Shown in pieces: positions 1-54,581 of a stretch of 54,581 nt of DNA. Every line of letters begins with the position of its first letter. Position 1 is the first letter of the stretch. The DNA comes from Methanothermobacter tenebrarum. GTDB lineage: Archaea; Methanobacteriota; Methanobacteria; Methanobacteriales; DSM-23052. The stretch lies in NCBI RefSeq assembly GCF_003264935.1, contig NZ_QLOE01000010.1:1-54581 (forward strand), written 5' to 3'. The position numbers and the translations under genes are program-made. Under the pieces are notes generated by a model, which did not search any database, was not told the DNA's origin, and saw only the letters and a program-made list of their open reading frames with translations.

Positions 1-656
1 TTCTTCTGGGTGCTTGTGCTTTGGTCTCCGAAGTCCCATTTGTAGTATTGTATTGTCCCTGTACTTTTATCCTGGAATTGGACATTATAGCCTTGTATTG
101 TGTAGGTGTAGTCTGCCCTTGGCCTTACTATAATTCCACCCTTACCTGTAACATATTCTACTGTTACATAGTTTGGTAGTCTTCCTGTGCTGTTGTAGAA
201 GTTTATTATCCTTGCATTGGCATATATTAGGCTTTCTGGGCGGACTTGTCCGATGGCTGTGCTGGCATAATTCGGCGACCTCCCATAGGATTCCATGAAA
301 GCCTTAACATTCTTTGCCACCTGCAGGTATCCTGCTTTTTGGAGTGTTCCTGTTCCTGTTCCACTTGGACTGGGCGGGGAGGCCATACTATTGAATGACA
401 AGCCAACTCTCCTAGCCTGATCGAGGTTTATGATGGTTGTGGATGAGGCGTAGAGGTAGTCGTCTGCCGACACATTCTTACCGTTAATCGCAACCTGTGA
501 TGGTATTTTTTCATGTTGTGCGGTGTAGTTTCCGATCAGCTTTGAAGCGTCACAAATCTCATTATAGGATAAACTCACAGCTGAAGAACTGCCCAAAAGA
601 CAGAAACAAGAGAGGATTGCCAGAAAAAACAACAACCTCCTCACAGCCACCACCAT
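1..656 (-). CDS. Pseudomurein-binding-repeat exported protein with PKD domain (partial, 3' end outside window)
   Basis: I translated this from the minus strand; it runs off the left edge, so about 218 residues are visible. It starts with a signal peptide (RRLLFFLAILSCFCLLG, then SSSA). Two pseudomurein-binding-type repeats follow, with the hallmark phrases GRSPNYAST..GQVRPESLIYA and GRLPNYVTVEY. Last comes the start of a PKD/Ig-like fold (YYKWDFGDQST). Such repeats are known to bind the pseudomurein wall, so the protein is probably held at the cell surface with an adhesin-like or wall-enzyme role that cannot be read from this part. The start is ATG at 656 or GTG at 644; the GTG sits just behind GGTGGT. 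It resembles the protein at the right end of the window. Confidence 0.85.
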   Translation of the reverse strand, partial: MVVAVRRLLFFLAILSCFCLLGSSSAVSLSYNEICDASKLIGNYTAQHEKIPSQVAINGKNVSADDYLYASSTTIINLDQARRVGLSFNSMASPPSPSGTGTGTLQKAGYLQVAKNVKAFMESYGRSPNYASTAIGQVRPESLIYANARIINFYNSTGRLPNYVTVEYVTGKGGIIVRPRADYTYTIQGYNVQFQDKSTGTIQYYKWDFGDQSTSTQK

Positions 657-675
657 AATATGATAACACATTATA

Positions 676-684
676 GTATAAAAA
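676..684 (-). promoter_or_regulatory. TATA box for the pseudomurein-binding protein
   Basis: The minus strand reads TTTTTATAC here, 20-30 bases before the candidate start codons of the exported protein. The mRNA would therefore have little or no leader. This is inferred from spacing and archaeal TATA consensus only. Confidence 0.45.
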
Positions 685-937
685 GATTACTATCTCTTTT
701 AGGGACGAAAAATATAAATATGAGGATTTTGGGGGTTGTTTTATTTGTAATGTTGCATGATCATGTTCTCCCTTCATTTTTTTCTGGTGTTCCTTAACAT
801 AATTGCCTCTGCTAATCTGTACGTTGTTGTTCCATTTTTTTACCTGCAGCCCCTGTAACTGTAATACCGACTCCAGAAACAGCTCACCCCAAGGATTCCA
901 ACCTAAATAGCTTCCAGATCATTAAATACTCCTAAAG

Positions 938-1108
938 CTATAACACCAAAGCCCAGCAGGTTGAAAAAGTGAAATAATTTTTCATATCTAAAAAAATCAA
1001 AGTTTTGATGTTATGAGGTATCATTCCTATAAATAGGCACAACCACTCCAAATTGCTAATATGCCTCTTCAAGTGTGTAGCCCAACCACCAGGCAACCAT
1101 GCAAGCAT
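938..1108 (-). pseudogene. Possible remnant of a small membrane protein in the 657-1201 spacer
   Basis: The 545-base spacer between the wall-binding protein and the peptide cassette holds no convincing gene. On the minus strand a 56-codon frame from ATG at 1108 encodes a hydrophobic, Trp-rich stretch (MLAWLPGGWATHL, later EWLCLFIGMIP). Similar reading continues upstream in another frame (GGTLVGVV, then IGLFLMLAWLPGG), which suggests a frameshifted remnant. No ribosome binding site is seen and I do not recognise the family. It may be chance. Confidence 0.25.
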
Positions 1109-1201
1109 CAGAAACAAACCTATTATACAACCCCAACTAAAGTGCCGCCAATTACATATTTTCCAACTTTATGCCAAATTAAGTTTATATATGTCAAAAG
1201 T

Positions 1202-1546
1202 TTATTTCCTTCTTTGTTGATCAAATGTAAGTAAAATTAACGCCGCTATAGCCACTACAGTCATAATAGTTCTTAGTGATAATGGCTGTTGGGTTAATAC
1301 TACTATATAAAAAAATAAAGCCAAAAATATTGTGTAAAACAAGAGTTTTAATCTTCTTCCAGGACTATTATAAATACTTTGAAGTCTGATGTATCCATAG
1401 AAAGTTAGTATCATTAACATGAACATTAACAATCTTAACTCTAAATATTGGAAAAAATTAAATTCTATGTATAAAAAAATGCCAAAAAATACCACGCACA
1501 AAAGTAATGTTATTCTTTTTTCATTTTTTTCACTTATCTCAAACAT
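1202..1546 (-). CDS. Small four-helix membrane protein, last gene of the C39 cassette (immunity-like by context)
   Basis: With the start at ATG 1546 (GGGAGTGG lies 7 bases upstream) this is 114 residues: a charged N-terminus (MFEISEKNEKR), then four hydrophobic segments beginning ITLLLCVVFFG, RLLMFMLMILT, LLFYTIFLALF and TIMTVVAIAAL, and a basic tail (QQRRK). An earlier ATG at 1597 would add 17 residues and overlap the small ORF before it. I recognise no family. It lies directly downstream of the two small peptide ORFs on the same strand. In bacterial peptide-toxin clusters a small membrane protein in that place is often the immunity factor; applying that here is inference. Confidence 0.55.
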   Translation of the reverse strand: MFEISEKNEKRITLLLCVVFFGIFLYIEFNFFQYLELRLLMFMLMILTFYGYIRLQSIYNSPGRRLKLLFYTIFLALFFYIVVLTQQPLSLRTIMTVVAIAALILLTFDQQRRK

Positions 1547-1578
1547 ACTTCTTCCACTCCCTAAAATTAAAATAATAA

Positions 1579-1668
1579 TTAGGTATATGTCCACCATCCC
1601 TCATTAACATGCGCTGTTCCTATAGTACCTAAGTAAGCTGTCCCTAATAAACCAAAAAACTTACCCAC
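1579..1668 (-). CDS. 29-residue Gly-rich peptide ORF (separate peptide, or frameshifted end of the preceding ORF)
   Basis: A GTG start at 1668 lies 8 bases behind AAGGAG. The product is MGKFFGLLGTAYLGTIGTAH followed by a short Trp-rich end (VNEGWWTYT). A Gly/Ala-rich, weakly hydrophobic core is common among membrane-active peptides. It overlaps the end of the 56-residue ORF in another frame. One extra T in the T6 run at 1654-1659 would join the two into a 78-residue product. It could thus be a peptide of its own, the tail of a frameshifted precursor, or chance. Confidence 0.35.
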   Translation of the reverse strand: MGKFFGLLGTAYLGTIGTAHVNEGWWTYT

Positions 1669-1814
1669 TGGATAAACTCCTTACCATGCCATTTACCCTT
1701 CTTCTTCAACCGGTACTTCCAGTTTTTACCAATGATCTTTTGCATTTCCTCTGTGCTGAGGGTTCTATTCGCTGTGTTCTCCGCGGTTTTGTTGTAACAT
1801 CCATGTTTATTCAT
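1644..1814 (-). CDS. 56-residue peptide ORF with double-glycine-leader-like motif (candidate C39 substrate)
   Basis: ATG at 1814 to TAG at 1644. The N-terminal half (MNKHGCYNKTAENTANRT) leads to LSTEEMQKIIGK, which resembles the bacterial double-glycine leader pattern LSxEExxxIxGG; the second Gly is Lys here. After it comes a strongly basic, aromatic stretch (NWKYRLKKKGKWHGKEF). The same motif, with 27 identical bases, occurs in the C-terminus of the C39 peptidase 800 bases away. C39 domains are known to cut after such motifs, so this may be a precursor peptide. No good ribosome binding site is seen and an in-frame stop lies just upstream. A truncated duplicate of the peptidase tail is the main alternative. 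Confidence 0.45.
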   Translation of the reverse strand: MNKHGCYNKTAENTANRTLSTEEMQKIIGKNWKYRLKKKGKWHGKEFIQWVSFLVY

Positions 1815-1864
1815 CTTAGATGTTTAAGATCTGGGCTTCCATTTTGTTTTTTGTTCGCTGTATT

Positions 1865-2320
1865 TTAATAATGCTTTTGATGGCTTTTCTCAGTCTTTGG
1901 ATCAGTTACTGGTCTTTTGATGGTTAGCACTGTAAAGACGATATATGCGACGGCGGTTACTGTAAGCGCGACGCATGTGGCCCCCACAACATTTTTGTTG
2001 ATGGGTGTTTTTGTGAGGATGGCATTTGTTAAACCTATGAGGTTGAATCCCAGTGTGAACAGCGCGCTGATCAGTAGTGTCCTGGTAAGGCAATGATCAT
2101 AGCATCCACCAAGACCTTTGATAACCCTATTCAAACCGGTCATGTACAGTATAACCATGACATCTAAAATGAGGATATAAGCTGCTGAATTAATAGCGTT
2201 TCCTGAGACAATATAGAAGAATGGGGCCAGCTCATCCCCCTGCATCCACCCTGATAAAACTACAGCCGCACTTATGGCAAAAACCGCCAGCAACGTTAAT
2301 ATAAACATTTTATCTTTCAT
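1865..2320 (-). CDS. Four-helix membrane protein downstream of the C39 peptidase
   Basis: 151 residues with about four membrane segments: ILTLLAVFAISAAVVLSG, INSAAYILILDVMVILY, TLLISALFTLGFNLIGL and VALTVTAVAYIVFTVLT. The C-terminal tail is hydrophilic (KRPVTDPKTEKSHQKHY). The start is supported by GAGGAGA a few bases before ATG. It begins 36 bases after the peptidase gene, so the two are probably co-transcribed. I do not recognise the family. A part in exporting, anchoring or tolerating the product of the cassette is a guess from context. Confidence 0.7.
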   Translation of the reverse strand: MKDKMFILTLLAVFAISAAVVLSGWMQGDELAPFFYIVSGNAINSAAYILILDVMVILYMTGLNRVIKGLGGCYDHCLTRTLLISALFTLGFNLIGLTNAILTKTPINKNVVGATCVALTVTAVAYIVFTVLTIKRPVTDPKTEKSHQKHY

Positions 2321-2356
2321 GATTTTTCTCCTCTTTTAAAATAATTGGTTGGATGG

Positions 2357-3262
2357 TTAGTATTCTACATAATGTATACAGTGATCACGCCCCAAGTATG
2401 CTTTCACTCTTTTATTTGGCGGGTGATATGCACAGTATTTCCAGTACTTTCGCGGCACATACTTATCCCTGACAGTGACTATTATATTACCCAAACCATA
2501 TAATGTAATAGGAAGCCACCACAACTTGCCTCTAATCTTTTGCATTTCCTCTGTGCTGAGGATTTTAGCTGAGTCTGTGCCTTGTATTGGCTGATCTGTT
2601 GAGATATTCATTGAATTCATTTCATGTTCTGTCTGGTTGTCTGATGCCGTTCTGTTTTCCATTGCTTCTGTGTTATCACTGCTCTTGATTATGAGGGCGT
2701 ATCCTGTGTAGATTTCCTGGAATTCTTCCAGTGACATTTCTATGTTTCCCATGGTGGGGTCTGCTAGTTTAACGGTTTCATTGTTGACTTCCCTGATGAG
2801 GGTGTAGTGTCCCACACCATCACTCATTGTATAGGCGATCATGTTCTCGTGGAGTTCTGTGATGTTTAGTTTCATGCCTGTCATGTTAACGCCCTTGGCC
2901 TTTGCCGCCTCTAGGAGGCCCTGCATTGTTGTACCTTCTTCTGTGGTCCTGGCGAGTGCTGCTAGTTCATCTTCGGTTGTGTTTATTCCGAGTTTTCTGA
3001 GGAGGGTGGCGAGTGCTGCCGGTCCGCAAGTGTAGTTCCTGGTCTGCAGGACCACGCCGGTGGTATCTGCTGTGATGTTATCGTCTATAGTGAACTCTGC
3101 TGGATCCGTGAAGTTCTCTTCCAAGTTATCTGCTGTGGATAAGTCCATGGGATTCGTGGAGTTACTGCTGTTATCCCGTGGGGTTTGTGCGGCCGCAGCA
3201 GCGTTAAAAGATACTGCGAGTGTTAAGAGGATCAGCAAACCCCAAAGACACGACTTTCTCAT
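2357..3262 (-). CDS. Exported C39-like cysteine peptidase with a leader-like C-terminal tail
   Basis: 301 residues. A signal peptide (SCLWGLLILLTLAVSFNAAAAA) is followed by an Asn/Thr/Asp-rich linker, then a C39 peptidase domain at about residues 70-195. The Cys is in NYTCGPAAL, the His in GVGHYTLI and the Asp in LADPTMGN, the expected papain-like order. A second polar linker follows. The last ~70 residues start with ILSTEEMQKIRGKLWW, a motif like the leaders C39 enzymes cut, then a hydrophobic stretch and a Cys/His-containing end. Unlike bacterial peptidase-transporters it has no ABC part and should act outside the membrane. GGTGGTGA precedes the ATG. Peptidase fold confidence is high; the substrate is unknown. 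Confidence 0.85.
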   Translation of the reverse strand: MRKSCLWGLLILLTLAVSFNAAAAAQTPRDNSSNSTNPMDLSTADNLEENFTDPAEFTIDDNITADTTGVVLQTRNYTCGPAALATLLRKLGINTTEDELAALARTTEEGTTMQGLLEAAKAKGVNMTGMKLNITELHENMIAYTMSDGVGHYTLIREVNNETVKLADPTMGNIEMSLEEFQEIYTGYALIIKSSDNTEAMENRTASDNQTEHEMNSMNISTDQPIQGTDSAKILSTEEMQKIRGKLWWLPITLYGLGNIIVTVRDKYVPRKYWKYCAYHPPNKRVKAYLGRDHCIHYVEY

Positions 3263-3308
3263 CCACTATTCACCACCTATCAGGTTGATAATAAATCTAT
3301 AAAAAAAC

Positions 3309-3322
3309 TCATATATATATTA
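3309..3322 (-). promoter_or_regulatory. TATA box for the C39 cassette
   Basis: An AT-repeat (ATATATATATG on the minus strand) lies about 50 bases upstream of the peptidase start codon, a normal distance for an archaeal promoter with a short leader. Confidence 0.45.
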
Positions 3323-3378
3323 CGGTTCACTTTTAATGTATTAATCACATAAAAGGAGGCCTTTAAACATCACTCAGC

Positions 3379-3393
3379 TCACCTCTGAGGTGA
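3379..3393. repeat. Perfect inverted repeat upstream of the C39 cassette
   Basis: TCACCTC T GAGGTGA is a perfect 7-base inverted repeat around one base. It lies about 117 bases upstream of the peptidase start and outside any gene. It may be an operator or chance; no second copy was noticed. Confidence 0.3.
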
Positions 3394-4477
3394 TCAGTAG
3401 CAAATAAGGAAAGATGGAGGGGGAACAGGAGTTTTCAATGAATTATGGATGCTTAACACTATTAAAGAATCCATTTGCATGATGCTGTATTTAAGTAAGG
3501 GGGGATGTTGGACGCTCAGTGCATGTATGGATGTTAATTTATCTTTTCAATGCAGACAACCTCTATTGGTACTTCTGTTTTTGAGTTTAGGCGACTTTGT
3601 GAAAACCAAGATGGAGGAAAAATATAATTAGCATTTTATCTCATATTTAAATCACCCTCTTTTCCTGTCTTTGGCTTCTTCCTATTTTTCATTTTCTTGT
3701 TTAAGTGGGCGCCCCTTTTTTTTGGTTTGTTCAAAACCTATAACGAACATTATTCTGATCATCTAGGATACTTCCAATTTTTTGGGATGGAGATCTTGCC
3801 GAAATATGGTTAAGTTTTTTTTATGTTTCCATCCACTAACCCCCTTTTTTGTTGACCCAATCATCTCATCTTATCTATTCAAATTAAAGACCCCAAAACT
3901 TAATTAGCATGAAATCCGAGAAATTCTTCGAACCCGAAGGTTTAGAGAACTTGCTCGAAAAGCTTGAAAACTTCACAATAACACGTAAAAGTCTAAATAA
4001 TGGGGATAATTCGTGAAAAACGCTAAAGCAGCCAATCGTCACCCCCTTCTAATGGGCATATCTGATTTTAGAGGTCATACCATACCTAAATTAGAATCAT
4101 GTAAAACCAGGGAGATATAGCCTCTCTTAGCATATGACAATACACTTTGACCAAAGTAAGAACAAACCCTTTATTTGAATTCCACGATTCGACTGTCAAG
4201 GCAAAAAGTTTAAAAGTCCTTGATGGTAAGATCAGAAAAAGTTGATAGAGGGGCCTACGAAATTTTATGACTTGAACAAAAATGAAATAAGAATTATGTC
4301 TCTTATTCAGACAATTCACATTCTCCGACAATCTTTTCATCTTCTCTAAATCATTTTCTGAAAATTTTAATTTTTGATGTTAGCTCACGGAGCTAACTAA
4401 AATGCAAAATAAACCACAAGATTTTTTTATCATATTCAGATTCATCCACAAAGCAAAAAATCATCCTACTCACTATA
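3394..4477. other. Gene-poor stretch with no supportable gene
   Basis: About 1.1 kb of AT-rich sequence broken by stops in all frames. Short protein-like phrases occur, such as a plus-strand stretch near 4265-4340 (FYDLNKNEIRIMSLIQ), which could be debris of an old gene. Homopolymer runs are frequent. I see no RNA gene, terminal inverted repeats or CRISPR structure. Confidence 0.5.
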
Positions 4478-4600
4478 ATGGATAGTCCAATAGGGGGTGC
4501 TGGGCGATTAACAGAAAATGAATATTTTAAAAATCTTTATGTTGTTTTAAATGTGGATAAAGATATGATTAAAAATTCTGCAGAAGAATTTCCTATCTAA
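4478..4600 (+). pseudogene. Short ORF, probably the 3' remnant of an unknown gene
   Basis: A 40-residue frame from ATG (MDSPIGGAGRLTENEYF to SAEEFPI) looks protein-like. The frame stays open upstream without a start (HKIFLSYSDSSTKQKIILLT), back to a TAA near 4390. No ribosome binding site is visible. It is most likely the end of a gene that has lost its beginning. The family is not recognised. Confidence 0.3.
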
Positions 4601-4916
4601 AATGGAAATTGAAATGTATAGAATCCTCTAACTTTCTTTTGGAGGGGGTAGAATTTTTTTAAGGGGGATTCCTTGATAGCAGGAATTGTTTATGGTTTCG
4701 CTCGATGAAGAAGTAGTTGCCATTTAATGGGAATTTGAGAGCAACAAGGTTTGGGTGGGATATACGAGGAAAAAATGGCAGTTAATTTTTCCAGATTATG
4801 TTCTTTTGGCCTAAGATCATGCCATATTTTTAATAGTGCAGTTTCATTGGAAAATCTTAAGGTTTGGAGGGAATTGGCTTCTAATGCTTGAGGCTTTCTT
4901 TGGACATAGATTAAAG

Positions 4917-4988
4917 TGGACCTGTCGGGATTTGAACCCGAGGCCTCCGCCTTGCGAGGGCGGCGCTCTACCACTGAGCTACAGGCCC
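4917..4988 (-). tRNA. tRNA-Ala, anticodon CGC
   Basis: A complete 72-nt cloverleaf on the minus strand. The acceptor is GGGCCTG/CAGGTCC and includes the G3-U70 pair, the classic alanine identity element. The D arm is GCTC/GAGC, the anticodon stem CCGCC/GGCGG with loop CTCGCAA, and the T arm TCGGG TTCAAAT CCCGA. The discriminator is A and CCA is not encoded. It reads GCG codons. Confidence 0.96.
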
Positions 4989-5118
4989 CCCCATTTTAAT
5001 TTTTCCATGGTCACTACTCAGGGTACCTCTTCTATGGGATGGTTTAATTTCTAAGAATACTTGCCAAGTTTCCTATATATTTTTCCTACTTAATCTTTTA
5101 CTTAAACTTTAAGTTTGA

Positions 5119-5403
5119 ATGGAAGACATGAAGGAAATTCGAATACAAACCATGAAATTAGAGAAGGCATTAAATTATGAAGAAGCTATCATGGCTGCAG
5201 GGAAGAAGGGTAGAAGATGTTGATATCGCATGTCCAGTGGCGATAGCAAACCTTGCACATTAAAGCACGCGCAAAGGGCGATGAGAGCAGGGATAACCCG
5301 CGAAGAACTTGTTGAAGCAGTGGCTGTCGCCGCGTCCTGCGCAGGCTCGGCCTTCAACACAGTGATATTAAAAGAGCAACATGCCTTGAACTCCCCATTG
5401 TAG
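5119..5403 (+). pseudogene. Broken carboxymuconolactone decarboxylase / AhpD-like gene
   Basis: Three frames in a row give one recognisable product: MEDMKEIRIQTMKLEKALNY.. to GKK, then VEDVDIACPVAIANL, then CTLKHAQRAMRAGITREELV ..AVAVAASCAGSAFNTVIL, ending at TAG. The HAQRAM-AG-T-EE and AVAVAASC-G phrases are typical of the CMD/AhpD family (about 100 residues, redox-active Cys pair, alkylhydroperoxidase-like). Two frameshifts, near 5209 and 5250, break it. The first Cys of the usual pair appears lost or displaced. It is probably a decayed gene; sequencing error at two places is the alternative. Confidence 0.7.
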
Positions 5404-5613
5404 GGGTCATTTCGTCACAGAAAGGTCCCCAGTAAAAAATGCTCACAATATTTGCAGTCCTCTCCAACCTCCACAATTCTGCAACAAACCAGCTAATAAC
5501 CGCTCCATGCCTAACCACATAAAATAGTGAAAGAATCTAAGGGTTTTCAGTAAAATGGCCAGCCAATCGAGTACACTGTAAGCTTGGGGGATGCTCTATA
5601 GACCTATAATTCT

Positions 5614-5799
5614 TTGTTCATATGGGGCAAGTCTAATTTGAAGTGCTCAGATCGCGAAAAGCTAGAATACAGCGTAGGCCTTGAAAATGTGAAACCCGTT
5701 AATAAAGGGGGACTGGGAGTAGGTGTCGGATCCCCCTCCACGCCTAGATCGTCTAGATTGACAAGTATGGTCTTGGCACAGGCCCCCATCATAGGCTGA
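5614..5799 (+). other. Protein-like 61-codon ORF in the 5404-5902 spacer
   Basis: The spacer before DUF763 has no clear gene. This frame encodes a soluble-looking segment (REKLEYSVGLENVKPV, then GGLGVGVGSPSTPRSS, then LTSMVLAQAPIIG) that reads more like a real protein than chance. It has no ribosome binding site. It could be a remnant of a larger gene whose other parts are lost. I could not assign a family. Confidence 0.25.
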
Positions 5800-5902
5800 T
5801 AGTGTCCAGCTCCCCTTTCCCAGCTAGGAACACTTTAATGCTTCCTCTATAAAAGAAGGAAATAATAATATATAACATATGATAATAAAAAGAGTTTGTG
5901 TT

Positions 5903-6982
5903 ATGAGGAGAACAGGTCATGCTAACTTGCCACTTCATGGTGGTCATGTTCCAAGGTGGCTATTTAACCGGATGGTGAAACTTGCCAATGCCATAACCTC
6001 TATCATAATAGAGGAACATGGTAGTCGCGAATTTTTAATGAGACTTTCCGACCCATTCTGGTTCCAATCATTTTCTTGCATACTCGGCTTTGATTGGCAC
6101 TCCTCCGGGGCCACGACAACGACCTGCGCAGCCTTGAAAAGTGCTGTCAGGCCAGAAGAGCATGGAATATTTGTAGCTGGTGGGAAAGGCAAAGCTTCAA
6201 GGAAAACACCAATAGAACTAGAGTATGCTGGAAGATTCTTCGACATCGAATCCCAGGATTTGATTCGTGCAAGTCGATTGGTGGCCAAGGTCGATAATTC
6301 ATGTATACAAGATTCATACCAGTTATATCATCATACATTCATAGTAGATGAAAATGGGGAATGGACAGTAATCCAACAGGGACTTAACAATAATAGTGGA
6401 TATGCACGCCGCTACCACTGGTCAAACCAAAACTTGGAAGATTTTATTGAAGAGCCACATACTGGTATTGCAAGTCCTAGCCGAGAAAAGAAGGTCTTGA
6501 ACATGACCTCAGCTAAAAGTAGAAGTGCCAGGAACATCAGCTTAGATATTGTATGTGAAGGGCGCTTACAAGAATATACAGGTCAAAGAACACTTTATAA
6601 TTATAGTATACTTGAGATGCCATCACATCATGAAATAAAGTTTTCAGAGAGGGATTTGGAAGTGTTCCAGCGAGCTTATGAACTACAACCAAGAAGCTAT
6701 GAGGAACTACTCCTGGTTAAAGGTATGGGTCCTAAGAAGATAAGGGCTTTGGCGCTCATTTCAGATCTAGTTTATGGTGAACCTCCAAGTTGGGAGGATC
6801 CTGTAAAATATACTTATGCTCATGGTGGAAAAGACGGGCATCCTTATCCAGTAGAAAAAAAGGTATATGATAATACAATCCAGTTTCTTGAAGATGCCAT
6901 CAATGATTCTAAGCTGGGAAGAGAAGATAAGTTAAAGGCGCTTAAATCACTTAAAGCTTTCATCCCAGGGAAACAAGGATAA
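5903..6982 (+). CDS. DUF763 family protein (helix-hairpin-helix, nucleic-acid-binding-like)
   Basis: 359 residues from ATG 5903. The start MRRTGHANLPLHGG matches the way DUF763 proteins begin, followed by the family phrases DPFWFQSFSCILGFDWHSSG and GGKGKASRKTP. Near residues 265-290 is a helix-hairpin-helix-like element (SYEELLLVKGMGPKKIRALA), a fold that usually contacts DNA or RNA. The family is common in archaea and some bacteria and its function is not established. An ATG at 5879 would add eight residues, but it lies next to a TATA-like stretch (ATATATAAC, about 5866-5875) and is less likely. Confidence 0.88.
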   Translation: MRRTGHANLPLHGGHVPRWLFNRMVKLANAITSIIIEEHGSREFLMRLSDPFWFQSFSCILGFDWHSSGATTTTCAALKSAVRPEEHGIFVAGGKGKASRKTPIELEYAGRFFDIESQDLIRASRLVAKVDNSCIQDSYQLYHHTFIVDENGEWTVIQQGLNNNSGYARRYHWSNQNLEDFIEEPHTGIASPSREKKVLNMTSAKSRSARNISLDIVCEGRLQEYTGQRTLYNYSILEMPSHHEIKFSERDLEVFQRAYELQPRSYEELLLVKGMGPKKIRALALISDLVYGEPPSWEDPVKYTYAHGGKDGHPYPVEKKVYDNTIQFLEDAINDSKLGREDKLKALKSLKAFIPGKQG

Positions 6983-7059
6983 AAAGGGGAATCTCTTTTT
7001 TTGTGAAAGGAAAAATTTATGTAAAAGGAGAAAGTCAATATAAGTCTTGGGTGAAATCA

Positions 7060-7392
7060 TTGGAATCAATAAAGTTGCTTTTTTATTTTATCCTCGGCGG
7101 AATTGTTGTAAGTTTAACCACATATTTCGGGAGTGAAAATAAAGGCGTCCTTGCGGCTTTTATTGCCATGTTTCCTTCTGTAACTGTCCTTACATTGTCC
7201 ATGATCTATCTGGAGACTGGTATTCGCCCCGTACTCTCATATATTAGGGGTTTGCTTCTTCTCACACCAGCATGGATCTTATATCTTATTTGTCTTGTCT
7301 ATATAGCTCCCAGGCATGGTTTCTGGCCGGCTTTGGCCTCGGGGGTGGTCTTGTATCTTGTCTTTGCTGGTTTGATAGTCTTTGGATTTTAG
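7060..7392 (+). CDS. Small membrane protein, possibly DUF3147/GlpM-like
   Basis: 110 residues from TTG 7060, which follows GGGTGA by six bases; GTG 7003 or 7051 are longer alternatives. It has four hydrophobic segments: LLFYFILGGIVVSLTTYF, VLAAFIAMFPSVTVLTLS, LLLLTPAWILYLICLVYI and PALASGVVLYLVFAGLIVF. The first two resemble the small GlpM/DUF3147 membrane proteins, but the match is by eye only. It follows DUF763 by about 80 bases. Function unknown. Confidence 0.65.
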   Translation: MESIKLLFYFILGGIVVSLTTYFGSENKGVLAAFIAMFPSVTVLTLSMIYLETGIRPVLSYIRGLLLLTPAWILYLICLVYIAPRHGFWPALASGVVLYLVFAGLIVFGF

Positions 7393-7395
7393 GAT

Positions 7396-7734
7396 CTATA
7401 CTCCTCCCACTTCTAGGAGTTCGAAGAATTCTTTCATGATATTCTTGGTTAGGGTGTCCATCCTGATTATATTACCATTTTTAGGCTGGTATAGTCGCGC
7501 TTTTTCTGTTTTTGAAGCGTTTATGATTATTTTTTCTTCGCCCCAGTGCCTTGTAGGGTCTATGATGAGAATGTCAAGTCCTTTGTAGTATTCTATGTTC
7601 ACGAAGCCCCCGCAGCTTCCAGGATATATTATAGTGGTTCTTAGTGGAATTTCCACCATTTTACATGCATCTAGGAAGTCTATGAAAGGTTCGCCATCAC
7701 CTATAGCCTTCTTCAAAGCCTTTAGTATATTCAT
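7396..7734 (-). CDS. Conserved-looking soluble protein of unknown function
   Basis: 112 residues, convergent with the membrane protein before it (3 bases apart). GGGGGG lies about eight bases before the ATG. The sequence is soluble and mixed (GSCGGFVNIEYYKGLDILII, then GEEKIIINASKTEKA) and ends in a helix (TLTKNIMKEFFELLEVGGV). I do not recognise a family and see no motif that suggests an activity. Confidence 0.6.
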   Translation of the reverse strand: MNILKALKKAIGDGEPFIDFLDACKMVEIPLRTTIIYPGSCGGFVNIEYYKGLDILIIDPTRHWGEEKIIINASKTEKARLYQPKNGNIIRMDTLTKNIMKEFFELLEVGGV

Positions 7735-7913
7735 GTGTTTTACCCCCCCATTGTTTATAGAGGGGGATCTTAATATTTGTAGTGGTTAAAATAGGATTTT
7801 TTATGAAAACCACACACTCCGTATTACTATTTTTTCTTCCATATTTAAACTGTTAATACTTTATTGTGTGTTTATATACCCCTTCCATTATAATCTTTTA
7901 ATGGTGATCCAAT

Positions 7914-9698
7914 TTGAAATTTTCAGTGTTTCCATTCACGGCAATCATAGGACAAGAACATCTTAAAAAAGCCCTCATATTAAATGCCATCGACCCCACC
8001 ATAGGTGGAGTGCTCATAAAAGGAGATAAAGGCACTGGGAAATCCACCGCCGTAAGAGCATTCGCAGAACTACTACCAGCAAGAGAAGTGGTTGACGGTT
8101 GCACATTCAACTGCAACCCAAATGAAACCCATCTTCTCTGCCAAGAATGTAAAAAGACCCTTGAACAGAAGGGCAGACTACCCACCATAAAAAGGAAAAT
8201 GTCAATAGTGGAACTCCCAGTCTCTGCCACAGAAGACATGGTAGTAGGGTCACTTGACATTAAAAAGGCATTGCGTGAAGGCATTAAAGCCCTCGAACCT
8301 GGTATACTCGCCCGTGCAAATGGTAACATACTCTACATCGACGAAGTGAACCTCCTAGATGATCATGTTGTCAATGTTCTGCTTGATGCAGCTGCAATGG
8401 GAGTTAACATCATCGAAAGAGAAGGAGTCTCAGTATCCCATCCATCCAAATTTATACTAGTTGGTACAATGAACCCAGAAGAAGGAGACCTAAGGCCCCA
8501 AATACTTGACAGATTCGGACTCTGCGTAGAAATTAAAGCCTTAACAGACCCCCAGCAAAGACTCAGAATAATAAAATATAGGATGAAATTCGATGAAAAC
8601 CCAATAAAATTCCAGGAAAAGTTCCGAAAAAAACAGAAAAGATTACAAAAGATGATATTAAACGCGAAAAACCTCCTAGATGAAGTTGAAATTTCAGAGG
8701 ATCTTCTCGAGCTTATAGTGAAAATATCAGCAGCCCTAGGTATCAGGACACATCGAGCAGATATTATAACAGCAAAAGCCGCCACGGCAATAGCAGCATT
8801 CAACCAAAGAAAAAAAGTGAAAGAAGAAGATGTGAAAGAAGCCGCGCTACTCGCACTAAAACATAGAATAAAACAATTACCATTCGAAAAAGAACAAGAA
8901 ATCGACGAAGAACTAATCGAAGAACTAATAGAGGAACCAGAAGACGACTTCGAAATAGATAAAAAGAGAAGACTCAAAAAAGATGTGAAAATAGCTGAAT
9001 TCACAGGCACCATACAAGGCAAAAACTCCGCCAACATCACAGGAAAAAGGGGCAAATACATCAAAGCCAAGGAAACCACAAACCCAGATAGTATCGCCAT
9101 CGACGCAACAATAAAAAAAGCCATAAGAGAAAACCCAGAAAATCCCATGGAAACACTACCAGAACACCTAATGGAAAAAGTGAGAATAAGCAAAGCAAAA
9201 GCACTATACCTCATACTACTAGACTCATCATCCTCCATGAAACTCGACAAAAAAATAAAATTCGCCAAAACCATCGCATGGCTACTACTCAAAGAATCCT
9301 ATGAAAAAAAGAACAAAGTCGGCCTCATATCATTCAAAGGCGATGAAGCCCAGATAATAAGCGAACCCACAACAGACCTTACAAAGGTCAACGAAGCCCT
9401 TGAAAACTTGCAAATCGGGGGTAAAACACCATTAACCCCAGCTCTTATGGAAGCAGCTAAACTAGCATCCCAATACAAGGAACTAGCCCCCACAATCATA
9501 GTCATATCTGATGGCCGCTGCAACATCTTCATAAAATCTAACCTCGAAGAAGACCTTAAAATACTCTACCCAGAACTCAAAAAACTAAACCTAATATTCG
9601 TGGATGCGGAGCCTAAAGGACGCAATATAGGAGTCCTTGAAGAAATCGCGAACAAGTTCAATGCTCCGATATTCTATCTTGACGATATATTAATCTAA
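7914..9698 (+). CDS. Chelatase motor subunit: ChlI-like AAA+ fused to ChlD-like VWA domain
   Basis: 594 residues, from TTG directly behind GGTGATCC. The AAA+ part has Walker A GDKGTGKS (residues 37-44), a four-Cys insert (C63, C67, C76, C79), and Walker [11 protein letters not shown], as in Mg-chelatase ChlI. An acidic linker follows. The C-terminal VWA domain carries the metal-site motif DSSSSM, the Thr in GKTPLTPA and the Asp in VISDGR. Such proteins pair with a CobN/ChlH-type subunit and use ATP to drive metal insertion into a tetrapyrrole. That subunit is encoded downstream at 12491. Which metal and ring are handled is unknown. Confidence 0.88.
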
Positions 9699-9717
9699 AT
9701 TTTTGGGGAGGTTGAAG

Positions 9718-10269
9718 ATGATCAAATTCAAAAGTTTCACAACAAGAGATCTTGCCTTTATAGGTCTTATAATAGCAATCATGTATATTGTGCAAACAAT
9801 CACAATTCTTGGCGTGTCAGCCTTAACCCCAATCGATGCATTCAAATCAATTGCATCAGCCTTTTTCGTTTGTATAGTAATAAGTATTGGTCTTGCAAAG
9901 GTTGGGAAAATAGGAACATTCACCATAATAGGCCTCGTGAATGGGATAATATGTGGTTTCATAATGCCCGCATTCTTACCACTTTTACCAGCAACTTTTC
10001 TTGGAGGTCTGGCTGGTGATATTACAGTAGGAGCTTTTTATGGGGCATATTCTTCAAGGAATTCACTGGTCACGGGCATTGGTGTTGCAAAATTTATTGA
10101 GACCGTGGTGATTTTAACTGTACCGTTTATATTCGGCTTCTCAAAGTTTATGCTGGCACCGGCACTTATAATAGTTTCAGCGGTTGTCGTGGCAATCCTT
10201 GGGATTCTAGGAGCTCTTGTAGGTTATGGGATTATAATCGAACTCAGAAAGGCGGGTGCGATGGAATAA
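9718..10269 (+). CDS. ECF transporter S component, MptD/Trep_Strep-like
   Basis: 184 residues from ATG 9718, placed right after GGGGAGGT. About six hydrophobic segments run through the protein, starting FIGLIIAIMYIVQTITIL and ending VVAILGILGALVGYGIIIE. Size, helix count and the downstream T and A genes fit the substrate-binding membrane subunit of an energy-coupling-factor importer. The closest family by eye is the MptD-type putative S component. Lying between two chelatase genes, it probably imports a tetrapyrrole, corrinoid or metal-linked substrate; this is inference from context. Confidence 0.7.
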   Translation: MIKFKSFTTRDLAFIGLIIAIMYIVQTITILGVSALTPIDAFKSIASAFFVCIVISIGLAKVGKIGTFTIIGLVNGIICGFIMPAFLPLLPATFLGGLAGDITVGAFYGAYSSRNSLVTGIGVAKFIETVVILTVPFIFGFSKFMLAPALIIVSAVVVAILGILGALVGYGIIIELRKAGAME

Positions 10270-10287
10270 TAGTGGGGGTTTAATCCT

Positions 10288-11037
10288 TTGGATTTCAACA
10301 AGATATTTTCTCCGTTCATATGGACAAGTAAAGGGGGAATCTTTGAAGATATCAGTCCCATCGCAAAGATCTTAGTGATAATCGGAGCCACCATCTTATC
10401 TGTGATAATATCTAATATCTGGCTTCTTATCCTAATGGGGATCGTATTCCTCATTCTCATATCATATTCAGGGACGCTAAGAGCAGCCAGCCCATTTTTA
10501 TCGTTCATCGTGTTCTTCTGGTTTCTATCAATTGTCATAATAATAGCCATTTACAGAAACCTTGAATATGCTCTAGGATTTTTAAGCCAATTTTTTGCAA
10601 GATTCTTCATAATCTCTGCAGCAGGACTCTTCTTTGCATTCACCACATCACCAATAAAACTTGCAAAATCACTTGAATCCCTTAAGATCCCTGGAGAAAT
10701 CATATTCACACTCACAGTAGCCCTCAGATATATACCTACACTAGCATTTGAAACCGCCGCCATATGGGACTCCCTTAAACTGAGAGTTAATCTTCCAAAG
10801 ATTGAAATCCTAAAAAAACCATCACTCCTTTACAGGGGCCTTATAATACCCCTTATAATACGAGTTGTGAAGATATCAGACGAGGTTGCGATCGCAGCAG
10901 AATCCAAGGGCTTCGATCCCGGTAAAAAACCGGTAGAAAGTCTTCAATTTGAGTACAGGGATTTTATATTTGTATTTATCCTCCTAGGATTTTTCACTAC
11001 CCTAAAGATAATCGAATACACCTACATGACCCCCTGA
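10288..11037 (+). CDS. ECF transporter T component (EcfT/CbiQ-like)
   Basis: 249 residues from TTG 10288 with GGGGGTT upstream. It has several membrane segments and, near residue 195, the coupling-helix phrase EVAIAAESKGFDPGKK, close to the AxxARG-type motif by which EcfT contacts the ATPases. The ending is hydrophobic (FIFVFILLGFFTTLKII). It follows the S component by 18 bases and precedes the ATPase by 38, so the three form one transporter unit in the membrane. Confidence 0.85.
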   Translation: MDFNKIFSPFIWTSKGGIFEDISPIAKILVIIGATILSVIISNIWLLILMGIVFLILISYSGTLRAASPFLSFIVFFWFLSIVIIIAIYRNLEYALGFLSQFFARFFIISAAGLFFAFTTSPIKLAKSLESLKIPGEIIFTLTVALRYIPTLAFETAAIWDSLKLRVNLPKIEILKKPSLLYRGLIIPLIIRVVKISDEVAIAAESKGFDPGKKPVESLQFEYRDFIFVFILLGFFTTLKIIEYTYMTP

Positions 11038-11075
11038 TTCCAAAGATAAACCAAAGAATATGTGGTTGTGATAAA

Positions 11076-12449
11076 TTGGACATGGTGTCATTTGATGATG
11101 TAAGCTACACTTACCCAAATCAAAAAGAAAATGCCCTAAAAGAAGTCACATTCCAGGTTAAAAAAGGTGAATCTCTTTTCATAACAGGTAAAAGTGGAAG
11201 TGGAAAATCAACGATTGCAAGAGCAATCATAGGAATAATACCACACATAATCAAGGGAAACCTTGAAGGTAACGTCATCGTAAATGGAAAGAATACCAGG
11301 AATGTAACTGTTAGGAAACTTGCCACAGACGTTGGATATGTGTTCCAAAACCCTGAATCACAATTTTTCACCCTCACTGTAGACCAGGAAGTTTCACTTG
11401 GAGCGGAAAATCTCGGCCTCGATGAAATCGATAAAAGGGTTGAAAAGGCGCTCCAGCTGGTCGGCCTCGAGGATAAGAGATATGAGAGCGTTTTTAACCT
11501 TTCAGAGGGTGAGAAACAGAAGGTTGCATTGGCTTCACAGCTTGCAATGTCGCCTGAAGTGATTGTGATGGATGAACCCACATCAAATCTAGATCCTAAA
11601 GCTACTGATGACTTCTTTAATATACTTTGGAATCTGAGGGATAAAACATTGATACTTATTGATCACCGCACTTATAGGGTCCCTGAAATTTTTGAAAGGG
11701 TTATTGTAATGGATAGTGGGATGATAGTTGAAGATACAGACAGTGAAAAACTCTTAGATCCTGATTTCAGGGATAGATATGGTTTAAGGCGTCCTGAAAG
11801 GGTTTACAATTTGAATTATTCGCAAAAAATGGGTTGGAAATCACTTTTGAAGGTTTCTAATGTATCGTACAGTTATGGGGATGGTTTTTCAGTTGAAGAT
11901 GTTAACTTTGAACTTGGTGAAGGTGAAGTTCTTGGGATCGTTGGATCTAACGGTTCGGGAAAAACTACACTTGCAAAATTGATCACAGGACTCCTAAAAC
12001 CTGACAAAGGAAAAATTGAACTGAAGGGTAGTGTAGGTATGGTGATGCAAGATCCTGATCATCAACTCTTCATGGATACCGTGGAGAGGGAGCTTACCTT
12101 TGGACTGGAAAATGAAAAGCCCCCAATTATGGTTATAAGGAGTATGAATCTCCAGCATCTGATGAAAAGGCACCCTCATTCACTCAGCGGCGGGGAAAAA
12201 CAGAGAACACTAATATCAGTGTTTCTCGTAAGAAAGCCTAATCTTCTCATAATGGATGAACCAACAACTGGAATGGACTTGGAGAACATGAAACGGCTTG
12301 TAAATTGGATAAAGAAACTTAAAAGGATGAGTTTGTCCCTGATAATAATATCACATGATCTTGAATTTCTCGAAATGGTCGTTGACAATGTCCTAATGCT
12401 TAAAAATGGACGCCAAATATCAGCTGATATAAATTCCATATTCAATTAA
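11076..12449 (+). CDS. ECF transporter ATPase with two ABC domains in one chain
   Basis: About 457 residues from TTG 11076 (ATG 11082 possible). Domain 1 has Walker A GKSGSGKST, Q-loop QNPESQFF, signature LSEGEKQKV and Walker B VIVMDEPTSNLD. Domain 2 has GSNGSGKTT, QDPDHQLF, LSGGEKQRT and LLIMDEPTTGMD. Domain 2 is short between its Q-loop and signature. Bacteria usually use two separate ATPases (EcfA1/EcfA2); a fused pair powers the same importer here. The first signature has Glu where LSGGQ has Gly; the second is canonical in LSGG. It energises the S/T pair just upstream. Confidence 0.88.
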   Translation: MDMVSFDDVSYTYPNQKENALKEVTFQVKKGESLFITGKSGSGKSTIARAIIGIIPHIIKGNLEGNVIVNGKNTRNVTVRKLATDVGYVFQNPESQFFTLTVDQEVSLGAENLGLDEIDKRVEKALQLVGLEDKRYESVFNLSEGEKQKVALASQLAMSPEVIVMDEPTSNLDPKATDDFFNILWNLRDKTLILIDHRTYRVPEIFERVIVMDSGMIVEDTDSEKLLDPDFRDRYGLRRPERVYNLNYSQKMGWKSLLKVSNVSYSYGDGFSVEDVNFELGEGEVLGIVGSNGSGKTTLAKLITGLLKPDKGKIELKGSVGMVMQDPDHQLFMDTVERELTFGLENEKPPIMVIRSMNLQHLMKRHPHSLSGGEKQRTLISVFLVRKPNLLIMDEPTTGMDLENMKRLVNWIKKLKRMSLSLIIISHDLEFLEMVVDNVLMLKNGRQISADINSIFN

Positions 12450-12490
12450 TTTGCAGAAAAACAAAAAAAATGGTAGGGAGGTCTTTTATT

Positions 12491-15400
12491 TTGAATAAAA
12501 TATTGGCAATCACCACAATAAATAATACAATATCCCTCAAGGACGCCTTGAACAAGATAAAGGACAAGTATGGGGACATCCTAAAAATCAAGAAAATATA
12601 CCTTGACAAGTATGAGGACCCAAAAGTGCCCCTAGATGATATAAAAAAGGATATCATGGAATCTGATGTTATACTAGTTGATATAAGGGGTGATGAACGC
12701 CTAGGCAGAGAACTACCCCACCTATTAGCCGGTGAAAAAAAGACAGTCATCTCACTAGTCTGGGGAAGCCAAAGGATACTCAGCCTCACAAGAATGGGAA
12801 AACTAAACTTGAAAGAACTCATCAAAGAATTCCAGAAAAAAGGAGCCAATATAGACCCACTCATAAGAGAAGACGAACTTAAAAATATAATAGAAATCCA
12901 TGGCTCAGAGGAAATCAAAGAAGACCTTAAAAGATGGCTCAGAATCCTAGAATATTATAAACAAGGCGACCCTGAAAACCTCAAAAACATGCTACTCTAC
13001 ATACTAAGAGAATACTGCAACACAAAGATAGGAAAGATACCTAAACCAGAAAAAATGCCCAAATATGGACTCTACCACCCATACAAAGGAATCTACAAAG
13101 ACTTAGAAGAATATAAGGCCGCCTCTGGTTTCAACCCGGAACTAGACACGGTTGGCATACTATTCTATAGTGGAATGCACTTTGATGACACAAGACCACT
13201 CGTAGAATCACTCTACGAAAACCTCTATGATAAAGTAAATTGTATAATGGTCTTCTCAGACGGCATCGAACACAACATAAAAGCCCTCAGAGAATACATG
13301 ATGGACATCGACCTCTTCATAAACCTACAATACTTCCAACTCCACGGCGGCCCATATGGAGGCGACCCCAAAATTACCTACCAATTACTGGAAGAAATCA
13401 ATGCCCCTTATCTTATATGCTTGAGGGGTTATGAGACAGATCTTGATGAATGGGAGACCAGCGACGAAAGTCTTAAACCGATGGAAGTAATATTAGCTGT
13501 GATTTTACCAGAATTAGATGGTGGGATTGAACCATTTTTCACGGCAGCTATGCGGACAAAAGATGACAAGGACCTTGGAGAAGTCAGAATAGTTGAAGTA
13601 GTCCCTGAAAGGATGGAAAAATTCTCCAAAAGAATCCTTAACTGGTTAAAACTCAAAAATAAAGAGAATCATGAAAAAAAGATCGCCATAATCATCTATA
13701 ATTATCCTCCAGGGGAGGGCAATCTCGGGAATGCAGGATACCTCGACGTCTTCAAAAGCCTTGAAAGGTTCCTCAAAAAACTCAAAAAACACGGATACAA
13801 AGTCAAGATACCAGAAAAAAACCTTAAAGATCTTCTATTAGAAAATGGTATCATGAACACTCCAAGATACCTCGAAAGGTCAGGTCATCATCTCAACATA
13901 GAAGAATATACCAGCTGGTTCAACAAACTCCCAGAAAAAATCCAAGAGAATATAATAGAATACTGGGGCGAACCCCCAGGGAATATAATGACAGACCAAG
14001 AAGGGATAACATTACCCATACTCGACCTTGGAAGAATATATCTTTGTGTGCAACCTTCAAGGGGAGTCCATGAGGACCCAGAAAATTACCATAGCAAGGA
14101 CTTGCCTCCACACCATCAATATCTAGCATTTTACCACTATCTTGAAGATATTCTTAAAGTAGATGCCCTAATACATTTTGGAATGCACGGAACACTGGAA
14201 TTCACCCCAGGCAAAGAAATAGGCCTTTCAAGTTCATGCTACCCAGACCTACTGATAGGCACAACACCCAACATATACTATTACTGGGTGGGTAACACCT
14301 CAGAGTCGACCATAGCAAAAAGAAGATCCTATGCACTCTGCATTTCACATGCATCACCTCCAATGAGACCATCAAACCTATACGGAGAATATCTAATACT
14401 TGAAGACCTCATAGAACAATACAAAGAAGATAAAGAAAAGGAAACCCTCAAACTCATAGAAGAAAAAGCCAAAACATTAAACATGCCCACCGACTTGAAC
14501 GAAATCGAAAAAGAACTCCAAAGGATGAAAAAACGCCTAATACCATCAGGCCTACATTATATGGACAGAGAATGGAGCCTAAAAGAAAAAATAGATTATC
14601 TCTTAGGAGTTTTAAGATTTGATAGGGAATATCCATCAATACTCAAAATACTATCCAAAAAATTCAAGAAAGCGTCACCAGAAAAGTTGGAAAAAGAAGC
14701 CAAAAAAGCACTGAAAAATATCCTAGAAGGCAAAATCCCAGAGTACCTGCCAAAAGATTACATAGAATGGGTGAAAAAACTCTCTAATACCATCAACTTC
14801 TCATCAGAGAGCAAATCGCTCATAAAAGCCTTAAATGCCGAGTACATCAAACCCAACCGGGGCGGGGATCCCATAAAAGATCCGGAAACATACCCCACAG
14901 GTTATAGTATGTTTGCATTCGATCCAATGAAAATACCAACAGTAGCATCAGAAAACAGAGGGCGCAAAGCCGCAGAACTCCTAATCAAACAACACCTAAA
15001 AGAACATGGAGAATACCCCGAAAGTATAGGAATAATCCTATGGGGATTCGAAACCCTCAAAACCGGCGGAGACACAATATCAATGATACTAGAACTTCTA
15101 GGACTCCGCCTAACAAGAAAATACGGGCCATGGGTCAAAAAATTCGAGGTAATCCCATTAGAAGAACTTGGAAGGCCCAGAATCGATGTATTAGTGAATA
15201 TCTGCGGAATATTCAGGGACACACTAGGCACCCAGATAGACCTACTAAACAGGGCATTCAAACAAGTAGCAGAACTCAACGAACCAGAAGAAATGAACTA
15301 CATAAGAAAACATTATCTTGAAGACAAATCCCTCGCAAGGGTATTCGGACCCTCACCAAAAGAATATGCCACTAACCTCCCCCAGCTCATTGAAAACAGC

Positions 15401-16039
15401 TCCTGGGACGAAGAAGGAGAACTATCAGACGCCTACACAGATTGCATGTCCTATGCATACTTGCCAGATGGCATAAGGAGAGAGGATGAAATCCTAAAGA
15501 AACACTTGGCACGTGTCGACCTCGTAACCCAAGAGAGAGACAATGTTGAATATGAGGTCACAGACCTTGACCATTACTATGAATTCCTCGGCGGACTTTC
15601 AAGTTCAGTAAAAGCATGTAAAGGCAAAGAAGCCACCATAAAAGTCATAGATTCGACCGAGGAAGAACTATACATTGAAGACCTTGACAAGACGATTGAA
15701 AGGGCTGCCAGAACTCGTATACTTAACCCCAGATGGTTAAATGGCATGCTAAAACATGAATTTCACGGTGCAAAACATATCAGGGACAGGATAGAACATC
15801 TACTAGGATTTTCAGCCACCACAAATAAAGTTGAAAACTGGATATATGAAAACGTAGCCGACAAGTTAATACTCGATCCAAAAATGAGAAAAAAACTCAT
15901 AGAAAACAATCCATTCGCCACCATTGAAATTGGCGAAATACTACTCGAAAGCGAAAGAAGAGGATACTGGAAAACCTCAAAAGAAAAAATCCAAAAAATC
16001 AGGGAAACGCTAATATCAATAGAATACAAACTAGAATAA
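12491..16039 (+). CDS. cobN: CobN-like large subunit of a metal chelatase
   Basis: 1182 residues from TTG 12491, which follows GGGAGGTC; an in-frame ATG at 12470 lies before this site and is unlikely. The length and phrases such as DALIHFGMHGTLEFTPGKEI, PNRGGDPIKDPETYPTGYSM and GIILWGFETLKTGGDTISM are those of the CobN/ChlH family, the ring-binding subunit that receives the metal. It works with an AAA+/VWA motor, here the gene at 7914. Aerobic B12 makers use CobN for cobalt, whereas methanogens generally use CbiX for cobalt and CfbA for nickel in F430. The substrate of this enzyme is therefore open. Confidence 0.9.
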   Translation: MNKILAITTINNTISLKDALNKIKDKYGDILKIKKIYLDKYEDPKVPLDDIKKDIMESDVILVDIRGDERLGRELPHLLAGEKKTVISLVWGSQRILSLTRMGKLNLKELIKEFQKKGANIDPLIREDELKNIIEIHGSEEIKEDLKRWLRILEYYKQGDPENLKNMLLYILREYCNTKIGKIPKPEKMPKYGLYHPYKGIYKDLEEYKAASGFNPELDTVGILFYSGMHFDDTRPLVESLYENLYDKVNCIMVFSDGIEHNIKALREYMMDIDLFINLQYFQLHGGPYGGDPKITYQLLEEINAPYLICLRGYETDLDEWETSDESLKPMEVILAVILPELDGGIEPFFTAAMRTKDDKDLGEVRIVEVVPERMEKFSKRILNWLKLKNKENHEKKIAIIIYNYPPGEGNLGNAGYLDVFKSLERFLKKLKKHGYKVKIPEKNLKDLLLENGIMNTPRYLERSGHHLNIEEYTSWFNKLPEKIQENIIEYWGEPPGNIMTDQEGITLPILDLGRIYLCVQPSRGVHEDPENYHSKDLPPHHQYLAFYHYLEDILKVDALIHFGMHGTLEFTPGKEIGLSSSCYPDLLIGTTPNIYYYWVGNTSESTIAKRRSYALCISHASPPMRPSNLYGEYLILEDLIEQYKEDKEKETLKLIEEKAKTLNMPTDLNEIEKELQRMKKRLIPSGLHYMDREWSLKEKIDYLLGVLRFDREYPSILKILSKKFKKASPEKLEKEAKKALKNILEGKIPEYLPKDYIEWVKKLSNTINFSSESKSLIKALNAEYIKPNRGGDPIKDPETYPTGYSMFAFDPMKIPTVASENRGRKAAELLIKQHLKEHGEYPESIGIILWGFETLKTGGDTISMILELLGLRLTRKYGPWVKKFEVIPLEELGRPRIDVLVNICGIFRDTLGTQIDLLNRAFKQVAELNEPEEMNYIRKHYLEDKSLARVFGPSPKEYATNLPQLIENSSWDEEGELSDAYTDCMSYAYLPDGIRREDEILKKHLARVDLVTQERDNVEYEVTDLDHYYEFLGGLSSSVKACKGKEATIKVIDSTEEELYIEDLDKTIERAARTRILNPRWLNGMLKHEFHGAKHIRDRIEHLLGFSATTNKVENWIYENVADKLILDPKMRKKLIENNPFATIEIGEILLESERRGYWKTSKEKIQKIRETLISIEYKLE

Positions 16040-16240
16040 AACATCCTCCCTACGAGCAGGGTGACATTCCACTATTCCACTCTTACAGTGTGAAGTTGCG
16101 GATAACAACAAGAGATGATATTATATTCCCCCCTCCATGTTAAAAAGAAGGTTTATCCCAAAAATAGCCGCCTAAAGATACATGTGTGTACACTTCACCT
16201 AAGCATGGGTTTATCGTCCATTAAAAATCAAATTTAGTGT

Positions 16241-16490
16241 CTAGATCTTGGCAATGGACAAAAAAATCTTATGTATAATTTGGCGAAATTCTCCGTTAAT
16301 TCCTGAAACCTCTCCTAGCAAGGTTAATGCCCAGATTCCTCTCATCAACAATATACTAAGGCAACAAGCGACGGTCACTAAAATCTTGGCCGTTTTACAC
16401 CATTCAGTCTTAGATTCCAACTTTTCACCACAATTCCGACAAAATTTAACGCCCTCAAGGTCTCTGACCCCCGCAATTAGGACAAAATCA
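16241..16490 (-). pseudogene. Broken zinc-ribbon membrane protein
   Basis: On the minus strand one frame gives CPNCGGQRP and the next gives GVKFCRNCGEKLESKTEWC, together a two-CxxC zinc ribbon of the kind that starts many small archaeal membrane proteins. A hydrophobic segment follows (AKILVTVACCLSILLM), then a short tail and TAG at 16241. A frameshift separates the two CxxC pairs, and a TGA sits just before the first pair, so no start codon remains. It was probably a small zinc-ribbon/one-helix protein that has decayed. Confidence 0.6.
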
Positions 16491-16746
16491 CGAAAAACAC
16501 ACTCTTAATTCTACAAAGGGTTAGGATCTCCAAAATAATGAAAGAACCTTTGCATCCTCTCACTGTCCAAAAAAGTCACTTATATTCTCTTAAAATTTAA
16601 AGGGCTATTGATCAAAACTATCAGAGAAATTAGCCTAGTGGGTATAAGATCCAAGGAATGATTATTCCACCACCAATTAAGTTTTATGATCGAATAGAAA
16701 CACAAAAAAATAAAAAACATAAATTTTTTGAATTTGGGGTGAGCAA

Positions 16747-17354
16747 ATGAAAAAAAACTTGGATATTGTTATTAGTTGTGTTCTTATCAGTATATATATA
16801 CGCCTCTTTCAGCGGACCAGTGGCGCAAGATGATGTCATAAATGAAACATTACCATTAGCACTTGAATATAATAAGACAAAAGAGTATGATACAAGAGAC
16901 ATTCCAATCAAGGGAAAAATTATTTGCTGTCCTCTATCTTTCCCTGATTTTGAAGATTTTATTTATGAACCTCCCATCTAATCCTCAACATAATAAACTT
17001 GATCCTGAACTGCCCGAATCAATTAGATCTAAATTTGGAGATAGCATACCCTCAGAATTGTGGGCTCCTCCCACTTTCGATAATAACACAAAAAATACTA
17101 TTTTATACGGCGGAAAGAGATTATGTAGATAACTGGAGTACAAGGTAGCAAAGTTGCACCTGGATACAAGCTGCAGGTAAACGTCATCGTTGTCTACTGG
17201 CCAGAAAAGAAAGTTGGAGGCTGGGGCTTCTTTTTCGGGTGATGAGCCACCGGATGTATATTCGGCTGGGATAAGTGTGCCTGATGCAATTTATGGCGAT
17301 TTCCCATCTGACAAAATTGAAAAATGGATAAGATCACACTATGTTAGTGGATAA
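16747..17354 (+). pseudogene. Decayed gene for a secreted protein (about 190 residues)
   Basis: The frames join into one product. ATGAAAAAAAACTTGG with one A removed gives MKKTWILLLVVFLSVYIYAS, a signal peptide. QDDVINETLPLALEYNKTKE and so on follow to DFEDFIYEPP. A shift near 16975 continues with SNPQHNKLDPELPESIRSKF, a shift near 17125 leads to GSKVAPGYKLQVNVIVVYWP, and a shift near 17225 gives SGDEPPDVYSAGISVP and a stop at 17354. At least four frameshifts are needed. The family is not recognised. Confidence 0.6.
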
Positions 17355-18410
17355 GACATTGGAGATCCATCAGATAAGATTTTATGTGAAGGTTGATAGA
17401 ATACGTTCAAAAAGTAGAGAGATGACTCTCCCAAAGGAGTTTTCTTATGGGTTTAAAGGGGGGATCTCATATAATAATTCACCCTTAGTGTTTCCTTCCT
17501 ATCTCATACCCTGTTGCATATGTACGAATGTCTAATGGGGAAATGACAGGTCCACTTTACCTTAGCATGCATATGACGAAAGTTACATAAGATGCAAAAT
17601 CTTCACCCGGCAAACGAATGAAAATGGGGATGAGCAAAAGGCCTTCTATTGGCCTTTTAGATTATATGTAAGATGTTGAACGAAATGTTGTCATGTAAGT
17701 TTCATGGGACCCCAGGAAAAAGGGAGGTTCTAAGGTCCTAACAAGAATCCGAAAAATATTTTACTGGTAACCCCCCGTTAGCTTTTTTCATGAGTTTAGG
17801 CCTTTAGTAGGGGGATAAGGTAAATCTTGTACTTTCGATGCAATTTTTTTCCGATTGGGTTTAGGTTAACTGATATTATCACGAAAAACCCTTAGAGACT
17901 TTAGATGTGAGAGGCCGGAAGTTTTGACTAGTCAACTTCTGGCATATTTTTTTGTCTAAGCGCTAAAAAAACTACAAAAAAGATTATCCAATTTTCCACG
18001 AAATTGCACAAAAAGGGATCTTGGTTATAATACCATTTGGGGGGGTCTTGGAATTCTTTGAAATCCCCTTGACTATCCAAGCGGATCATCCTTTTTGTCT
18101 ATAATTTTGTTGGAGAAAGCCGGGTTGATGCAATAATAAATTTCACATGGCCCTTGGTTCATTATCCTTTCATCAGCAAGAAATTTATGGGTAGCCCAAA
18201 AGAAATTCTATGAACATGAAGGATCCCAATCCTGAATACAATGGGGTATATTAGCAGATTATGGGGGGGTTTTGGGCTGCGTGAGTTCATATATCATGGC
18301 ATTCAACCTTTTTTTGATCACAGTAAGATTTCCTTTTCTAAAATGTAGGGAAACATATTTAAGATAATATATTATATCCATATCCATGAATCATGAGGAG
18401 GGTATCAAAT
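17355..18410. other. Gene-poor stretch before the exported orphan gene
   Basis: About 1 kb with stops in all frames, long G and T runs and no convincing gene or RNA. One clear hairpin (17636-17658) is listed separately. The stretch may contain more debris of the secreted protein that ends at 17354. Confidence 0.5.
17636..17658. terminator. Hairpin AAAAGGCC/GGCCTTTT
   Basis: A perfect 8-base stem (AAAAGGCC, loop TTCTATT, GGCCTTTT). It would suit a transcription terminator for the now broken secreted-protein gene 280 bases upstream, or it may be unrelated. Confidence 0.35.
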
Positions 18411-19592
18411 TTGTTGAGTTACAAAAGGATAATATTAGCACTGATTGTTAGTATGTTTATTGTTGGTATTTACATTTTTTTTAACGCCACAAGTAGTGGA
18501 GAAGGATATAATTTTAGTGCTTTTGAGGTGAGCCCTTCTAATGCATCATATATAGTGGTTGGCGATTCCTATATTAAGGTCTCCCCAAGGGAGAGGGTGG
18601 TCACTCAAGTAGATAGGGTGATAAGAGACAGGGCATCAAATTATAATTTGGATGTCCCCCCAGATCATAGACCCCGTGATCCTAGCGAAGTCGTGCCTTG
18701 GATGGAAGGTGCAAGGATACGTGAATTGATGAAATATGCCAATATCACAGTGATACCAGCGACAAATGTAACTGTTAAGAAGATTAATGGAAGCTATTTT
18801 GCACCTGATGATAAAGGAAATTTCGTGTTTGAAGTTGATGTGAGTAAATTGGGCCGCTTAAATTCGATTAGAATTGATGAGAATACATGGAAAGAGATAG
18901 ACACGCACGGGATGAATGTACTAGTCCCCACGGCAATTGAAGAAAATGCATCCTTGGTTGTTGGTTGTGGTGATCACCCTGGGAAGGCAAAGGCTGAAGC
19001 ATACCTAGCAGAGCATGGTATAGATTGTTACGCGCCCTGTGACAGGTTCACATCCAACATAATGCCCTACAAAGGCCCTGGGACTATCCTAGGCAGCGCC
19101 CCCATAAGACCCTTAAAGGATGGGGAGGGTGCGATTATCGGAGCCCAACCAATATATTTCAGCGTGGATGAGAAGATAGTGGTCCAAACAACCACCCGAG
19201 CCTACCCTGACCAATATTGTGACACCCCATACAGGTATTTCACGAGCCTAGAACGCAAATATGGGATTGACTTGGATTTAGTGGTTGTTGATGCCAATGC
19301 CGGGGAAGCCTATAAAGTTGTTGACAAGGCGCGTGAAACTGGAGCCAAGATTATAGGGGTTAGAGTACTGAATGAAAAGGATAAAAAACCAGTTGAAGAA
19401 TGGTTAAGGGAAGATAGGAGTCATAGGGCGATCCTATTCCACTCCGCCGCTTATGAGCCAGGTTACTCCCTGTTTTTTGAATTCCCATACCAAGTGGCCG
19501 GACAAGACCCAAACCCAAAATTTATCGGGAACATTTCAGATTCACAGATACAGGAGATATTTGATAAGATAAGGAGTTTGTGGGGTGGATAA
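18411..19592 (+). CDS. Membrane-anchored extracytoplasmic protein of unknown function
   Basis: 393 residues from TTG 18411; GGAGGGTATC lies just before it, so the ATG at 18393 overlaps the ribosome binding site and is less likely. One N-terminal membrane anchor (IILALIVSMFIVGIYIFF) is followed by about 365 outside residues with Cys at VVGCGDHPG, IDCYAPCDR and DQYCDTP. The C-terminal part looks alpha/beta (LDLVVVDANAGEAYKVVDKA, then GAKIIGVRVLN), like a nucleotide- or sugar-binding half-fold. I do not recognise a family. Gene-poor stretches flank it on both sides, so its context gives no clue. Confidence 0.7.
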   Translation: MLSYKRIILALIVSMFIVGIYIFFNATSSGEGYNFSAFEVSPSNASYIVVGDSYIKVSPRERVVTQVDRVIRDRASNYNLDVPPDHRPRDPSEVVPWMEGARIRELMKYANITVIPATNVTVKKINGSYFAPDDKGNFVFEVDVSKLGRLNSIRIDENTWKEIDTHGMNVLVPTAIEENASLVVGCGDHPGKAKAEAYLAEHGIDCYAPCDRFTSNIMPYKGPGTILGSAPIRPLKDGEGAIIGAQPIYFSVDEKIVVQTTTRAYPDQYCDTPYRYFTSLERKYGIDLDLVVVDANAGEAYKVVDKARETGAKIIGVRVLNEKDKKPVEEWLREDRSHRAILFHSAAYEPGYSLFFEFPYQVAGQDPNPKFIGNISDSQIQEIFDKIRSLWGG

Positions 19593-20498
19593 AAAAACCC
19601 CAGGATCTCACATGATCCCCTATTTGCCCCCATACAGCCACTAGATATATCGGGGGGATGAGTGGGCATATGATGATAGGATTCCTTATTATCACCTATC
19701 ATTAGTTTGAGCATCTGGTTAGCCATGATACTTTTTTTGACCCCCCCAAATTTGTGTAAATCTGAAAAATTTCAAAATAGGGGATAGTAATATCACTAGC
19801 CCAAGGGAAATAACATAGTGCCCCCCACATAATCAAAGGCTAGATATGCAATTATGGCTAATCCTTTCATGTTATAGTCTTCTGGGGGGGGTAACATCCC
19901 ATTTAGCAGATGATTATCTCCTTTAAATTCTTTTGGAGGGTTATCACCCATTTTTGGCATGAACATAAGGTTTTTCTGGTTAGGAGATTTTCAAGGGGGC
20001 TTATTTCATCGCCTTATATGTCCCCAGTTTTTTACAGGCGCACACTCACCCTGCTTCTAATCACAAGTCAAAAAAGAAGATTATTTCTATTACAATTATC
20101 TTGTTCATGGTTTCGATTTGAAAACAAGTATTACTAAACCTCAAATTATAGGATCCCAGCCATGAGGCAGACACCAAAATTTCGACTTGTAAACGAGAAT
20201 CACCCCCTTGTTTGAAGGGAAATTTCGACTTGAAAAACTTGTAAAACAAAAAAATGAAGATTCTATTTCATGCCAAGAGAGTGCGGATTAGAGTGATAGC
20301 TTTTGATTTTAGAATTTGTAGAAAATATCTTATGTAACTATATAAGTTAACATATTGTTATATAAGAAATAAGGTGATCACATATAATACAATTCTAGGA
20401 ATACTATGGAAATAGTATCCACCCTCCCACATTTTTCTAAGTTAACAACAGACCGGCTTTTGGGTGGGGATTCAAAAACACGAGAAAGGGATGTGGAA
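19593..20498. other. Gene-poor stretch with a thrice-repeated TTTCGACTTG-like motif
   Basis: No gene is supportable here. TTTCGATTTG at 20111 and TTTCGACTTG at 20180 and 20223 each sit beside a partly complementary AAAAC(A)AG or AACTTG segment, giving weak inverted repeats. The spacing (69 and 43 bases) and poor conservation argue against a CRISPR array. TATATAAG at about 20340-20366 may be the promoter of the Mur ligase gene. An in-frame ATG at 20406 could extend that ligase by 31 residues. Confidence 0.4.
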
Positions 20499-21914
20499 AT
20501 GAAATTTAAATGCACTACAGCGAGTTTAGCTGGGAGATTGGCTCGTTTCATAGTCAAGCTTGGAAGAGGTATGGGTAGGAGTTTCCCAGGCTACCTATTC
20601 CTTAGAATAGGTGGTTTTGATTGTCTAAGGGAACTTTCAAAAAGATCGAAAATTGGCAATATACTCATAACCGGGACTAATGGTAAAACAACAACCACAA
20701 AAATGTTATGCTTGCTTTTAAAGAAAGACTCTTCAGTCTCATGCAACTTCGACAGCAACACAGTAAATGCTGTTGCAACTGGATTACTCGGTGGAAAAGC
20801 CGAGTTCGGAATATTCGAGTATGGTATAAGAACAGCTAAATATTCCATGCCAGATACAGTCTGCAAATATGTGGATCCAATAGGCGTCATATACACAACA
20901 ATCTCAAGGGAACATACAATGGTCGCTGGAGAAAAAAACCCGTTCAGAGAATATTTTAAGGCCAAGAGATTGCTTTCAGCTCCAATGAAAAAAGGTTTTA
21001 TAATTTGTAACGCCGATGACCCAAGAACAGCCTTCATTGGGATGGAAAAAGAAAAAGACGTCCAAGTGGCCTATTATGGCCTTGAGGTGGGCTTGGAGGA
21101 TGAAACACCGCTAAGCGCACCAGTTCATTGTCCAATATGCGAGGAAAAACTAGAATATTCAAAAAGGTACTTGAACCATCGGGGAATATACAGGTGCAAA
21201 TGTGGATTTTCAAGGCCAGAGCCACACGTCAAATTAACAAGACTATCCAAAAAGGACAAAAAATGGGAAATAGAAATTAGTAGTGAAACATGCAATTATA
21301 CAAGCCAAAAAAGGATATCATCAAAATTCAAATTAGAAGTTCCAAATTTCGGCATACACAACCTCTACAATTTCCTTTGCGCATCCACAGCTTATATAAC
21401 ATTCACACCCCATCCAGAAAATATAAAAGAAACAATAATAAAAACAGCCCAGGAACTTGAAAAATTCACCCTACCACCTGGAAGATTTGAAATTTTCAAA
21501 TTAGGTGACAAGACTGTGGGGATAGGCCAGGGAGACAATGGAGACGCGCTAAAAGCCAATCTCCAGGTCCATCCATCAGATGAGATGACGCTTATCTATA
21601 CTACCCCAGACAAAGGGGAAGATGAAATATTCCAAGATCACCTAAGGGTTATCAAATCCGCAAAGCCTATGAAAATTCATGTTTTCCCAGGGAGAGAATC
21701 AACCTCTGCCGCGAGAAATTATTATAAGACCATTAAAGAATATTTCGACGCCAGTTTCCATCCGATTTCAAATAAGGAGATGGACAAGAAAATAGATGAA
21801 ATCCTCGGAATCATAGACGAGTCATCTACAGAATCTGTCATGGTCAGTGGCTGCGGACCAGAACACCTATTCTGGAACAAATTAAAATCAAAATTTAAAT
21901 CAACCTTTATTTAG
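20499..21914 (+). CDS. Mur ligase family protein, MurT-like, with zinc ribbon (pseudomurein-related)
   Basis: 471 residues from ATG 20499. The N-terminus (SLAGRLARFIVKLGRG.. SFPG) is like MurT proteins. The ATP loop is GTNGKTTTT (about residue 59). A Cys4 zinc ribbon (CPICEEKL .. YRCKCG, about 212-237) interrupts the central domain exactly as in MurT. The C-terminal region has the MurT-type DUF1727 character (SGCGPEHLFWN at the end). Mur ligases join amino acids to a sugar or peptide carrier; MurT amidates lipid II with a GatD partner in bacteria, and no GatD-like gene is next to it. In this organism a role in the pseudomurein peptide is likely. ATG 20406 would add a non-conserved-looking N-terminus. 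Confidence 0.82.
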   Translation: MKFKCTTASLAGRLARFIVKLGRGMGRSFPGYLFLRIGGFDCLRELSKRSKIGNILITGTNGKTTTTKMLCLLLKKDSSVSCNFDSNTVNAVATGLLGGKAEFGIFEYGIRTAKYSMPDTVCKYVDPIGVIYTTISREHTMVAGEKNPFREYFKAKRLLSAPMKKGFIICNADDPRTAFIGMEKEKDVQVAYYGLEVGLEDETPLSAPVHCPICEEKLEYSKRYLNHRGIYRCKCGFSRPEPHVKLTRLSKKDKKWEIEISSETCNYTSQKRISSKFKLEVPNFGIHNLYNFLCASTAYITFTPHPENIKETIIKTAQELEKFTLPPGRFEIFKLGDKTVGIGQGDNGDALKANLQVHPSDEMTLIYTTPDKGEDEIFQDHLRVIKSAKPMKIHVFPGRESTSAARNYYKTIKEYFDASFHPISNKEMDKKIDEILGIIDESSTESVMVSGCGPEHLFWNKLKSKFKSTFI

Positions 21915-21945
21915 GCCGCGGCCTCTAAACTTGAAAAAAAGACTT

Positions 21946-22251
21946 TTATTGTGGGTTTATTGTTGGGCGGAGTAATATCTCTAAATGCTTATAAAAATGT
22001 GTTTTATCAACTATTTCTTTAAATGAATGTTCTTTCAATTTTAGTGACGCTGTAGAAGCTCCATTACATTTAAGGTCGCATCCTTCACATCCGAAGCTTG
22101 TAGGATCCGGGAACAGAAAATAACATGGTAATTTCATGTTAACATTCAGTTCTTTGGCTTTTAATCCTTTATCGACCAATTCTTTCAGTTTTTCTTTCAT
22201 TTGTGGATTTTTCACAAAAACGTCATATAATATGTTTCCTATTTTTGTCAT
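21946..22251 (-). CDS. Small Cys-containing protein of unknown function
   Basis: 101 residues from ATG 22251, eight bases after GGGGGTGA; a GTG at 22260 would overlap this site. It is soluble and helix-rich at the N-terminus (MKEKLKELVDKGLKAKEL). A Cys group, LPCYFLF then FGCEGCDLKCNG, could bind a metal. It is convergent with the Mur ligase gene. Family not recognised. Confidence 0.6.
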   Translation of the reverse strand: MTKIGNILYDVFVKNPQMKEKLKELVDKGLKAKELNVNMKLPCYFLFPDPTSFGCEGCDLKCNGASTASLKLKEHSFKEIVDKTHFYKHLEILLRPTINPQ

Positions 22252-22695
22252 ACTTTTCACCCCCCCAGCTAATTATTGGTGGAAAATCCGTTATAGATTC
22301 CAATCATTTATTATATTCCACATCACATATAAAACTATCTTCACTTCCCCCAACAAGAAAATTGGAGAATAAAGGACATCTCTCCGATTTATAATAGTGA
22401 ATATTAGCATGCTCACATTCCATATGGGGTGCCAGTAGGCGAGGCAAAATCATCTTTTACATGACAATAACAGAAAATTTTATCCATATCCAACCTCCTA
22501 TAATTTAAAATGTCATGACTTTAGGTCCTCTCTTTTAATCCAAACCTATAACATCTCTAATTCCAATAAAGTATTTGCAAAGAAGAAAGGATAAATATAT
22601 ATTAGCTTAAATTCAAAATTGGCTAATAATATAAGCCAGTTAGATAAAATTTATTTATGGTATACTCGATCTAAGATTTTCCTCTGAAGGGAGGC
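22252..22695. other. Spacer upstream of MetRS
   Basis: It holds divergent promoter material and no gene. AATATATATTAG at about 22594 could be the TATA box for MetRS. GGCTAATAATATAAGCC at 22621-22637 has GGCT/AGCC arms and might fold weakly in the leader. No T-box or other riboswitch structure was recognised. Confidence 0.35.
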
Positions 22696-24666
22696 ATGGG
22701 AACATTGAAAAAAATATTCATCACTTGCGCACTTCCATATGCAAATGGTCCAACGCACCTTGGACATCTAAGATCAACATATATACCAGCAGATATATAC
22801 GCTCGCTACAATAGGCTGAAAGGGAGGGAAGTCCTATTCGTATGTGCAACAGATGAACATGGAACACCAATAGCTGTCAAAGCCGAGAAAGAATCAAGGG
22901 ACCCACTAGATGTGGCGACCCATTATTATAAGATGATCCGACGCGACCTTGAAGCATGTGACATATCATTTGATAATTTTTCACGTACAAGCAACCCTTT
23001 ACATCATAGAATAGCCCAGAAATTCTTCCTAAACCTCTATGAAAAAGATTTCATCTATGAAAAGGATATAAAACAATTATATTGCAATGAATGTCAACGT
23101 TTTCTCCCTGACAGGTACGTTGAAGGTGAATGTCCATACTGCGGGGCTGAGGGGGCTCGAGGAGACCACTGCGAAGCCTGCGGCAGACACCTCGAACCCC
23201 TACAATTAGTTAACCCTAAGTGCATGATATGCGGCTCAAAACCAGAAGTCAGAAAATCTAGACACTATTTTTTCAGGTTAAGCAAATTCCAGGATAAGAT
23301 TCTCGAGTGGATAAAATCAAATAAGAACTTGCCTGCAAATGTTAGAAACTATGCACTACAATGGGTCAAGGAGGGCTTGAAGGATTGGATACTTACAAGG
23401 GACATGGAATGGGGCATACCAGTCCCCCTTAAGGAAGCCAAGGGGAAAATAATCTACGTCTGGGGGGAAGCATTCCTAGGCTATATTTCATCAGCGGTTG
23501 AATGGAGTGAAAAAACAGGCAAAGATTGGAAAGAGTACTGGGATGACACTGTAATACACTTCATAGGTAAAGATATAATTTATCATCATGCGATTTTCTG
23601 GCCCGCCCTTTTAATGGCGTATGGTTGCAAACTCCCAGACAATATCATAGCAGGAGAATACCTTTCCCTTGAGGGTAAGAAGATGTCCACGAGCAAAAAT
23701 TGGGTTGTTTGGACATCAGAATTCTTGGAAAGGTTTGAAAGCGACATTCTAAGATATTATCTTACAATAAATGCGCCTTTGACAAGGGATACTGATTTCT
23801 CATGGGAAGACTTCCAAAGAAGGGTGAATGATGAACTAGCAGATATACTAGGTAATTTTCTACATCGCACATTCTCTTTCACCAACAGGTTTTATGATGG
23901 TAGGATACCTGAAGCCAATCTAGAAGATGAGGACATTAAAATCATAGAGGATATAAAAAAGGCTAAAGAAAACATTGAAAATGCTATTGAAAGATTCAAT
24001 TTCAGGGAAGGGCTCGTGGAGATAATAGGCTTGGCAAAGAAAGGTAACAAGTACTTCAACGACCAAGAGCCATGGAAGACCATCAAAGAAGACCCTGAGA
24101 GGGCTGCGGCTTGTATATTCACTTGTAACCAGTTAGCCAAGGCAATAGGCTCGTTCTTAAGGCCATACATGCCCAGGAAATCCGCCAAGATACTAGAAAT
24201 ACTCAATTTAGAGGGTGCTTCATGGGACGATGCCACCACCCCAATAAAATCCGGTCATGAAATCAGAAAAGCCAAGCCATTATTCGCCAAGATCCAGGAA
24301 AAGATCATAGAAGAGGAGAAGCGCAAACTCCACCAGAAAACAAAAACCCGAGAAGATGTTAACATAGAAGATTTCGCAAAATTAGACCTCAGAGTGGGGA
24401 GAATATTAGAAGCCTCCAAGATAAAAGGCTCAGACAAACTACTAAAATTGAAAGTTGATTTAAATGATAGGAAAATCCAAGTAGTGGCTGGCATAGGATC
24501 AAAATATTCACCAAATGAACTCATAGGAAAAAAGGTTATAGTACTAGCCAATATAAAACCTACAAGATTATTCGGCATAAAATCTGAGGGCATGATACTC
24601 GCAACAGAAGAAAAAATGGGACTATTAACAGTAGAAGATGGTAAAATAGGTGAAAGGATAAAATAA
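22696..24666 (+). CDS. metG: Methionyl-tRNA synthetase
   Basis: 656 residues. The class I signatures are [11 protein letters not shown] (HIGH-type) near residue 20 and KKMSTSKN (KMSKS-type) near 328. Cys pairs at about 130-180 (CNECQ, CPYCG, CEACG, CMICG) form the zinc knuckles of the archaeal enzyme. From about residue 550 an EMAPII/Trbp111-type tRNA-binding domain follows ([16 protein letters not shown] .. GIKSEGMIL), fused as in many bacteria and archaea. GGGAGG ends one base before the ATG; TTG 22705 is better spaced and may be the true start. Confidence 0.95.
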
Positions 24667-24690
24667 ACCCCACACAGATTTGTACCGTTG

Positions 24691-26253
24691 ATGAAAATGG
24701 AGGAACCAGCCCTCATAGCAAAATCTGAAAAATTCCTAGAAAGTATAAAAATTCGGAAGATAAACCCAGACGATCTTATAGACCCTAAAGGTTTCATCGA
24801 AACATACACCTATCTAAGATCCAATCTAAGAAAACTCCAAAAAATAAAAAAGAGAATGGAATTAAAAGGATTCAAAACACCATACCGTTCAATGGCAATC
24901 TATGGCCCTCCACTAAAAGGAGAGTTAAAAGCAGAGGACCTCCATGACATAAGAAGACAAACACAATACTTTAGGATGAAAGCTTCGCTTAAAAAGAACA
25001 TCCTCGACAGGGTAAATTCTGCAATAGCATCCCATAGGATAGCATTAGGCCACCTTGAAGAACACGGCGCTTTAACTTGTGAAATGTGCAGAAGAACCTT
25101 CAGGCTTGGCGAATTATCAGAAAATGAACTTAGAGAATGTGAATGTGGCTCCACCCTCCAAGTAAAATTCGAGGATGGGAATATAAAACGTCTTGAAATA
25201 ATACCATACCTCCCACTTTCAGGAGACTATATGGTTAAGATCTCCCAATTAACCCCATGGGCCAGGGAATCTTTCAAAGAGATTATAAGACTCCTAAAGA
25301 ATGAGAAAAGTGGGACTATAACCTCAGCGACCATGATCATTAAAGTCCAAGAATCTGGGCGCTGGGTCAGAAAAAGGATGACCATCGAAGACATTGACCA
25401 CATCGACTATGAGAAGAAATTAAAACAACAATACGGACCCCATGCGAGGATAGAATTCATACAATTTCACCGCAGAAAATCCACAATAATCAATGATAGA
25501 CACGTTAGAACAGCGCTAGCACTAGGCTATTCTGGCTTCATCCAAGATTTCCTAGCTAAAATAGAAGATGAAATCCTTAAAAAGAGATTAAAAAAACCTC
25601 ATATAGTTAAAAGATATGATGAAATACGTGAAGAGGCCGAGGAATATTCACCAACGTTTGTAAGGGAAGGTAAAGAGCTTGAAGAAATCCGAAAAAGAAG
25701 ACTTGAAGACCTTCTCATCCAAGAGGGTCTGGCAGATGAAAATGGAAATCTAAAACCAGATCTTAAATCAGACTTAGAACTGAGAGAGAAAATAATGAAT
25801 ATTTTCTCAAGAACTCCCATAACACTAATACTATGGGATATAGCATGTTATTATCTTACAACATCCTATGACAGAAGAAGTAAATATGCGGGCCCATTCC
25901 CAGGTTTGGGCCCGGTCCTAGACCGTAAACAGGTTAAAACATTTGATAAAATGGATAAAGAAGCTGTTAAACTCCTCAAGGAATATGGTGAGAAAATATT
26001 TTATATAAAAAATCTTCAAAAATTATTATTGAAAAAATTTGAGATAGAAGAAAAAATAAAAGGCTTGCACATGAAAATCAATCCAAGGGCATTTGGAGCC
26101 GCTCTAATCAACCTGGAATCTGGTATAGATGAGAAAACATGTGCTAATATATTTTCTGTGACATTAGAGGAGTTAAAGAGAGAAAGAGAGAATATAAAGG
26201 CTCTTAGAAAACCTACAGACAAGGCCAGGCTCTTCATGGAAATGATCAAATAA
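24691..26253 (+). CDS. DUF530-like methanogen protein
   Basis: About 520 residues, 24 bases after metG. It is soluble with a helical N-terminus (FLESIKIRKINPDDLIDPKG). A zinc-ribbon-like group sits near 130-160 (CEMCRRTF .. ECECGST). Long charged helices fill the middle (EIREEAEEYSP, EIRKRRLEDLLIQEG) and the C-terminal half is basic. Length and layout match DUF530, a methanogen family of unknown function; the match is from memory. It is probably co-transcribed with metG. Start ATG 24691 or ATG 24700. Confidence 0.65.
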   Translation: MKMEEPALIAKSEKFLESIKIRKINPDDLIDPKGFIETYTYLRSNLRKLQKIKKRMELKGFKTPYRSMAIYGPPLKGELKAEDLHDIRRQTQYFRMKASLKKNILDRVNSAIASHRIALGHLEEHGALTCEMCRRTFRLGELSENELRECECGSTLQVKFEDGNIKRLEIIPYLPLSGDYMVKISQLTPWARESFKEIIRLLKNEKSGTITSATMIIKVQESGRWVRKRMTIEDIDHIDYEKKLKQQYGPHARIEFIQFHRRKSTIINDRHVRTALALGYSGFIQDFLAKIEDEILKKRLKKPHIVKRYDEIREEAEEYSPTFVREGKELEEIRKRRLEDLLIQEGLADENGNLKPDLKSDLELREKIMNIFSRTPITLILWDIACYYLTTSYDRRSKYAGPFPGLGPVLDRKQVKTFDKMDKEAVKLLKEYGEKIFYIKNLQKLLLKKFEIEEKIKGLHMKINPRAFGAALINLESGIDEKTCANIFSVTLEELKRERENIKALRKPTDKARLFMEMIK

Positions 26254-26312
26254 AAAAAAGGCCCCTAATATGATGGACCCATAATATTAAAATTAAGAAG
26301 AAAGTGATCATA

Positions 26313-26765
26313 TTGGCTAGGAAAATACATATAAACCAGCCATTAACTTCACGTAGAATAATAGAAGTCCTTGAAAAAAACCCCGAGCTTGAAAAGATCA
26401 CATGCCCGCCCAGCTTATATGATAGAATCCCACCAAAGTACCTCAAAGCCCTCAAAAACCTAGGGATAAAAGTAGAACCTAGAAGACGGCGAAAATATGC
26501 TGAAAAGGATGTGAAGATGATCAGAAAACTTATAAGCGAAGGTAAAACCCCAAAAGAAATAGCGAGTATAACAAAGATACCCATCAAAACCATATACTAC
26601 CTTAAAGGGGACATGAAACTCAAAAGGGGTCCAAAGCCCAAATATGATAAAATCACGAGGATGCGCGTACGTAAAATGGCAGAAGAAGGCGTGCCCGCGA
26701 AAAAAATAGCTGAAAAGTTTAATATACCCTTAAGGACAGTCTATTATATAATCAAAAAAGGGTGA
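26313..26765 (+). CDS. DNA-binding protein with two helix-turn-helix repeats
   Basis: 150 residues from TTG 26313, just behind AAGTGATCA. The first HTH (DVKMIRKLISEGKTPKEIAS, then ITKIPIKTIYYL) and the second (RMRVRKMAEEGVPAKKIAEK, then FNIPLRTVYYI) are repeats of one resolvase-type unit, joined by a basic linker (KLKRGPKPKYDK). The N-terminal part (TCPPSLYDRIPPKYLKALK) is unfamiliar. Its TGA stop lies inside the ribosome binding site GGTGATCC of the MraY-like gene that follows, so the two are translated as a pair. It may regulate that gene or the Mur ligase region (inference). Confidence 0.75.
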   Translation: MARKIHINQPLTSRRIIEVLEKNPELEKITCPPSLYDRIPPKYLKALKNLGIKVEPRRRRKYAEKDVKMIRKLISEGKTPKEIASITKIPIKTIYYLKGDMKLKRGPKPKYDKITRMRVRKMAEEGVPAKKIAEKFNIPLRTVYYIIKKG

Positions 26766-26771
26766 TCCCAG

Positions 26772-27734
26772 TTGCTAACAGTTGAATTTAACACTATAAT
26801 AACAATATCTATCATTTGTTTCATAGTGGCATTTTCATCAACCTACCTTGTAATGCCAAGATTAATAAACAAGCTAAGGAATGCTAACGTGGTCGGTAAA
26901 GACATCCACAAGATTTCCAAGCCAATAGTCGCCGAAATGGGTGGTATTGGAATACTATTCGGATTCATAATAGGAATGTTCATAGCAATCTGCACATTCC
27001 CAAAACTTCATTATGAACTCATGGTAACCTTACTTGTTATCATACTAGTCGGCCTCGTGGGTATGGTAGACGACCTTGTAAGGCTATCATCAAAGGAAAA
27101 ATTATTCCTCTTATTCTTGGCTGGACTCCCACTTATATGGGTGGCCCCACCTAACGTGGGTATACTATATCTTATAAGCATGCCGATAGCAGTTTCCATT
27201 GCTTCGAACCTCACCAACATGTTAGCTGGCTTGAATGGGATCGAATCAGGATTAGGATCTATAGCTATGATATCACTCACGGCATCCTGTATAATAATGG
27301 GAAAATATGACGTTTCACTCATTACAATGACAATGTTAGGTTCGCTGTTAGCCTTTCTAATATACAATCGTTACCCCTCACGTGTATTTCCAGGAGATGT
27401 TGGTACACTTATAATAGGGGCATGTATAGCTGCTGTGGCATTCATAGGACGTATAAAGAGCATAGCATTCATCGTATTATTGCCCAATATAATAGATTCT
27501 ATCCTGAAATTCTATAGTGCGGGTGTGATGGAGAGGCATCAACACGCCCCTACAAGGGTTACAGAAGATGGTAGACTCGTAGCCCCCCCAGAGGGGTTCA
27601 ATTCGCTTATAAGATGGATACTTAGAAAACCCATGAAGGAAAAACATGTTGTACTCATCGTATGGTTTATAGGAATATTATTCGGCTCCCTTGGAATACT
27701 ATTAGCATTTATATTACCCCTTGACCCGATATAA
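26772..27734 (+). CDS. MraY/GPT-type glycosyl-1-phosphate transferase (family 4)
   Basis: 320 residues from TTG behind GGTGATCC, about ten membrane segments. Family motifs are GMVDDLVRLSSKEK (catalytic Asp pair), NMLAGLNGIESG and VFPGDVGTL, plus a His-rich loop (ERHQHAPTR). Such enzymes move a sugar-1-phosphate from a UDP-sugar to a polyprenyl phosphate, either the MraY step of wall precursors or the dolichol-linked GlcNAc step of N-glycans. The organism and the nearby Mur ligase favour pseudomurein, but both remain possible. Its end overlaps the convergent TPR gene by 21 bases. Confidence 0.85.
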   Translation: MLTVEFNTIITISIICFIVAFSSTYLVMPRLINKLRNANVVGKDIHKISKPIVAEMGGIGILFGFIIGMFIAICTFPKLHYELMVTLLVIILVGLVGMVDDLVRLSSKEKLFLLFLAGLPLIWVAPPNVGILYLISMPIAVSIASNLTNMLAGLNGIESGLGSIAMISLTASCIIMGKYDVSLITMTMLGSLLAFLIYNRYPSRVFPGDVGTLIIGACIAAVAFIGRIKSIAFIVLLPNIIDSILKFYSAGVMERHQHAPTRVTEDGRLVAPPEGFNSLIRWILRKPMKEKHVVLIVWFIGILFGSLGILLAFILPLDPI

Positions 27735-28589
27735 TAATCTACAAATATCCGCCACAAGCCTAGAAGCTTTAGAGTCGTCTGAACTTCCAAATAGTTTAAT
27801 TGCATTTCTAAAATTCTCTAAAGCCTCTTCTTCATTCCCTTTTATGAAATGTATGACGCCTAGGAAAACATTCACAACCCCAAGTGGCATTTTATTCCCT
27901 TTCTTAGCGAATATCTCCGCAGCCCGTTCAAAATAATTGAATGCATCATCATAATTCTTATCTTCAAAAGAACGGGTTCCAAGGGTTAGGAGGATGGAAG
28001 CTTCACCTGATTCATCATTTATTGCAGTAGCTATATCTAGGGCCTCTTTCAACTCTTCAATGGTGCCCTCAGATGGTTTGTATTCTGATTCTAGACGTCC
28101 AAGTAATGTTCTCAACTTTGGGATTATCTTGTCGATATCAACTTCTAACTTTCCCGGTTCAAAAATCTTTGGGGTTTCTTCAAATTTTTTATGCAATTCG
28201 GCCATTTCTATGGCTTCTTTCATCTTCTCAACTTCGCTTATCTTCTCTTTCATCTCAGCTTTGCGGGGTGATTTAATTGAAGAATAAATTTTGAATGCTT
28301 CCTTGAAATACTCAATAGCAATATCCATCTCTCTCTTATCTAGGTAAACATCACCCATAAAATCGAGTACAACAGCTTCTAGTTCCTTATCATCCATTTC
28401 AACAGCTACTTTAAACGCTTTTTCAAGGTATTCCATAGCATTCTCATGTTCACCCTCATCAAGATAATATCCTGCTATGGATAACAAAATATCGAACTCT
28501 TCTTCCCATAATTCTTGGAGGCGACGAATATAATCTTCTAATGACCTTCCTCTTCCAAATAGGTCAAATAGGCCCAATATTGATATCAT
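27714..28589 (-). CDS. TPR protein, last gene of the Roadblock/GTPase/KaiC-like unit
   Basis: 291 residues from ATG 28589; it overlaps the stop of the gene before it as ATGA and has TTGGGGAA upstream, a sign of coupled translation. Two or three TPR units lie at about residues 30-105 (FDILLSIAGYYLDEGEHENA, then MEYLEKAF; VLDFMGDVYLDKREMDIAIE), followed by a charged coil, then more TPRs at 200-275 (ASILLTLGTRSFEDKNYDDA, then FNYFERAAEIF). TPRs are scaffolds for protein contacts, so it may tie the GTPase and ATPases to a partner. I see no catalytic motif. Confidence 0.8.
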   Translation of the reverse strand: MISILGLFDLFGRGRSLEDYIRRLQELWEEEFDILLSIAGYYLDEGEHENAMEYLEKAFKVAVEMDDKELEAVVLDFMGDVYLDKREMDIAIEYFKEAFKIYSSIKSPRKAEMKEKISEVEKMKEAIEMAELHKKFEETPKIFEPGKLEVDIDKIIPKLRTLLGRLESEYKPSEGTIEELKEALDIATAINDESGEASILLTLGTRSFEDKNYDDAFNYFERAAEIFAKKGNKMPLGVVNVFLGVIHFIKGNEEEALENFRNAIKLFGSSDDSKASRLVADICRLLYRVKG

Positions 28590-29266
28590 TTTATTCCCCA
28601 ACATTCGATCCCCTTATCTGTTATGGTGTATTGGGCAGATTTTTTACCTGCTGAAGATTCTATTTGGATTTTCTCCCCATCTAAACATAATCTTAAATCG
28701 GCTAAATCCATCAAAGAAGTTTCAATCTGAGATTCAACAGTCCCCGTTGTATGTACCACAACCCCCACACCCTTAGCTTCACTTATACGACTCTTATAAG
28801 CTCTAACAAGCCTCAAAACCAGACTTGGAGGGTTGAATGCGAATATCATTGTGAGAGAGTCCAATATAGCCCTAAACTTGGATGATCTCCTAAATAATGA
28901 ACGTGTACCCACACCCACCTTTACCATAAGATCAGTAAGGTTTTGAACCGAAGAAAACTTTAATGTCCCTGAATCCTCAACCTTAACACCAGCCAAGCGA
29001 GTTAGCAAATCTATTATGTAAACGTCACCGCTTTGAATATATGGTCGCAGAAACCAATTAAATTCCATCATCCTCTGCTCAAGTTGCCTAGAACCATAAT
29101 CAGCCACTATATACAAGCATGGTTCACCACCTTCAAGGCCTGAATAAAGAAACTGATAACAGAATATGGACTTACCCACCTTAGGAGGGCCGTAAAGTAA
29201 TATAAGATCCCCTGGTGTCACATCCTCCAATAGATCATCCAAAACCTTCACTTTCTGGTCTGTCAT
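28586..29266 (-). CDS. KaiC-like RecA-fold ATPase, single domain
   Basis: 226 residues from ATG 29266, behind GTGTGATAG. Walker A is GPPKVGKSIF and Walker B FRAILDSLTMIFAF, with the KaiC-type flow LDDLLEDVTPGDLILLY, then PCLYIVADYGSRQLEQRM. The end carries a small beta region and QYTITDKGIECW. It is a close paralogue of the next gene upstream, which suggests local duplication. KaiC-like single-domain ATPases in archaea are signalling or motility-linked proteins. The operon places this one with a small GTPase and Roadblock protein. Confidence 0.82.
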   Translation of the reverse strand: MTDQKVKVLDDLLEDVTPGDLILLYGPPKVGKSIFCYQFLYSGLEGGEPCLYIVADYGSRQLEQRMMEFNWFLRPYIQSGDVYIIDLLTRLAGVKVEDSGTLKFSSVQNLTDLMVKVGVGTRSLFRRSSKFRAILDSLTMIFAFNPPSLVLRLVRAYKSRISEAKGVGVVVHTTGTVESQIETSLMDLADLRLCLDGEKIQIESSAGKKSAQYTITDKGIECWGIK

Positions 29267-29281
29267 AACTATCACACAAAT

Positions 29282-29980
29282 TTAGTCAACTACTATACCC
29301 TTAGGGGTTATATCATATTGTCCTTTTACCTTACCACCCCCAATCATGGCCTCTATGGTGAGATTCTCCCCATCAAGGTGAATTATATTATCTACTATGG
29401 CCTTTAACATGTTTTCAACCTTGGAGGAGGCTGAACCTTCAGTGTAAGTTACAATGGCTGTTCCTCCACTTTCTTTTATACGCATTATATAGACTGTGAG
29501 CACCCTTACAATCAGAACTTCGTCATTGAATGCCATGAGAGTCGTTAACGAATCAAGAACAGATCTGAAACGGGGAGACTTTGATATTATCTGGCGCATG
29601 GCCATCCCCAATTTTACCATGATATCTGTGGGATTATGCACAGATGATAAAAAATAATTGGGTTTACTTTCAACTTCCACGCCCGCAATTGTTGATATGG
29701 CATCTATAAAATAAAAACTTTCATTTTCTATATATTCATCAAGGTTCCAACCAAAATTGGCTATGTTCCTTTCAATGTCCTTCAAACCATAATCTGTGCT
29801 GATATAAAGGCATGGTTCATTATTACGAAGACCTTCAAATGCAAATTGATAGGAGAAGACAGATTTCCCAACCTTTGGAGGACCGTAGACGAGTGTAACA
29901 GTGTTCTCCGCGAATGATCCGCCCCCTCCACCTACAAGTTTATCTAAACCTGGAATTCCTGATGAAATCCTTACAATCAA
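29282..29980 (-). CDS. KaiC-like RecA-fold ATPase, single domain (paralogue)
   Basis: 232 residues from TTG 29980. The site GGTGATTG overlaps the stop of the GTPase gene, so translation is probably coupled; the ATG at 29992 would overlap that gene. It starts with SSGIPGLDKLVGGGGGSF, the usual KaiC/RadB opening. Walker A is GPPKVGKSVF and Walker B FRSVLDSLTTLMAF. The C-terminus mirrors the next gene (GQYDITPKGIVVD). It probably hydrolyses ATP as an oligomer with its paralogues. It lies 16 bases upstream of the second copy. Confidence 0.82.
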   Translation of the reverse strand: MIVRISSGIPGLDKLVGGGGGSFAENTVTLVYGPPKVGKSVFSYQFAFEGLRNNEPCLYISTDYGLKDIERNIANFGWNLDEYIENESFYFIDAISTIAGVEVESKPNYFLSSVHNPTDIMVKLGMAMRQIISKSPRFRSVLDSLTTLMAFNDEVLIVRVLTVYIMRIKESGGTAIVTYTEGSASSKVENMLKAIVDNIIHLDGENLTIEAMIGGGKVKGQYDITPKGIVVD

Positions 29981-29981
29981 T

Positions 29982-31157
29982 TCAATCACCATAGAGCAAT
30001 CCTAGGAGAGCTTCAAGGGCATCAGTAACTCCCTTCCCCTCTGTTACTATCGCTGGTATGATGGGAATGTCCTCGCCAAGTTTCATTTTTTCACGTATCT
30101 CCTCTGGTGAAAGCGCCCCTGGCAAGTCTTGCTTATTCGCGATTAAAACCTTTGGTATAGCCTCCGCCTTTGCCTTCCTTATCATCTCCTTGGCCCTTGC
30201 AAATGTTTGCGGGGCTGTCGAGTCAACAATTATAAAAGCACCAACCGATTCCCTACCTAAAACGTCTAATAGTAAGTCGAACCGTTCCTGGCCTGGTGTG
30301 CCGAATACATCAGCTATAAAACCTTTATATTCAAGATGTCCAATATCTAATGCTATAGTGGTTGGGAAAGCCGATAGAGCCTTCCTATCAACTGAAACCG
30401 ACTTCTTTGATATTTTCTTCACGAAAGTCGATTTACCTGCATTGTACGGGCCCGTGACTAATATCTTGGGTATGTATACTTTAACTCCTCCTGGTTGCAC
30501 CACAAAGAATAGTACCATAGTATCTGATGGTTCGGACCATGAAGAATGGGCCACCATAAAACCTTGACCTATTATAACCCTTTCCTCTATTGTTTTAATC
30601 TCAACCACACAATCCATGGATTTTTTAAGATTCTGGATTAGATCATGGTTATAATCCCATTTTGTGAAGAGATAAATTAGGCTGGCATTATATTTTTTGC
30701 CATGTGAATTCCATTTTTTTATAATGTTTATTGTCTCATCTTCTCCAAGATAATCTATTAGGGTTGAAAGATTATTTATGATACCTATACCATCTGGCAC
30801 GTCCTCTATAGCTTCTAGGATCACATCCTCTACCTGTGAATAGTCCTCAATGGAATATTTGGCATCTGATGGTAATCCCATGAACGGTGAAGTTCCATCA
30901 ACAAAGAAAGCTTGAGTATCTTTTAAGAATTTTTCAAGATCCCAGCCATAGGATCTGAACTCATATATTATCGTTTCAGGTTCGGCCACATTCGTGAATA
31001 TGAAACCTTTATCTCCCTCTCCTAGTCGTCCATTTAGCATCTGATAGCCAAACGCCTCATAATCCACGCCAGGAACGGCTGAGAACATTACAGAGGCGTT
31101 ATCGATTATACCACCACCGAGTATGTCGTCAAGTTTAGGGATGTACGTCTTTTTCAT
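29982..31157 (-). CDS. Inactive KaiC-like domain fused to a Ras/Arf-like small GTPase
   Basis: About 391 residues from ATG 31157 (GGAG 8 bases before). Residues 8-225 align with the two KaiC-like neighbours ([20 protein letters not shown]), but the ATP loop reads [12 protein letters not shown] without GK[S/T], and Walker B is IINNLSTL where the others have VLDSL. The domain is therefore probably dead. From about 230 a complete GTPase follows: G1 [10 protein letters not shown]2 FPTTIALD, G3 [12 protein letters not shown]4 NKQD. Roadblock proteins, such as the one encoded just upstream, are known partners of such GTPases (MglB with MglA). It is likely a GTP switch docked to KaiC-like rings. Confidence 0.88.
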
Positions 31158-31159
31158 CT

Positions 31160-31537
31160 TCACATCTCCTTGAGGATTTCTTCAACTTGACTTGCCCTAC
31201 TTTCCATTTCAACGAGTAAAAGACCCAACTGGGCGTCTGGTTCTGCGAGCGCAGTTAATATAGCCTTCTCACCCGCAGGTTTTAGGATTATTATACCCCT
31301 CTCAGTCCTCACGGTGATCTCATCCACTGCACCAGTGTTCATCTGGCCAGAGGCGGCCTCCGCAGCCCCCATGATAGTGGAACATAAAGCTGAGAAGATT
31401 CTCGCATCCACGTCTGGGGGTGTGCGTGCATTTATAAGAAGACCTTCCTTGGATACTATCCCAGATGCCCTTATTTGTCCAACTTGCATGAAACTTGAAA
31501 GAACATCATCTAATTTTTCCTTTTTTGTTTTAGTCAT
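31160..31537 (-). CDS. Roadblock/LC7 domain protein
   Basis: 125 residues from ATG 31537, right behind GGGTGGACCT. The sequence has the Roadblock pattern: [20 protein letters not shown], then GLLINAR, then [20 protein letters not shown], then [18 protein letters not shown]. Roadblock proteins act as dimers that regulate small GTPases, as MglB does for MglA in bacteria. The GTPase gene starts within a few bases of this stop. It is first in the five-gene unit and has its own TATA box upstream. Confidence 0.9.
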
Positions 31538-31569
31538 AGGTCCACCCAACAAAAAAATTTATCATCCCA

Positions 31570-31580
31570 TTATATATAAC
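31570..31580 (-). promoter_or_regulatory. TATA box of the Roadblock/GTPase operon
   Basis: The minus strand reads GTTATATATAA, about 35 bases upstream of the Roadblock start. This gives the five-gene unit a promoter separate from the pilin-like genes. Confidence 0.5.
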
Positions 31581-31676
31581 CTCATATGTGAAATCCCCGA
31601 AGGGTACTCCCTATTCTGAGAATTTAACTATAATAACTTATTTATAATCTTATCATACTAGTGGTTTTCGATTTTT

Positions 31677-32168
31677 TTACACCCATTTCACATCTGATGT
31701 GGTGAACATGTAATTGTATGAAAAGGCCGGGTTATAAAAATCATTACTCATATTCTCTGTGTTAAATGTTAAGCAAATGTTTCTCCGCGTGTAATAGTTT
31801 ATTCGATCTCCCAGGGAATTTTTACAATCTTCTGGGATTTCCCTTTCTAGATGAGCATATACTATAAGTCTGATTTTATATTTTCCATAAGTTTCATTAT
31901 ATCCTTCTCTTATAGCCTCCACTTTAATTATCTGGACAGAAGATGGCTGTAAAAGGATATTCTTCCCTGTTATATATTCATGATATGCATCCCATGGATA
32001 AAGTGCAAGTTCATCCATGTTAGCCCCTTGGATGGCACCATCCCTCGCAGCTGCAATAGCAATATCCAGTTCCAGATTATCACCCAAAAAAGAGGATACA
32101 AGAAAGAGTATTAAGATTGTAATGCCTAGAATAAGAATATAATCTCCTGTTATCTGCCCTCTACCCAT
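31677..32168 (-). CDS. Pilin-like protein with class III signal sequence
   Basis: 163 residues. The N-terminus GRGQITGDYILILGITILIL has the archaeal class III layout: short charged leader, Gly-Gln, then an acidic residue and Tyr before a hydrophobic helix (DUF361-like). Preflagellin or prepilin-type peptidases cut this kind of leader. The remaining ~135 residues look extracellular, with two Cys (EDCKNS, RNICLTF) that could form a disulfide. It starts two bases after the stop of the next gene upstream, so the two are co-translated. Its filament or surface role is unknown. Confidence 0.75.
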   Translation of the reverse strand: MGRGQITGDYILILGITILILFLVSSFLGDNLELDIAIAAARDGAIQGANMDELALYPWDAYHEYITGKNILLQPSSVQIIKVEAIREGYNETYGKYKIRLIVYAHLEREIPEDCKNSLGDRINYYTRRNICLTFNTENMSNDFYNPAFSYNYMFTTSDVKWV

Positions 32169-32170
32169 CC

Positions 32171-32614
32171 CTATCGTGCCTCTGTTATCATTATAATAAT
32201 CCCATGACCCTTTTTAAGATTCTTAATCTTGTAAGTGAAGCCAGGTTTCAATATGGCAGTTCTGGGATTCCCATTAGAATCAACTACCATACAAGGGTAA
32301 ATTGGTGACATACCATACCTACCATTAACCATACCATACACTCCACTGGAGTTGACCCATAACTGATATCTCGAACCCTGAATACTAGTAGGGGCTGTGA
32401 AGGTCGCCTCATGTCCTGGGCCGCCAGCCAATACAAGATTGACCTTACCAGCCAATTCATCCATTAAAACCCTTAAATCAGTTAAAGTTCTTTCCTCGTT
32501 AGCATAATCTATCCTATAAGAGGCCATACTCGTCAAATATAATATTAAAAAGGATAGAGAAAGGAATGAGATCAAGAAATCTGTTGTAAAAACTCCCCTT
32601 TCACATTCTATCAT
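32171..32614 (-). CDS. Pilin-like protein, first of a pair
   Basis: 147 residues. The N-terminus MIECERGVFTTDFLISFLSL resembles a class III leader (charged start, Arg-Gly, then an acid and an aromatic residue, then a hydrophobic helix), less typical than the second protein because the Gln is Val. The outside part ends in beta-rich sequence (FTYKIKNLKKGHGIIIMITE). It and the gene after it probably encode two subunits of one surface structure. A TATA-like AATTATATTAA lies about 35 bases upstream. Confidence 0.65.
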   Translation of the reverse strand: MIECERGVFTTDFLISFLSLSFLILYLTSMASYRIDYANEERTLTDLRVLMDELAGKVNLVLAGGPGHEATFTAPTSIQGSRYQLWVNSSGVYGMVNGRYGMSPIYPCMVVDSNGNPRTAILKPGFTYKIKNLKKGHGIIIMITEAR

Positions 32615-32715
32615 ATGAAACCCCTAGTATGATAATACGAAAAAATGTTAATATAATTTCCCCCTTATAATTTTATAGCAGAGCCCCCCAAATTATATCA
32701 TAGTGGGGAATGAAA

Positions 32716-33198
32716 ATGTATAAGATAGTATTATTTAGCGGAGGCCCCTACAGATTCGAAGAATTTGAAGAGTATGTGGAGGACATTGGAGGTTTAGTGC
32801 TTAAAAAGGATCGTTTCAATGTGAGCAGAGGCGAATACTTCCTAGCCGAGGAAGTCAAAGCCCTAACAATAATACCCGAAGAAGAAGAGGAACAATTAAA
32901 GACGATCGTAACTGGGATAAAAGGGTTCATCCAAGAATTACCATTTGACGAAGACAAAAAAAGGAGAATACTACTCTGCATACTCCTACATGACTCATTG
33001 ACTAGGAACCCCCAATGGATGGGAGAAGAGGAAATAGAAGAAAAACTAATCTGCCCATGTGAAATTAAATTCTGTGAAAATTCTCCAGAATGCTTCATTG
33101 ACTTGTCAGAAGTCCTAGATGCAATGGTGGAAATGGAACTATTAGAAAAGAGAAATAATAAAGGCACAACAGAATATAGGATAAAAATTATACAATAA
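32716..33198 (+). CDS. Conserved-looking soluble protein of unknown function
   Basis: 160 residues from ATG 32716, behind GGGGAATGAA; ATG 32710 overlaps that site. It is acidic and soluble (SGGPYRFEEFEEYVEDIGG at the start). Cys residues at CPCEIKFCENSPEC could bind a metal. The C-terminal part (LSEVLDAMVEMELLEKRNNK) looks like the end of a winged helix. Divergent from the pilin-like genes. Family not recognised. Confidence 0.65.
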   Translation: MYKIVLFSGGPYRFEEFEEYVEDIGGLVLKKDRFNVSRGEYFLAEEVKALTIIPEEEEEQLKTIVTGIKGFIQELPFDEDKKRRILLCILLHDSLTRNPQWMGEEEIEEKLICPCEIKFCENSPECFIDLSEVLDAMVEMELLEKRNNKGTTEYRIKIIQ

Positions 33199-33226
33199 AT
33201 TTTTTAGTAGGGAGGTTTGATAAAAG

Positions 33227-33481
33227 TTGAACACCAACACACTGATAATAGTTGGGATAATCTTCATAATCCTTGGTATCTTCCTCATATTCGCTGGTAG
33301 CATCATAAGCATATTTAGTAAGACAAAGGAAGGTGCGGAGGTTAAAACAGGCGGAGTTATAATGATAGGACCCATCCCAATAATCTTCGGAAGTGACAGG
33401 GGGATGGCGATTATAGGCTTCCTAATGGCCATAATATTAATGATAGTAGCCTACATACTATTTTATAGAAGTATAATATAA
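33227..33481 (+). CDS. DUF131/TIGR00304 family membrane protein
   Basis: 84 residues from TTG 33227 with GGGAGG upstream. Two membrane helices (LIIVGIIFIILGIFLIFAGS and AIIGFLMAIILMIVAYILF) flank the loop VKTGGVIMIGPIPIIFGSD, the signature of this archaeal family. Function is not established. It sits 13 bases before cbiF and is probably co-transcribed with it. Confidence 0.8.
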   Translation: MNTNTLIIVGIIFIILGIFLIFAGSIISIFSKTKEGAEVKTGGVIMIGPIPIIFGSDRGMAIIGFLMAIILMIVAYILFYRSII

Positions 33482-33494
33482 TTAGGGGGGTTTT

Positions 33495-34253
33495 ATGAAG
33501 GGGAAGGTATTTTTTATTGGTGGAGGGCCTGGAGACCCGGAACTTTTAACTTTGAAGGCTGTTAAGATAATTAAAAACTCTGATATAATAATATATGCGG
33601 GTTCCCTTGTGAACAAGAAGATTCTAGATTTTGCACCTGATTCTGCCAGGATCTATGATAGTTCCTCTATGACATTAGATGAGATAATAGATATTATGGT
33701 GGATGGTGCCGATTCTGGGAAGATTATTGCCAGGATACATACAGGTGATCCTTCAATTTATGGGGCTATAATGGAGCAGATGAGGGAGCTTAAAAAGAGA
33801 AGAATCCCCTTTGATATTATACCAGGAGTGAGTTCACTTTTCGCTGCTGCAGCCGCTTTAAAGACTGAATTAACTGTGCCTGGGGTTTCTCAGACTGTTA
33901 TAATCACAAGACCTTCTGGTAGGACGCCAGTACCCCCCAAGGAGGATCTAGGAGATCTTGCAAGTCATAATTCCACTATGTGTATATTCCTTGGGGTTCA
34001 TAAAATCGGGGAAGTTGTTAAAAGTTTAAGAGAACATTATAGTGATGATACACCAATAGCCGTGGTCAAAAGGGCTTCATGGGATGATGAGGAGATAATA
34101 AAGGGTAAACTTTCTGATATAGAAGATAAAGTAAAGAAGAGTAATATTCAGAAGACCGCCATCATCATAGTAGGTGATGTTCTCGAACCTGGAGATTTTG
34201 AAAGTTCGAAGCTATATGATCCCACCTTCAGCCATGGATATCGTAGAGCCTAG
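33495..34253 (+). CDS. cbiF: Cobalt-precorrin-4 C11-methyltransferase
   Basis: 252 residues. The N-terminal [20 protein letters not shown], then [23 protein letters not shown] and [20 protein letters not shown], are the motifs of the SAM-dependent tetrapyrrole methylase family and match CbiF/CobM. It methylates C11 of cobalt-precorrin-4 in the anaerobic cobalamin route, which methanogens need for corrinoid methyltransferases. GGGGGG precedes the ATG. Its 3' end overlaps the convergent NikR gene by four bases. Confidence 0.92.
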
Positions 34254-34633
34254 ATTATTATAAGTTCGAGGTGTTCCATCTTCCCACAGTTTCGAAATCT
34301 AGAGGTGAGTTCTTTTATTTTTTCAGCTTCACCTTCTAGGATGAAGATCTCAAGGCAATTCTTGTTCCTCAAGTGACTGTGGATCTGTGTACTTATGATA
34401 CTCTCATAGTCATGCTTGATGTCGTTAACCTTATCTTCAACTTCCCTTTTGTGTATTAGGAAAAGCACCCCATTAACTTCGCCTTTTATATCCATTTGTC
34501 TTCTTTTCTCATCTATTAACATCCTAGAGGCCGTTCTTATAATATCTGAGCGACTTGAAAATCCCATCTCATCCTTCAAAGCGTCTATTTCTTCTAGGAG
34601 TTTTTCATTTATCGAAATGCTGATAACGCTCAT
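34250..34633 (-). CDS. nikR: Nickel-responsive regulator NikR
   Basis: 127 residues from ATG 34633; ATG 34657 would add a hydrophobic octapeptide not seen in the family. The N-terminal ribbon-helix-helix domain ([20 protein letters not shown]) is followed by the ACT-like nickel domain. The four nickel ligands of E. coli NikR (H76, H87, H89, C95) are all present with exact spacing: KHDYE, then 11 residues on HSH, then six on C in RNKNCLEIF. It binds DNA when loaded with nickel and usually represses nickel uptake. It is divergent from the metal ABC transporter, the likely target. Confidence 0.93.
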
Positions 34634-34638
34634 AACTA

Positions 34639-34715
34639 AAACTATTTTAATAAACATTTAAAAAGATTATCATAAAAATTATTAAACTATTTTTGTATTA
34701 TTAATAAATTTTTTA
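34639..34715. promoter_or_regulatory. Divergent promoter region between nikR and the metal ABC operon
   Basis: The AT-rich spacer carries AAACTATTTT twice (34639-34648 and 34684-34693, 45 bases apart) and the palindrome TTATTAATAA near 34698-34707. TATA-like sequences face both ways. The direct repeats are candidate NikR operator parts; they do not match the E. coli GTATGA/TCATAC site, so this is a guess from position. Confidence 0.35.
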
Positions 34716-34742
34716 AGAGGTGAAGCTGATAAAAATCTATCA

Positions 34743-35585
34743 ATGAAAAGAATAGCCATCCTACTAATAATCACCATCATAATATGCACCCTACTATATA
34801 CAACAAGTAAAACGGAAGAAGCAAGCTCTGAAGAAAAAATAGTCGTGGCAGCGTCAATAATGCCCCAAAAGGAATTCATAGAAGCAGTCGGCGGAGACAA
34901 AGTAAAAGTTATAGTAATGGTACCGCCAGGAGCAGACCCACACACATATGAACCACAACCAGGCCAACTAAGAGAACTATCAAAGGCAAAAATCTACTTC
35001 CAAATAGGCTCAGGTATAGAATTCGAAAAAACATGGATGGAAAGACTAAAAGAACTAAACCCAAACATGAAAATAGTAAACTGCTCAGAGGGTATAAAAC
35101 TCATGAAAGAAGACCCACACGTATGGACATCGCCACGAAACGCCATCATAATAGTTAAAAACATCTACAAATCCCTCACAGAGGAAGATCCAATCCATAA
35201 AGACTATTATGCCAAAAACATGGAAAAATACATTTCACAGCTCAAAAAATTAGATGAACAATTCAACCAAACCCTCACAGGAAAACAAAACAAAAAAATA
35301 TTAGTATACCATCCTGCCTGGACCTACCTCTGCAGAGACTACAACATAGAACAGATAACCATAGAAAAAGAAGGCAAGGAACCATCACCCCAAGCCCTCG
35401 CAAAGATCATCCAAGAAGCCAAAAAAAACAATATAAAGATCATAATAGTCTCACCACAATCCAACAAACAAAGCGCTCAAACCATAGCAGATGAAATAAA
35501 CGCAAAAATAGTCATAATAGACCCACTCGCAGAAAACTACATAGAAAACATGCAAAAAATGCTACAAACCCTCAAGAGTATCTGA
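34743..35585 (+). CDS. Metal ABC transporter substrate-binding protein (ZnuA/cluster 9 type)
   Basis: 280 residues. A signal anchor (IAILLIITIIICTLLY) is followed by the cluster 9 metal-binding fold: VVAASIMPQKEFIEAVGGDK, then GADPHTYEPQPGQL, DPHVWTSPRNA, LVYHPAWTYL and a C-terminal Asp (VIIDPLAENY). The His in PHTYE, PHVW and YHPAW plus the acid form the usual metal site. The His-rich loop of many zinc binders is absent. Zinc, manganese, iron or nickel are all possible; the divergent nikR favours nickel, but the family favours zinc or manganese. Confidence 0.88.
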   Translation: MKRIAILLIITIIICTLLYTTSKTEEASSEEKIVVAASIMPQKEFIEAVGGDKVKVIVMVPPGADPHTYEPQPGQLRELSKAKIYFQIGSGIEFEKTWMERLKELNPNMKIVNCSEGIKLMKEDPHVWTSPRNAIIIVKNIYKSLTEEDPIHKDYYAKNMEKYISQLKKLDEQFNQTLTGKQNKKILVYHPAWTYLCRDYNIEQITIEKEGKEPSPQALAKIIQEAKKNNIKIIIVSPQSNKQSAQTIADEINAKIVIIDPLAENYIENMQKMLQTLKSI

Positions 35586-36341
35586 ATGGATGATAGAATG
35601 GATAAAGCAGTTGAAATTAAAAAACTATACTACAAAATAGATAACAAGACAATATTAGAAAATATAAACTTTGAAATTTACAAGAACGAATTCCTAGCTA
35701 TCATAGGCCCAAACGGCGGCGGTAAAACAACCCTACTAAAGATGATTATAGGCCTCCTAAAACCAACCAGTGGAAAAATCAAAGTATTCGGCCTTAAACC
35801 CGAAGAAGCAAGGAAAAAGGTAGGTTATCTCCCACAAAGACGCCACTTTGACATGGATTTCCCAATAAATGTCTTTGAAACTGTGCTCATGGGATGCTAC
35901 CACGCCCCACTCCAAGATTACACCCAAGAAGACAAAGAAAGGGTGGAAAAATGGCTTGAAAGATTGGATATCATCAATTTAAAAGATGAAAGATTGGATA
36001 ATCTCTCAGGGGGGCAATTGCAGAGAGTATTCCTTGCAAGAGCCCTTGTGAAAGAGGGCGAACTCCTACTATTAGATGAGCCGACAAGTAGCGTAGACCC
36101 TCTATTCCAGGAAAGATTCTACGAATTACTAGATGAACTTAAACAGAAAATGGCTATTGTAATGGTATCCCATGATATAGGGATGGTCGCAACCCACGTG
36201 GACAGGATCGCATGCTTAAACCAGAGATTATTCGCCCACGGACCCCCAAGAGAGGCTTTAGAATCTATTGAGGATGTTTATAAGTGTCCAATAGAATTGA
36301 TAGCCCATGGGATACCCCACAGGGTTTTGAGAGAACATTAA
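35586..36341 (+). CDS. Metal ABC transporter ATP-binding protein (ZnuC type)
   Basis: 251 residues starting one base after the stop of the binding-protein gene. Walker A is [10 protein letters not shown]-loop LPQRRHFD, signature LSGGQLQRV, Walker [13 protein letters not shown] and the switch His in MVSHDIG. The C-terminal part ([17 protein letters not shown]) is typical for ZnuC/MntB-type ATPases. It powers the permease encoded next. Confidence 0.92.
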
Positions 36342-36351
36342 AGTGACCATT

Positions 36352-37149
36352 ATGATAGGTCTTGAATACCAGTTCATGCAAAACGCCTTCATAGCAGCAA
36401 TACTCGTTAGCATAGCCTGTGGAGTGGTTGGCACCTATATCGTGATTAAAAGGATAGTATCCCTAAGTGGAGGTATATCCCACGCAGCATTTGGTGGGAT
36501 TGGCCTCGGTTATTTCCTCGGCATCAACCCAGTAATCACGGCAATACCATTCAGTATCATAGCAGCTTTCCTCATGGGCGTCACCACAAGGAAAGTTAAA
36601 ATTAGTGAAGATACTGCTATTGGGATACTATGGTCAGTTGGAATGTCCCTTGGTATAATATTTATAAGCTTGACCCCTGGTTATGCCAGCGACCTATTCA
36701 ATTATCTTTTTGGTAACATACTAACGGTCACAAGAACAGATCTTTGGATGATGCTAATATTAGACTTGGTCATAATATCAAATGTGCTTTTATTTAATAG
36801 GGAGTTTACCGCCATATCCTTTGATGAGGAATTTTCACAGGTTATAGGGGTCCCTGTAAACTTTTTCTATCTTTTGCTCTTAATGCTTGTAGCTTTAAGT
36901 GTGGTGATCCTTATAAAAGTGGTTGGTATAATACTCGTGATAGCACTCCTCACCATCCCAGCCGTAACAGCAAAACAGTTCACCTTTAAAATCCCCCAGA
37001 TGATGATCTTATCATCAATAATCGGGATAATATTCACACTAACAGGATTATGGCTTTCATACACCCTTGATACATCCTCCGGGGCCACAATAGTGATAAT
37101 ACTAGCAATATTTTTCATAATAACCTATCTTTCAAGGACTAAAATATAA
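36352..37149 (+). CDS. Metal ABC transporter permease (ZnuB type)
   Basis: 265 residues from ATG 36352; GTG 36343 is an alternative but overlaps the AAGTGA site. About eight membrane segments. Family phrases include [34 protein letters not shown] in two adjoining parts, then [19 protein letters not shown] and [20 protein letters not shown]. It is the last gene of the three-gene metal uptake operon. Confidence 0.92.
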
Positions 37150-37544
37150 TCATGCTAAAAAAAGCTTACCTTGATTAATTTGCTGGACACGGATTCAAGG
37201 TAAATGGCCCCCCAGGATGTTCAGTTTCCATGTTTACAAAATGCTTGTGGCGCGATTGCACTCTCCTAGAATAACATATTAATTGAACCCTCCCTTTCAA
37301 GGTCTTCCATTGCGCGATTTTCACCAGTTCTAAAATTTCGTTTCAAACCTTGTTTTAGGGGCATGATGATACACGCCTTCATGAAAACTCCATTTTACAC
37401 TATAGTAAATAAAATTCAAGTGAATTTTATGCCCATGATGGACGAACATTTATCAAGACAATGTAGGACAATTAACAAAAAAATGTAATAGGAATGATTC
37501 TCCATGCAAATACAAAATGGCCATGAACTTAACTTTAATTTTTT
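37150..37544. other. Spacer with a perfect palindrome (37409-37430)
   Basis: No gene is seen between the metal permease and rpiA (convergent). ATAAAATTCA AG TGAATTTTAT is a perfect 10-base inverted repeat around two bases. It has no GC-rich stem or T tail, so it could be an operator or a weak bidirectional terminator. GCGCGATT also occurs at 37251 (as GCGCGATTG) and 37312. Confidence 0.4.
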
Positions 37545-38207
37545 TTAGAGTTCCATTATCCCATCCTTTGTACCTACTATTACCCTGTCAACACCCCTTG
37601 AGAATATGCCATTCTCCAAGACTCCTGGGATATTGTTTATTTCATATTCCAGTTTTGATGGATCATCAATAGATCCAAAATCCGCGTCAATAATGAAATT
37701 CCCATTATCAGTGATCAGTGGCCCATCTTTCGCATCAGACATTCTGATTTTGACCTTGGCTCCCATGGAATTTAATTCTTCACATACAAGGCGAGAGGAT
37801 GTTGGTATGACCTCTACTGGTACTGGTCTTTCGAGTTTATCTGTGAGTTTGGAATCATCTATTATAACAATAAATTCACTTGCTGAATAGTCTATTATCT
37901 TTTCTTTTGTATGGGCTGCTCCACCACCCTTAAGGAGGTTGAGGTCCTTGTCAACTTCATCAGCCCCGTCAACAGCAACATCGATATCATGCTGTGTTAT
38001 ACTAGTAATGGGGATCTCCCAATCCCTTGCAAGGAATAATGATTGATAAGAAGTGGGCACTGCCAATATATCTAATTCTTCTTTTTGTATGCGCATGCCC
38101 ACTCTTTCTATGAAATATCGTGCTGTAGAACCTGTGCCAAGGCCGACAACCTGCCCGTCTTTTATCTCTTCGGCAACTTTATATGCAACCATTTTTTTCA
38201 AATTCAT
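37545..38207 (-). CDS. rpiA: Ribose-5-phosphate isomerase A
   Basis: 220 residues from ATG 38207, behind GGGGGAT; the longer frame from 38243 overlaps the gene upstream. The motifs are GLGTGSTARYFIE, then AVDGADEVDKDLNLLKGGGA and AHTKEKI, which hold the phosphate-binding and catalytic residues of RpiA. It interconverts ribose-5-phosphate and ribulose-5-phosphate, linking to nucleotide synthesis. It follows the UPF0179 gene by 13 bases. Confidence 0.94.
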   Translation of the reverse strand: MNLKKMVAYKVAEEIKDGQVVGLGTGSTARYFIERVGMRIQKEELDILAVPTSYQSLFLARDWEIPITSITQHDIDVAVDGADEVDKDLNLLKGGGAAHTKEKIIDYSASEFIVIIDDSKLTDKLERPVPVEVIPTSSRLVCEELNSMGAKVKIRMSDAKDGPLITDNGNFIIDADFGSIDDPSKLEYEINNIPGVLENGIFSRGVDRVIVGTKDGIMEL

Positions 38208-38220
38208 TAAAATCCCCCTA

Positions 38221-38661
38221 CTATTTCTTGGAGATGATCTCAAGGAGGACTTTGTTCAATTTGTAGCCTTTTTTGCATTCATTGACCCTGCCAAAATTTT
38301 TCAAGATCCTACATCTATCTGAGGCTTTTATCCCCTCTGGGAAGCATAAACTCCTCATATCACACTTTTCATCACATTTGAGGGTTTCAAATAATATTAC
38401 AGACCCTTCAAAGGCCTTTTTAGCATCTATTAATGCTTCTATGTTAGCTTTTTCAACCTCAACAACCTTTACTTTTCCGCTTTCATGTATTGGACAAGGA
38501 TGTTCAGTATCTTTCACTTCTTTTATCTTGTAGATTCTGCCTGTCTCTAGGGGGTCGATACACACGGACTTATATCTGCAATCTTCACAAGCCTTTGCAG
38601 GCCCATAATACATGAAGGTTAATCCTTTTTTTGCAAGTTTCTCCCCTATCAGTGTTATCAA
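38221..38661 (-). CDS. UPF0179 family protein
   Basis: 146 residues from TTG 38661, which directly abuts the stop of egsA and sits behind AAGTGATAT. It has many Cys: CEDCRYKSVC, HPCPIHE, KCDEKCDMRSLC and DRCRIL, a pattern typical of UPF0179, an archaeal family of unknown function that probably binds zinc or an iron-sulfur centre. It lies between egsA and rpiA in one operon. Confidence 0.87.
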   Translation of the reverse strand: MITLIGEKLAKKGLTFMYYGPAKACEDCRYKSVCIDPLETGRIYKIKEVKDTEHPCPIHESGKVKVVEVEKANIEALIDAKKAFEGSVILFETLKCDEKCDMRSLCFPEGIKASDRCRILKNFGRVNECKKGYKLNKVLLEIISKK

Positions 38662-39708
38662 TTATATCACTTCCGTTTTTTTCGCAAGTTTTTCAGCAGC
38701 GTCCCTTGTAAGGCCCCTGTCACCTAGGATAGTATACCTTTCCTTGCGGATGGTGTGGGCTTTTGTAAGGGCCTCTATTATATACTCCGGTTCTATGCCG
38801 AGTTCATAGGCTGTTGTGGGCGCGTGCATTTTTTTGAGAGCGTCTTTTATGAATCTCCAGTCCCCTCCGTGGAGGTGCATCATCATTATTGTACCGACAC
38901 CGCATTGTTCACCGTGGAGTGCTGGTTTAGGAGCTATATTGTCGAGGGCGTGGCTGAATTTATGCTCGGATCCGCTTGCGGGTCTGCTGCTACCTGCTAT
39001 ACTTATGGCTATACCACTACTTATAAGGGATTTGACGACTAAGCGCGCGCTCCTTTCAAGGCCCTCTTTTATAGCGTCAGCCGATTTGATGATCATTTTA
39101 GCTGTCATGAGTGAAAGTGCCGCTGCAGATTCACTATATCGTTCATTGAGGAGTCTGTGTGCAAGTTTCCAATCTAGTATGGCTGTATAGTTAGATACTA
39201 TATCAGCACAACCTGAGGCAAGGAGCCTGAATGGTGCTTTAATTATTATATCGGTATCTGCTATGACCCCAATTGGTGATGTTGCCTTCATGGAAACCGA
39301 TCCTCTTTCACCGTCGCGGATCGAGGCTCTGGGGGATGCTATACCATCATGGGAAGCTGCAGTGGGTACACTTATAAAAGACAAACCTGCGAGGGTTGCT
39401 GCCATCTTGGCAACATCTATAACCTTACCACCACCCACACCTAATACAAGGGAGATATCATCAAGGTTTTCTTTGACCATCATAACAGATTCCATAGAAG
39501 CCTCTTTAACCTTCATATACTCTGTTTCAAAATCCTCGGCTTTAAGACTGTTTATAACATCCTTAGCAGCTATCTTAAAAGTTTTATAGCCTGTGACAAC
39601 CATCACCTTACCCTTGAATCTGAGATCTTTACATATAATCCCTGTATTTTTTATCACACCAGGGCCGGTGTGTATTTCCCTTGGTAGCTCTATTTTCCTA
39701 GGATTCAT
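38662..39708 (-). CDS. egsA: Glycerol-1-phosphate dehydrogenase [NAD(P)+]
   Basis: 348 residues from ATG 39708, behind GTGATGGAG. The family features are [12 protein letters not shown] at the start, [14 protein letters not shown] (NAD(P) binding), [17 protein letters not shown], then [11 protein letters not shown] and, for zinc, [20 protein letters not shown]. It makes sn-glycerol-1-phosphate from dihydroxyacetone phosphate, the step that gives archaeal membrane lipids their stereochemistry. Confidence 0.95.
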
Positions 39709-39856
39709 CTCCATCACAAACAACAGCTTTAAGTAGTGAGATAAAATAATCTTTCACCATTGAAGATCTTTATTTACTGATAAAAATATTTTTGGAGAAA
39801 AAAGATTATAGGATTTTCTAGGACCCGCATATTAATCCTATTAATGGTGGATGAAA

Positions 39857-41257
39857 ATGATAGATTTCAGTGAATGGTTCCATAATATCCTGGAAGAAGC
39901 AGAAATAATCGATTCAAGATATCCTATCAAAGGTATGAATGTATGGTTACCTTATGGTTTCCAGTTACGGAAGCACGCCTTGGAGATTCTCCGAAACATC
40001 CTAGACCGGGATCATCAGGAAACCCTATTCCCACTTTTAATACCTGAGGATCAACTTGAAAAAGAATCAGTCCATGTAAAAGGTTTTGAGGATGAAGTTT
40101 ATTGGATAACACATGGAGGACTTACAAGATTAAACAAGAAATTAGCCCTCAGACCCACCAGTGAAACAGCAATGTACCCCATGTTCTCATTATGGATAAG
40201 ATCCCACACAGACCTCCCATTGAAAATCTACCAGATAGTTAACACTTTCAGGTATGAGACAAAGCATACTAGGCCACTTATACGTGTAAGGGAAATCACA
40301 ACATTTAAAGAAGCTCACACAGTACATGAAACGATGGAAGAAGCCGAAGAGCAAGTCCAGGAGGCCATCAGACTCTACAAGGAGTTCTTCGACACCCTAT
40401 CCATACCATATATTATAACTAAGAGGCCACCATGGGATAAATTCCCAGGATCTGACTATACCATAGCCTTTGACACACTATTGCCAGATGGTAAAACATT
40501 ACAAATCGCCACAGTTCACAACCTTGGACAAACCTTCTCCAAAACCTTTGATATAAAATTTGAAACACCCACAGGTGAACATGAATACGCATACCAAACC
40601 TGTTACGGACTATCTGATAGGGTCATAGCATCTATAATAGCTGTACACGGAGACGAATCAGGCTTACGCCTACCACCAGAGGTCGCACCATACCAGATAA
40701 TTATAGTACCAATAATTTTCAAAGAAGAAGCAGAAGAGGTTATGAAAGCTTGTGAAAGAATTAAAAAAAGATTAGAGGATGCTGGTTTCCGAGTGAAACT
40801 AGATGATAGGGATATAAGGGCTGGGAGAAAATATTATGAATGGGAGATGAAAGGCGCGCCACTTCGAATAGAAATCGGGCCAAGAGACCTTAAAAAGAAC
40901 ATGATAGTACTTGCAAGGAGGGACACCAAAGAAAAAATTGAAATAAAAACAGAAAACCTAGAAGAAGAAATAGATAAAATACTACATGATATTACTAACA
41001 CGCTAAGAGAAGAAGCATGGACAAAAATGCAAAAGAATATAAGAACAGCCACCAACCTCAAAGAAGCGAAAGAAATAATAAAAGAGAAGAAGGGTATAAT
41101 CTCATTCCCTTGGTGTGGAGATGAAGAATGCGGGAAAAGCATAGAAGAAAAAATAAGAGTAGACATCCTCGGGATAACCGAGGCCGAGAAGAAAAGTTCT
41201 TGTATAAATTGTGGAAAAGAGGCTGAATATAAAGCTTTCCTAGCTAAAACATATTAA
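39857..41257 (+). CDS. proS: Prolyl-tRNA synthetase, archaeal/eukaryal type
   Basis: 466 residues from ATG 39857 (GGTGG seven bases before; ATG 39851 also possible). Class II motifs: [44 protein letters not shown] in two parts, and [20 protein letters not shown]. The anticodon-binding domain follows ([20 protein letters not shown]). The C-terminal zinc domain has [11 protein letters not shown] and [13 protein letters not shown], and the chain ends in Tyr as in this subtype. It attaches proline to tRNA-Pro. First gene of a four-gene run. Confidence 0.95.
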
Positions 41258-41271
41258 ATGGAGAGTATACC

Positions 41272-41952
41272 ATGAACTTGAGGGCTCTGATTTTAATCAG
41301 CCTTATAATAATTTTCGCAGGAGGCCTAGGATTCCTCTGCTACCTCCAGCAGGGAGGTATAACCCTCAAGGAAGCATACGACAAAGGGAACATTAACATA
41401 ACCCAGATAACCCCTGCTGGTACAATCCCACATCAGGTACTTATTTCCACCAATAGTGAAAAACCTGTGAAAGTGGAAAAGGGGACAATCTTAACCAACC
41501 CAGGATCAGAAGATCTTGTAATCGCAAGGGACGAAGTAATACCCCCAAAGGGTAACAGTACAATACCTGCTTATTGCATAGAACCAGAACAAAGCGCAAT
41601 TAAAGGAAGCCGCTTAAACGTGTCAGATAAAGCCCCGCCGATGATACAAGAGGTCATAGAATCATCAAACCCAGAAAATCCTTCAGAAGCGTTTAACACG
41701 CAATTAAAAATCTGGTTACTGGCGAGAGGATCCAACTTTGACATATACAGTGGAGAAGTCTATTATACAGTAAGGGCAAACAACATGTATTTCTATCAAT
41801 TCAAGGAAAACCTATCATTTACAAAAGCCGAGCTCATGGCAAAATTCAACCTCACCGAAGAACAGATAAATTCCATAAACATAAACAGCACAATCCTTTC
41901 ACGCGGCAAAAGCTTGCTAGACGAAATCATGGAATTCCTCGGACTAAAATAA
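41272..41952 (+). CDS. Membrane-anchored exported protein of unknown function
   Basis: 226 residues, 14 bases after proS. One N-terminal anchor (ALILISLIIIFAGGLGFLCY) is followed by an outside domain with beta-like start (GTIPHQVLISTNSEKPVKVE, then TILTNPGSEDLVIARDEVI) and a helical end (FTKAELMAKFNLTEEQINSI). A single Cys occurs in PAYCIEPEQSA. I do not recognise the family. Its place between proS and cofC is probably only operon sharing. Confidence 0.65.
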   Translation: MNLRALILISLIIIFAGGLGFLCYLQQGGITLKEAYDKGNINITQITPAGTIPHQVLISTNSEKPVKVEKGTILTNPGSEDLVIARDEVIPPKGNSTIPAYCIEPEQSAIKGSRLNVSDKAPPMIQEVIESSNPENPSEAFNTQLKIWLLARGSNFDIYSGEVYYTVRANNMYFYQFKENLSFTKAELMAKFNLTEEQINSININSTILSRGKSLLDEIMEFLGLK

Positions 41953-41974
41953 AAAAACTAGAGGGACCAAAAAC

Positions 41975-42652
41975 ATGAAAATTTATGGAATCATCCCTGT
42001 CTCACCATTCGCACATGCAAAGACAAGACTCTCACCAACGCTATCACCATCAGAAAGAAAAAACCTCCTAAAGGTCATGCTAAAAGACGTTACAAAAAGC
42101 CTGAAAGAAAATGTAGATGAAGTAATTGTCATAAGCGCCGACAAGGAAGTTCTCCACTTCGCAGATGAATTAAAAGTCCAAACACTCAAAGAAAAAGGCC
42201 AAACAGACCTCAACGGGGCCCTAGAGCAGGCAGTCGAATGGTGCGAATCTAAATGTGATAAAGTCATAATAGTACCCTCAGACGTGCCACTAATCGGTAA
42301 AGCCAACATAAAAGGCCTAATACAAGACGCGGAAAAATATGATATTATAATAGCCCCCGCCAAGGGTGGTGGGACAAACGCCCTCCTATTCCCCCCAAGG
42401 ACTATAAAATTGCGCTTCGGGGACTGCAGCTTCTTCGAACATATAAAAGAGGCTAAAAGATTAAAACTCTCCATCAAAATCCATGATTCGTTCTACCTAT
42501 CACTAGATGTTAACACAGCCGAAGACCTCGGCGAAATAATACTCCATGGAAAAAACACCTACACAAGATCCTATCTAGAAGATCTTAAATTAAAAGTGAA
42601 GCCATCTCGAGGCGCTGAAAGACTCCGAATAGAAAAAGAATCCAAAGGGTAA
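41975..42652 (+). CDS. cofC: 2-phospho-L-lactate guanylyltransferase
   Basis: 225 residues. It starts IYGIIPVSPFAHAKTRLSP, the nucleotide-binding opening of CofC, with DVPLIGKANIKGLIQDAEKY and APAKGGGTNALLF further on. It activates 2-phospholactate (or a related acid) with GTP in coenzyme F420 synthesis, the central hydride carrier of methanogens. GAGGG precedes the ATG. thiD begins six bases downstream. Confidence 0.92.
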   Translation: MKIYGIIPVSPFAHAKTRLSPTLSPSERKNLLKVMLKDVTKSLKENVDEVIVISADKEVLHFADELKVQTLKEKGQTDLNGALEQAVEWCESKCDKVIIVPSDVPLIGKANIKGLIQDAEKYDIIIAPAKGGGTNALLFPPRTIKLRFGDCSFFEHIKEAKRLKLSIKIHDSFYLSLDVNTAEDLGEIILHGKNTYTRSYLEDLKLKVKPSRGAERLRIEKESKG

Positions 42653-42658
42653 TTTTAG

Positions 42659-43402
42659 ATGATCGCATTAACAATCGCAGGATTCGACCCATCCGCCGGC
42701 GCAGGCATCCTAAACGATGTTAAAACATTCTCAGCCCTCAAAGTTTACGGGGCAGCTGCCATAACAGCCCTAACAGCCCAAAATCCAAATAGAGTTGCCA
42801 GCATATACCCTCTACCTCCAAGTTTCATAGAAGAACAAATAGACCTAATCATGGAATACTTACCCATAGAATACGCGAAAACAGGAATGCTATATTCAGA
42901 GGATATCATAAAAACAGTTGCAAAGAAGATACGAGAATACAAGCTTAAAACAGTCACAGACCCCGTGATGATAGCAGAATCAGGCTCCCCGCTAGCAATA
43001 GAAGGGATGATAAAAGCTTTTAAAAAATACCTACTCAAAGAATCCATACTAGTAACACCCAACCTACAAGAAGCAGAAGCATTATCCAACACAAGAATAA
43101 GAACAATTAAAGATGCTGAACAAGCCGCTGAAAAAATAGGCAAAAAATGCAATGTAATAATCACAGGAGGCCACCTAGAGGGTAAAAACATATTCTTCGA
43201 TGGTAAAGTCAAAATATTCGAAGAGAAGTTAATCAAGAGCAAGAATACCCATGGAAGTGGGTGCTCATTTTCAGCGGCTATAGTCGCCTACCTAACAAGA
43301 GGCCATAACCTAGAAGAGAGTATAAAAATGGCTACAAGGTTTGTAAAGGAAGCCATACGCCATGGCAAGTGGGGGACACTCAACCAATTCTGGAAACTAT
43401 AA
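42659..43402 (+). CDS. thiD: Hydroxymethylpyrimidine/phosphomethylpyrimidine kinase
   Basis: 247 residues. It has the ribokinase-fold ThiD motifs: [49 protein letters not shown] and [18 protein letters not shown] with the anion-hole Gly-Ser-Gly. It phosphorylates the pyrimidine half of thiamine. It is the usual short archaeal form without a ThiN domain. Its end overlaps convergent purA by six bases. Confidence 0.93.
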
Positions 43403-44419
43403 AAGTTCACTCCTTAAATCAATAGTATCCTCAAGATCTGGACCGGTGGATATTATAGTTACTGGAACTCCTGTAGCATCCTCTATCTCTTCAATGAACC
43501 TTTTAGCATCGCCTGAGAGCTTGGAATATTCACGGACCCTTTCACATCTTGGATATAAACGATCGACACAAGTAACCGCTATCTGTGTTGTACCATTTAT
43601 CATGCATGATTCCCTTGCCATGTCCATGTCAAAGAGGCCTATCCTCCTCCTCCTACCAGTAACGGTACCATACTCTTCTAATCCCATCTTCTCGGCTTCT
43701 TCCTGGCTTATCTCTGTGGGAAACGGCCCTTTACCCACTCTAGTGGCATATGCTTTGAATACTGTTATAACCTCGTCTATGCGTGTTGGCCCGACACCTA
43801 CATCAGCTGCGGCTGTGCTTGCGGTGGTGTCCTTACTAGTGACATAGGGATAGGTTCCATAATAGAGTGAGAGGCCAAAGCCTTGTGAACCTTCAATGAA
43901 AACATCATCGCCTTCGTCAAGGGTCTTGTTTATTTCGAGGGGGACGTCGGTCAAATATTCTTCCAGTTCGGGTATTTCCTTTGCAAGTTTGGCTGTTCTC
44001 ATGACTCGTTCTGCATTTGCAGGACCGCAACCTGTACCTGTACTTCCTATCTTCTTTGACAAGTAATCAGATGATCTGTCTTGGATTTTATGTTTTTCTT
44101 CGATGATGGCGCATCTATAGTCTATGAAGGTTCTTCCTCGAACGTTATATTTTTTCAGATTTTCCATTTCATAGAGGAAGACTTCAGGGTCTATTAGTAC
44201 ACCAGCTCCAATTAGCAGTTTAGCGTCTCTATGAACAAAACCGGATGGTGTAAGTCTTAAGGCGTACTTTTCGCCTTTGAATTCTACTGAGTGCCCTGCG
44301 TTGGGTCCTACACCAGCCCTGGCAATTATGGATGGTTTATCATGGTAACAGAGGTATGTTATACATTTTCCTTTACCTTCGTCACCCCATCCGCCACCTA
44401 CTAGCACAGTACATGTCAT
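43397..44419 (-). CDS. purA: Adenylosuccinate synthetase, short archaeal form
   Basis: 340 residues, about 90 shorter than the bacterial enzyme, as is normal in many archaea. The GTP loop is [12 protein letters not shown] at the N-terminus, followed by [50 protein letters not shown] and [14 protein letters not shown]. It makes adenylosuccinate from IMP and aspartate with GTP, on the way to AMP. Monocistronic in appearance. Confidence 0.95.
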
Positions 44420-44586
44420 GTTTATGATCTCCTGATTTAGTTTTATTCTGCCTCTTTTATATAAGGGGGATAATTAATAAAAATTTTTTCATCCTCTTAT
44501 GAGATAGAGAAAATAATCTTTTGGTGGATTAAAACATGAAAAAAGTCTACTCAAAAAAATAAAATTTAAGAAAAATAAGAAGGCTG

Positions 44587-45000
44587 TTAAAGTTTTAGTG
44601 TTGTTTTGTATATGGCTGAACTTTCATCTCCACCTGAGAAGGGATCCTCGAATATCATTAGATCAACCTTTGCTGGTGTGCCTGTATCTATGTATGAGTA
44701 TGTGCTGAATTTAATAGGTTGACCTGCCTTTGCATTGTTAATGTTCCATGCGAGTGGGTCTGTTTGTATGACATTGCCTTCTGCGTCGTACCATTTAAGA
44801 ACGATTTCAAGATAATCGAAATCCCTTGATGGTGTTATTTTGCCTTTTATGGAATAAAAACCGTAACCTTCAGGGATTATTTCAAGACCTTCTACTTTTA
44901 GGTCGCCTCCGGATGAAGTGCCCGTGTCTGATGTGCTGGTACATCCACACACAGCCACTGTAAGCACCACTAATAATATTATGGGTACAATTGCCTTCAT
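44587..45000 (-). CDS. Exported lipoprotein-like protein with FxLYD-type domain
   Basis: 137 residues. The N-terminal signal ends in a lipobox-like VAVCGCTS, followed by a Ser/Thr/Gly linker and one beta-rich domain: VEGLEIIPEGYGFYSIKGKI, then LEIVLKWYDAEGNVI and later KFSTYSYIDTGTPAKVDLMI. That pattern matches small FxLYD immunoglobulin-like domains common in methanogen surface proteins. It follows the DUF4064-like gene by seven bases. Function unknown. Confidence 0.75.
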   Translation of the reverse strand: MKAIVPIILLVVLTVAVCGCTSTSDTGTSSGGDLKVEGLEIIPEGYGFYSIKGKITPSRDFDYLEIVLKWYDAEGNVIQTDPLAWNINNAKAGQPIKFSTYSYIDTGTPAKVDLMIFEDPFSGGDESSAIYKTTLKL

Positions 45001-45007
45001 ATCCTTC

Positions 45008-45325
45008 TCACCTCCTTATAATGGCTAGAATACCGCTTATACCCAAGAATATTGTCCCCGGGATCGCAACCGCTGATATGCTTATCAAGAGCCATACAGC
45101 ACTCACAATCAAGAGTATACCGCCGTTTCTTGGATTTTCACGCACATAAACAGCCCCTATTATACCAAGGATAGACGCCATTATTGCGCTTATACCAAGA
45201 TAGAGCGCCTCCGATCTGAACACTGAAAAAAAGATTGCAAAAAGGCCGCCAAGGAGTCCGAAGATGCTCCCAATTATCCCAAGCACCAGTTCAAGTATCC
45301 TAGAATTTTGCACTTCCTCAACCAA
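45008..45325 (-). CDS. DUF4064-like small membrane protein
   Basis: About 105 residues from TTG 45325 (GTGGT upstream; an earlier TTG at 45343 is also in frame). Four hydrophobic segments: LELVLGIIGSIFGLLGGLFA, ALYLGISAIMASILGIIGAV, GGILLIVSAVWLLISISAVA and GTIFLGISGILAIIRR. The repeated Gly-rich helices and the VRENPRNGGILL turn resemble DUF4064. It is probably co-transcribed with the lipoprotein-like gene. Confidence 0.7.
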   Translation of the reverse strand: MVEEVQNSRILELVLGIIGSIFGLLGGLFAIFFSVFRSEALYLGISAIMASILGIIGAVYVRENPRNGGILLIVSAVWLLISISAVAIPGTIFLGISGILAIIRR

Positions 45326-45591
45326 TTTAACCACTCTCCACAATATCCATTACATTGTATACATAAAATATTGAATCATCTAATATATAAATATAACTAT
45401 TATCAAGTAATAAAACCAGCAATATTAATAATAATTCAGGTAAAATAGGATATAGACACAAAGATCATGCTATACTATACAGAATAGACCTAATTATATA
45501 CTCTATTGAAAAAACTGAAAAAAGATATTAAAAGTGTTATATCCCCCATACGAATATAAAAAGGAGATAATACCTAGAAGGAGATAACACA

Positions 45592-46110
45592 ATGGATGTA
45601 CTAGCTCATATATTCATACCCTTGACAATAGTGTATTTCCTAAAAAAGAAATCCAACCCATACTATATCCTCACTTTAGCCTTCTTTGGTCTACTCCCAG
45701 ACCTCGACAAGGTCATGGGATTGCCAGGTGTCCTACATTCCATCATTACACTAACGATCATCATATTACCCATTTTTATAATCGAAAAAATCGCAAAAAG
45801 ATCCTGGATCTATACAAGTATAATAGCCTTCTTCATATTCTCCCATCTCTTACTAGACCTCCTAGACGCTTCCCCAATATTCCCATTCTACCCATTCTCA
45901 AATATTGGCATAATAATAGAATTCCCCCTAAGAATATCCTTTAATGGCCCCAGTTTCTCATTCATAGGCTCTCTCATACAAGTAACCTACACTAGACTCG
46001 AAACAGGTTTTAACACATATAACGGGATTATATCAGGTTTTGGGATAACCTCAGCCCTCCTATTCATCACACTATTTATAATAACAAAAAAAGCGGGAAA
46101 GAACCAGTAA
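45592..46110 (+). CDS. YdjM/DUF457-type predicted membrane-bound metal-dependent hydrolase
   Basis: 172 residues, four or five membrane segments. The family pattern of metal-ligand candidates is visible: MDVLAHIFIP at the start, LLPDLDKVMGLPGVLHS and FSHLLLDLLDASPIF. No activity has been proven for such archaeal members as far as I know. AAGGAGATAA occurs twice upstream (45561-45570 and 45578-45587), the second at the right distance for translation. Confidence 0.8.
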   Translation: MDVLAHIFIPLTIVYFLKKKSNPYYILTLAFFGLLPDLDKVMGLPGVLHSIITLTIIILPIFIIEKIAKRSWIYTSIIAFFIFSHLLLDLLDASPIFPFYPFSNIGIIIEFPLRISFNGPSFSFIGSLIQVTYTRLETGFNTYNGIISGFGITSALLFITLFIITKKAGKNQ

Positions 46111-46188
46111 CATGAATAGGGACCCCACACCATGGTGTGAAAATCCCCCCGAATTATATAATAATGAGTACCTTCAGATATCACTGAT

Positions 46189-47166
46189 ATGATATTCATT
46201 GTTGGTGGTGCGGGTTACATCGGATCCCATGTTAACAAATTTTTATCAAAGAAAGGATATAAGACGCTAATACTTGATAATCTGAGTAAAGGACATGAAG
46301 AATTTGTTAAATGGGGAGAATTCATAAAAGGAGACCTTAAAGATAAAAGACTCCTTGATAAGATCTTCAAGGAATATAATATAACTACAGTAATGCACTT
46401 CGCAGCCCTCACCGATGTAAGAGAATCTATCAAAGACCCAGGATCATATTACAGGAACAATGTCAAGAATACATTAAATCTCCTAGATGCCATGCAAAAG
46501 AATAATATTAACAGATTCATTTTCTCATCTACTTGTGCAGTCTATGGAGATCCCATAGAAACTCCAATAACCGAAGACCACCCGTGCAATCCCATAAGCC
46601 CCTATGGCCGCTCCAAGCTCATGATAGAAAAAATCCTAGAAGATTATAGTAACGCATATGATTTCAATTATGTCTCACTAAGATACTTTAACGCCGCTGG
46701 CGCAGACCCCCAAACCGAGATAGGGGAATGGCACGAACCAGAAACCCACCTAATACCAATAATATTAGATGTTGCAATTGGTAAAAGGGAAAATGTTCAA
46801 ATCTTTGGCACAGATTACCCAACACCAAACGGCACATGTATAAGAGATTACATCCATGTAATGGACCTTGCAGATGCACATTACAAGGCCCTCAAACTCC
46901 TAGAAGAGGATAAAAGCGAAATCTTCAACCTAGGCAATGGTGATGGATTCTCAGTGAAAGAGATTATAGAAACTTGCAGAGAAGTCACAGGGGAAGAAAT
47001 ACCCACAATAGAATCGGATAGAAGACCAGGAGACCCACCAATACTGATCGGAAGCTCAAAAAAGGCCAAGAGGATCCTCAGATGGGAGCCAGAGTTCTCT
47101 GATATAAAAGACATAATTGAAACAGCATGGGAATGGCACCAGAAACTTAACAATGAAATTATTTAG
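46189..47166 (+). CDS. galE: UDP-glucose 4-epimerase / UDP-hexose epimerase
   Basis: 325 residues. The short-chain dehydrogenase fold begins IFIVGGAGYIGSHVNKFLSK. The Ser/Thr of the catalytic set is in FSSTCAVYGDP and the YxxxK motif is YGRSKLMIEKIL. The phrases DPQTEIGEWHEPETHLIP and NGTCIRDYIHVMDLADAH are those of GalE. It interconverts UDP-glucose and UDP-galactose or their N-acetyl forms, giving building blocks for surface glycans and pseudomurein. Its end overlaps the convergent MFS gene by eight bases. Confidence 0.92.
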   Translation: MIFIVGGAGYIGSHVNKFLSKKGYKTLILDNLSKGHEEFVKWGEFIKGDLKDKRLLDKIFKEYNITTVMHFAALTDVRESIKDPGSYYRNNVKNTLNLLDAMQKNNINRFIFSSTCAVYGDPIETPITEDHPCNPISPYGRSKLMIEKILEDYSNAYDFNYVSLRYFNAAGADPQTEIGEWHEPETHLIPIILDVAIGKRENVQIFGTDYPTPNGTCIRDYIHVMDLADAHYKALKLLEEDKSEIFNLGNGDGFSVKEIIETCREVTGEEIPTIESDRRPGDPPILIGSSKKAKRILRWEPEFSDIKDIIETAWEWHQKLNNEII

Positions 47167-48502
47167 CCTTCAATGTTAACACGAGCCCCACAACCAAAAG
47201 TAGGACAAATAATATAAATGAGACAATCATAAGAGCCCGGAAAGATCCATTATTAGCTACAGATCCCCCACCAAGATATACATTAACGAGAAGAACTATT
47301 AAACCCATGCCAATAAGTTGACCTAACACCCTAAATGTTACAAGGGTCGCTGATGCCACTCCCCAAAACTTTCTTTCCACAGAGCCCATGACAAGTTTAC
47401 TATTCGAAACCGAAAAGAACCCGAAACCCACACCCATAAAAACCAAACCAATGATAATCCAACAAAGAAACCTTGAAAATGAAAAGATAAGCATAGCCAA
47501 GATTATGACAAGCAAACCCACCGCGGCAATTATCCTTGGACTCATCCTATCTGAAAATTTCCCAGCTACAGGGGACACCAATGCTATAAGAAAAGCTTGG
47601 ATAGAGAGTATAACACCAGTCCTCCAAGGATCCAAACTATGAAAATATTGAAGATACAAACTCAAAAGGAAAACCACAGGATACCCTGCAAAATAGCTTA
47701 TAAAAGTTGTGAAACCATTCCATGTGAAACTTCTATTTTCGAACAATTCAAAGTCAAATAATGGACTCTCACATCCACACTCATACCTATAAAGAAAATA
47801 TAACAAGAAAATTCCCACAACAAAAAGTAAAAAACCATAATAGAAAATGATTGATGAAAAACCCACCAAAACAAAAATCAGAGAAAGGGCCATTAAAAAC
47901 GCGCCTAGAAGATCAAATTCCTCATCTTCAGCCTCTCTCCACTCAGATACTATCCTACCAGTGGCATAGGCGCAAATAACACCCAATGGGACGTTAAAAT
48001 AGAAAATACTCCTCCAACCAAAATATTGGGTTAAAAAACCTCCAAGGGTGGGGCCGAAAAATAATCCGAAATAAGTCCCAGTAGCAGCCCATCCAAGAGC
48101 ATAACCCCTCTCAAATGGTGGGAAAACAGAATATATAATAGCTGAAACATTACTAAAAATCATAGCACCCCCAACACCTTGAATAACCCTAAGCAATAAA
48201 AGCATTTCTGCAGAAATAGAAAATCCAGCGAATATAGAAGAAACCGTGAAAATTATAATACCAAACTGGAATACCCTCCTCCTACCATAAATATCAGCAA
48301 GACGGCCCATGGGGATAAGTAAAACAGCCACAGCAAGTAAATAGATAGTAGGCACCCATGCAAGTATAAAAGGGTCCATACCAAGGTCAGAACCCAAACT
48401 CGGAAGGGCCACATTTATGGATGAAGCCACAAAAGGTGTTAAAAAAGATGCCAAAATCGCCATGAGAAGAGCATATGATCGCGAATCCTCCATAATCCTC
48501 AT
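47159..48502 (-). CDS. MFS transporter, DHA2/EmrB-like drug exporter
   Basis: About 447 residues from ATG 48502 (ATG 48493 behind GAGGATT also possible); a longer frame to 48652 would run into the divergent gene. It has twelve to fourteen membrane segments. The MFS motif A loop GRLADIYGRRRVFQ lies between helices 2 and 3, and motif C-like GWAATGTYFGLFFGPTLGGF is present, typical of H+-coupled export of drugs. The substrate is unknown. Its start faces the kinase/ATPase fusion gene across about 50 bases. Confidence 0.85.
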   Translation of the reverse strand: MRIMEDSRSYALLMAILASFLTPFVASSINVALPSLGSDLGMDPFILAWVPTIYLLAVAVLLIPMGRLADIYGRRRVFQFGIIIFTVSSIFAGFSISAEMLLLLRVIQGVGGAMIFSNVSAIIYSVFPPFERGYALGWAATGTYFGLFFGPTLGGFLTQYFGWRSIFYFNVPLGVICAYATGRIVSEWREAEDEEFDLLGAFLMALSLIFVLVGFSSIIFYYGFLLFVVGIFLLYFLYRYECGCESPLFDFELFENRSFTWNGFTTFISYFAGYPVVFLLSLYLQYFHSLDPWRTGVILSIQAFLIALVSPVAGKFSDRMSPRIIAAVGLLVIILAMLIFSFSRFLCWIIIGLVFMGVGFGFFSVSNSKLVMGSVERKFWGVASATLVTFRVLGQLIGMGLIVLLVNVYLGGGSVANNGSFRALMIVSFILFVLLLVVGLVLTLKAK

Positions 48503-48553
48503 ATAGATAAACTCTATAAAAGCTATTATATGAAATTTGATGAAACTCATAAC

Positions 48554-50506
48554 ATGAAAACCATAGTAACAGGGGACATCACCATAGATTGGATACAATG
48601 GCCCATAAAATCCCATGAAATAGCTGATTATAGCGAAAACTGGAAAACCCACCTAGGATTCCACAGAAAAGCCCTAGAAGGAGGGGCCCTCCTACTTGCT
48701 AAAATGTTGAAAGAACTAGTTCCAAGAGTTGAACACCCCCAAATATTGAGTAAACTTGAAAATACCAGCCCCGAAGAGTTTATACACTCATTCGCCGACC
48801 TAGAATTATACAACAGAAAATATCTTATAAAGAGTTTCTTGGGATACACAGGACCTGAAGAAGGGCTCCCAAAATTGCCATTCAAATTTAAAGACAGAAA
48901 AGCAGATATTATAGTGATAGATGATGCTGGCAACGGCTTCAGAGAACTAGAAGATAAATGGCCGTCATCAATCATCGAAGACAAGCCACTTATCATCCTC
49001 AAAATGTCAGCACCACTTTTTGAAGGCAAATTATGGCACCACCTCAAAGAAAACCACGAGGAAAATCTTGTAGTCATAATAACAGTAGATGATCTCAGAG
49101 AAATGGGCGCTAATATAAGCCGGAGACTTTCATGGGAACGCACAGCAGAAGACTTCATTTGGCAAATACACCATAATCCACTATTAGCCCAACTTAAAGA
49201 ATTGAAACATCTCATAGTAAGAATAAACCTAGAAGGTGCCATATACTACAAGGCCGGGTCAAAGGCTAAACTTTTCTACCATCCACAATTATTTGAGGGT
49301 AACCTTAACGAACAATCTCCAGGTAGAATGCAAGGCCATGGTTGTGCATTCACAGCAGCCTTCACAGCAGCTCTACAAAGGGGGTTAGAAATCGAAAGAG
49401 GTATAATAGAGGGTATAAAAGCTTCTCAGAGATTACTGGATGAAGGTTTCGGTTCAAAACCAGATTATCCCACCAAGGAGATATTCTATAATGGTGAGGA
49501 GGCCAACATAGGCACGGTAGAAATACCACCGCTTGAAAGATTAGAAGGGTGGACTATAGCCACATCACCCCCACACTTCGACATAAAATCAGTATCAGAG
49601 CGTATCGTCATAGAAGGTTACAAGGAAAGGAAATACCCCTTGCCAATAGCCCATTTCGGGAAGCTCATAACTGCTGATAGAACAGAGATAGAAGGATATC
49701 AAAGTATAAGAAATATAATAATAGAATACCTTAAAAATGAAAGAGTTGAAAGACCACTTTCTATAGGAGTGTTCGGGCCTCCAGGAGCCGGTAAATCATT
49801 CGCAGTATCCCAACTAGCCGCGAGCGTGGACCCGAAGAGAATAAAAACGCTCAACTTCAACGTTTCACAATTTAGGGAAGAAAACGATCTTATAGACGCC
49901 TTCCACCAGATAAGAGACGCTGTATTAAAGGGTAAGATACCGCAGGCTTTCTTCGACGAATTCGATTCACCATATAAGGGTAAAAAACTCGGATGGATAA
50001 AATATTTCCTAGCCCCAATGCAAGATGGAGAATTCAGAGAAGGAGACACCACACACCCCCTAGGAAAATCGATACTAATATTCGCTGGTGGTACAAGCAA
50101 TACCTTCGAGGAATTCGAATCCCAAGACAAAAAACTCCTAAAAGGAGCTAAAGTCCGAGATTTCATAAGTAGACTGCGAGGTTATGTGAACATCATTGGC
50201 CCAGACCCCATGGATAAAAAAGACAGATTCTATATATTGAGAAGAGCTATACTACTAAGATCATTATTTGAAAGGAAAACACCCCACCTTCTTGACGGCA
50301 GAGGCAAGCTAAGAATAGACCAAGGTGTACTCAAAGCATTCCTCATGATACCATCCTATAAACATGGTGTAAGATCAATGGAAGCAATCCTAGAAATGAG
50401 CCTACTAGAAGATGTTAAAAAGTTCGAGAAAGCATCCTTGCCACCTGCAAGCCAATTAGACCTACACGTTGATGGAAAACTCTTCCACAAACTAGTAACC
50501 AGATAA
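48554..50506 (+). CDS. Fusion of a sugar-kinase-like domain with a P-loop ATPase
   Basis: 650 residues from ATG 48554; an upstream ATG at 48530 is also in frame. The N-terminal ~330 residues look like a PfkB/ribokinase fold: VTGDITIDWIQW at the start, a central ADIIVIDDAGNGFREL, and GRMQGHGCAFTAAFTAAL where the family has its anion-hole motif (GAGD becomes GHGC, lacking the catalytic Asp). From about residue 385 comes an AAA-like ATPase with Walker A GPPGAGKS (about 407) and Walker B AFFDEFDSP. The kinase half may bind rather than phosphorylate its ligand. Role unknown; a ligand-sensing ATPase is one reading. Confidence 0.75.
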   Translation: MKTIVTGDITIDWIQWPIKSHEIADYSENWKTHLGFHRKALEGGALLLAKMLKELVPRVEHPQILSKLENTSPEEFIHSFADLELYNRKYLIKSFLGYTGPEEGLPKLPFKFKDRKADIIVIDDAGNGFRELEDKWPSSIIEDKPLIILKMSAPLFEGKLWHHLKENHEENLVVIITVDDLREMGANISRRLSWERTAEDFIWQIHHNPLLAQLKELKHLIVRINLEGAIYYKAGSKAKLFYHPQLFEGNLNEQSPGRMQGHGCAFTAAFTAALQRGLEIERGIIEGIKASQRLLDEGFGSKPDYPTKEIFYNGEEANIGTVEIPPLERLEGWTIATSPPHFDIKSVSERIVIEGYKERKYPLPIAHFGKLITADRTEIEGYQSIRNIIIEYLKNERVERPLSIGVFGPPGAGKSFAVSQLAASVDPKRIKTLNFNVSQFREENDLIDAFHQIRDAVLKGKIPQAFFDEFDSPYKGKKLGWIKYFLAPMQDGEFREGDTTHPLGKSILIFAGGTSNTFEEFESQDKKLLKGAKVRDFISRLRGYVNIIGPDPMDKKDRFYILRRAILLRSLFERKTPHLLDGRGKLRIDQGVLKAFLMIPSYKHGVRSMEAILEMSLLEDVKKFEKASLPPASQLDLHVDGKLFHKLVTR

Positions 50507-50521
50507 AAAGGAGAGGATTTA

Positions 50522-51778
50522 TTGAAAAAAGAGTTGGAGAAACTTCAACTGAAACTCCTAGAGTTTGCCCATATAGGAGATCTTGAAAAGACGGCGAAAA
50601 CGCTCCTAAAATTAGGTAAAATCTACCAAGAACATGGGATGGAAGATCATGCCCTCGAGAGTTATGAAAACGCCAAGAAACTTTACAACAAATGCAAAAA
50701 TATTGGAGGAGAAGCGCAGTCAATCCTCAATGTCGGGCAAATATATGATAAAAAAGGAGAATATGAAAAGGCTCAGAGAATGTATAAAGAGGCTTGTGAG
50801 AAATTCAAAAAACTCAATGACATCAAAAACCAGGCTACAGCTATATACCATCATGCTAGAGTATTAGAAAAACAAGGCAGGTTCGAAGATGCCCTCAAAG
50901 TATACAAGAAATATCACAAACTTTGCACTCTAATGGATGATAATAGAAAAATTTTAGCGTCCTATGCCAAAATAAAAAGTATGGAAGAATATTTATCCCA
51001 AGAACATCCTATATCCTATAAAAATAGAAGTTGGCTATCACTTATAGGATATCCCATTTTTATACTCTTTGCTGAAATTCTAACAACCTACATAAATGTT
51101 TTAGCCGGCCTAGGAATCCACGCCCTCATACTATTTGCTTTATTAGCTCATTCTTCCCTTGTTTCCGATGAAAAGTTTAAAAGACTTCTAAATTCCATGA
51201 CAATATTGCCATTGATTAGGATTGTAAGTTTTTCAATACCTGTAGTGGACACTCCAGAAATTTATCGGTTATTAATAATGTCATTGCCACTTTTTGCCCT
51301 AGCCTATGTATTAATGAGGACCCAGAAATTGAAGGGTAGAGATGTTGGTCTAACTTGGAAGAAACCTAAACTACAGTTTTTAGTGGCTTTAACTGGGTTT
51401 CCCATAGGTTATATTGAATTCATGATTCTATATCCGAAACCATTTATACCCACATCAAACTTTCTGTATTTGCTTGTAGGTCTCCTCATACTATTGTTAG
51501 TAGGATTTTCAGAAGAGCTACTATTTAGAGGAATATTACAAAAGAATTCGGAAAAGCTTCTGGGAGTTTTACCTGGCCTATTATATGCCTCGGTACTCTT
51601 TACTATATGCCATATTGGATGGGGATCCATTTATGAGTTCATATTAGTATTCTTCATCGCCATATTCTATGGTTATATGTATCAAAAAACTGGGAGCATC
51701 CTTGGTGTTACATTCTCACATGGATTATCCAATTTTATGCTATTCCTTTTTATGCCCTTCCATCTAGCAGCTCTTTGA
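50522..51778 (+). CDS. TPR domain fused to a CPBP (CAAX-type) membrane protease
   Basis: 418 residues from TTG 50522 behind AAAGGAGAGG, 15 bases after the fusion ATPase. Residues 1-150 hold TPR units (EHGMEDHALESYENAKKLYN, KKGEYEKAQRMYKEACEKF, KQGRFEDALKVYKKY). From about 165 there are eight membrane segments with the CPBP motifs EELLFRGIL (about 332), TICHIGWGS and GVTFSHGLSNF. CPBP proteases cut prenyl-type substrates in eukaryotes and act in bacteriocin tolerance in bacteria. The TPR part probably selects a partner. Its end overlaps convergent galU by 29 bases. Confidence 0.85.
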   Translation: MKKELEKLQLKLLEFAHIGDLEKTAKTLLKLGKIYQEHGMEDHALESYENAKKLYNKCKNIGGEAQSILNVGQIYDKKGEYEKAQRMYKEACEKFKKLNDIKNQATAIYHHARVLEKQGRFEDALKVYKKYHKLCTLMDDNRKILASYAKIKSMEEYLSQEHPISYKNRSWLSLIGYPIFILFAEILTTYINVLAGLGIHALILFALLAHSSLVSDEKFKRLLNSMTILPLIRIVSFSIPVVDTPEIYRLLIMSLPLFALAYVLMRTQKLKGRDVGLTWKKPKLQFLVALTGFPIGYIEFMILYPKPFIPTSNFLYLLVGLLILLLVGFSEELLFRGILQKNSEKLLGVLPGLLYASVLFTICHIGWGSIYEFILVFFIAIFYGYMYQKTGSILGVTFSHGLSNFMLFLFMPFHLAAL

Positions 51779-52607
51779 GGTGCTCTATAATCGTCCCTTT
51801 TATATTTTCATCTTTTAATGCGAATTCTATGGATGTTTTAAGCCAGTCAACCTTGTTACCAATATCATATGTTTTGCCATTAAATACGTAAGCATAAATT
51901 TCATCGAGGAACCTCATAGCATCTGTTAGTTGAATTTCACCACCTACACCTGGTGGGGTGTTCTCTATATGATCGAATATTTCACTTTCTAGTATATAGC
52001 GTCCTATTATGGCGAAATTAGAAGGGGCTTCCTCCTGTGAAGGCTTTTCAACAAGATCCTCTACTATATAAAGGTCGTCTTTTATGGGCTTTGGTTTAAT
52101 CACACCATACATTTCAACTTTTTCCCTAGGAACCTCCTCTACTGCAATAACTGATGAACCATACTCTTCATAGATATCTATAAGTTTTCTAGTGCATGGA
52201 ATGTCCGACGTTGTTATGGTATCCCCTAGAAGTACTGCGAACGCCTCTTCGCCATCAACATGCTTTTTGGCACAATATATAGCATCCCCAAGGCCTTTTT
52301 GTTCCTTTTGTCTTACATAGTATATATCTGCCAGTTCAGAGATTTTTTCAATGTCTTCTAAAAGTTTGTGCTTTCCATTCTTTTTAAGGGAGTATTCGAG
52401 TTCAAAGGATTTGTCAAAATGGTCTTCGATTGATCTTTTACCTTTTCCTGTTATGATGAGTATGTCATCTATACCTGATGCAACAGCTTCTTCGACGACA
52501 TATTGTATTGTTGGTTTATCATATACTGGTAACATTTCCTTTGGTTGGGCTTTTGTGACGGGCAGAAATCGTGTGCCTAGACCTGCTGCGGGTATAACAG
52601 CTTTCAT
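51750..52607 (-). CDS. galU: UTP-glucose-1-phosphate uridylyltransferase
   Basis: 285 residues. It starts IPAAGLGTRFLPVTKAQPKE with MLPVYDKPTIQYVVEEAV, the nucleotide-binding signature, and has GLGDAIYCAKKHVDGEEAFA and VEKPSQEEAPSNFAIIGRYI later. It makes UDP-glucose, which galE nearby could convert. It probably serves wall or glycan synthesis. Its 3' end overlaps the CPBP gene. Confidence 0.94.
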   Translation of the reverse strand: MKAVIPAAGLGTRFLPVTKAQPKEMLPVYDKPTIQYVVEEAVASGIDDILIITGKGKRSIEDHFDKSFELEYSLKKNGKHKLLEDIEKISELADIYYVRQKEQKGLGDAIYCAKKHVDGEEAFAVLLGDTITTSDIPCTRKLIDIYEEYGSSVIAVEEVPREKVEMYGVIKPKPIKDDLYIVEDLVEKPSQEEAPSNFAIIGRYILESEIFDHIENTPPGVGGEIQLTDAMRFLDEIYAYVFNGKTYDIGNKVDWLKTSIEFALKDENIKGTIIEHLKELLDGRA

Positions 52608-52618
52608 ATTCTCTCTCC

Positions 52619-52870
52619 TCAGATAATAATTTTTAATGTTGTGACAACTTTATAGACTAATATACATAGGAATACTATTAATAGAGGTATTATTACTATG
52701 TTGAGTCCTGATATAAAAGCTTTTATCTGCTGGTTTTTGAGTTCCTCTGAACTTAAGATTTCCTTCAACCCAAGGAATGCTATGAGCGTAATAACTGCCA
52801 ATACCCCATATATCATGGTCTGACCCGTGGTCGGGATATTGCCGGTTGTCACGGATATTGTGAATATCAT
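52619..52870 (-). CDS. Small two-helix membrane protein
   Basis: 83 residues with helices MIYGVLAVITLIAFLGLKEI and GLNIVIIPLLIVFLCILVYK and a short charged loop (SSEELKNQQIKAF). It starts four bases inside the end of the UPF0235 gene, so the two are translationally coupled, and is followed by galU after 11 bases. Family not recognised. Confidence 0.65.
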   Translation of the reverse strand: MIFTISVTTGNIPTTGQTMIYGVLAVITLIAFLGLKEILSSEELKNQQIKAFISGLNIVIIPLLIVFLCILVYKVVTTLKIII

Positions 52871-53175
52871 GCTGATCCTCTTTTGATAACTTTCTCCAAT
52901 TTTAATTTTTTTATAAAATCACTTTTATTAATTTTTTTAATCCTTAAGGTTTTATATGGACTTTTGATACCATGTATAATTTTAACTTCTTTTTCGAAAA
53001 TATTGGAAAATTCTTTTATAAGTTCTTTGTTAGCTTTCCCTTTGGATGGTGGAGATTTCACTTTAACTTCTAATCTTTCTCTCCATGGATTATAATCGCC
53101 TATTTCAAATTTTGACGATCCTACAGAAACTTCTATATCAACTAAAACGCCGTCACTGTCTTCTCTAATCCCCAT
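52867..53175 (-). CDS. UPF0235 (DUF167/YggU) family protein
   Basis: 102 residues. The core RLEVKVKSPPSKGKANKELI and the following KEVKIIHGIKSPYKTLRIK fit the UPF0235 signature (APP-xGKAN-x-L, then G-xS-KxL-I). GGTGATGAT precedes the ATG. The family is widespread with no established function. It probably heads an operon with the small membrane protein and galU. Confidence 0.87.
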   Translation of the reverse strand: MGIREDSDGVLVDIEVSVGSSKFEIGDYNPWRERLEVKVKSPPSKGKANKELIKEFSNIFEKEVKIIHGIKSPYKTLRIKKINKSDFIKKLKLEKVIKRGSA

Positions 53176-53211
53176 ATCATCACCTAAATAAAGTCAAAAG
53201 CTTACTCCAAA

Positions 53212-53224
53212 AAATTTATATAAC
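53212..53224 (-). promoter_or_regulatory. TATA box for the UPF0235-galU run
   Basis: GGTTATATAAATT on the minus strand lies about 40 bases before the UPF0235 start, the normal distance for an archaeal promoter. Confidence 0.5.
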
Positions 53225-53306
53225 CATCATTATTATAATATTCGAATAGTCAGAGAAGCTAAAGGTTTTCCCCCACTTTAACAGTTCTTGTTCTCTACCA
53301 GTTTAT

Positions 53307-53390
<84 letters not shown>

Positions 53391-53739
53391 TTATAATAAA
53401 TTATCTCCTATTTTTCAGCGAATAATCCCAAGCATAACCCCCCTTTTGTTATATTCATTTGAAAATATGATAGGAGACAATATAAAAGAGAGGATATCAA
53501 AGGTAGAAGAGTCAAGGACGCTTCTTTATAGATGATTATCCAATACCATTCACATCCTATTGCCTTCATGAGTTTAAAGATGATCTTGTTGAACAATATA
53601 GGATCGTTTAGAGTTCAAATTTTTAAAATACTCTCCGATAATTTAAACCAACACCTTAGATGAATAAAAACTTTTAATAACGTCTTTTAGTTTTTAAGAA
53701 GCTCTAAGATTATTTTTTTCTCAAAATTGGACCAAAATA
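53391..53739. other. Spacer between tRNA-Leu and the right-hand wall protein
   Basis: About 350 AT-rich bases with stops in all frames. No gene, RNA or repeat is supportable. Confidence 0.5.
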
Positions 53740-53748
53740 TTTATATAG
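53740..53748 (+). promoter_or_regulatory. TATA box for the right-hand pseudomurein-binding protein
   Basis: TTTATATAG lies about 65 bases before the ribosome binding site, implying a leader of roughly 50-75 bases that contains the hairpin at 53778-53798. Confidence 0.5.
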
Positions 53749-53777
53749 TAGGTCCGTGTCACAATGTTATATCATCT

Positions 53778-53798
53778 CAGCACCCCATATGAGTGCTG
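53778..53798 (+). promoter_or_regulatory. Hairpin in the 5' leader
   Basis: CAGCAC and GTGCTG form a 6-base stem around a 9-base loop (CCCATATGA). It ends six bases before the ribosome binding site GGAGGCGGT (53805-53813), close enough to affect access of the ribosome. Confidence 0.35.
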
Positions 53799-53840
53799 GG
53801 ATATGGAGGCGGTAAAATTTCGATTAAAGGGTTAATCTAT

Positions 53841-54581
53841 ATGCTAATGGCATGCCTCCTCATATTGAATCTAGGGGCATGTCATGCACAAGATAACATA
53901 ACAACCAATAATACTCAAGCAGAAGCCAAAAACTTATATGCTGCAGCCGGTGATGCCCAGACACCTGTTACAACAGGAGATGTGATAACCGCGGCTAAAA
54001 AGGCAAAAGATTATACAGAGAAAAATAATGCACTTCCATCAACTGTACAAGTTAGAAATCAAAATGTGACAAAAGAACAATTCACATACCTTATGGCACA
54101 AGCCATTCTAAATATCAACAGAGACGGTAAAAAAACAACCACAATAAATCCAATAAAAGTTTCATCAGCACCCACTCCAACAGGGACTGCAACGGGCACG
54201 CTAACAAAATCAAATTACATCACATTAGCATCTTCAGTGGCCAATTTCGTAAAGACAAACGGTAGACTACCCAATTATGTAACCACCGTTATCGGGAAGA
54301 TAAACCCAGAAAGCATAGCCTATACAATGGCCAGGATACTCGCATTCTATAATGACAACAATAGATTACCCAATTATGTTACAGTGAAATATATCAAAGC
54401 AACAAATTCAGGATCATCCACAACAAACCAAGGAAACACCTCCAATTCAGGAAGTTCAGGATCATCCACAACAAACCAAGGAAACACCTCCAATTCAGGA
54501 CTTAGCCAATACTTGGTTGCAACGGCAAATTGTCAGGTGAACGATCCAAGTATAAGATCGCTTGCAGCCCAATTGACCGCC
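53841..54581 (+). CDS. Pseudomurein-binding protein with probable transglutaminase-like (endoisopeptidase-type) domain, partial
   Basis: 247 residues are visible from ATG 53841; the gene runs off the right edge. It has a hydrophobic signal (MLMACLLILNLGACHA). A helical repeat (AKKAKDYTEKNNALPSTVQV) and then pseudomurein-binding phrases follow (TNGRLPNYVTTVIGKINPES and NNRLPNYVTVKYIKA). Next is a Ser/Thr/Asn/Gly linker with two near-identical 16-residue units. The last residues (YLVATANCQVNDPSIRSLAA) look like the beginning of a transglutaminase-like cysteine domain, as in the wall-cutting enzymes PeiW/PeiP and related proteins. The start is unsettled: the strong site GGAGGCGGT is 27 bases upstream, and an ATT at 53817 is in frame. 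Confidence 0.82.
   Translation, partial: MLMACLLILNLGACHAQDNITTNNTQAEAKNLYAAAGDAQTPVTTGDVITAAKKAKDYTEKNNALPSTVQVRNQNVTKEQFTYLMAQAILNINRDGKKTTTINPIKVSSAPTPTGTATGTLTKSNYITLASSVANFVKTNGRLPNYVTTVIGKINPESIAYTMARILAFYNDNNRLPNYVTVKYIKATNSGSSTTNQGNTSNSGSSGSSTTNQGNTSNSGLSQYLVATANCQVNDPSIRSLAAQLTA
54407..54501 (+). repeat. Two tandem copies of a 48-base unit in the linker
   Basis: The unit encodes the 16-residue linker SGSSTTNQGNTSNSGS. The copies are identical over about 46 bases, indicating recent duplication or slippage in the flexible linker of the wall protein. Confidence 0.85.

Follow-up and report, generated by a model that had tools for sequence, protein, structure and literature searches.

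A Roadblock, KaiC-GTPase fusion, KaiC and TPR gene block in Methanothermobacter tenebrarum is probably part of an uncharacterised archaeal signalling system

Introduction

Does a row of adjacent genes for a Roadblock protein, a small GTPase, KaiC-like proteins and a TPR protein encode one signalling device in a methanogen, and how would GTP- and ATP-dependent switching be joined in it? The question is raised by a locus in the window, the stretch of 54,581 nucleotides of DNA from the heat-loving methanogen Methanothermobacter tenebrarum (contig NZ_QLOE01000010.1) that was analysed here. Roadblock proteins and small GTPases act in membrane and polarity regulation in bacteria and eukaryotes, with MglB as the Roadblock GAP of the bacterial small GTPase MglA.

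Results

On the minus strand, five adjacent genes, overlapping or nearly so, run from 31537 to 27714 in the order Roadblock/LC7, KaiC-GTPase fusion, KaiC1, KaiC2 and TPR protein (Table 1). All five were thus found where an earlier note on this DNA had placed them, with Pfam scores far over cut-off; the three KaiC domains all exceed the respective value of 26.6 bits. The Roadblock and fusion genes overlap by 4 nt, the fusion and KaiC1 genes by 11 nt and the KaiC2 and TPR genes by 19 nt, and a gap of 15 nt separates KaiC1 from KaiC2, which shrinks to 6 nt if KaiC2 starts at a possible alternative GTG at 29275 instead of the ATG at 29266. A defence-system identity of the block receives no support from PADLOC, the models of which gave only generic TPR and marginal matches for the five-gene set, and no relatives of the block were found among viral contigs and plasmids.

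Table 1. Genes of the block, with positions in the window.
Feature	Position	Strand	Length and best evidence
Roadblock/LC7 protein	31160..31537	-	125 aa, ATG at 31537; PF03259 79.1 bits
Pseudo-KaiC/small-GTPase fusion (predicted)	29982..31163	-	393 aa; PF06745 56.8 bits and PF00025 47.4 bits
KaiC1, single-domain KaiC-like ATPase (predicted)	29282..29992	-	236 aa; PF06745 115.3 bits
KaiC2, single-domain KaiC-like ATPase (predicted)	28586..29266	-	226 aa; PF06745 66 bits
TPR-repeat protein, last gene of the block	27714..28604	-	296 aa; PF13424 74.8 bits

The fusion possesses an N-terminal KaiC domain (residues about 5-231) followed by the GTPase (about 232-388), and matches the Pfam models for KaiC (57 bits), Arf (47 bits) and Ras (34 bits) within one polypeptide. 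At the expected Walker A site its KaiC half reads [11 protein letters not shown] (VPGVDYEAF there); as Walker A is missing in this protein and in every homologue aligned, the KaiC half is predicted to be a pseudo-ATPase. Of the three KaiC-like domains noted earlier, KaiC1 and KaiC2 have the P-loop with the Walker A lysine, whereas the third, the fusion half, does not. The motifs of the GTPase half are intact and conserved in relatives (G1 GPYNAGKS, G3 [10 protein letters not shown] and G4 NKQD). This half is 75-98% identical within Methanobacteriales and 66% identical to that of one Methanomassiliicoccales genome, where the pseudo-KaiC half reaches only 40%. Together with the Roadblock protein (79-96% identity within Methanobacteriales, and 81-97% in a set of eight relatives from several genera of the order), the GTPase half is the best-conserved element of the block. 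The AlphaFold model of the fusion is poor (pLDDT 59.5). Among the nearest solved structures to the Roadblock protein are the Roadblock/LC7 proteins 7f8m, 9jue and 7yh1 and CvnB5 (3leq); the Thermus-type MglB model of NCBIfam gave 16.7 bits against a cut-off of 200.

KaiC1 carries the Walker A motif GPPKVGKS and retains only DY in place of the two catalytic acidic residues (EE) of KaiC; KaiC2 has a conserved Walker A motif but evolves fast (43-56% identity outside the genus). The ATP-binding motifs of both are retained in Methanobacteriales. In KaiC1 of Thermoplasmata, GKF or GKL replaces GKS and the Walker B aspartate is missing, so that ATP hydrolysis by KaiC1 cannot be a universal requirement.

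Whole-genome profile searches covered the Methanobacteriota and the class to which the genome of locus L060 belongs. The block is present in 18 of the 100 Methanobacteriales genomes sampled, all carriers belonging to a single clade, and is kept at 18/18 inspected relative loci except at contig ends and for one hybrid KaiC. In non-carriers the two flanks of this site, pilin-like on one side and glycosyltransferase on the other, usually lie right next to each other, the spacing between pilB and the glycosyltransferase gene being at most 172 bp at 11 of 16 non-carrier loci with both flanks. An extra gene of about 165 aa occurs at three Methanobacteriales loci; its identity as V4R was rejected (hhalign probability 0.2%), and kinship with a gene of about 155 aa in Thermoplasmata is merely suggestive (P 0.005, probability 7.5%).

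In Thermoplasmata, the order KaiC1, pseudo-KaiC/GTPase, Roadblock was observed at 13 of 20 inspected loci, in most cases with additional KaiCs and a TPR-KaiC fusion downstream. Starts and stops overlap there as well, with a gene order and flanks unlike those in Methanobacteriales, and the Methanomassiliicoccales copy additionally has genes for a Rab-like GTPase and V4R. Retention at 18 loci and recurrence in a second phylum argue that the block is not due to chance. The earlier note had named gene linkage in relatives as one point on which its proposal could fail: linkage holds in the carriers and recurs in Thermoplasmata, so that the five genes do stay together, while 'Methanobacteriales' as the proposed range proved both too wide and too narrow.

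Roadblock proteins were detected in 19 of the 100 Methanobacteriales genomes, the 18 block carriers and G049, and at the block site of G049 both Roadblock and fusion are missing with KaiC1 and KaiC2 still in place. The GTPase motifs are intact at all 33 loci where a Roadblock gene is adjacent to the fusion GTPase. At 6/6 loci of one clade, which comprises the loci with a decayed GTPase, there is no Roadblock gene, a Rab-like GTPase gene follows, and switch I and the G3 motif GTPGQ are lost. Locus L115 departs from this pattern in that the fusion GTPase is mostly intact (G4 NHSD), yet no Roadblock was recognised alongside. As the Methanobacteriales carriers form one clade and the decayed-GTPase group another, each correlation may reflect a single evolutionary event. 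Indirect support for a pairing of Roadblock with the fusion GTPase comes from their overlapping genes, from the lack of both at the G049 site and from GTPase decay in the clade without Roadblock.

Discussion

That the same parts occur together in a second archaeal phylum makes it probable that the block is a real signalling system of archaea that has yet to be characterised, best interpreted as a combined GTP/ATP switch. In the model that we put forward, with a probability of roughly 55% for the whole, the products form one signalling complex; the contacts within it, a GAP or GEF function, assembly into a ring and the direction of signalling are inferred. Much as MglB acts on MglA, a Roadblock dimer would bind the GTPase part of the fusion and control whether it carries GTP or GDP. 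The pseudo-KaiC part, presumably unable to bind ATP in the usual way, would act as a docking subunit that places the GTPase inside a KaiC1/KaiC2 hetero-oligomer; by virtue of this insertion the GTP state would change how KaiC1/KaiC2 bind ATP or assemble, and would be relayed to a target by the TPR protein. More tentative is the wider proposal that a hitherto undescribed archaeal system, distributed across two or more phyla, uses a catalytically dead KaiC to integrate a GTPase under Roadblock control into an assembly of KaiC-type ATPases, with the GTP switch directly gating an ATP-driven ring.

Parts of this arrangement are reminiscent of known systems. As in MglA-MglB, a Roadblock gene is coupled to a GTPase of the Ras/Arf superfamily, the GTP state of which Roadblock is thought to set; in the block, however, the GTPase shares its polypeptide with a pseudo-KaiC domain, which at 393 aa takes the protein beyond the 240-aa single-domain size, and KaiC and TPR genes absent from MglAB are present. 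Sequences above 240 aa were left out of the MglA classification by Wuichet and Sogaard-Andersen, who reported no conserved neighbour genes for archaeal Group 4 mglA (PMC4316618). Actinobacterial conservons (CvnABCD) are likewise multi-gene units with a Roadblock protein (CvnB) and a GTPase (CvnD), whereas the Pfam matches of the block include KaiC and TPR instead of a histidine kinase (CvnA) and CvnC (DUF742). Asgard Roadblock dimers are described as platforms for small GTPases, in a context of Rag/Rab and TRAPPC3-like proteins, with no KaiC component in the available part of that work (PMC10933270); the fused GTPase of the block matches Arf/Ras models, not Rag. A role as central signalling hubs in archaea has been proposed for KaiC ATPases together with their inactivated homologues (iKaiC), a combination also seen in the block (Makarova, Galperin and Koonin, mBio 2017, as cited in PMC5847659 and PMC6393860; iKaiC second-hand in PMC5847659). 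The mBio 2017 paper aside, the accessible passages do not mention Roadblock combined with a GTPase fusion and TPR, and the literature retrieved on KaiC with Roadblock consisted of general archaeal surveys and unrelated papers only. Like ArlH, KaiC1 and KaiC2 are single-domain archaeal KaiC-like proteins with an intact Walker A, but they score 37.2 and 27.1 bits, respectively, against the ArlH cut-off of 215, and no archaellum genes were recognised near the block.

That the block serves specifically to regulate type IV pili, with the upstream pilin-like pair as target and an action on the pilus ATPase like that of MglA or of an ArlH-type KaiC, is unlikely. On the one hand, nearly all carriers encode two class III signal-peptide (pilin-like) proteins immediately upstream on the same strand, the Roadblock family arCOG02603 and KaiC families are often found near archaeal pilus loci (Makarova 2016, PMC4858521), and MglA-GTP stimulates Myxococcus pili according to the accessible part of PMC9481161. 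On the other hand, pilB occurs in 98 of the 100 Methanobacteriales genomes, mostly block-free and with pilA-pilB at the same place; as it stays without the block, the pilin-like pair was rejected as a block member. In most carriers a gap of 112-187 bp lies between pilB and the next gene of the block, and the loci of Thermoplasmata showed no recognisable pilin-like genes nearby. A tie to the presence of pilus machinery was also rejected, the pilus ATPase family (PF00437) being found in 100/100 Methanobacteriales genomes; Pfam matched no protein of the block or of the adjacent genes to this secretion ATPase family, the best match in the genome residing on contig C4. AlphaFold modelled the pilin-like protein with a pLDDT of 78, and the PDB gave no convincing match.

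Quite improbable, too, is an MglA/MglB-like polarity or membrane-domain switch with the KaiC proteins as scaffolds only. Roadblock with a Ras/Arf-like GTPase does constitute the core of bacterial polarity modules, and the V4R found with the Rab-like GTPase in the Methanomassiliicoccales copy is related to TRAPPC3 (PMC10933270, in the part available). Against this, Pfam shows no membrane anchor or pole-localising partner in the block, and retained ATP-binding motifs in Methanobacteriales sit poorly with a purely scaffolding role of the KaiC proteins. Support for a polarity, motility or timing role of the block was not found in this analysis.

That the genes are mere neighbours through conserved synteny, with no common function, is very improbable. 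The flanking genes are indeed order-conserved in carriers (MetRS, primase-like, HTH, glycosyltransferase, cobM, nikR), but the block is absent from the site as a unit, and the different gene order and the fusion of TPR to KaiC in Thermoplasmata show that the linkage is not leftover synteny. A KaiBC-type timing device, to which three KaiC-type domains and a KaiB gene in the genome might point, can be dismissed almost entirely, as the KaiB gene comes after another, two-domain KaiC on a different contig (C2:16186-17799) and the KaiCs of the block have one domain each, with other residues in place of the catalytic EE pair, so that clock identity was rejected.

A GTPase naturally joined to a predicted dead KaiC, and encoded beside Roadblock and KaiCs in two phyla, provides a concrete physical link between GTPase and KaiC signalling. 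As methanogens of the Methanothermobacter type are cultivable, this link is open to direct testing.

Composition of the block

The earlier note had described a Roadblock gene, a KaiC-GTPase fusion, two KaiC-like genes and a TPR gene with overlapping or near-overlapping ends, and all five are present on the minus strand of the window, the entire contig C10 of a 1.47 Mb methanogen genome (G000), with adjoining genes overlapping or at most 15 nt apart. The nearest named relative found, Methanobacteriaceae archaeon 41_258, has a 93% identical fusion protein.

Features in and around the block and related loci
Feature	Position	Strand	Remark
Roadblock/LC7	31537-31160	-	
KaiC-GTPase fusion	31163-29982	-	
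KaiC1	29992-29282	-	
KaiC2	29266-28586	-	
TPR protein	28604-27714	-	
Glycosyltransferase family 4 gene	left of block	convergent	
Pilin-like pair (pilA-pilB)	32614-31677	- (block's strand)	~140 nt right of block; class III signal-peptide-like N-termini CERG/VFTTD and GRG/QITGDY; no Pfam match
162-aa protein	32710-33198	+	PF04609 (methanogenesis marker 7/McrC-like) in N-terminal part only, 31.8 bits
Stand-alone small GTPase	G000:C5:90950-91384	-	between aroA-like and endonuclease III-like genes
Two-domain KaiC	G000:C2:16186-17799		outside window; KaiB directly after (80 bits)
Truncated pilB in frame with Roadblock	L039 (genome G010), 7888-8646	-	~250-aa open frame

The reading of three KaiC-like domains holds for KaiC1 and KaiC2, both with Walker A GPPKVGKS and with DY where KaiC has the catalytic acidic pair EE, but only in part for the KaiC half of the fusion, which lacks Walker A and reads [11 protein letters not shown] at this position. 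No aligned homologue, distant ones included, carries a P-loop GK[ST] there, and judged by its sequence this half is a pseudo-ATPase domain. The fused GTPase half conserves G1 (GPYNAGKS), the switch I threonines, G3 (DVFGTPGQE) and G4 (NKQD).

Gain or loss as one unit in Methanobacteriales

The fusion occurs in 18/100 Methanobacteriales genomes, and the five-gene order is conserved at the inspected loci except at contig ends, at three loci with inserted genes and in G010, where KaiC1 and KaiC2 have seemingly merged into one hybrid gene; this merger and the pilB-Roadblock frame of the same locus may reflect a deletion or a real fusion. Loci L049, L050 and L051 hold an uncharacterised gene of ~155-165 aa without Pfam match inside the block, the kinship of which with the similar-sized ~155-aa gene of Thermoplasmata loci L117-L127 is only suggestive, and in L044, L049 and L051 Roadblock is separated from the pilin-like pair by a further KaiC-like gene with DUF7504/DUF7090 matches.

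As the flanking genes are also conserved, conserved order alone proves little. Among 16 non-carrier loci with both flanks seen, the pilin-like pair lies within 172 bp of the glycosyltransferase in 11, the other five showing a gap of ~0.4 kb (1) or ~1.1 kb (1), an unrelated gene (2) or rearrangement (1); the mostly abutting flanks thus indicate that the five genes were gained or lost as one unit. The pilin-like pair, present at these sites and, by pilB, in 98/100 genomes, is therefore not part of it. All carriers form one clade in the glycosyltransferase tree, so that a single gain or a single loss suffices.

Roadblock domains were found in 19/100 genomes, the 18 carriers and G049, a co-occurrence with the fusion which may reflect a single event, given the one carrier clade. 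The G049 site reads pilA-pilB-KaiC1-KaiC2 without Roadblock and fusion, and no fusion was found elsewhere in this 490-contig draft. Apart from the block, carriers usually possess more Roadblock genes and one separate small GTPase. The stand-alone GTPase on C5, 36% identical to the fused one and with ATPGH as G3, occurs mainly in block-bearing genomes. Away from the block, on C2, this methanogen also encodes a KaiBC-like pair, the two-domain KaiC with KaiB.

Relatives in Thermoplasmata

A scan of named genomes, pattern-limited for other archaeal phyla, recovered a full-length, 51% identical fusion in a Methanomassiliicoccales genome (CP070739.1); its locus, L060, runs Roadblock, Rab-like GTPase, V4R, fusion, KaiC1, KaiC. 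A class-wide search centred on this genome found long fusion relatives in ~28/300 genomes, and 20 neighbourhoods were read. Thirteen (L116-L128, some cut by contig ends) run in the order KaiC1, fusion, Roadblock, mostly continuing with a second Roadblock and mostly with a ~155-aa protein before the KaiC genes, and many of the genes overlap by 4 nt. In L117 one of these KaiC genes proved to be a TPR-KaiC fusion, which directly links TPR and KaiC, and other loci have similar-sized proteins at this position. Six (L129-L134), a single clade nested among Roadblock-bearing loci, show KaiC1, fusion and Rab-like GTPase without Roadblock; in their fused GTPase, losses affect the switch I threonines and G3 GTPGQ in 6/6 and also G4 in 5/6. 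L115, with a mostly intact fused GTPase yet no adjacent Roadblock recognised, is an exception. These Roadblock/GTPase and carrier correlations rest on few independent events.

Novelty and proposed mechanism

The individual parts are of known kinds, and Roadblock and KaiC genes are reported to lie often near archaeal pilus loci (Makarova 2016, PMC4858521). The fusion falls outside the classification of Wuichet and Sogaard-Andersen (2014, PMC4316618), as GTPases >240 aa were omitted there. Literature searches, which did not extend to the most pertinent paper, the 2017 KaiC-hub paper by Makarova, Galperin and Koonin, turned up no such arrangement; it may have been listed earlier.

Beyond the composition, motif states, linkage and unit behaviour established here, MglA/MglB homology and the GTPase decay pattern suggest that Roadblock regulates the fused GTPase, while the pseudo-KaiC half, on the model of the inactive subunits in P-loop rings, would dock in a KaiC oligomer. 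In sequence comparison, Roadblock and the GTPase half are highly conserved and the pseudo-KaiC half, KaiC2 and TPR evolve faster, a contrast consistent with a conserved switch whose docking and output differ between lineages.
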